24,601 nt of DNA from a virus. The stretch is taken from IMG/VR virus record IMGVR_UViG_3300013010_000065, positions 1 through 24,601 of that record. The stretch is one strand, 5' to 3'. The notes under the pieces are model-generated. The model did not search any database, had not been told where the DNA came from, and saw nothing but the letters and a program-made list of their open reading frames with translations. A program made the translations under genes and the position numbers. Shown here in pieces: positions 1-24,601 of this stretch (the first letter of the stretch is position 1; each line of letters opens with the position of its first letter).

Positions 1-6
1 CAAGAA

Positions 7-306
7 TTAAGTCACATCTTTATTGTTGATTGCCATTGAGTCCCAAGTTTTTCGGTCAATGACACCCGTAATTTTAAGCCCTACTTTTTCCTGATACTTG
101 CGTACCGCGAGGGTCATTTCACGATCGTATCTGCCGTCAAGATCACCTTCGTAATGTCCGTGTTTCATGAGTTTGGATTGTGCCCACATAACTAGGACTC
201 CACGGTCTCCTGTGTCAAGAGAATGTTTGAATGGGTAGTGATCCGATACGGTGCTTTCTTTCGTTTCGGTTTTATGTTCGATAGGTTTACGTGTACGGGT
301 AGCCAT
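7..306 (-). CDS. Peptidoglycan-binding domain protein
   Basis: A 99-residue protein consisting of a charged N-terminal tail (residues 1-30) and one complete PG_binding_1-like domain (about 31-91), seen in the pattern DRGVLVMWAQ, then GDLDGRYD, then AVRKYQ and GVIDRKTW. Such domains bind the cell wall and usually sit on endolysins or tail-associated hydrolases; no catalytic domain is present here. I chose the ATG at 304-306 over the ATG at 316-318 because TATGAT lies seven bases upstream of it on the minus strand and neither start has a clear Shine-Dalgarno. It is the only minus-strand gene, divergent from a lysis cassette whose M15 endolysin lacks a wall-binding domain, so it may supply binding in trans (inference). 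Confidence 0.75.
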   Translation of the reverse strand: MATRTRKPIEHKTETKESTVSDHYPFKHSLDTGDRGVLVMWAQSKLMKHGHYEGDLDGRYDREMTLAVRKYQEKVGLKITGVIDRKTWDSMAINNKDVT

Positions 307-313
307 GTTCGGT

Positions 314-319
314 ATCATA
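314..319 (-). promoter_or_regulatory. Possible leaderless -10 box (TATGAT)
   Basis: On the minus strand TATGAT is followed by seven bases and the ATG of the peptidoglycan-binding gene. No convincing -35 box is visible. Its position fits the leaderless pattern seen at nine + strand genes, with one extra base of spacing. Confidence 0.4.
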
Positions 320-350
320 TAGGAACTGTTATCCCGTGCGGAGGTTTACC

Positions 351-647
351 TTGGAACCACAATCCTTCTATTTGATCTTACAGATTTTCCTTGCCGTGTC
401 TGCTTCGATTGTTGTGGTTACCGGGTTTTTACGTTGGGCGAATAGGAGGCTTGAGTCAAGAATTGTTAAAGAGATTAAAGATTCAACGTATCAGATTCAG
501 CCTCGAACAAATGGAGGCTTCAGTTTGACGGATCTTCATATTAAAATGGACGGGGTCGTGAAAGACATAAGTGTCCTGAAGTCGGCTGTATTACGTTTAG
601 AATCCGATGTTGCGTTGCTGGAAGAAGACGTTGAGGATTTGAAGTGA
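351..647 (+). CDS. Small membrane protein with coiled coil, lysis cassette
   Basis: 98 residues. A hydrophobic segment at about 6-25 is followed by a basic stretch (RWANRRLESR) and a C-terminal region (about 65-98) with heptad-like leucine, isoleucine and valine spacing, so an N-out or N-in single-span membrane protein with a coiled-coil tail is likely. The frame is open from a GTG at 336, but GGAGG at 340-344 sits six bases before TTG at 351, which makes TTG the likely start. It is the first gene of the lysis cassette and overlaps the next gene by four bases (GTGA). No family is recognised; a holin partner or antiholin is possible. Confidence 0.6.
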   Translation: MEPQSFYLILQIFLAVSASIVVVTGFLRWANRRLESRIVKEIKDSTYQIQPRTNGGFSLTDLHIKMDGVVKDISVLKSAVLRLESDVALLEEDVEDLK

Positions 648-928
648 GGCAGGGGGTTCCTTCTTGGAAGTTGCGGAGGAGGGCGGTTTTTGGGTCACTT
701 ATTTTTGGGGTGACTGTAATCGTTTACGTGATGGTTCGTTGGGATGATACGGCTCTGGCAGAGACTTTAGTTTTGTCTGGTTTCGGATTGATTGGGGCTG
801 TTGTCGCGGCTTATATTGGTGGGGCGGCTTACGAGGATGTGCGTCTTTTCAAACCTGAACGTTCTAGCAGGTATGCTGTGGGGGATGGGGAAATTCCCTT
901 GGAGGAGGACGAAAATAATGTTCAATAA
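644..928 (+). CDS. Two-span holin-like membrane protein
   Basis: 94 residues starting at GTG, with GAGG at 633-636 as ribosome binding site. Two hydrophobic segments are visible, about 13-30 (around GSLIFGVTVIVYVMV) and 39-62 (around LSGFGLIGAVVAAYIGGAAY), followed by an acidic C-terminal tail. Size, topology and the position two genes before the endolysin fit a holin or an accessory membrane lysis protein. The neighbouring 918-1190 gene is a better match to a named holin family, so this one may be the second member of a holin pair. The assignment rests on topology and context only. Confidence 0.55.
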   Translation: MRQGVPSWKLRRRAVFGSLIFGVTVIVYVMVRWDDTALAETLVLSGFGLIGAVVAAYIGGAAYEDVRLFKPERSSRYAVGDGEIPLEEDENNVQ

Positions 929-1190
929 ATCCTTTTGGATTCTGGCAAGTGAGAGGGCTCTGAAGACTGTTGCTCAGACTTTCCTTGCTATGTCTGCTGC
1001 GGTGGGCGTTTTTGATGCGTTGTCGGCTGACTGGATGACGATTCTTGGCGTATCGATTGGTGCGGGTCTTTTGTCGTATGCGACTTCTATTGTGTCGGCT
1101 GAGATTGGTGATCATTCGGATCCGTCTTTGATAGGAAAGAAACCTGATTTGACTGATGCTCCTGTGGCGGAGCCGGAAGGGGACATGTAA
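918..1190 (+). CDS. Holin, r1t-like
   Basis: 90 residues. The N-terminus carries an ASERALKTVAQTF stretch that resembles the W-x-x-A-x-E-R-x-x-K-T-x-x-Q motif of the Phage_r1t_holin family, followed by two membrane segments (about 16-34 and 39-60) and a charged, proline-containing tail. Holins of this type form membrane lesions that release the endolysin to the wall. The ATG at 918 is preceded by GGAGGAGG at 901-908; the longer frame upstream of it is not supported by a ribosome binding site and overlaps the previous gene heavily. It overlaps the previous gene by 11 bases and the endolysin start by one base (TAATG). Confidence 0.75.
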   Translation: MFNKSFWILASERALKTVAQTFLAMSAAVGVFDALSADWMTILGVSIGAGLLSYATSIVSAEIGDHSDPSLIGKKPDLTDAPVAEPEGDM

Positions 1191-1726
1191 TGACTTTGAC
1201 TACATCTGGTCATGAGGCGATTAAATCGTGGTCGTCTCCTTTGTTGTCGGCTCGAACAATTCCGGGTACAAAAATCAAGATCCGTACTCGTAGGTCTTGC
1301 TTGCCTTTGTTTCTTCATTTGGCTGCTCGATTGAATGATGAGATCAAACCGTTATCGAAACGTAATACTTGGAGTTTTAACTTCAGGCAGATACGGATGG
1401 GAGACGCGGTATCTGATCATGCGGGTTACGCTATTGATTGTTGGAGTGACGATATTGGGGCTCATACTTTTCCTTCGAAGATGCCTGTTGGGAAAGCAAA
1501 GAAAATTTCTAAGATTCTGGAAGAGTACAAAACGGCTGATGGTCGTTATGTTTTCTTGTGGGGTGCTTCTTCTTTGGCTCCGGGCGTGACCTATAAGGGT
1601 CCACATCATCAAACAAAGGCTGGGAATGATCCTATGCACTTTGCTATTGCTAAAGGAATTTCTACTAAGGACTTGATGAAGGTTCGTAAAGAGATGAATT
1701 TGAAACTTAATGGGACTATACGTTGA
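1190..1726 (+). CDS. M15-family endolysin (D-Ala-D-Ala carboxypeptidase-like)
   Basis: 178 residues. The zinc peptidase signature of the VanY/M15 group is visible: SDHAGYAID at 75-83 (metal ligands H77 and D83) and DPMHF at 147-151 (H150 third ligand). The family cleaves peptide cross-links or D-Ala termini of peptidoglycan, and in phages it serves as endolysin. No signal peptide and no separate wall-binding domain are seen, so export would depend on the holins encoded just upstream. Start ATG shares one base with the holin stop and is preceded by GGAAGGGGA at 1175-1183. The C-terminus (about 155-178) is basic. Confidence 0.85.
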   Translation: MTLTTSGHEAIKSWSSPLLSARTIPGTKIKIRTRRSCLPLFLHLAARLNDEIKPLSKRNTWSFNFRQIRMGDAVSDHAGYAIDCWSDDIGAHTFPSKMPVGKAKKISKILEEYKTADGRYVFLWGASSLAPGVTYKGPHHQTKAGNDPMHFAIAKGISTKDLMKVRKEMNLKLNGTIR

Positions 1727-1947
1727 GTCTTCGATCTAAATTTGAATCAGTTCCTTTAAGGCTTGACGGTCAGCAGTGTAAGACTTGTGCGATTGTTGAT
1801 TCTTTTGAAGGTGATGATCGCGTTGTTCTTTTGGAGGCTTTAGGTAATCCTATGATGTCTTCACAGGTGATTGTTAATGTTCTGCGAGATTCTGGATCTT
1901 TGGTTTCTGTTAGTGCGTTGTCGAGGCATCGTCGAGAATGCCGCTAG
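1723..1947 (+). CDS. Small protein with C-x2-C and HTH-like region
   Basis: 74 residues starting at TTG, overlapping the endolysin stop by four bases. It has a CKTC pair near residues 20-23, a helical middle, and a C-terminal pattern (serine-rich turn, then LSRHRREC) reminiscent of a helix-turn-helix with a basic recognition helix. A final cysteine could complete a zinc site with CKTC. Similar short C-x2-C proteins ending in a basic HRR-C motif occur in phages, but I do not know a function. It is the last gene before the terminator at 1979-2024. Whether it acts in lysis control or packaging cannot be told. Confidence 0.6.
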   Translation: MSLRSKFESVPLRLDGQQCKTCAIVDSFEGDDRVVLLEALGNPMMSSQVIVNVLRDSGSLVSVSALSRHRRECR

Positions 1948-1978
1948 AATAGTTGCAGGGTCGAGCGTTGCTCCCTTA

Positions 1979-2024
1979 GATCCCTCGGAAGGAACCCCTC
2001 ACCTTCCGGGGGATCGCCTTTTTT
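1979..2024 (+). terminator. Intrinsic terminator after lysis cassette
   Basis: A 14-base stem (1979-1992 pairing with 2002-2015, one T-G wobble) with a nine-base loop is followed after GCC by six T residues (2019-2024). It separates the lysis cassette from promoter P1 eleven bases further on. Confidence 0.92.
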
Positions 2025-2034
2025 GACCCCCTAT

Positions 2035-2063
2035 TTGACTCCACGGGGGAGGTGTGTTACAGT
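2035..2063 (+). promoter_or_regulatory. Promoter P1 (TTGACT-17-TACAGT)
   Basis: A -35 box TTGACT at 2035-2040 and a -10 box TACAGT at 2058-2063 are separated by 17 bases that contain ACGGGG at spacer positions 3-8, the same register as in P2, P3 and P4. It follows a terminator and precedes the recombination and replication genes. Confidence 0.8.
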
Positions 2064-2071
2064 TTGGGGGT

Positions 2072-2090
2072 AAGGGTCGAGGGAATCCTT
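2072..2090 (+). promoter_or_regulatory. 5'-terminal hairpin of P1 transcript
   Basis: AAGGGTC (2072-2078) pairs with AATCCTT (2084-2090) with one G-T wobble and a C-A mismatch at the loop; the loop is GAGGG. The stem begins eight bases after the -10 box, so close to the predicted 5' end of the mRNA. Confidence 0.6.
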
Positions 2091-2103
2091 CGGAGAGGGA
2101 ATA

Positions 2104-2448
2104 ATGAAACTGTCAGAAATTAAAATGTTGGTCACATTAAGCACCTTTGAAGAGGAAGTTGCTGATGGTAAAAAAATTGATGCTCATGTATTGAGGGAAC
2201 AAATTGGAATGGGAAACATGTTCGCCATTTCAGGTGGACGTTGCAAAGTTTTTACTTCAACGGTTTTCTTTCCAGTTTCTAACGGTTATTATGTATCGGT
2301 TACCTTGACGGGGGCGGATGATTACACTGTTCGGAGGCTCTTTATCCGAAGCGGCAAAGTATCTGTTAAAAAAGAATACGTAGGGATATACGCAGAGAAT
2401 GTTGGGGAGGTGGCTTATTGGGCATCCTGCTACGAGAACGTGGCTTAA
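2104..2448 (+). CDS. Conserved phage protein with AISGG motif
   Basis: 114 residues. The middle and C-terminal part reads IGMGNMFAISGGRCKVF, then PVSNGYYVSVTL, then DDYTVRRLF and a final YAENVGEVAYWASC. I recognise this arrangement as a small uncharacterised family common in actinobacterial phages; the fold looks beta-rich with a short C-terminal helix. It is the first gene behind promoter P1, with a GGAGAGGGA ribosome binding site at 2092-2100. In this window first genes after P1-P4 are all small proteins of unknown function. A regulatory or anti-host role fits an operon-leading position, but there is no direct evidence. Confidence 0.75.
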   Translation: MKLSEIKMLVTLSTFEEEVADGKKIDAHVLREQIGMGNMFAISGGRCKVFTSTVFFPVSNGYYVSVTLTGADDYTVRRLFIRSGKVSVKKEYVGIYAENVGEVAYWASCYENVA

Positions 2449-2473
2449 TCTTAATAAAATTTGAGGGAGAAAA

Positions 2474-2644
2474 ATGAAAGCAAAAGATTTGTTGAATCTT
2501 TTTAAGATTGTGAAGAAATTAGAGGACAGAGTGTTGTTTGAGGTGGCGACTTGTCCGTTTAATCTGGTTACGAATGAAGAAGATCGAACGATTATTTATG
2601 TCGCTCGAGGTGAGCGGGAATGGAGATTAGAGTGTCAGAAATGA
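2474..2644 (+). CDS. Hypothetical 56-residue protein
   Basis: Starts at ATG 2474 with GAGGGAG at 2463-2469 as ribosome binding site and overlaps the next gene by 25 bases. The N-terminal half is a basic amphipathic helix (MKAKDLLNLFKIVKKLEDRV) and the rest looks like two beta strands around a CPFN turn. No family recognised. The good ribosome binding site and the tight fit between neighbours support a real gene. Confidence 0.6.
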   Translation: MKAKDLLNLFKIVKKLEDRVLFEVATCPFNLVTNEEDRTIIYVARGEREWRLECQK

Positions 2645-3171
2645 ATGAGGGATTTCGTATTGATACGGATGAGAAGGCTGCTTGGGCTATGCGTAAATAT
2701 CGGCAGTTGGCTCAGAAGGCTCAACGTCATGAGGTGTTGGCTTCTTCTGAGAGGTCAAGGATTGATGATTGGCTTGTTCGTGTGAATTCCACTATCTCTG
2801 GTGAGATGGAATTTTTCGCAAATCATCTTGAGGCGTACGCTATTGGACAAAGGATGGCTGGTCAGAAATCTGTTGAACTTCCCGATGGTTGTTTGAAGAC
2901 CAGATCTCAGTCTGCTGGTGTTACAGTTGATAAATCCACTTTTGTTCAGTGGGCTGTTGAGGCTAAGAGGGAAGATCTTCTTCGTGTCACGTACTCACCG
3001 AATATGGATGCAATAAAATCCACTACCGTTGTTGATCATGGAAATGTGATTGATGTGGCTAGTGGGGAAATACTGGCGGGGGTGGAACCCACGTTGGAGA
3101 AAATAAATGTCAGTATCGTTCCAGATTTGGATGCGATTGATCTTGAGGGAATAGATGATGAATCTGAGTAA
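2620..3171 (+). CDS. Gam-like host nuclease inhibitor
   Basis: 183 residues. Residues about 12-75 form a long charged helix pair with the spacing seen in Mu Gam-like proteins (DEKAAWAMRKYRQL, then ERSRIDDWL, then MEFFANHLEAY), followed by a beta-containing region and an acidic tail. Gam proteins bind DNA ends and block host RecBCD/AddAB-type exonucleases. The next gene encodes a Rad52-like annealing protein, the usual partner in phage recombination modules, which supports the call. The start at 2620 is preferred; a second ATG at 2641 lacks well-spaced Shine-Dalgarno. Overlaps the next gene by 17 bases. Confidence 0.65.
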   Translation: MEIRVSEMNEGFRIDTDEKAAWAMRKYRQLAQKAQRHEVLASSERSRIDDWLVRVNSTISGEMEFFANHLEAYAIGQRMAGQKSVELPDGCLKTRSQSAGVTVDKSTFVQWAVEAKREDLLRVTYSPNMDAIKSTTVVDHGNVIDVASGEILAGVEPTLEKINVSIVPDLDAIDLEGIDDESE

Positions 3172-3781
3172 TGAGCAAATGCAGGAACTTTTGAAACCTA
3201 TTGATCCTATTCGAGTAAGTAAGGATGGCAAAGGATTCTCACATGTTGAGGCATGGGATATACGGCGTACTTTGAATCAGATTTTTGGGTTCACTGCTTG
3301 GTCTTCTGTTGTGACTGATATGGAGTTGGTTTCCGAAAGGGAAGTGGTTTCTAAGAAGGATGGCGTGGTTCGGTGGAATGTGATTTATCGGGCATGTTGT
3401 GAGTTGTCTGTTGTTGGTGCTGTTTATTCTGAATGGGCGGCAGGTGACGCAACTAATCCTTCTTTAGCGGATGCTCACGATCAGGCAATTAAGACGGCTG
3501 AGTCTCAGGCTTTGAAACGTTCTGCGATGAATCTTGGAGATCAGTTTGGTCTTTCGTTGTATAAGAATGGATCGACTGAAGCGGTTGTTGGTGAGGTTGT
3601 TGGACAGGAACATGCTGATTCTGGCAAGGTTCAGGAGTTGTTGGAAATGTTTGAGGGAGTGGCTGATCCTGAAGGTTTGTCTGAGGTTGCTCAGAAAATT
3701 CCTTCTTTAGACATTTCAACATCCGAGAAGGAACTACTCCGTAGGGCTTACGCGGCTTCTAAGAAGCGTTTAGGGGCATAA
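3155..3781 (+). CDS. Rad52/Rad22-like single-strand annealing protein
   Basis: 208 residues. Residues about 13-130 match the Rad52/22 DNA-binding domain: GKGFSHVEAWDIRRTLNQIF near 25-44, a beta-rich middle, and DAHDQAIKTAESQALKRSA near 110-128 followed by NLGDQFGLSLY. These proteins anneal complementary single strands and drive phage recombination. The C-terminal third (about 140-208) is acidic then helical and not recognised; it may contact SSB, encoded at 17295. Two consecutive ATG codons (3155 and 3158) both lie at workable distance from GAGGGA at 3145-3150. It follows a Gam-like gene, forming a recombination pair. Confidence 0.85.
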   Translation: MMNLSNEQMQELLKPIDPIRVSKDGKGFSHVEAWDIRRTLNQIFGFTAWSSVVTDMELVSEREVVSKKDGVVRWNVIYRACCELSVVGAVYSEWAAGDATNPSLADAHDQAIKTAESQALKRSAMNLGDQFGLSLYKNGSTEAVVGEVVGQEHADSGKVQELLEMFEGVADPEGLSEVAQKIPSLDISTSEKELLRRAYAASKKRLGA

Positions 3782-3793
3782 TTCGCTGGATTT

Positions 3794-3833
3794 CCTGTAT
3801 CTCTGGGATGGTTAGACCTTCTGGAGATTCAGG
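3794..3833 (+). other. Intergenic inverted repeat
   Basis: In the 94-base gap before the replication gene, CCTGTATCTC (3794-3803) pairs with GAGATTCAGG (3824-3833) with one T-T mismatch; the loop contains a smaller GGT-TAG-ACC hairpin. No T-run follows, so it is not a typical terminator. Confidence 0.45.
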
Positions 3834-3875
3834 GCTTCTAATCGTGTTTAATTTCGATCTAGTGAGGGAGATGGA

Positions 3876-4649
3876 ATGAATGAGGAATTAGGGAATCTCG
3901 AAGTTGAGCGGGGTGCTTTTGAACAGATACCACATTGGATTCTGTTTCATCCTGAGATAACTTCTAACGGGATTCGACTGTATTTGATTTTGAGATCTTT
4001 TGCGATGGGGAAAGGTTATGCGTTTCCTTCTCGGAGAAGACTTGCGGAGGCAATGAATGTGTCTATGCCTACTCTGGATTCGGCAAAAAATTGTCTCGTG
4101 GATGTTGGGGCGATTGAGATTGAAGGGAGGGCTAGTGAGGGTGGAGACCAGACAACGAATATGTATATTGTTCGGTGGAACGTATCAAAAAATTTTATAG
4201 GTGGTAAAGATTCTTGCACTACCCCCTCCCAAAATTCTTTACAGGGGTGGCAAAGAAACTTGCATACGGAAGCAGACAAACTTAATACATACCAAATTGA
4301 AGCAGACTCTAGGCAGATTGTTCGTAAACCTGTTGATCCTGATCCAATGTTTGAAGAATTCTGGAAAATATATCCGCGAAAGAATGCTAAGGCATCAGCG
4401 AAACTCGCTTGGAACAAAGCAGTGAGGAAAGAAACTGCAGAGGGTATAATTGCGGGGGCGGAGCGTTACGCTTTAGATCCTAATCGTGATCCTGAATTCA
4501 CGGCTCATGCTTCGACATGGCTGAATGGTGAGCGATGGGCTGATAGTGCTCTTCCTCCTCGTAGCAACAGGTCTGGACAGAAGGCGGTTGAGGTTATGAG
4601 CGTGATCGAACGGGCGGCTCTTCGTGACATGGATTCTTTAGGGTCATGA
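3876..4649 (+). CDS. Replication initiator-like winged-helix protein
   Basis: 257 residues. The N-terminal part (about 15-103) is a winged helix-turn-helix of the HTH_36/replication-initiator type: GIRLYLILRSFA, then FPSRRRLAEAMNVSMPTLDSA and a beta wing ending MYIVRW. A polar linker (about 104-155) leads to a C-terminal helical domain (about 158-222) with FEEFWKIYPRK and HASTWLNGERW, typical of phage DnaD/DnaT-like replisome organisers. Known relatives bind the phage origin and recruit helicase. The helicase-loader-like gene overlaps its end by four bases, which supports that role. Start ATG 3876 follows GAGGGAG at 3864-3870. Confidence 0.75.
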   Translation: MNEELGNLEVERGAFEQIPHWILFHPEITSNGIRLYLILRSFAMGKGYAFPSRRRLAEAMNVSMPTLDSAKNCLVDVGAIEIEGRASEGGDQTTNMYIVRWNVSKNFIGGKDSCTTPSQNSLQGWQRNLHTEADKLNTYQIEADSRQIVRKPVDPDPMFEEFWKIYPRKNAKASAKLAWNKAVRKETAEGIIAGAERYALDPNRDPEFTAHASTWLNGERWADSALPPRSNRSGQKAVEVMSVIERAALRDMDSLGS

Positions 4650-4975
4650 AGCAGGCGGAAGTTGCATTGATTTTGGTTTTGGCTAATGGTCATGATCAGA
4701 GGCAGGGAATCGATGATGTTCGGGTTCAGGCGTGGTGGGATTTGTTTCAGCAAGAGGCTCCAAGGATGACGGTTGATTTTGCTCGTGAATATGTGAATCG
4801 TCATTATTCTTTGACCACCGATATGTTGATGCCTGCTCACCTTGTGACTGCGTGGAAGAACTATTCTCGAAGGGCGATGGATCAACATGTTTTGGCTCAC
4901 GTTCCGGGTGTTCCGATGCCTGAGTGGTTCAAAGAGAAAATGAAGGTGGAACCGTGGCGATCCCCGGAGCAGTAG
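4646..4975 (+). CDS. Helicase loader-like protein
   Basis: 109 residues, mostly helical. It reads AEVALILVLANG, a DD-V-x-AWWDLF segment, then the pattern YSLTTDMLMPAHLVTAW near 55-70. The layout (small helical protein, conserved tryptophans, proline-led helix) resembles G39P/LiG-type loaders and the short proteins that follow replication initiators in actinophages. It starts with ATGA overlap on the winged-helix gene. The assignment relies on resemblance and position; no catalytic motif is expected. Confidence 0.5.
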   Translation: MKQAEVALILVLANGHDQRQGIDDVRVQAWWDLFQQEAPRMTVDFAREYVNRHYSLTTDMLMPAHLVTAWKNYSRRAMDQHVLAHVPGVPMPEWFKEKMKVEPWRSPEQ

Positions 4976-5289
4976 TAGAGAAAATTCAACACAGAAGTGG
5001 CTGGTGTTGCGAAAGGTGTGGGACTGGATCAAGTATGCGATGGTCTTTACATCACAGAAAACCTAGAGGGATGGGCGGGACGCGGAACAAAATGATTAAT
5101 TCACCCGCTAATCTTTTGTGGTTGTGTGGTAGTGGGACTGAGGGATGTCATGGTTGGGTTGAATCTCACCGTGCGGATTCTTATGATTTGGGTCTTCTTG
5201 TTCATAGGAATGATGATCCTTCGGCTATCCCTGTGACTTTGCATTATGGAACTGTATTGTTGGATGATGAAGGAGGGGTGCAAACATGA
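4954..5289 (+). CDS. HNH endonuclease
   Basis: 111 residues from GTG 4954. The HNH core is clear: C19-x2-C22, HH at 33-34 with following GG, an asparagine-rich segment (N45, N49, N53), LC at 57-58 and CH at 65-66, ending in a helix with W68 and E70. The two cysteine pairs should hold a structural zinc. Such stand-alone HNH proteins cut DNA in phage packaging, recombination or homing. AAGGTGGA at 4943-4950 supports the GTG start instead of an upstream ATG in the same frame. It sits between a helicase-loader-like gene and a RusA-like gene, so a replication or recombination role is as likely as packaging. Confidence 0.85.
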   Translation: MAIPGAVVEKIQHRSGWCCERCGTGSSMRWSLHHRKPRGMGGTRNKMINSPANLLWLCGSGTEGCHGWVESHRADSYDLGLLVHRNDDPSAIPVTLHYGTVLLDDEGGVQT

Positions 5290-5295
5290 TAGGGT
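5290..5295 (+). promoter_or_regulatory. Leaderless -10 candidate TAGGGT
   Basis: TAGGGT lies exactly six bases before the ATG at 5302. The AGGG within it could alternatively act as a weak ribosome binding site. Confidence 0.35.
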
Positions 5296-5301
5296 CGGTC
5301 A

Positions 5302-5664
5302 ATGCCGCACATTTTGACTTACTCGAAAAAACCTCTGACAACAAATGCGGAGAGGGCGGGTAATCGTTGGGCTAGAGCGGCACATAATCGGGAATGGAGG
5401 GAGGCTTTTACGTGGATTGTAAAAAAAGAAAAAGTACCAAAAATGAAATGGATCAACGTGACTGCTCAACCATTTCAAAAGATGGGTCGTTTGCAGGATA
5501 CTGCTGCTTGTAATCCATCTGTAAAAGCGGCTATTGACGGGCTCGTTGATGCTGGGATTATTCCAGATGATTCGGGTGAATTTGTAAGGATGATTATTTT
5601 TATGCCCGTGATTCGGGGAGATGATCAATTAACTTTAATTATTGAAGGGGAAAAAAATGCCTAG
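5302..5664 (+). CDS. RusA-like Holliday junction resolvase
   Basis: 120 residues. The C-terminal half shows the RusA pattern: an aspartate near the centre (D66), K75, KAAIDGLVDAGIIPDD at 75-90 and a final strand with LTLIIE. In RusA the acidic residues bind magnesium and cut four-way junctions. The usual D-x-D-N segment is altered here (LQDTAACNPSVK), so the active site is not canonical and activity is uncertain. The N-terminus carries a basic NRWARAAHNREWR segment. It lies in a recombination and replication operon, a typical position for RusA. Overlaps the next gene by eight bases. Confidence 0.7.
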   Translation: MPHILTYSKKPLTTNAERAGNRWARAAHNREWREAFTWIVKKEKVPKMKWINVTAQPFQKMGRLQDTAACNPSVKAAIDGLVDAGIIPDDSGEFVRMIIFMPVIRGDDQLTLIIEGEKNA

Positions 5665-5914
5665 ACCGTTGCGGAAACCTGATGACATTGAACGAATTGA
5701 GTTAGAAATTATTCGGGACATTAATGAAACAATCGTAAGGAACATTGAACGTAATAAAGAATTGTCGGCTGATAGGCGTGCCCGTGTTGCGGGGATGATG
5801 TCTCAGGGCTGGAGCATGTATGGGATTGCTTTAGAAACTGGTATCACTCCGAACACTGTGAAAAGAATTGTGGAATCTGGTTTGAAATTTGAACCTCCTC
5901 AGGATGATTCATGA
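5657..5914 (+). CDS. Small helix-turn-helix protein
   Basis: 85 residues. A helical acidic-basic N-terminal half precedes a helix-turn-helix at about 41-73 (RVAGMMSQGWSMYGIALETG, then TPNTVKRIVESG), of the Hin-resolvase/sigma-like kind. The ATG at 5657 follows GAAGGGG at 5644-5650; an in-frame TTG at 5642 is less likely. It overlaps the next gene by four bases (ATGA). Probably a DNA-binding regulator; its target is unknown. Confidence 0.65.
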   Translation: MPRPLRKPDDIERIELEIIRDINETIVRNIERNKELSADRRARVAGMMSQGWSMYGIALETGITPNTVKRIVESGLKFEPPQDDS

Positions 5915-6375
5915 ACATTGAAAATGTGGATGTTGATTCTCTAATTTTGGATCCAAAGAATGCACGGAAACATTCCAGAGAAAGCATTGACGCAATCAAA
6001 GGAAGTTTAGAATTATTTGGGGTTAGGAAACCTTTAGTAGTTTGGGAAAACGTTGTTATTGCTGGCAATGGGATGCTGACTGCAATTAGAGAGTTGGGTT
6101 GGAAGAAGGTAACTATTAGTCGGGTTCCTTCTGACTGGAGTTACGACATGGTTCGGGCTTACGCTTTGGCAGATAATCGTACGGGGGATATATCTGATTT
6201 TGATGATGTTCTTCTTGCGGATCAACTTCTGGACTTAGATGCGGTTGGGTTTGATGTTTCAATGTTTGGGTTTGTTCCTTTAGTTCCTCCTTTGGAACCA
6301 AACTACGTGGAACCTTCACCACCGAAACCTGTTACTTGTCCGGATTGTGGTCTTGAATTCATTGCAGAGAGGTAG
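5911..6375 (+). CDS. ParB-like nuclease-fold protein with zinc ribbon tail
   Basis: 154 residues. The N-terminal region (about 5-120) matches the ParB/Srx fold seen in phages: LILDPKNARKH, IDAIKGSLELFG-x-RKPLVV, VIAGNGMLTAIRELGW and ALADNRTGD. The usual arginine after AGN is replaced (AGNGML at 51-56), so the nucleotide-binding pocket is atypical. The C-terminus ends with a proline-rich linker and CPDCG (143-147), half of a zinc ribbon. Stand-alone phage ParB-like proteins are often found beside DNA methylases or base-modification enzymes. A second, more canonical ParB-like gene follows nine bases later. Confidence 0.8.
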   Translation: MNIENVDVDSLILDPKNARKHSRESIDAIKGSLELFGVRKPLVVWENVVIAGNGMLTAIRELGWKKVTISRVPSDWSYDMVRAYALADNRTGDISDFDDVLLADQLLDLDAVGFDVSMFGFVPLVPPLEPNYVEPSPPKPVTCPDCGLEFIAER

Positions 6376-6383
6376 GGGAAGAC

Positions 6384-6989
6384 ATGGGAGAGAAATTTAA
6401 TCCAATGGATGTTGTGAGTGTTCCTATGGAAGAACTGAAGTTAGATGATCAGAATGCTCGGAAAGGTAACATTTCTGCAATAGTGGAAAGTCTTGAGGAA
6501 TTTGGTCAGCATCGACCTATAGTTGCTCAAAAAAAGAGTAAAAAAATTATTGCAGGGAACCATATGTATCGGGCGGCTCAGGCTTTAGGCTGGAGTCATG
6601 TAAACGTTTACTGGGTTGATGATAATGAGATCCAAGCAATGAGGCGTGGACTAGCGGATAACGCAACGGCTAATCTGGCGACATGGGATGAAACAGTGTT
6701 AGCGGAACTTTTATCTCAGACTGGAGTAGTTCCGGGTATTGATGAAAGCATGTTGGAATCTTTGACAATGGTGATGGAGAAAGAGGTTAAAGAATCTCCA
6801 ATTTTCCCAATAGTTGCCCGCATGAATGAGAAATATGACTATGTTGTTGTGATTGCTAAAAGCGAGATTGACACTGTTTGGTTGTATGAAAAATTTGGGT
6901 TAAGGGTTGAGCAGTCGTATAAAGGTCCGAAGACTGCGAGATCTCATGTAGTGACTGTTGAGAGATTGCAGGAATTATGGAAGAGTTAG
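6384..6989 (+). CDS. ParB-like protein with extra C-terminal domain
   Basis: 201 residues. Residues about 10-125 are a ParB/Srx domain with NARKGN, SIVESLEEFGQHRPIV-like text and a canonical AGNHMYRAAQALGW at 57-70. The C-terminal part (about 138-201) contains YDYVVVIAK and a SYKG segment found in phage ParB-like proteins next to DNA-modification genes. It overlaps by 13 bases a gene for a glycosyltransferase of the TET-associated type, which suggests the three genes (two ParB-like, one glycosyltransferase) act together, perhaps to choose or read modified bases. That link is inference. Ribosome binding site GGTAGGGGAAG at 6371-6381. Confidence 0.8.
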   Translation: MGEKFNPMDVVSVPMEELKLDDQNARKGNISAIVESLEEFGQHRPIVAQKKSKKIIAGNHMYRAAQALGWSHVNVYWVDDNEIQAMRRGLADNATANLATWDETVLAELLSQTGVVPGIDESMLESLTMVMEKEVKESPIFPIVARMNEKYDYVVVIAKSEIDTVWLYEKFGLRVEQSYKGPKTARSHVVTVERLQELWKS

Positions 6990-7720
6990 TCAAAATTATT
7001 TGTCCTTCATCTAAAAGGGCAGATAACGTTATGACGGCAAAAGTTGTTCACGAGTTGGCGATATGTGTTCCAGAATCCGAAGCGGCTGAATACAAAGCAC
7101 ATAATCCTAATTGCGAAATAATCACTCACCCGAATGATGTGATCGGGCTACCATTGAAACGGCAATGGATCTACGAAAAATTTGGCAACATTTTTATGCT
7201 TGATGATGACATTGCCTACATGAGGGATTGGACCTGCCCACCGGGGAAAAACTCTACGTTTGAACCTGATGTAGTTAGAGAAATGATTCAACGGCAGGCA
7301 TGGATGGCGAAAGAAATCGGGGCTTACCTTTTCGGGTTCAATCATCTAGTACGTCCAGTGTTTGTTCATCCTCAGCAACCTTTTGCGATTAAGGGATTTA
7401 TACCGGGGCATTCAATGGGTCTTCTGAAAGGCTCAAAACTTTATTGGCATAAACGTGCCACGACTGTATGTGACTATTGGATCTCTTCACTGAATGCTTA
7501 TCATCACCGTATTGTGTGGAAAGATTTACATTACGGGTTCCTGCAAACCAAAACGTTTAAGGGGGCTGGAGGTCAGGCACAACATCGTTCTATGGCTGTT
7601 GAGTTTGAAGCGAATGTTTTTCTTCGAGAGTATTTCGGTAGTGACGTTATTCGGAATAAGAAAGACACAATCACTAAAAGATCCCATGATGCTATGCGTC
7701 ATATGGCTTTACCGTACTGA
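6977..7720 (+). CDS. TET-associated-type glycosyltransferase (TAGT-like)
   Basis: 247 residues, GT-A-like layout. The N-terminus reads IICPSSKRADNVMTAKVV (8-25), a pattern I associate with phage glycosyltransferases linked to TET/JBP base modification; ICVPES follows and the nucleotide-sugar metal site is DDD at 76-78 (MLDDDIAYM). Downstream are a FNHLVRP segment, GHSMGLL and a conserved DYWISSLNAYHHR region that could form the acceptor site. The known relatives add sugars to hydroxymethylated bases in phage DNA. No TET dioxygenase, hydroxymethylase or thymidylate synthase homologue is present in this window, so the acceptor is unknown. Protein glycosylation remains possible. Confidence 0.65.
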   Translation: MEELVKIICPSSKRADNVMTAKVVHELAICVPESEAAEYKAHNPNCEIITHPNDVIGLPLKRQWIYEKFGNIFMLDDDIAYMRDWTCPPGKNSTFEPDVVREMIQRQAWMAKEIGAYLFGFNHLVRPVFVHPQQPFAIKGFIPGHSMGLLKGSKLYWHKRATTVCDYWISSLNAYHHRIVWKDLHYGFLQTKTFKGAGGQAQHRSMAVEFEANVFLREYFGSDVIRNKKDTITKRSHDAMRHMALPY

Positions 7721-7905
7721 TGGGCGGCAAGATTGTTGAAAGATCCATACCCGTAGTGGGGAATGGGAAAACGTACGCTGTCTGGGTTTGGGCTGTGGAA
7801 TGGGACGATGTGATAGATTCCGCTTTCAAAGATCGTGACATGGCAGAAAAAAGATTGAGGGAAATCGTTGCAATAAGGGGGGGTACTGCTATAGTGGGGG
7901 AATAA
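7720..7905 (+). CDS. Hypothetical 61-residue protein
   Basis: Starts at ATG sharing one base with the previous stop (TGATG). An N-terminal beta hairpin with KTYAVWVWAVEWDD is followed by an amphipathic helix (DMAEKRLREIV). No ribosome binding site is evident, so translation is probably coupled to the glycosyltransferase gene. No function recognised. The strand-then-helix shape resembles the micro-proteins at 10917, 11123 and 12806. Confidence 0.5.
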   Translation: MGGKIVERSIPVVGNGKTYAVWVWAVEWDDVIDSAFKDRDMAEKRLREIVAIRGGTAIVGE

Positions 7906-7928
7906 CCAAACTATTGAGGGGAAACACA

Positions 7929-8528
7929 ATGGAAAGAAAAAACATGATTCCACCAACCGTAAATGGATATGAGTGGGCTGAGGTTGTATCGGCTATGCAG
8001 AAATGTATCCGTAGAGGGCTCGAAGAAGAGGCTCTTTACTGGGCATCTGAACTTGATAAATCAGGATACGGGCAGCACGTATGGCGGAGGCTTCTGATCA
8101 TTACTAGCGAAGATATTGGATTGGCTGAACCCCATCTTCCTGCTCAGATCAGGGCGTTATATGACAATTGGTTGGACTTCAAGAAGGCAAAAAAATCAGC
8201 CGAGAATATGTTTATTGTTCATGCGGTGATGATTCTTTCGAGGGCTAAAAAATCTCGGGCGGTAGATAACGCGCTTGTGATGAACTATCTGGAACAACCT
8301 GAATGGCGTGAGGTTCCTGACGTTGCTATCGATAAACATACTCTGAGGGGTAAGAGAATGGGACGGGGCTTCAAACACTTTATTGAAGAAGGATCCTACG
8401 TTGAGAATGAGGATTTCACTGTGGAGGATCCATACAAAGAACGGGCTTTCGACATATTTTTGCGCAGTGAACGGAAACCCAAAACTCAAACAATGCCACT
8501 TCCTGAACCTGATCAACTTTTCGCGTAG
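7929..8528 (+). CDS. RarA/MgsA C-terminal domain protein, stand-alone
   Basis: 199 residues. Residues about 8-70 match the tetramerisation region of the RarA/MgsA clamp-loader-like ATPases: VSAMQKCIRRGLEEEALYWA near 18-37 and WRRLLIITSEDIGLAEP near 51-67. The AAA+ ATPase core that normally precedes this region is absent, so the protein cannot be a full replication-fork remodeller; it may bind host RarA or phage replication proteins. ATG 7929 follows GAGGGGAAA at 7916-7924 and is preferred over an in-frame TTG. It closes the operon that began at P1. The C-terminal half is not recognised. Confidence 0.7.
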   Translation: MERKNMIPPTVNGYEWAEVVSAMQKCIRRGLEEEALYWASELDKSGYGQHVWRRLLIITSEDIGLAEPHLPAQIRALYDNWLDFKKAKKSAENMFIVHAVMILSRAKKSRAVDNALVMNYLEQPEWREVPDVAIDKHTLRGKRMGRGFKHFIEEGSYVENEDFTVEDPYKERAFDIFLRSERKPKTQTMPLPEPDQLFA

Positions 8529-8531
8529 CAC

Positions 8532-8546
8532 TACTACCGTGTAGTA
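8532..8546 (+). repeat. Inverted repeat over terminase promoter
   Basis: TACTAC-CGT-GTAGTA is a perfect six-base inverted repeat whose right arm overlaps the -10 candidate TAGTAT at 8542-8547. It could be an operator. Confidence 0.45.
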
Positions 8547-8547
8547 T
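8542..8547 (+). promoter_or_regulatory. Leaderless -10 candidate TAGTAT
   Basis: TAGTAT lies exactly six bases before the ATG at 8554, and no Shine-Dalgarno is present. Confidence 0.5.
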
Positions 8548-8553
8548 CAACGT

Positions 8554-9006
8554 ATGGCGAAAACTAAACTAAATCCTGAAAGGCAATCCAGAATTGTAGA
8601 ATCCCTTCAGCAGGGAAACTATATTGAAACCTCAGCACGTTACGCGGGGATCACTCCACAGGTGTTCTATAAGTGGATGAAACGTGGGATCTCTGAACGA
8701 CAGTTGATTCAAGATGGTGTTGAGGCTAATCCCGAAGAAACAATTTACGTTGATTTTGTAGAAGCGGTTGAAAAGGCTCGCGCTCAGGCTGAGATGCGTA
8801 ACGTTGGTTTGATTCAAAAAGCCGCAGTGGATGGGACTTGGCAGGCAGCAGCGTGGTATCTGGAGAGGTCTTATCCGAAGAGGTGGGGACGTAGCGACAG
8901 GCTTGAGCATGTTGGTGCTGACGGTGGCGCTATTGAGATCTCCGTTAGTGTCGATGAACTTCAGGAGAAAGTCAGTGAGATTCTTAAAAATAGGGTGACC
9001 GAGTAA
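8554..9006 (+). CDS. Terminase small subunit-like DNA-binding protein
   Basis: 150 residues. A helix-turn-helix occupies about 11-45 (RIVESLQQGNYIETSARYAG, then TPQVFYKWMKRG), followed by a helical oligomerisation region (AEMRNVGLIQKAA) and a WYLERSYPKRWGR segment near 101-113 that is typical of small terminase subunits of this type. It recognises the packaging site and feeds DNA to the large subunit encoded nine bases downstream. The start codon lacks a Shine-Dalgarno but has TAGTAT six bases upstream. The C-terminus is acidic with a predicted coiled helix that may contact the large subunit. Confidence 0.85.
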   Translation: MAKTKLNPERQSRIVESLQQGNYIETSARYAGITPQVFYKWMKRGISERQLIQDGVEANPEETIYVDFVEAVEKARAQAEMRNVGLIQKAAVDGTWQAAAWYLERSYPKRWGRSDRLEHVGADGGAIEISVSVDELQEKVSEILKNRVTE

Positions 9007-9015
9007 GGGGTTAAA

Positions 9016-10563
9016 GTGCCGCTGATTGATGAAATTGCTGATGCGGATCCCAAAACTCGGGAATTGTTGTTTGCTTCTTTGAATCAACCTGAACGATTAG
9101 CATTGCTTAAGGCGATGGAATCAGAAATTTCTAACCCATATTCCAAATACAGGGAAAGTCCTGTGTCTTTCGTTACTAATGTTTTAGGAGAAAGTGTTTG
9201 GTCTAAACAGATTGAGATCCTTGAATCTGTTCGAGACAATAAACGTACAGCGGTTCCTGCTTGTCACGCTCCCGGAAAATCTCATATTGCTGCTCGGGCG
9301 ATTGCTTGGTGGGTTGTTGTTCATCCTCCGGGATCAGTAAGGGTAGTTACCACTGCTACTACTTTTCGTCAGGTGAAAGGGATCCTCTGGTCTCACATTC
9401 GTTCTTTGGCTGCTAAACATAATCTTCCGGGTGAAGTGTTTACAACTGAATGGAAAATTGATAATCAGATAGTTGCGGATGGTTTCTCTCCTGCTGAACA
9501 TAACGAGTCTGCTGTTCAAGGTATTCACTCGGAGAATCTTCTTATTGTTGTGGATGAGGCTGGAGGTATATCGAACACAATCGGTCAGGCTCTTGAAGCG
9601 TTGATGACTGGTCAGCACACTCGTTTGTTGTTGTTAGGAAACCCTCCAACGAATAACGTTGGGTCATGGTTTGAGCGTTCTTGTTCTTCTGATTTGTATA
9701 ACGTGATTCCGATCAGTGCTTTTGATACACCGAACTTCACTGGAGAACCTGTTGGCGCTTGGTCTCGTAATCTGGTTGATCAGGAATGGGTTGATGATGT
9801 AACTCGTGCTTTTGGTAATGAATCTCCTTTCGTTCAGGCTCGTGTTTATGCGAGGTTTCCTCGTACTTCTGAAACTTCTGTTATTCCTGTGGAATGGATT
9901 GAGCAGGCGATGGGGTTGGAATCTGATCCCGGTCCAATCAAATTAGGTGTGGACGTTGCGGCTGATGGTGGTGATGAATTTGTTATTGCGAGGCTTCACG
10001 GTCAAACGGCTTCTATTGTTCATACTTCTCGGGGTAATAGATCTCCTATTGAGGTGGCTGGGCGTGTTTTGGATGCGATTAAATCTGCTCAGAAGATTCA
10101 TGTTGCTCAGGGGACTAGGGAAAAGGTTCGTGTGAAGATTGATGCTATTGGTGTGGGCTGGGGTGTTGCTGGTTTACTGGAAGAGTGGGGGGCTGATGGG
10201 CGGCATGATGCTGTGATTGTTCCAGTGAATGTTGCTCAATCTGCTTATGATCGTGAGCAGTTTGCTAATCAACGGGCTGAGATGTGGTGGACTGGTCGAG
10301 AGGCGTTGCAACCGAATGAGGATGGATATCAGGATCTTGCTTTGGATGTTGATCATTCAACGATGATGCAGTTGGCGGCTCCTTCGTATCGTGCTAATTC
10401 TTCTGGCAGGTTGCAGATTGAATCGAAGATGGAAATGTCTAAGCGTGGGATTGGTTCTCCTGATCGTGCGGAGGCGGTTCTTTTGGCGTTGTTTGAACCT
10501 CCTCGTTGGGAGCCTTTGATCGCTGCTCCTATGGGTATTACCAAATCGAATGAATGGATCTAG
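9016..10563 (+). CDS. terL: Terminase large subunit
   Basis: 515 residues from GTG. The ATPase domain has a variant Walker A (CHAPGKS at 83-89, arginine-free), a Walker B LLIVVDE (175-181) and a coupling-like LLLLGNP (204-210). The RNase H-like nuclease domain follows with D313 in GVDVAADGGDE, D376 in KIDAIGVGWG and D483 in SPDRAEAVLLAL. It pumps DNA into the prohead and cuts the concatemer. Length and motif order are complete, so the gene looks functional. In most phages the portal follows directly; here the portal is 7.3 kb further on. Confidence 0.95.
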   Translation: MPLIDEIADADPKTRELLFASLNQPERLALLKAMESEISNPYSKYRESPVSFVTNVLGESVWSKQIEILESVRDNKRTAVPACHAPGKSHIAARAIAWWVVVHPPGSVRVVTTATTFRQVKGILWSHIRSLAAKHNLPGEVFTTEWKIDNQIVADGFSPAEHNESAVQGIHSENLLIVVDEAGGISNTIGQALEALMTGQHTRLLLLGNPPTNNVGSWFERSCSSDLYNVIPISAFDTPNFTGEPVGAWSRNLVDQEWVDDVTRAFGNESPFVQARVYARFPRTSETSVIPVEWIEQAMGLESDPGPIKLGVDVAADGGDEFVIARLHGQTASIVHTSRGNRSPIEVAGRVLDAIKSAQKIHVAQGTREKVRVKIDAIGVGWGVAGLLEEWGADGRHDAVIVPVNVAQSAYDREQFANQRAEMWWTGREALQPNEDGYQDLALDVDHSTMMQLAAPSYRANSSGRLQIESKMEMSKRGIGSPDRAEAVLLALFEPPRWEPLIAAPMGITKSNEWI

Positions 10564-10565
10564 GT

Positions 10566-10609
10566 GGGGATTTGAGGGGCTTTTAAGGGGTTTTCGTGAG
10601 GGGGTTGGG
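10566..10609 (+). other. G-run array downstream of terminase
   Basis: Five runs of three to five G (at 10566, 10576, 10587, 10600 and 10607) are separated by T-rich loops of 2-9 bases. The same order of runs and loops occurs at 24143-24186, upstream of P4. It fits a G-quadruplex-forming sequence in the nontemplate strand and mRNA. Confidence 0.5.
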
Positions 10610-10637
10610 TACTTTTACCTTAGATAAATTTGTGGCG

Positions 10638-10660
10638 GTTTTGGTGGGGAAAACTTTTTT
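10638..10660 (+). terminator. Possible weak terminator
   Basis: GTTTT (10638-10642) pairs with AAAAC (10650-10654) around a G-rich loop and is followed by six T. The stem is weak, so it may need the upstream G-runs to pause polymerase; it may instead serve as an AT-rich upstream element for P2. Confidence 0.35.
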
Positions 10661-10679
10661 AATTATTTTTGAAATAGAC

Positions 10680-10708
10680 TTGACACTACGGGGGCGTGGC
10701 ATTAAAGT
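10680..10708 (+). promoter_or_regulatory. Promoter P2 (TTGACA-17-TAAAGT)
   Basis: A perfect -35 box at 10680-10685 and TAAAGT at 10703-10708, 17-base spacer with ACGGGG at positions 3-8. The region from AAATAGAC through TAAAGT is nearly identical to P4. Confidence 0.85.
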
Positions 10709-10712
10709 GAAG

Positions 10713-10735
10713 TTGTAGGTCAAGGGGACCAACAA
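10713..10735 (+). promoter_or_regulatory. 5'-terminal hairpin of P2 transcript
   Basis: TTGT-A-GGTC (10713-10721) pairs with GACC-A-ACAA (10727-10735), leaving one A-A mismatch, and exposes the loop AAGGG (10722-10726). Confidence 0.65.
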
Positions 10736-10747
10736 AGGAGGAAAAAA

Positions 10748-10915
10748 ATGAGCACCAAAGAATTTAGCGTTGTGGCTCGGTACATCAAAGAAACCGATCC
10801 TTCTCAATTCAAAAACATTTGTTCAATCATTAACAGTAAAAGTTTGATTCAGATCGGCATGTTCGTTGAGATGACCGACCCTGAAATGTTTGAATCAATC
10901 GTGGAAGGAAAGTGA
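10748..10915 (+). CDS. Hypothetical 55-residue protein
   Basis: First gene after promoter P2, with AAAGGAGG at 10735-10742 as a strong ribosome binding site. The sequence is helical, with DPSQFKNICSIINSK and a MTDPEMFESIVEG ending. No family recognised. The strong promoter and ribosome binding site suggest high expression. Confidence 0.7.
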   Translation: MSTKEFSVVARYIKETDPSQFKNICSIINSKSLIQIGMFVEMTDPEMFESIVEGK

Positions 10916-10916
10916 C

Positions 10917-11126
10917 ATGCGTTCACCTTACGGATGGATTAAACCTGCTGGTAAAGGTTCCTCTTATTGTACTTACAGTGGTCAATACTGGATTGTTAAA
11001 TTAAAGGGGCAATGGGTTTTAATGCAGATGAGTAGTCAATCCTTAAAAAGGAAACAAGAAGTTTTTGGCAAATTTGGATCTTTAATGTCTGCTGTTAAAT
11101 ACTACGAAAACGAGGTGAAGTCATGA
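10917..11126 (+). CDS. Micro-protein, W-x-Y-x-W family
   Basis: 69 residues from ATG 10917, preceded by GGAAGGAAAG; a longer frame starting in the previous gene is not supported. The protein reads GWIKPAGKG, then SGQYWIVKLKGQWVLM and a C-terminal helix FGSLMSAVKYYENEV. The same shape, a three- to four-stranded sheet with aromatic residues followed by an AK-x-YAE-like helix, is seen at 11123 and 12806. Function unknown. Confidence 0.65.
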   Translation: MRSPYGWIKPAGKGSSYCTYSGQYWIVKLKGQWVLMQMSSQSLKRKQEVFGKFGSLMSAVKYYENEVKS

Positions 11127-11338
11127 CTGTTTGGAAACGTGAAATGGCAGGGGTCTATACGTTGTTGATTGATCCTCAATTTCAGGTGAAAAGTTATTGT
11201 GAGTGTACGTATTCGAACTGCATAATGAAGTGGGCTGTTTATTTGGAGGATGAACCAATAGACAGTATGTATTTCTGGTCTTTGAATAAAGCGAAGGAAC
11301 AAGCGGAGGCGTTGTCAGAGTTGCAGGTTGTTAAATAA
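11123..11338 (+). CDS. Micro-protein, W-x-Y-x-W family
   Basis: 71 residues, ATGA overlap with the previous gene. It has GVYTLLIDPQ, a CEC-x6-C cysteine cluster, KWAVYLEDE, and a helix with LNKAKEQAEALSEL. The arrangement parallels the proteins at 10917 and 12806, which suggests a small paralogous set that arose by duplication. Function unknown; last gene of the P2 unit before promoter P3. Confidence 0.65.
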   Translation: MTVWKREMAGVYTLLIDPQFQVKSYCECTYSNCIMKWAVYLEDEPIDSMYFWSLNKAKEQAEALSELQVVK

Positions 11339-11351
11339 TTTTAAGATGCAC

Positions 11352-11372
11352 CCCCCGTGTAACGTTACGGGG
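11352..11372 (+). repeat. Imperfect palindrome at P3
   Basis: CCCCG-TG-TAAC pairs with GTTACGGGG; the centre GTAACGTTAC (11359-11368) is a perfect palindrome. It occupies the place of the P3 -35 box and could be an operator or activator site. Confidence 0.5.
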
Positions 11373-11387
11373 ACGGTATGTTACACT
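11359..11387 (+). promoter_or_regulatory. Promoter P3 (GTAACG-17-TACACT)
   Basis: The -10 box TACACT (11382-11387) and the 17-base spacer with ACGGGG at positions 3-8 match P1, P2 and P4, but the -35 position holds GTAACG, half of a palindrome, instead of TTGACA. It may depend on an activator. Confidence 0.65.
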
Positions 11388-11395
11388 GAGAATAT

Positions 11396-11414
11396 GAGAG
11401 TCAAGGGGGCTCTC
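11396..11414 (+). promoter_or_regulatory. 5'-terminal hairpin of P3 transcript
   Basis: GAGAGTC (11396-11402) pairs with GGCTCTC (11408-11414) with one T-G wobble; the loop is AAGGG. The stem starts eight bases after the -10 box, as at P1 and P4. Confidence 0.65.
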
Positions 11415-11431
11415 AAACTGAGGAGGAAAAA

Positions 11432-11800
11432 ATGCGATACGGATCATTCGTAAACATGATTCAAGACGGAGTTGCTACTTTTGAACCTGCGGTTGGAATG
11501 GGTGTAACCATCCTGATGTGGACAGATCGCAAGGCGGCAACAATCGTAGAAGTTGATCGTTTCAAAAGCGGTCCTAAAAAAGGTCAAGTTAAAACAGTTG
11601 TGATTGTGCGAGACATTGTGACTCGCGTAGATAACAATGGGATGAGTGATTCTCAAACTTACACGTACGAGCCTGATCCCAATGGTTACCGTGAACACTG
11701 GACGATCCGCAAGGATGGTCGATTCCGCCAGTCGGGTTATGTTGATGGCAACACACTGCGAATTGGTAGTCGAGACTACTACCACGATTATTCTTTCTAA
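11432..11800 (+). CDS. Conserved phage protein (GMGVTILMWTDR)
   Basis: 122 residues, beta-rich. It contains GMGVTILMWTDRKAATIVEV near 22-41, a basic KSGPKKGQVKTV loop, a MSDSQTYTYEPDP segment and a repeated-looking C-terminus (TIRKDGRFRQSG, LRIGSRDYYHDYSF). I recognise it as an uncharacterised protein frequent in phages of actinobacteria; the WTDRxA pattern and small barrel shape could suit RNA or DNA binding, but this is not shown. First gene after promoter P3, with GAGGAGG as ribosome binding site. Confidence 0.75.
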   Translation: MRYGSFVNMIQDGVATFEPAVGMGVTILMWTDRKAATIVEVDRFKSGPKKGQVKTVVIVRDIVTRVDNNGMSDSQTYTYEPDPNGYREHWTIRKDGRFRQSGYVDGNTLRIGSRDYYHDYSF

Positions 11801-11812
11801 GGGGAAAATGAA

Positions 11813-12181
11813 ATGACAAAAATGACAGTAACAGAACGTAAAGAGCGTTTGGCATCATTGAAGACAATCGCGGATGCTTTCGCAGCCGGGGTGACAGAAG
11901 AAGAACTGTCGGCACAAGCACCGTTGCTGATTGGAAGGTACTCATTCCGAAATGTTTGTCTGATTCTTGGGCAGCGAGCGGATGCAGTCGAGTGCGCGGG
12001 GTTCCATGACTGGAAGAAGGTAGGTCGTTCCGTGAAGAAGGGGGCTAAAGGAATCGCGATCCTTGTGCCGATCACAAAGAAGGCTGATTCGGAAAGTGGA
12101 AGCGACTCACTGTGGTTCTCCTACCGTTACGTTTTCGATTTGTCGGACACGGAAGAAATCAAAGTGGAGGTGGCAGCATGA
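11813..12181 (+). CDS. ArdC N-terminal domain-like protein
   Basis: 122 residues. Residues about 35-90 match the ArdC N-terminal, single-strand-DNA-binding domain: YSFRNVCLILGQRADA at 43-58, then GFHDWKKVGRSVKKGAKGIAIL at 63-84 in pieces. ArdC proteins protect incoming DNA from restriction; the metallopeptidase half found in full ArdC is absent, as in many phage versions. The following genes, from here to 13020, use more C-rich codons than the rest of the window, which may indicate recent acquisition. ATGA overlap with the next gene. Confidence 0.8.
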   Translation: MTKMTVTERKERLASLKTIADAFAAGVTEEELSAQAPLLIGRYSFRNVCLILGQRADAVECAGFHDWKKVGRSVKKGAKGIAILVPITKKADSESGSDSLWFSYRYVFDLSDTEEIKVEVAA

Positions 12182-12438
12182 GTTGGGAAGGCACTAAGAC
12201 AGGTGCATACAAGTTTGCGTGCGATTGGGAGGGCTGCACGGCAACCATTCTCAGCGACCCAGAAAACCCCGAGCGCGACATAAAGTACCTACTGCCACCC
12301 GAGTGGTCAGGCATGCTGCTCACGAGCATGGGTGATGGTGATTACGCCGCGATCCTTTGCACTACGCACGCCGCGTTGATTGCCATCGCGGTCAGAGAAA
12401 GAATGCGGGACAGAAACGGTCTCGTAGTTGGATACTAA
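12178..12438 (+). CDS. Hypothetical protein with possible zinc site
   Basis: 86 residues from the ATG overlapping the ArdC-N gene. Three cysteines and a histidine (CDWEGC near 15-20, then CTTHA near 61-65) could bind one zinc ion. The C-terminus is a helix with VRERMRDR. Codon use is more GC-rich than elsewhere. No function recognised. Confidence 0.6.
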   Translation: MSWEGTKTGAYKFACDWEGCTATILSDPENPERDIKYLLPPEWSGMLLTSMGDGDYAAILCTTHAALIAIAVRERMRDRNGLVVGY

Positions 12439-12447
12439 GGAGGAATC

Positions 12448-12627
12448 ATGATTAGAGTTACCGTAGAAGATGGTGGCGGTACTAATGCAAGTTTCAGTAT
12501 TAGCGGTGATGACACAAGTGGTTACTGGTTAGAGTTAAGCATGGGTGGAGCACAGTTTGTTGATGATTATTTTCTGGAAGAAATGATCTCTGCGATAAAG
12601 ATGAAAGTCAAGGAGGCGGCAGCATGA
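12448..12627 (+). CDS. Hypothetical 59-residue protein
   Basis: ATG 12448 follows AAGGAGGA at 12438-12444. A beta-rich N-terminal half (IRVTVEDGG, then ASFSISG and YWLELSMGG) is followed by a C-terminal helix (EEMISAIKMKVKEAAA). Stop overlaps the next start (ATGA). No family recognised. Confidence 0.65.
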   Translation: MIRVTVEDGGGTNASFSISGDDTSGYWLELSMGGAQFVDDYFLEEMISAIKMKVKEAAA

Positions 12628-12809
12628 AGGTAGCAACGGAAGTTGATCCCGGAGTAGAACTTTTCGACCGTTGCACAGTTTGCCAGCGTGACACGATACA
12701 GACCGCAACTGAAGTGATGTTGTTTGCTCCGCAAGGTGCGCGAACGATCATCGCGTGGTCGTGCGAAGCACACCCAATTCCAGAGATAATGACTGAGGAG
12801 GAATCATGA
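12624..12809 (+). CDS. Zinc-ribbon-like micro-protein
   Basis: 61 residues with CTVC near 17-20 and C-x2-H (CEAH) near 47-50, a plausible C2-CH zinc ribbon. ATGA overlaps on both sides show it is part of a tightly coupled operon. Function unknown. Confidence 0.65.
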   Translation: MKVATEVDPGVELFDRCTVCQRDTIQTATEVMLFAPQGARTIIAWSCEAHPIPEIMTEEES

Positions 12810-13024
12810 AGTGGAATCGGCACGGTGACAAAGGCTACACATCAGAGGATGGACAATTCTGGATTCACCGCTACTGGTATGACGAAGGGTATAAGACCCG
12901 CTATCGGAATTGGTGGACTATCTGCGTTAAAGAGCCATCAGGCGATTGGCTAGTCATTGATGACTGCGAGGGATTCAAAGGAGCCAAAGAATATGCCGAG
13001 CGGTACAAGGAGGAGGAAGCATGA
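12806..13024 (+). CDS. Micro-protein, W-x-Y-x-W family
   Basis: 72 residues, rich in W and Y: GYTSEDGQFWIHRYWYDEGY, then WWTICVKEPSGDWLVIDDCEG and a helix KGAKEYAERYKEEEA. The layout matches the genes at 10917 and 11123. GAGGAGG at its end serves as ribosome binding site for the next gene, and the stop overlaps the next start. Function unknown. Confidence 0.65.
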   Translation: MKWNRHGDKGYTSEDGQFWIHRYWYDEGYKTRYRNWWTICVKEPSGDWLVIDDCEGFKGAKEYAERYKEEEA

Positions 13025-13650
13025 GTTTTCAAGATGTTGAAATGTTTGAAGAACCTGAACTTCCTTACGCTGGTACAAGTGGCTGGTCAGGGAGTGACAC
13101 AAGCAAGACCCGTGCCGTGACCGCTGACTATTCAGGAGAAACTCTTGACAGGCAGCAAACCGTTATCAGGCTTCTTGCTTCTTCTGGATCCTTGGGCATG
13201 ACTTGGAAAGATCTTTCGGATGCTACGGGCTGGCATCATGGCACGGCTTCAGGGGCTCTGTCTGTTCTGCATAAGGTTGAAAAGATTTGTCGTCTTTCGG
13301 AGAAGAGAAACAAATGCAAAATCTATGTGTTGGAAGAATACGTTCAAGAAAGACAAACTGAACCTCACCGTGGTAGCATTCGGGGAACGGTAGGCAACCT
13401 ACACAAGGAGATACCTATGATGACAGAAGAACAAGCGGAGGCATTAATAGCGGGGCATGATGTTTTGGTTCACCAGATTGAACGTAATCTAGGTGCATGG
13501 GCAGATACTCGTGAAACTGCTGAAGCCGTAATTGCAACAGTTGCTGACTGGCTCACGCAATATCGTCCAGAAAACTTCGGAGACGATTACTGTCCTCCAT
13601 TGGATGTGACGGCTTTTATTTTACGAAAAGGTGAACAATCTAATCGTTAG
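13021..13650 (+). CDS. Winged-helix DNA-binding protein, fused to second domain
   Basis: 209 residues. Residues about 40-110 form a winged helix of the type common in actinophages: RQQTVIRLLASSG, GMTWKDLSDATGWHHGTASG (59-78) as the helix-turn-helix, and CKIYVLEEYV as the wing. A proline/arginine-rich linker leads to a second helical region (133-209) that begins MMTEEQAEALIAGHD. An internal ATG at 13417 has its own AAGGAG six bases upstream, so this second region is probably also made as a separate protein. A transcriptional regulator of the accessory operon is likely. Confidence 0.75.
   Translation: MSFQDVEMFEEPELPYAGTSGWSGSDTSKTRAVTADYSGETLDRQQTVIRLLASSGSLGMTWKDLSDATGWHHGTASGALSVLHKVEKICRLSEKRNKCKIYVLEEYVQERQTEPHRGSIRGTVGNLHKEIPMMTEEQAEALIAGHDVLVHQIERNLGAWADTRETAEAVIATVADWLTQYRPENFGDDYCPPLDVTAFILRKGEQSNR
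13417..13650 (+). CDS. Nested in-frame gene inside the wHTH gene
   Basis: The ATG at 13417 is preceded by AAGGAG at 13405-13410 with six-base spacing, the best ribosome binding site in the area. It would give a 77-residue helical protein (TEEQAEALIAGHDVLVHQIE, then TAEAVIATVADWL) identical to the C-terminal part of the winged-helix protein. A gene fusion that kept the original start is the simplest explanation. Confidence 0.55.
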   Translation: MMTEEQAEALIAGHDVLVHQIERNLGAWADTRETAEAVIATVADWLTQYRPENFGDDYCPPLDVTAFILRKGEQSNR

Positions 13651-13653
13651 GAT
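13648..13653 (+). promoter_or_regulatory. Leaderless -10 candidate TAGGAT
   Basis: TAGGAT lies six bases before the ATG at 13660; its TAG is the stop codon of the wHTH gene. AGGAT could instead be a weak ribosome binding site. Confidence 0.35.
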
Positions 13654-13659
13654 GTAATA

Positions 13660-13803
13660 ATGAGGGAACTATCAAACCGAGTTGGTGGGGTAGATGAAAA
13701 GGTTCGGCGGTGCATTTGTGGCGCTTGGACTTATGAGGGAAATGACTGCGCGGCTTGCGCGACTCTGAGGGGAGTACAAAATGGAATGGATGAAATCACT
13801 TAA
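13660..13803 (+). CDS. Zinc-binding micro-protein
   Basis: 47 residues. CIC near 18-20 and CAAC near 30-33 give a C-x-C and C-x2-C pair that could hold one zinc. It overlaps the next gene by 23 bases. Function unknown. Confidence 0.55.
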   Translation: MRELSNRVGGVDEKVRRCICGAWTYEGNDCAACATLRGVQNGMDEIT

Positions 13804-13975
13804 AAAATCTGACAAGGTTACTTGCGATACATGTGAGGGCGTTGGGGAGGTCATGGTCATTGACAACGGTGTTGTTGTTTATGACGGGGCTTGCGAGATA
13901 TGTGATGGGGAAGGCATGGTTGATCGGTACGTGCATGTTGCTGATACTTGGAAGGAAGCAGAGGGGATCGCATGA
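13781..13975 (+). CDS. DnaJ-type zinc-finger micro-protein
   Basis: 64 residues. Two C-x2-C-x-G-x-G motifs (CDTCEGVG near 15-22 and CEICDGEG near 38-45) reproduce one DnaJ cysteine-rich zinc site without J domain. Start ATG follows GAGGGGAG. Such isolated zinc fingers are common in phages and may act as chaperone partners or scaffolds; no function can be assigned. ATGA overlap with the next gene. Confidence 0.75.
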   Translation: MEWMKSLKKSDKVTCDTCEGVGEVMVIDNGVVVYDGACEICDGEGMVDRYVHVADTWKEAEGIA

Positions 13976-14124
13976 TTCGGAGAACGTTTGTGGCTGATGG
14001 ATCTAATCTCGATATTGAAGGTCAAATTCTGATCACAGTTTACGATGACAGGGCAACAATCGCTACGAGGGAAACAGGGCAACGTACTTGGGGTCCACCA
14101 CTGATTGCTAAGGAGACAACGTGA
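13972..14124 (+). CDS. Hypothetical 50-residue protein
   Basis: Begins in ATGA overlap and ends one base into the next ATG. Beta-rich: MIRRTFVADG, then GQILITVYDDRATIATRE. No family recognised; coupling to both neighbours supports it. Confidence 0.5.
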   Translation: MIRRTFVADGSNLDIEGQILITVYDDRATIATRETGQRTWGPPLIAKETT

Positions 14125-14195
14125 TGGGGAAATTAAAAGATATGTATCTCATGAATGATTCCAGCGAGGAAGAGAGTGCTGATGTTGAGGTTTGA
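14124..14195 (+). CDS. Very short ORF, 23 residues
   Basis: ATG shares one base with the previous stop and the frame ends 14 bases into the next gene. The peptide is acidic at its end (SSEEESADVEV). It may serve only to couple translation to the HD hydrolase gene, whose ribosome binding site lies inside it. Confidence 0.35.
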   Translation: MGKLKDMYLMNDSSEEESADVEV

Positions 14196-14679
14196 TTTTG
14201 ACTTGCAGACTCCTAACGATGCTTTGGAATTTGCTTCCTATGCTCACCGATTTCAGACAGACAAACTAGGCGTTCCTTATATTCTCCATGTGGCTCGTGT
14301 TGGTTCTGCGTTATGGAGATTCGGTAATGAATTTGTGATGGCTGGATTTCTGCATGACGTTGTTGAAGATACTGATTACACTCTTGAGGATCTTTCCTAC
14401 ATGAATACTCCGTTAAGTGTGGTTCAGGCGGTGAAGGCTTGTACTAAGGAATCCTCTGAAAGCGATTTAACGGCATATGAGGCGACTATCCGTAAGGCTA
14501 TGGCGGATCCTATCGGCTTATTAGTTAAAGCCTCTGATGTGTCTGATAACGCTTCAAGGATCCGTGATCTTCCTGAGGGGGAATTACAGGATCGTATGGT
14601 TGATAAATATCTATTGGCTGAGAGGGTATTGCGGGAAAAGATCCCAGATTTCCATTTCAGCGGTTCTTTTCACTACTGA
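14182..14679 (+). CDS. HD hydrolase, small alarmone hydrolase-like
   Basis: 165 residues, the size of MESH1-type (p)ppGpp hydrolases. The SpoT/MESH1 signatures are in order: ALEFASYAHRFQ (14-25), PYILHVARVG (32-41, H36), AGFLHDVVEDTDYTLEDL (54-71; H58, D59, E62, D63) and LVKASDVSDNASRI (114-127; D119). These residues bind manganese and remove the 3' pyrophosphate of ppGpp in the known family. The phage could use it to suppress the stringent response or a nucleotide-based defence; another nucleotide substrate is possible. ATG 14182 follows GAGGAAGAGA; an upstream ATG at 14155 is less likely. Confidence 0.82.
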   Translation: MLRFDFDLQTPNDALEFASYAHRFQTDKLGVPYILHVARVGSALWRFGNEFVMAGFLHDVVEDTDYTLEDLSYMNTPLSVVQAVKACTKESSESDLTAYEATIRKAMADPIGLLVKASDVSDNASRIRDLPEGELQDRMVDKYLLAERVLREKIPDFHFSGSFHY

Positions 14680-14688
14680 AGGAGTTTC

Positions 14689-14847
14689 ATGAAAAAGAAG
14701 AAAAACGTACGCAGACCTAAGAGGGTCACTGCTACTGATCGTAGGATTATTGTTTTCAGGAATCTTTCTCTAGGGGCTTTAGCCGTGATGGTTGGCGGGG
14801 TTATTGGTTGGACTATCTCAGGAAGGTGTCAGAAATGTCTCAGGTAG
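14689..14847 (+). CDS. Small basic membrane protein
   Basis: 52 residues. A very basic N-terminus (MKKKKNVRRPKRV) precedes one membrane segment at about 26-43 (LSLGALAVMVGGVIGWTI) and ends in CQKC. AAGGAG at 14679-14684 is the ribosome binding site. The C-x2-C could bind metal or form a disulfide outside. Overlaps the WhiB gene by 13 bases. Function unknown. Confidence 0.65.
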   Translation: MKKKKNVRRPKRVTATDRRIIVFRNLSLGALAVMVGGVIGWTISGRCQKCLR

Positions 14848-15059
14848 AATGGATGCAAGACGCTTTATGTGCTCAGGTCGATAATGATCTGTTTTTCCCT
14901 CAAACAGGGCAAAACTCTTCAACGGCTTTAAGCATATGTAAAAAGTGTGACGTAAAAATTGAATGTCTCAACTATGCCCTTTCTTTCGAAATAATTACTG
15001 GAATTTGGGGCGGTACAACTGAACGGCAGCGAAGACAAATCAAGCGCCTAGCAGCGTGA
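14835..15059 (+). CDS. WhiB-like iron-sulfur regulator
   Basis: 74 residues. Four cysteines in WhiB order, C12, C35, C38 and C44 (CKKCDVKIEC), hold a 4Fe-4S cluster in the family, followed by the GIWGGT turn (56-61) and a basic tail TERQRRQIKR. WhiB proteins bind region 4 of the primary sigma factor and are confined to actinobacteria and their phages, which fixes the host phylum. GGAAGG at 14821-14826 supports ATG 14835. A second, divergent WhiB-like protein is encoded at 17047 with identical cysteine spacing. A role in switching phage or host promoters is likely. Confidence 0.9.
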   Translation: MSQVEWMQDALCAQVDNDLFFPQTGQNSSTALSICKKCDVKIECLNYALSFEIITGIWGGTTERQRRQIKRLAA

Positions 15060-15111
15060 AAGGAGTCGCCTATTGCCAACGCCTGACCTAACCCTCTGGC
15101 ATTGGAGTTTC

Positions 15112-15585
15112 ATGCGTACATTAATAACAATAATCACAGCAGCACTAACAGCATCACTAATCACAATCAATCCCGCTCAAGCGGATGGGCTCAACAGAAT
15201 AGAGATTGCAGCCCGAGATATGAACGGCTACCAGCCAAGCCTGTATCAAGGTAAATGGTATTCACCCAGACACGAAGCGTTCCGTAAATGTATTATGAAA
15301 CGGGAATCGCATTACAACTATCGTGCGGCTAATAAATCATCCTCAGCGAGAGGAGCGTACCAATTTTTGGATCGTTCTTGGAGAGTTCCTTTAACGCATA
15401 TGATGATCAAAGAAGATAAAAAATTAGGCGGCTACAGGGTCGAAGAGATCCGTGATCTCCGTACTATCCCTATCAATAAATGGAACCGTTACTGGCAGGA
15501 TAGAGCCTTCTGGACGGCTTTCCGTTACGGTGACGGGAAACACCATTGGAGTTATAGCGGAAGTTCATGTAATCGACTAGCATGA
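15112..15585 (+). CDS. Secreted lysozyme/transglycosylase-like protein
   Basis: 157 residues from ATG 15112. Residues 1-24 form a clear signal peptide (hydrophobic core LITIITAALTASLITI, cleavage after PAQA). The mature part has CIMKRESHYNYRAANKSS (60-77) with E65 as likely catalytic glutamate and ARGAYQFLDRSW (79-90), a pattern of lytic transglycosylase/Rpf-like folds. It would act on peptidoglycan outside the membrane. An upstream TTG at 15073 has a good AAAGGAG but would bury the signal peptide; GGAG-TTTC-ATG favours 15112. Export by the host pathway makes this distinct from the M15 endolysin. Confidence 0.75.
   Translation: MRTLITIITAALTASLITINPAQADGLNRIEIAARDMNGYQPSLYQGKWYSPRHEAFRKCIMKRESHYNYRAANKSSSARGAYQFLDRSWRVPLTHMMIKEDKKLGGYRVEEIRDLRTIPINKWNRYWQDRAFWTAFRYGDGKHHWSYSGSSCNRLA
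15578..15583 (+). promoter_or_regulatory. Leaderless -10 candidate TAGCAT
   Basis: TAGCAT lies exactly six bases before the ATG at 15590, which has no Shine-Dalgarno. Confidence 0.5.
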
Positions 15586-15589
15586 CCGG

Positions 15590-15820
15590 ATGCGTGTAGC
15601 CATCCCCACACTTCACCCCTACCCGTGTCAGACTTGCGGATCCATGATTCGTGAGGTTGAAACTGTCACGGGTGGGGTGATCACTCTGGACAAAGACCCA
15701 TCCCCTCAAGGGAAATACATACCGTGGGCATCTGACCGTTCGACAGGACTGGCACAAGCACGCCTAATAACAAACCCGTTCCGTGGAGAACCTATGTGGG
15801 CTGAGCATCATTGCGGATAG
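15590..15820 (+). CDS. Zinc-binding phage protein
   Basis: 76 residues. PCQTCG near 12-17 and a C-terminal EHHC provide two halves of a zinc site; VITLDKDPSPQGKYIPW lies between. This C-x2-C ... LDKDP-x-P-x-G ... EHH-C layout is familiar from short uncharacterised actinophage proteins. Composition changes here: the coding strand becomes A/C-rich in this and the next two genes. Function unknown. Confidence 0.65.
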   Translation: MRVAIPTLHPYPCQTCGSMIREVETVTGGVITLDKDPSPQGKYIPWASDRSTGLAQARLITNPFRGEPMWAEHHCG

Positions 15821-15823
15821 ACT
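15818..15823 (+). promoter_or_regulatory. Leaderless -10 candidate TAGACT
   Basis: TAGACT lies six bases before the ATG at 15830; its TAG is the stop codon of the previous gene. No Shine-Dalgarno is present. Confidence 0.5.
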
Positions 15824-15829
15824 TGACCC

Positions 15830-16102
15830 ATGAGCCAAGAAGAACCCATAGTGGAACCCGCAGCAGGACATTTGTGGGACGTTGAACGAATGCTCGAACA
15901 ATCCATAAAAGCGTACGACATGGAATCCAACGGGGACAACGCGATCCTCACAGGATGGGTGCTCATAGCCGAATGGATAGACGAAAACGGTGACCCAGCA
16001 CTCACCGCATACGCACGAGAAGGAATGCCCTACTGGAGAATAGACGGGCTCCTAGCATCCGCCCCCGAACAATTCCTATACGGTGACCCCGATGACTACT
16101 GA
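15830..16102 (+). CDS. Hypothetical 90-residue acidic protein
   Basis: Acidic and helical, with EEPIVEPAAGHLWDVERML and a middle reading AILTGWVLIAEWIDENGDP. A/C-rich codons, unlike most of the window. No family recognised. It overlaps the next gene by 11 bases. Confidence 0.6.
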   Translation: MSQEEPIVEPAAGHLWDVERMLEQSIKAYDMESNGDNAILTGWVLIAEWIDENGDPALTAYAREGMPYWRIDGLLASAPEQFLYGDPDDY

Positions 16103-16265
16103 CCTAGACAACGCAATAAACAAAATAGTAAACAAAATATCCGAAATCCCCGAAGAAGAACTCATAGTCATATCCCGCATAATCGAACGCGCATACATCC
16201 ACATACTCGTAGAACAAGGACTCCGAGTAAACATCCAACCAACAAGCGTGTCGCACATAACCTGA
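16092..16265 (+). CDS. Hypothetical 57-residue helical protein
   Basis: ATG 16092 is chosen over GTG 16083; TACGGT lies seven bases upstream of the ATG and a weak GGTGA is also present. The protein is nearly all helix (LDNAINKIVNKISEIPEEEL, then ISRIIERAYIHIL). A/C-rich codon use. No function recognised. Confidence 0.5.
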   Translation: MTTDLDNAINKIVNKISEIPEEELIVISRIIERAYIHILVEQGLRVNIQPTSVSHIT

Positions 16266-16279
16266 CGGGGCAGTCCCTA

Positions 16280-16285
16280 TACGCT
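16280..16285 (+). promoter_or_regulatory. Leaderless -10 candidate TACGCT
   Basis: TACGCT lies exactly six bases before the ATG of the Gp88-like gene; no Shine-Dalgarno is visible. Confidence 0.5.
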
Positions 16286-16291
16286 TCGTTT

Positions 16292-17050
16292 ATGTTATTG
16301 ACACAGAATAAAGAACTACGCAAAGACGGGGTATGGAACTGGACCCTCCCCGCTTGGGTCATTCAACTACCCGATGGATCTCACATGAATGTGTGTCCGA
16401 ATGCGGGGGCTTGCGCTAAATTTTGTTACGCAAGGAATGGGACTTACCTTTTCCCGAAAGTGAAGGGGAAGCATCTCAATAATCTTTTGCTTGTGAGGGA
16501 TAACCCTCAATGGGTTGAGGTTATGGCGGGGGAACTATCGCACAAGCGTTTCCATCCGAAAGGGATCATCCGTGAGATTCCGGGGCTGGACTCAATAGAC
16601 CATTTGCCTGTGGAGGTTCAGGAATGGATCATTAGCGGGGGTCAGGCGGTCCGAATTCATGACTCTGGAGACTTCTTCTCCCGTAAGTATCTTGAGGGCT
16701 GGATTGACTTGGCTGACCGTTTCCCGTACATCCTGTTCTATGCGTACACGAAAGAGGTGGCGATGCTTGAGGAGTACACGTTGCCTGTTAATTTCCGTGT
16801 GATCTATTCGATGGGTGGGAGGCAGGATCATTTAGTGGATAAAGATACGATGCGGCACGCTGACGTTTTCCCTGATCTTGAGGCGATAGAGGAGGCGGGG
16901 TATATGTCTCAGGATGAATCTGATTTGCTTTGTGTTCTTCTTCCTACTACCCGTGTGGGGATCCCTCAAAACAACATTAAACATTTCAAGAAGAGGCTAG
17001 ACGGGCGTACATTCTCGCAGGCTCAAATTGATAGGACTCGCAAAGAATGA
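16292..17050 (+). CDS. Gp88-like protein
   Basis: 252 residues, matching the uncharacterised phage family Gene product 88. Signatures: LLTQNKELRKDG at 2-13, a cysteine cluster CPNAGACAKFCYA at 35-47 (C35, C41, C45), VRIHDSGDFFS at 120-130, FYAYTK at 149-154 and a YSMGGRQD segment. Three clustered cysteines suggest an iron-sulfur or zinc site; H123 and D124 are probably functional. The biochemical role is not known. The N-terminal motif begins right at the ATG, so the Shine-Dalgarno-less start is probably correct. Four-base overlap with the WhiB-like gene downstream. Confidence 0.85.
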   Translation: MLLTQNKELRKDGVWNWTLPAWVIQLPDGSHMNVCPNAGACAKFCYARNGTYLFPKVKGKHLNNLLLVRDNPQWVEVMAGELSHKRFHPKGIIREIPGLDSIDHLPVEVQEWIISGGQAVRIHDSGDFFSRKYLEGWIDLADRFPYILFYAYTKEVAMLEEYTLPVNFRVIYSMGGRQDHLVDKDTMRHADVFPDLEAIEEAGYMSQDESDLLCVLLPTTRVGIPQNNIKHFKKRLDGRTFSQAQIDRTRKE

Positions 17051-17292
17051 GGGGGACGGGGTTTAATCTGGAGGGGGCTGCTTGTGAAGGGGCAGATCCT
17101 AAACTCTTTGACGCTACTTCAGGGGATAAGGCTGAAGATGCGTTGTCTTACTGCGACAGGTGCTCGAAAATAATTGAATGCGACTCACACGTTCAACCTC
17201 AAAAATCCTACTTCGATGGGGTCGCGGCTGGTAGGATCTGGAACAATGGAATCCCCAGCGAACTGGGATTATTTGAAATTGAGGGAGATTAG
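17047..17292 (+). CDS. Divergent WhiB-like protein
   Basis: 81 residues. Cysteines C13, C36, C39 and C45 have the same spacing (23, 3, 6) as in the WhiB-like protein at 14835, and CDRCSKIIEC matches the family core. The GVWGG turn is replaced by DGVAAGRIW (57-65) and the basic tail is missing; the C-terminus is acidic. It should still bind an iron-sulfur cluster and might contact sigma factor, but DNA contact is doubtful. It could act as an antagonist of the first protein or of host WhiB (inference). Confidence 0.75.
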   Translation: MRGTGFNLEGAACEGADPKLFDATSGDKAEDALSYCDRCSKIIECDSHVQPQKSYFDGVAAGRIWNNGIPSELGLFEIEGD

Positions 17293-17294
17293 TA

Positions 17295-17702
17295 ATGACT
17301 GCACTGGCAACAATCGTTGGGAACCTAACTAAGGATCCTGAACTTCGATTCACTAAATCAGGTGATTCAATCGCAACAATGACAATCGCCGTGAATGAGA
17401 GGGTCAAAGATGGTAATGAATGGAAAGACGGTGAGGCATCTTTCTACGATGTGAAAGCGTGGAAGAAACTGGGAGAACAAGTAGCAGAGAATCTCGTTAA
17501 AGGATCCCGAGTTGTTGTGGTTGGGAAACTTCGTATCGAAAAATATGAAACAAAAAACGGTGAAACCCGTTACACAACTGTTATCACCGCTGAAGAAATT
17601 GGGCAATCAATCCGATTCAGCAAAGGGGAACCAACTCCACGAATGACAGTACGGGAACCTGATCCTTGGGCTCAGACTGATAACGAAATTCCACCATTCT
17701 AA
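17295..17702 (+). CDS. ssb: Single-stranded DNA-binding protein
   Basis: 135 residues. An OB fold covers about 1-110 (ATIVGNLTKDPELRF, then FYDVKAWKKLGEQVAENLVKG and VVVVGKLRIEKYE). The C-terminus ends DNEIPPF, the acidic tip that recruits replication and repair partners. It binds single-stranded phage DNA and probably works with the Rad52-like and replication proteins encoded at 3155-4975. GAGGGAG at 17281-17287 is the ribosome binding site. Confidence 0.95.
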   Translation: MTALATIVGNLTKDPELRFTKSGDSIATMTIAVNERVKDGNEWKDGEASFYDVKAWKKLGEQVAENLVKGSRVVVVGKLRIEKYETKNGETRYTTVITAEEIGQSIRFSKGEPTPRMTVREPDPWAQTDNEIPPF

Positions 17703-17712
17703 CTAAGGGCGA

Positions 17713-17718
17713 TACACT
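17713..17718 (+). promoter_or_regulatory. Leaderless -10 candidate TACACT
   Basis: TACACT, the same hexamer as in P3, lies exactly six bases before ATG 17725. No Shine-Dalgarno is present. Confidence 0.5.
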
Positions 17719-17724
17719 TGACCA

Positions 17725-17853
17725 ATGACTCCGCTTCTAACCTTCGCCGTGACCGTTCACGAAATGTATCGTGCATTTGTTGAAGCAGGGTTCACGGATG
17801 CTCAAGCCATGTACTTGACCGCGCAGAGGATGAATGCAGATGCCAGAAGATAA
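17725..17853 (+). CDS. Small helical protein upstream of portal
   Basis: 42 residues: FAVTVHEMYRAFVEAGFTDA then QAMYLTAQRM. Short proteins with a GFTDAQAMYLT motif precede structural genes in many phages. It overlaps the portal gene by 20 bases and probably starts the structural transcript. Function unknown. Confidence 0.65.
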   Translation: MTPLLTFAVTVHEMYRAFVEAGFTDAQAMYLTAQRMNADARR

Positions 17854-19114
17854 AGAACATGTAGGGTTCCTTGAGATTGGTTCGTCTGGTCTCAAACGCT
17901 CAGGCGGGTACATCAATGAAGAATTCCTTCCGAACCTTCAGGGTGTTAAAGGGTTCAAGGTTTACCGTGAGATGCACGACAATGACCCTGTTATTGGGGC
18001 GATGTTGTATGCAATCGATAAGGTCATTACTCGACTGGAATGGCACGTTGAGGGTGAGGATGAAAGAACCACTCAATTCGTTGAAGAGTGTTTGAATGAC
18101 ATGTCTGACTCGTGGGATTCCACACTTCAAAACATTCTGTCAATGTTGGTCTATGGCTGGTCATTTCATGAGATTGTTTACAAAATCCGTAGGGGTTATA
18201 CAGGGGATCCTAAGACGCAATCGAAATATAACGATAACCGTATTGGTTGGCGTAAGTGGTCGGTTCGTGCTCAAGAAACTTTGCAAGAATGGATGATTGA
18301 CGATAGCGGCGGCATTCAAGGAATGATCCAAATGGATCCGTCTAGTGGTAAAGGTCTAGCAAGGATCCCTATCGATAAGGCTCTCCTATTCCGCACGACC
18401 ACTAACCGCAATAATCCCGAAGGATATTCCCTTCTCCGTAACGCCTACCGCCCGTGGTTTTACAAGCGTAGGATTGAAGAGATCGAAGCGGTTGGTATTG
18501 AGCGGGATCTTGCGGGACTCCCAATGGCATACGTTCCACCAGAATACTTGTCGAATACCGCAACCCCTCAGCAGAAGGCGGTTCTTCAGGCTATTACTGA
18601 GATCGTTCAGAATGTGAAGAGGAATGAGCAGGAAGGGATTGTGTTCCCCGCTTCATACGATGAGGCTGGTAACAGGATCTTTGACCTTACTTTGCTGTCG
18701 GCTTCAGGAGGTCGCCAGTTTGACACTGGAGGCGTCATCCAACGATACGACCAAAGAATTTCAATGAGTCTTCTGTCCGACTTCCTGCTACTCGGATCTG
18801 ACAGGGTAGGTTCTTTCGCTTTGGGTTCCGCGAAGGTGGATCTCTGGACTTTGGCTGTGGACTCTATAGCGAAATCAATCGCTGAGGTAGTGAACCAATT
18901 CGCTATCCCACGTTTATTGAAATTAAACGCTATGAGGCTCGATAAACTCCCGTACCTCACATATGGTCAAGTCAGCAGTATTGAACTCGTTGAGGTGGCT
19001 GATTTCGTTTCTAAACTGGCATCCGCTGGAGTTATCATGCCTGATCCCGTTCTTGAGGCGCATATGCGTTCCCTCGCTGACCTTCCGGAGCCTGAGACTG
19101 AATCGATGATGTGA
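17834..19114 (+). CDS. Portal protein
   Basis: 426 residues. The layout fits Mu gp29/DUF935-like and related portals: DPVIGAMLYAIDKVITRLEW (51-70), a WDSTLQNILSMLVYGWSFHE stretch (94-113), and NPEGYSLLRNAYRPWFYKRR with a following VGIERDLAGLPMAYVPPEY. Twelve copies form the DNA channel at one vertex and anchor the terminase. A MuF-domain gene follows with four-base overlap, as usual for this portal type. ATG 17834 or 17840 could be the start; GAGG at 17826-17829 suits either only moderately. Confidence 0.9.
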   Translation: MQMPEDKEHVGFLEIGSSGLKRSGGYINEEFLPNLQGVKGFKVYREMHDNDPVIGAMLYAIDKVITRLEWHVEGEDERTTQFVEECLNDMSDSWDSTLQNILSMLVYGWSFHEIVYKIRRGYTGDPKTQSKYNDNRIGWRKWSVRAQETLQEWMIDDSGGIQGMIQMDPSSGKGLARIPIDKALLFRTTTNRNNPEGYSLLRNAYRPWFYKRRIEEIEAVGIERDLAGLPMAYVPPEYLSNTATPQQKAVLQAITEIVQNVKRNEQEGIVFPASYDEAGNRIFDLTLLSASGGRQFDTGGVIQRYDQRISMSLLSDFLLLGSDRVGSFALGSAKVDLWTLAVDSIAKSIAEVVNQFAIPRLLKLNAMRLDKLPYLTYGQVSSIELVEVADFVSKLASAGVIMPDPVLEAHMRSLADLPEPETESMM

Positions 19115-20862
19115 TGCTTCGGTTCAAACAAAGAACTCCACCAACGTCACGGCAGGAACTCACCGCAAGTCAGAGAAGATTCCAACGGATCTACTTGAAT
19201 GCGGTCCGTCAGGTACAGGATCAAATCAAAAGGGATGAGGGTTTAATCCTTGACGCTATCCAACACCGTAGCCTTCAATACGTTGTGGATCTTGTTAATG
19301 ATGAACCGTGGTATCAGGCTCAAGAACTCATGCAGCAGGAACTTCTTTCTGAACTGATTGACGGGGGTAAGAGAACTAAACTTCCTAGCATTCAAAAGGC
19401 TGAGTTGCGGTTCAAATTTGATGCGGCTCGACCTGAGGCGGCTTCGTGGGCTTCTAAAGAGGCAGGGGCTCTTATTCGTGAGGTGACACAGGATCAGATC
19501 AACGTGGTTCGGGATCTCGCTTCTAGGGCTTCACAGGGCGAATTTACGGGGGTTCAGGTAGGGAGATCTCTGCGTGACCATATTGGTTTAACTCAACGTC
19601 AGGCTGGATGGGTAACTAATTTCAGGGAACGTACGTTTAATGAACAGATAGGGAGGGGCAGGTCTTTCGCGGATGCGATGGCTCGGACGGATTCTTTAAC
19701 TGACAGATACGCGCAGAGGATCCACCGTTACCGTTCTGAGATGATCGCTCGGACTGAGATTCTCCGCGCTTCTCATGAGGGCAGAAGGCAGGCATGGTCT
19801 CAAGGGGTCAAAGAGGGTTACATTTCTGTTGAGGATAAAAAGTATTGGTCTGCGAACGATGATGACAGGCTTTGTGAGGATTGTTCTTCACAGAGCGCAA
19901 CCTATGATCGTTCGGGGGCGATCTTTATTAATGAAGAGTTTGAGATGGGGGAACCACCGATTCATCCGATGTGTCGTTGCGACATTGTGTTGTTACCGAT
20001 GGGGAGGGATGCTGATCTTTCTGACATGAGCCAGCAGCAGTTGGATGAAATTATTGATACTGGTATCGCGCCGACTCAGCAGTTGGGTCAATCAACTCGA
20101 ATTGGGGATGATGAGTTTAAGGAACTTTCACAATTCAGTGGAAGGAATTACGTGACGGGGAGGACTCCTGAAGGTATCCCGATGTTTAATGCTGAACGGG
20201 CGGCTTTACATGACCGTATCGTGATGGACATTCTTTCTCCATATAAGGCTAGTCAGAATCCGACTTACACGATGCTAGGTGGTGGACCTGCTTCTGGTAA
20301 AACTACTGCTCTAGGAAGGATTGCTGGTTTCAGTGATGACACTGTTGCAAAGATTGATCCTGATGCGATCAAGGGGATGATCCCTGAATACCGTAGTTTG
20401 GTTTCATCAGGTGATAAAGGTGCGGCTGCGTTTGTTCATGAGGAATCTTCTTACATTGCGAAGAGGGTTCAGCAGGCTGCTTTTGAAAGGCGAATAAGTG
20501 TTGTACTAGATGGAACTGGTAACGGCTCTATTGATGGGCTCGTTGCTAAGATGAGTGCAGCGCAGGCTAATGGCTATCAGGTTCGGGCTTACTACGCAAC
20601 GATTAGCGTGGATGAGGCGATTATTCGTTCGACTGCTCGTGCTGCTAGATCTGGGCGTGAGGTTCCAATAGAAAAAATTACTGAGACTCACGCTAGTGTT
20701 TCGAGGGTTTTCCCTACGGCTGCTCGAATGGCTGATGATATTGAACTTTATGACACGACTACACGTACCCCCCGTTTGATAGCGCGAGGAAGGGGTGGTA
20801 CTATAGAAGTGCTGGATGAGGAGGCTTACAGAGCCTTCCTAGAGAAAGCAGGTGCATCATGA
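19111..20862 (+). CDS. MuF capsid protein fused to zeta toxin
   Basis: 583 residues. The N-terminal part is helical; residues about 150-295 are a Mu gpF-like domain with DDDRLCEDC (250-258) and IHPMCRCD (284-291). After a linker, residues about 380-565 are a zeta-toxin/PezT-like kinase: GGGPASGKTT Walker A at 390-399, KIDPDAIKGMIPEY (414-427), VVLDGTG (464-470) and arginines R506-R516 ending GREVP. Zeta kinases phosphorylate UDP-N-acetylglucosamine or related sugars and stop wall growth. All key residues are kept, so activity is plausible. MuF proteins can enter the cell with DNA, so this may be an injected effector. Confidence 0.88.
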   Translation: MMLRFKQRTPPTSRQELTASQRRFQRIYLNAVRQVQDQIKRDEGLILDAIQHRSLQYVVDLVNDEPWYQAQELMQQELLSELIDGGKRTKLPSIQKAELRFKFDAARPEAASWASKEAGALIREVTQDQINVVRDLASRASQGEFTGVQVGRSLRDHIGLTQRQAGWVTNFRERTFNEQIGRGRSFADAMARTDSLTDRYAQRIHRYRSEMIARTEILRASHEGRRQAWSQGVKEGYISVEDKKYWSANDDDRLCEDCSSQSATYDRSGAIFINEEFEMGEPPIHPMCRCDIVLLPMGRDADLSDMSQQQLDEIIDTGIAPTQQLGQSTRIGDDEFKELSQFSGRNYVTGRTPEGIPMFNAERAALHDRIVMDILSPYKASQNPTYTMLGGGPASGKTTALGRIAGFSDDTVAKIDPDAIKGMIPEYRSLVSSGDKGAAAFVHEESSYIAKRVQQAAFERRISVVLDGTGNGSIDGLVAKMSAAQANGYQVRAYYATISVDEAIIRSTARAARSGREVPIEKITETHASVSRVFPTAARMADDIELYDTTTRTPRLIARGRGGTIEVLDEEAYRAFLEKAGAS

Positions 20863-21080
20863 CCGGTGAAGAACTGGACTTCATGATCCAAGAAATCACG
20901 ATGGGAATTCCAAAAGAACAATCCACCGTGATCAGGAGCGTCAAGGCATTTGAAATGTGGGACATCCTAGAAAGTCAAATCGAAGAGATCAAAATGAGGG
21001 GCAACGAAATAGAAATTCCTTTCGAAACCCCTAGTGTTGATGTGGTAACTCAGGCACTACCTATTGAACCCGTAGAATAG
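20859..21080 (+). CDS. Small acidic protein, candidate antitoxin
   Basis: 73 residues, ATGA overlap with the MuF-zeta gene. Helical and acidic: EELDFMIQEITMGIPKEQ, then AFEMWDILESQIEEIK and a proline-containing tail. Epsilon antitoxins of zeta are also small, helical and acidic, but no sequence match is visible. Position directly after a zeta domain makes neutralisation during particle assembly a reasonable hypothesis. A plain assembly factor is the alternative. Confidence 0.5.
   Translation: MTGEELDFMIQEITMGIPKEQSTVIRSVKAFEMWDILESQIEEIKMRGNEIEIPFETPSVDVVTQALPIEPVE
21073..21078 (+). promoter_or_regulatory. Leaderless -10 candidate TAGAAT
   Basis: TAGAAT lies six bases before the ATG at 21085; AGGTG between them could be a weak ribosome binding site instead. 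Confidence 0.3.
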
Positions 21081-21084
21081 GTGC

Positions 21085-22632
21085 ATGGATCTTCTCGATA
21101 AAATAAATTCCCTCACAGACGATCAACTTCAAATGGTCGCTGAACGTGACGACGCTTCAGGGGTTTTAGCGGCATACCGTCTGGCAGAAATACGAGGACT
21201 ACCTTGTCCCGAAAGGTCAGCAGTTATCACAGGTGACGGCTACGTCATCATTGCCCAAAACGGTTTAATCCAAAGAGTAGAAACTGAAGGGGTAACAAAA
21301 ATAATCCGTCAGGAAGAAGGCGAATACTGCGTGTATTCCGAAGACGGTTCCCAATCTTTCGGATGCTACCCAACAATGGCTGATGCTGAAGAACGTTTAC
21401 GGCAAATCCACTATTTCGGGGATGAGACTGAGAAAGCGATACGTGAAGGATCTTTCGTTTCGTGGAATTCTAGCGGTGGCAGGGCTCGGGGCAGAATAGA
21501 GCACATCATGACTGAAGGCGTTCTTGGTGTTCCAGATAGCGACTTCTCTATAGCCGCTGAACCTGATGATCCCGCAGTATTGATCCGTATTTGGCGGGAA
21601 ACTTCTGAAGGATGGAAAGAAACCGAAACACTCGTAGGACACAAAATGTCCACACTCACTTCAATCGATCCGCTCACTAAAGAATCTTTCGTTCCCCCTG
21701 AAGGTGTGCAAGAGGCTGGCAAAAGGGCTTTAGGCTGGATTGCTGAGGATCACGCAGGATCAGGATTCACTGATGTTGGTAGGGCTAGGGCTGCACAGTT
21801 AGCACGAGGAGATGCAGTCTCTGAAGAAACCATCCGCCGAATGTCTTCCTACTTCTCCCGCCATGAGAATGATTCCAACGCTACAGGCTGGAACAATGGG
21901 GAAGAAGGATTCCCATCACCGGGTCGTGTCGCGTGGGATGCTTGGGGCGGTGACGCTGGTCGTACGTGGGCTGACATGATGGTTGAAAGATTCAATCGTG
22001 AGGAGAAATCTCGTCCTGTCGGTAAGGGAACAATCCTTCGCAAAGCAGATGAGAAACAATTCACTCTCGGACCTTTGTATGTTCCTGACTTTATGGATGC
22101 TCACGGGGAATGGACAGACTCTGAAGAATTACAAAACGCAGTGTGGGGATGGGTTCGTTCAGGAGATCGAAGAATTTTCCTCCAGCATGACACAGACGTT
22201 GTAGCGGGTGAATGGGTTGAAGTAATGACTATGCCTCAACCGTGGACGGTTCAAATGACTGACTCCAATGGTGTTGTTGTGGGAGAGGCAACGTACCCGA
22301 AAGACACGGTATTCCTCGGAGTTGTTTGGAATGATGAAGCGTGGGACATGGTGAAACGTGGCGAACTTAGAGGCTATTCGATTGGCGGCTATTCGGATCG
22401 GATGATGGCGGATCTTCCATTAGAAGCAGACCGAGATGGTGTAGAGATCCCTGTTCAAGAGGCAACAAAAGATATTAGTAAGACGATTGCTGACGCTATT
22501 GCTTTAGCAATGAGTAAGAATCAACCAGTCGTGAACGTGGTAATGTCTGATGAGAGAAAAACCCGCGTCCGAAGGATTGAACGTGACGAGCACGGTAATA
22601 TAGCCCGTATCATTGAAGAAGAAGAGGTTTAA
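21085..22632 (+). CDS. XkdF-like prohead protease with Tudor-like domain
   Basis: 515 residues, several domains. About 72-112: a small EGEYCVYSEDGS ... RLRQIHYFG unit. About 122-194: a Hva1-Tudor/DUF2945-like domain (SFVSWNSSGGRARGRI ... LVGHKMSTL). About 198-303: a tryptophan-rich domain with YFSRHE and GFPSPGRVAWDAWGGDAG. About 326-440: an XkdF-type putative serine protease region with FTLGPLYVPDFMDAHGEW, then VFLGVVWNDEAWD and RGYSIGGYSDR (H340 and S432 are candidate catalytic residues). The family processes capsid proteins after portal and MuF assembly. No major capsid gene follows within the window. Confidence 0.78.
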   Translation: MDLLDKINSLTDDQLQMVAERDDASGVLAAYRLAEIRGLPCPERSAVITGDGYVIIAQNGLIQRVETEGVTKIIRQEEGEYCVYSEDGSQSFGCYPTMADAEERLRQIHYFGDETEKAIREGSFVSWNSSGGRARGRIEHIMTEGVLGVPDSDFSIAAEPDDPAVLIRIWRETSEGWKETETLVGHKMSTLTSIDPLTKESFVPPEGVQEAGKRALGWIAEDHAGSGFTDVGRARAAQLARGDAVSEETIRRMSSYFSRHENDSNATGWNNGEEGFPSPGRVAWDAWGGDAGRTWADMMVERFNREEKSRPVGKGTILRKADEKQFTLGPLYVPDFMDAHGEWTDSEELQNAVWGWVRSGDRRIFLQHDTDVVAGEWVEVMTMPQPWTVQMTDSNGVVVGEATYPKDTVFLGVVWNDEAWDMVKRGELRGYSIGGYSDRMMADLPLEADRDGVEIPVQEATKDISKTIADAIALAMSKNQPVVNVVMSDERKTRVRRIERDEHGNIARIIEEEEV

Positions 22633-22634
22633 TC

Positions 22635-22991
22635 ATGGCAGGTTTAGTTGATGCAGGTAAAAACCTGCTGCTTGAAGGTTTAGCCACAGGGGTTTCATAT
22701 GTAAGCCTTCACACTGCTGACCCTAATGGGACTGGTAGCGGTGAGGTAAGTGCTTCACCATACGCACGTAAATCTGTTGATTGGGCGGCAGCGGCTTCGG
22801 CTTCTATCTCCAGCGCCTCGGCTATCGTTTTCGATGTACCGGGATCTACCACGATTGAATATCTCGGGTACTGGTCCGCTTCAACTTCTGGAACTTACTA
22901 TGGTTCACGGGCTTTAGATGTTTCACAAACATACGCAACACCGGGAACTTACACGATTGCTATTGGGAACATCACTGAAACAATAACGTAA
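22635..22991 (+). CDS. Small virion structural protein
   Basis: 118 residues. The pattern SYVSLHTADPNGTGSGEVS, YARKSVDWAAA, VFDVPGSTTIEYLGYWSAS and a final YTIAIGNITET is a beta-rich protein found in phage structural modules, often with several paralogues per genome. It may be a decoration, fibre or tail-associated protein. AGAGG at 22624-22628 serves as ribosome binding site. It shares one base with the next gene. Confidence 0.7.
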   Translation: MAGLVDAGKNLLLEGLATGVSYVSLHTADPNGTGSGEVSASPYARKSVDWAAAASASISSASAIVFDVPGSTTIEYLGYWSASTSGTYYGSRALDVSQTYATPGTYTIAIGNITETIT

Positions 22992-23926
22992 TGGCAGGAC
23001 TGTTTACTCTTGACAATGAAACGTTAGGAGTTCTTGACAGTAACCCATTAGGCGGATTCGGTACAGGTTTCGTTTCAGGTGAAAGTAGTACGTTTTCTTC
23101 TATTTCTGGGAATGTAGGGCATCCCGGATTTGTTGAAGGTTCTTCAAACTCTGAGGGAACAGTTTCGGGTGTTCTTAATTTCTCAGGATCTATCGAAGGT
23201 TCTTCAACTTCTTCTAATTCTGTTTCTGGCACTGCAGGGTTTAACGGTTTAACGTCAGGGTCTGTTTCTTCTTCAGGATCCGCTGCAGGATCTACAGGTT
23301 TCGATGGTGTTGTTACAGGGATTGTTTCTTCTTCTGGATTTGTTACAGGATTCGAAGGTGATTCGGGATTTGTTTTTGGTTCCAATAATTCTTCAGGAAC
23401 CGTTTCGGGTGTTGAGGGTGATGTTGGGTTTGTTTCAGGATCTAATGATTCTTCGGGAACAGTTGTAGGGTTAGAGGGCTCATTTGGTGTTGTTGTAGGT
23501 AATTCGACTACGGCTGGTTTCGTTGTCGGGGTTCCTTCAGAGGATAAAACTGGATCTGTTTTTGATGAATCTTCCAGTAGTGGGCTATCTGTTGGGTCTC
23601 CTTCACTTTCTGGATTTGTTTCTGCGAACAGTGTTTCTTTTGGAACTATTTCGGGAGTTGGACCAACTCCTCCGACTCCTCCCGCACCTGACATGTATCC
23701 CGTTCCAGCGGGGTATGTTTGGTCTTTTAGTGGGGATACTTCACAGGTTCAGGATCTTTTCGGATCTGTTGCTGGACAGGTTTCTTGTTCTGGAGGTTTA
23801 ACCGGTTCGGTTGGATTATTTGGATCGTGTGGGAATGATTCAATTTCTGTGGGATCTGCTTGGGGTCGTGGGAAAACTATTGAGCAGGATGACTTAGAGG
23901 TCATGGAACTTTTGGACTTGCTGTAA
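22991..23926 (+). CDS. Repeat-rich structural protein (fibre-like)
   Basis: 311 residues. After a short head (LFTLDNETLGVLDSN), residues about 22-225 contain some ten tandem repeats of 20 residues with the scheme G-x-V-x-G-x5-G-x-V-x-G-x4, rich in Gly, Ser and Val. The half-repeat of ten suggests a beta-solenoid. A proline linker (PTPPTPPAP) leads to a C-terminal domain with two cysteines (VSCSGG and GSCGN) and an acidic helix. Fibres and tip adhesins have this kind of architecture, so host recognition is plausible. Repeats make it prone to length variation. Confidence 0.72.
   Translation: MAGLFTLDNETLGVLDSNPLGGFGTGFVSGESSTFSSISGNVGHPGFVEGSSNSEGTVSGVLNFSGSIEGSSTSSNSVSGTAGFNGLTSGSVSSSGSAAGSTGFDGVVTGIVSSSGFVTGFEGDSGFVFGSNNSSGTVSGVEGDVGFVSGSNDSSGTVVGLEGSFGVVVGNSTTAGFVVGVPSEDKTGSVFDESSSSGLSVGSPSLSGFVSANSVSFGTISGVGPTPPTPPAPDMYPVPAGYVWSFSGDTSQVQDLFGSVAGQVSCSGGLTGSVGLFGSCGNDSISVGSAWGRGKTIEQDDLEVMELLDLL
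23056..23665 (+). repeat. 60-base degenerate coding repeats
   Basis: About ten tandem units of 60 bases (some 63) encode the 20-residue repeat. Recurrent words are TCTTCAGGA, GGTTCT and GTTTCGGGT or GTTTCAGG. The units have diverged in DNA more than in protein pattern. Confidence 0.7.
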
Positions 23927-23929
23927 CCT
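23924..23929 (+). promoter_or_regulatory. Leaderless -10 candidate TAACCT
   Basis: TAACCT, beginning with the stop codon of the repeat protein, lies six bases before ATG 23936, which lacks a Shine-Dalgarno. Confidence 0.45.
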
Positions 23930-23935
23930 ATAGTC

Positions 23936-24130
23936 ATGTCAAAAATTCTGCGTCCGGGTACGGCGATCAAGGCTGAGTACGATGGCAGGATTCGTCATGT
24001 GATTGTTGAGGGTGTTGATGATCAGGACAACGTTACTGTGAGGTTGGGGAAGAATTCTGATCCTACGGAGTTTCCTGCTGATCGGGTGGCTTCTACTGAT
24101 ACTCGGGGCTTCTTGTTTGTTGCTGAGTAG
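23936..24130 (+). CDS. Small SH3/KOW-like protein
   Basis: 64 residues, predicted small beta barrel: LRPGTAIKAEYDGRIRHVIV, then QDNVTVRLGK and a final GFLFVAE. The fold resembles short SH3-like barrels. It is the last gene of the structural unit before the G-run array. Function unknown. Confidence 0.6.
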   Translation: MSKILRPGTAIKAEYDGRIRHVIVEGVDDQDNVTVRLGKNSDPTEFPADRVASTDTRGFLFVAE

Positions 24131-24142
24131 TTCTATCTTAGT

Positions 24143-24223
24143 GGGGTTTTAAGGGGGTTTTTAGGGGGTTTCGTAATGTTCAGGGGTTATCGGGTGGGGT
24201 TGTTTTCTGGGGTTGTTATGGGG
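24143..24223 (+). other. G-run array upstream of P4
   Basis: Eight runs of three to five G (from 24143 to 24223). The first three, with loops TTTTAA and TTTTTA, are the closest match to the array at 10576-10604. A G-quadruplex or pause site is possible. It is followed by T8-A-T7 (24231-24246), which may end the structural transcript or act as an upstream promoter element. Confidence 0.5.
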
Positions 24224-24257
24224 CTGGAAATTTTTTTTATTTTTTTCCTAAATAGAC

Positions 24258-24286
24258 TTGACATGACGGGGGCGTGGTCTTAAAGT
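24258..24286 (+). promoter_or_regulatory. Promoter P4 (TTGACA-17-TAAAGT)
   Basis: The -35 box TTGACA (24258-24263), 17-base spacer with ACGGGG at positions 3-8, and TAAAGT (24281-24286). Nearly identical to P2, including AAATAGAC before the -35 box. Confidence 0.85.
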
Positions 24287-24294
24287 GGGGTTAT

Positions 24295-24311
24295 GAGGTC
24301 AAGGGGACTTC
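24295..24311 (+). promoter_or_regulatory. 5'-terminal hairpin of P4 transcript
   Basis: GAGGTC (24295-24300) pairs with GACTTC (24306-24311) with one G-T wobble; the loop is AAGGG. The stem begins eight bases after the -10 box. Confidence 0.65.
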
Positions 24312-24327
24312 ATGAAAGGGGATCAAA

Positions 24328-24483
24328 ATGAACGCAAAATTCCGCTCATTAGCAGAAGAAGGCTGGTGTCACAAACACTCAGATTGGGTCGAGGTCGTAG
24401 CGTGCAATGAATGTGGGGCTATAGACACGAAATGCTGCATCGCTCGTATGTGCAGTTCATTCAAATGTGGGGTGCAATCATGA
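24328..24483 (+). CDS. Cysteine-rich micro-protein
   Basis: 51 residues with seven cysteines (C14, C26, C29, C36, C37, C42, C47) and H15, H17, enough for one or two zinc sites. First gene after promoter P4, with AAAGGGGAT as ribosome binding site. ATGA overlap with the next gene. Function unknown. Confidence 0.65.
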   Translation: MNAKFRSLAEEGWCHKHSDWVEVVACNECGAIDTKCCIARMCSSFKCGVQS

Positions 24484-24601
24484 CGATTTACACGGATGAA
24501 TATCTTCTTACCCGCGAGGATAAGATGACGACCCGCAACCTTAACGATCTGCTCGAACTTCCGATAAACCTGCGTTCCGATGCTTACGCTGAAGCACATT
24601 A
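24480..24601 (+). CDS. Partial hypothetical protein (N-terminus)
   Basis: Starts in ATGA overlap and is cut by the window end after 40 codons. The visible part reads MTIYTDEYLLTREDKMTTRN, then a leucine-rich helix (LNDLLELPINLRS). No family recognised. Confidence 0.5.
   Translation, partial: MTIYTDEYLLTREDKMTTRNLNDLLELPINLRSDAYAEAH

What the first reader, a model, noticed from the sequence alone, without database searches (positions are those of the whole stretch)
19111..21080. MuF capsid protein fused to an apparently intact zeta toxin, with a small acidic neighbour
The Walker A, Asp and Arg motifs of zeta kinases are all present downstream of a full MuF domain. MuF proteins sit in the capsid and some carry toxins in Firmicute phages, so this could be a toxin packaged in the virion and delivered with DNA, to block wall synthesis or exclude rival phages. 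A four-base-overlapping gene for a 73-residue acidic helical protein follows, which could hold the toxin inactive during assembly.
Basis: partly seen in the sequence, partly recalled or inferred. Interest (0 to 1): 0.75.

Follow-up and report, generated by a model that had tools for sequence, protein, structure and literature searches.

The report
Capsid-borne zeta kinase with conserved partner
A virus of probably actinobacteria makes a head protein whose tail end is an intact zeta-type kinase, followed by a small protein that accompanies such kinases in many unrelated viruses; it is probably an enzyme carried inside the virus particle together with its keeper, although what it phosphorylates is unknown.

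Summary
Window 19111-20862 encodes a MuF domain (PF04233) fused to a complete zeta-type kinase (PF06414, E 1e-26; predicted fold matches zeta at Z 19.4). A real, conserved 73-aa gene overlaps its stop codon by 4 nt. MuF-zeta fusions as such were already reported (Iyer 2017).

What is added here:
(1) The zeta domain recurs fused to MuF, portal, prohead protease and Tudor-like proteins.
(2) Homologues of the 73-aa protein follow zeta whatever the fusion partner: 26 of 46 zeta clusters against 0 of 72 MuF genes without zeta (Fisher 6e-14). It tracks zeta, not MuF.
(3) In cyanophage P-SS2 the MuF-zeta protein, and a homologue of the small protein, were detected in purified virions in 2009, without the zeta link being noted.
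(4) Catalytic residues are invariant in 50 of 50 zeta clusters, but UDP-GlcNAc-specific contacts are mostly replaced, and a haloarchaeal virus (murein-free host) carries one too. Cell-wall poisoning is therefore doubtful.
(5) The zeta half is better conserved than MuF, unlike a polymorphic toxin.

Best reading: a virion-packaged kinase effector with a dedicated small partner (inhibitor or chaperone). Toxicity, substrate and injection are untested. Novelty: new variant of a known kind.

The parts
17834..19114 (+). Mu-type portal protein gene directly upstream; its stop overlaps the MuF-zeta start
   Evidence: PF06074 E 3e-35; same order in L001 and L002
19111..20862 (+). MuF-zeta fusion gene, 583 aa
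   Evidence: Pfam PF04233 + PF06414; orthologues intact in L001 (100%) and L002 (83%)
19111..20079 (+). MuF half (aa 1-323), the likely capsid/portal anchor
   Evidence: PHROG 3517 head morphogenesis E 1.9e-35; Pfam MuF aa 196-292; matches Arthrobacter phage MuF proteins
20128..20859 (+). zeta-type kinase domain (aa 340-583); K397, D418, K421, H443-S446, D467, R510 and R516 are the catalytic/family residues
20859..21080 (+). small partner gene, 73 aa, 4-nt overlap with the zeta stop; motif W..L..EI.EIK..G..(V/I)EIPFETPSVD
   Evidence: conserved and zeta-linked
21085..22632 (+). prohead protease protein (Tudor-like + XkdF/S78_2). In other phages this protease is fused to the partner domain (L018, L077) or to zeta (L067)
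   Evidence: PF11160 and PF14550; fusions

Best explanation
The gene makes a minor head protein whose MuF half places it inside the capsid near the portal and whose C-terminal zeta-type kinase is an enzymatic cargo packaged in the virion. The kinase most likely acts on a small nucleotide-like metabolite of the host when the particle delivers its DNA, as an early host-modification effector comparable in logic to packaged T4 Alt. The 73-aa protein made just after it is a dedicated partner of the zeta domain, probably an inhibitor/chaperone that keeps the kinase quiet during assembly and may travel with it in the head. Shown: fusion, kinase fold (predicted), invariant catalytic residues, purifying selection, partner-zeta linkage, and virion presence of a homologous MuF-zeta protein and partner in P-SS2. 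Inferred: packaging in this phage, delivery into the cell, enzymatic activity, inhibition by the partner, and a substrate other than UDP-GlcNAc.
For: Domains and fold. Catalytic residues in 50/50 zeta clusters. Orthologues intact and under purifying selection. Zeta fused to MuF, portal, S78_2 protease or Tudor-like head-module proteins, next to portal genes. Partner follows zeta in 26/46 clusters against 0/72 zeta-less MuF genes (P 6e-14), and 0 of 80 zeta-less MuF loci (27 of them with the same protease family) hold it. Leave-one-clade-out recovery of partners. Searches seeded with partner proteins alone led back to zeta records (L175, L176, L187, L188, L190). P-SS2 ORF030 (MuF+zeta) averaged 96.5 peptides and ORF033 (partner homologue, 22567-22767) averaged 2.5 in purified virions: PMC2784084. 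MuF (SPP1 gp7) is drawn into the procapsid by the portal: PMC6316719.
Against: No activity, toxicity or binding data exist. The P-SS2 peptide counts do not say whether the zeta part itself is present or cleaved off. 20 of 46 zeta clusters lack a recognisable partner within 700 nt on the same strand (a few have it further away, some have unmatched short ORFs). In L018 and L077 the partner domain is fused to the protease, which would also fit an assembly role. The partner's fold is predicted at modest confidence and resembles no known antitoxin in the search run (best Z 3.1).
Confidence: 0.55

Rival explanations
1. MuF polymorphic toxin with immunity protein: the phage or lysogen uses a virion-delivered toxin to block competitors, and the 73-aa protein protects the producer.
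For: MuF N-terminus, C-terminal enzyme and small downstream ORF fit the layout that Jamet et al. describe (PMC5576092). An orphan partner gene without zeta sits in an Acidimicrobiales MAG (L191), as an acquired immunity gene would.
Against: Polymorphic toxins keep the N-terminus and swap the C-terminus; here the zeta half is more conserved (70% against 43% to L009; 63% against 47% to L012) and no close MuF relative with another C-terminus was found. No integrase or repressor was recognised among the window proteins scanned, though the record is a fragment.
Confidence: 0.15
2. Cell-wall effector: the packaged zeta phosphorylates UDP-GlcNAc, weakening wall synthesis to help DNA entry (Iyer et al. 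2017) or to kill.
For: Closest solved relative is the UDP-GlcNAc kinase zeta. Iyer et al. proposed this for MuF-zeta fusions (PMC5512222). T118 is kept in 44/50 clusters.
Against: E100, R120 and T128 of zeta are replaced by K (34/50), D/N (40/50) and K (42/50). Haloarchaeal virus HVTV-1 carries the same domain although its host has no murein (host fact from general knowledge).
Confidence: 0.15
3. Assembly or packaging enzyme: the kinase/ATPase acts inside the prohead (on head proteins or DNA ends), and the small protein is an assembly factor sitting between head genes and protease.
For: Always in the head gene module; partner fused to the S78_2 protease in L018 and L077; partner in P-SS2 virions; fold also resembles polynucleotide kinases (Z about 14).
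Against: Many MuF/portal/protease modules do without it: 80 MuF loci here lack zeta. It moves between portal, MuF and protease fusions, as cargo does. Closest folds are zeta/AvrRxo1 by a clear margin (19 against 14).
Confidence: 0.12
4. Plasmid-style addiction module: zeta and its small partner stabilise a prophage or plasmid-prophage, as assumed for marine viral zeta genes.
For: Zeta is a known postsegregational killer; marine virome papers read viral zeta genes this way (PMC8940887, PMC5332604).
Against: Fused to a late structural protein and overlapping the head operon, so it would be made during lytic growth, not in the lysogen (inference from gene order). Both papers note no integrase or other evidence of lysogeny in those viruses.
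Confidence: 0.03

Closest known systems
MuF-zeta fusions reported by Iyer et al. 2017 (polyvalent proteins, PMC5512222)
   Different: That paper assumed wall-precursor phosphorylation. The passages seen do not mention the partner family, the portal and protease fusions, or virion evidence.
Cyanophage P-SS2 ORF030 'minor head protein'
   Same: MuF (154-270) plus zeta (427-597); zeta 36.7% identical to the window; partner homologue downstream; found in virions
   Different: 1500 aa with a long C-terminal extension; MuF part not matched at sequence level; infects Prochlorococcus
Zeta / PezT UDP-GlcNAc kinases (1gvn, 3q8x, 2p5t)
   Same: Fold (Z 19.4 and 18.6), Walker A, base D67, K70, T118, R158, R171
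   Different: E100, R120 and T128 not kept; E116 is D; extra invariant HEES motif; fused to a head protein; antitoxin not detectably epsilon/PezA-like
AvrRxo1 (zeta-family kinase acting on NAD) with chaperone/antitoxin Arc1
   Same: Fold Z 18.8; ATP-site residues kept while UDP-GlcNAc residues are not; small downstream partner
   Different: Type III secreted, not virion-borne; its substrate-side residues do not match either; partner unrelated in the tests run
MuF polymorphic toxins (Jamet et al. 2017, PMC5576092)
   Same: MuF N-terminus, C-terminal enzyme, small ORF just downstream
   Different: C-terminus here is the conserved half; partner tracks zeta even when no MuF is fused to it; no sign of lysogeny in the fragment

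Membership tests
Zeta_toxin family (PF06414 fold and catalysis) | Pfam score over cut-off and zeta fold | tested here: met
   93.6 bits against cut-off 22.3; Z 19.4 to 1gvn
Zeta_toxin family (PF06414 fold and catalysis) | Walker A lysine, catalytic Asp (D67), Arg158 and Arg171 equivalents | tested here: met
   K397, D418, R510 in 50/50 clusters and R516 in 49/50. K and D follow from the direct alignment; the two Arg are assigned by offset and by the spacing in PMC6362051
UDP-GlcNAc kinase of the epsilon/zeta system | UDP-GlcNAc contacts E100, T118, R120, T121, T128 | tested here: not met
   Only T118 (T469) clearly kept. K at E100 (34/50), D/N at R120 (40/50), K at T128 (42/50); T121 position ambiguous
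UDP-GlcNAc kinase of the epsilon/zeta system | Epsilon/PezA-type antitoxin | tested here: inconclusive
   Partner has no significant Pfam or NCBIfam match and no PDB match with Z of 5 or more; a weak search does not exclude it
MuF polymorphic toxin | MuF domain N-terminal to an enzymatic/toxin domain | tested here: met
MuF polymorphic toxin | Small ORF directly downstream | tested here: met
   20859-21080, conserved in five lineages
MuF polymorphic toxin | Conserved N-terminus with exchanged C-terminal toxin modules | tested here: not met
   Zeta half more conserved than MuF in all five relatives compared; no close MuF relative with another C-terminus in IMG/VR (L087, 78% identical, is cut off by its contig end)
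MuF polymorphic toxin | Carried by a temperate phage | tested here: inconclusive
   No integrase or repressor found by Pfam among the larger window ORFs, but the record is a 24.6-kb fragment
Virion-packaged effector (T4 Alt type) | Protein present in the virion | tested here: inconclusive
   Shown for the P-SS2 homologue (96.5 peptides, PMC2784084); not shown for this phage
Virion-packaged effector (T4 Alt type) | Injected and enzymatically active on the host | not testable with these tools
   Needs infection biochemistry

The most novel reading that the evidence does not exclude
The small protein founds a new class of zeta partner (antitoxin/chaperone) specific to head-borne zeta kinases. Because it lies between zeta and the prohead protease, and in some phages is fused to that protease, the kinase is held inert until head maturation or ejection separates the two: a toxin-antitoxin pair rebuilt into the capsid maturation pathway, with a substrate other than UDP-GlcNAc.
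Probability: 0.22. Interest if true: 0.82.

Novelty: new variant of a known kind. Interest (0 to 1): 0.58.

Why it matters
Viral 'zeta toxin' genes in marine viromes have been read as plasmid-type addiction systems. These data suggest that many viral zeta domains are enzymes built into virus particles. The partner family gives a concrete handle: it can be co-expressed, co-purified and mutated, and P-SS2 offers a cultured phage in which kinase-bearing protein and partner are already known to be in the virion. If confirmed, it would add a small-molecule kinase with its own keeper protein to the short list of virion-delivered host-modifying enzymes, and ask what metabolite such enzymes target in hosts as different as actinobacteria, cyanobacteria and haloarchaea.

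Tried and rejected
Phage-collection tblastn with the 73-aa protein found nothing; IMG/VR profiles were needed. Megablast of the whole window against isolate phages found nothing. A 16-sequence partner alignment was too diverse for a collection scan, so a five-member subfamily was used. An early idea that the partner is just a spacer gene between MuF and protease was tested and rejected: 27 zeta-less MuF loci with the same protease family lack it. The opposite worry, that partner genes occur without zeta (L181-L184, L187-L191), mostly dissolved: L187, L188 and L190 have tandem zeta further upstream in the same record; L181-L184 and L189 come from short records in which the region where zeta would lie is wholly or partly missing; only L191 (bacterial MAG) lacks zeta. 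Fold search of the partner gave nothing above Z 3.1, which proves nothing. PADLOC gave no hit. Chromosomal Zeta_toxin hits in the class of the L191 genome are more distant and do not align over the HEES motif. The minus-strand partner-like ORFs (L027, L040, L045, L046, L049, L053, L055-L058, L063) are too weak to count and were left out of the statistic.

Full report
WHAT IS THERE. The window is a 24.6-kb fragment classed as a virus in IMG/VR, with a terminase-like ORF, portal, MuF-zeta, small ORF, XkdF-type protease and head genes in order. The reported ORF (19111-20862) matches Pfam MuF (aa 196-292) and Zeta_toxin (aa 376-544, E 1.4e-26). AlphaFold2, from 20 homologues, gives the zeta half good confidence behind a low-confidence linker. 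Structure comparison puts zeta 1gvn (Z 19.4), AvrRxo1 (18.8) and PezT (18.6) clearly ahead of polynucleotide kinases (about 14). The same gene order occurs in L001 (100% identical MuF-zeta protein) and L002 (83%).

KINASE COMPETENCE AND SUBSTRATE. In 50 zeta clusters (90% identity) from the fetched loci, the equivalents of K46, D67, K70 and R158 and a HEES motif are invariant, and R171 is kept in 49. The K46-T118 equivalences come from the alignment; the Arg equivalents are assigned by offset and published spacing. The residues that contact UDP-GlcNAc in zeta include E100, T118, R120 and T128, with T121 close by (PMC3062530; the five are listed in PMC4938570). Here E100 is mostly K, R120 mostly D or N, and T128 mostly K; only T118 is clearly kept (44/50). 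AvrRxo1 shows the same pattern of kept ATP residues and lost UDP-GlcNAc residues, and acts on NAD. A relative sits in gp115 of the virulent haloarchaeal virus HVTV-1, next to a MuF-like gp114 that scores slightly below Pfam's cut-off. Haloarchaea lack murein (general knowledge). UDP-GlcNAc phosphorylation is therefore possible but not the default reading. The true substrate is unknown.

THE ZETA DOMAIN IS A RECURRENT HEAD-MODULE CARGO. A profile scan of IMG/VR gave 80 loci. In these the zeta domain was practically always part of a larger protein: fused to MuF (window family, L026, L030, L048, L071 and others), to portal proteins (L020, L063, L065), to the S78_2 protease (L067), or to other proteins directly after the portal (L003, L004). 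Several carry two zeta domains in tandem. A short, apparently solo copy (281 aa) exists in Bacteroides phage SJC03, so fusion is the rule and not a law.

THE SMALL PARTNER. The 73-aa ORF has homologues of 73-85 aa at the same place in all five relatives of the MuF-zeta gene. A profile built from these found homologues next to zeta genes with entirely different fusion partners: other MuF (L026, L030, L071, L021, L076), portal (L065), and as the N-terminal domain of the protease just after zeta (L018, L077). Leaving out each clade in turn, the remaining profile still recovers it, with E between 1e-20 and 1e-4 for nearly all; L077 (0.017), L066 (0.02) and L034 (0.14) are weaker. Counting one per 90% zeta cluster, 26 of 46 have the partner on the same strand within 700 nt, against 0 of 72 MuF genes without zeta (Fisher 6e-14). 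None of 80 zeta-less MuF loci has it, 27 of which have the same protease family. Caveats: the profile was extended iteratively on this same set of loci (controls included), and clusters are not fully independent. As an independent check, scans seeded with partner proteins alone found L175 and L176, both with tandem zeta, and further loci whose zeta genes lay up to about 6 kb away in the same record (L187, L188, L190). The partner is therefore linked to zeta, not to MuF, portal or protease as such. Its acidity is not conserved, and no known antitoxin fold was recognised.

VIRION EVIDENCE ALREADY IN PRINT. Cyanophage P-SS2 encodes MuF (154-270) and zeta (427-597) in one 1500-aa protein at 17648-22147, which is ORF030. 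Sullivan et al. 2009 (PMC2784084, Table 2) list ORF030 with an average of 96.5 peptides in purified virions, and ORF033 (22567-22767) with 2.5. ORF033 is the partner homologue found here (coordinates checked; leave-one-out E 1.1e-4). A MuF-zeta protein of this kind, and its partner, are thus virion components in one cultured phage. The paper's text does not use the word zeta, and the table does not say which part of ORF030 the peptides cover. SPP1 gp7, the model MuF protein, is brought into the procapsid by the portal and helps infection start (PMC6316719).

WHY NOT A CLASSIC POLYMORPHIC TOXIN. Jamet et al. describe MuF toxins of temperate phages with small downstream ORFs. The layout matches. 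But the zeta half is the better conserved half against every relative (L009 70% against 43%, L012 63% against 47%, L016 51% against 46%), and no close MuF relative with another C-terminus was found. No lysogeny gene was recognised in the fragment.

VERDICT. The basic architecture was reported in 2017. What is new here is the partner family and its association with zeta, the virion evidence connected to it, and the residue evidence against the default substrate. Marine studies that read viral zeta genes as addiction systems, while noting no integrase or other sign of lysogeny, may be worth revisiting; that is an inference, as those genes were not examined here. Toxicity, delivery, inhibition and substrate are all untested.

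Noticed in passing
L191 5992-6440: Acidimicrobiales MAG contig carries an orphan partner gene plus the 81-aa phage gene that follows it in viruses, between chromosomal genes (next to a leucyl-tRNA-synthetase-like ORF) and with no matching zeta in the genome. It could be a prophage scar or an acquired immunity gene.
   Followed up: partly
L231 2641-6426 (HVTV-1 gp115): Zeta domain plus a weak C-terminal ADP-ribosyltransferase match in one protein next to a MuF-like head protein, in a virulent haloarchaeal virus.
   Followed up: partly
L073 775-3696: Portal protein with a C-terminal Alt-like ADP-ribosyltransferase region, directly before a zeta-fusion gene: two putative host-modifying domains side by side in one head module.
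   Followed up: no
L029 2979-5696: Zeta-fusion protein whose head-protein part is interrupted by a weak intein-splicing match (aa 248-507); the next protein (1188 aa) starts with a partner-like domain and carries a 2H phosphoesterase (2'-5' RNA ligase family) match.
   Followed up: no
L027, L040, L045, L046, L049, L053, L055-L058, L063 (minus-strand ORFs of 61-81 aa after zeta): Weak partner-like hits on the opposite strand downstream of zeta, repeated across related contigs; could be a rearranged partner or profile drift.
   Followed up: no
window 14808-15059: WhiB-family regulator (E 1e-20), pointing to an actinobacterial host.
   Followed up: partly
window 6977-7720: TET-associated glycosyltransferase match, suggesting hypermodified DNA bases in this virus.
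   Followed up: no
window 14155-14679: HD-domain protein (HD_4), possibly a nucleotide hydrolase, among accessory genes between terminase and portal.
   Followed up: no
window 22972-23694 (-) over 22991-23926 (+): A 240-aa Pro/Glu/Thr-rich minus-strand ORF is a shadow of a repetitive Gly/Ser-rich head-region protein; probably not a gene.
   Followed up: no
window 21085-22632: PHROG names 'RNA ligase' and 'DNA methyltransferase' match only the protease stretch of this protein, so those names look like misannotations of fused family members.
   Followed up: partly
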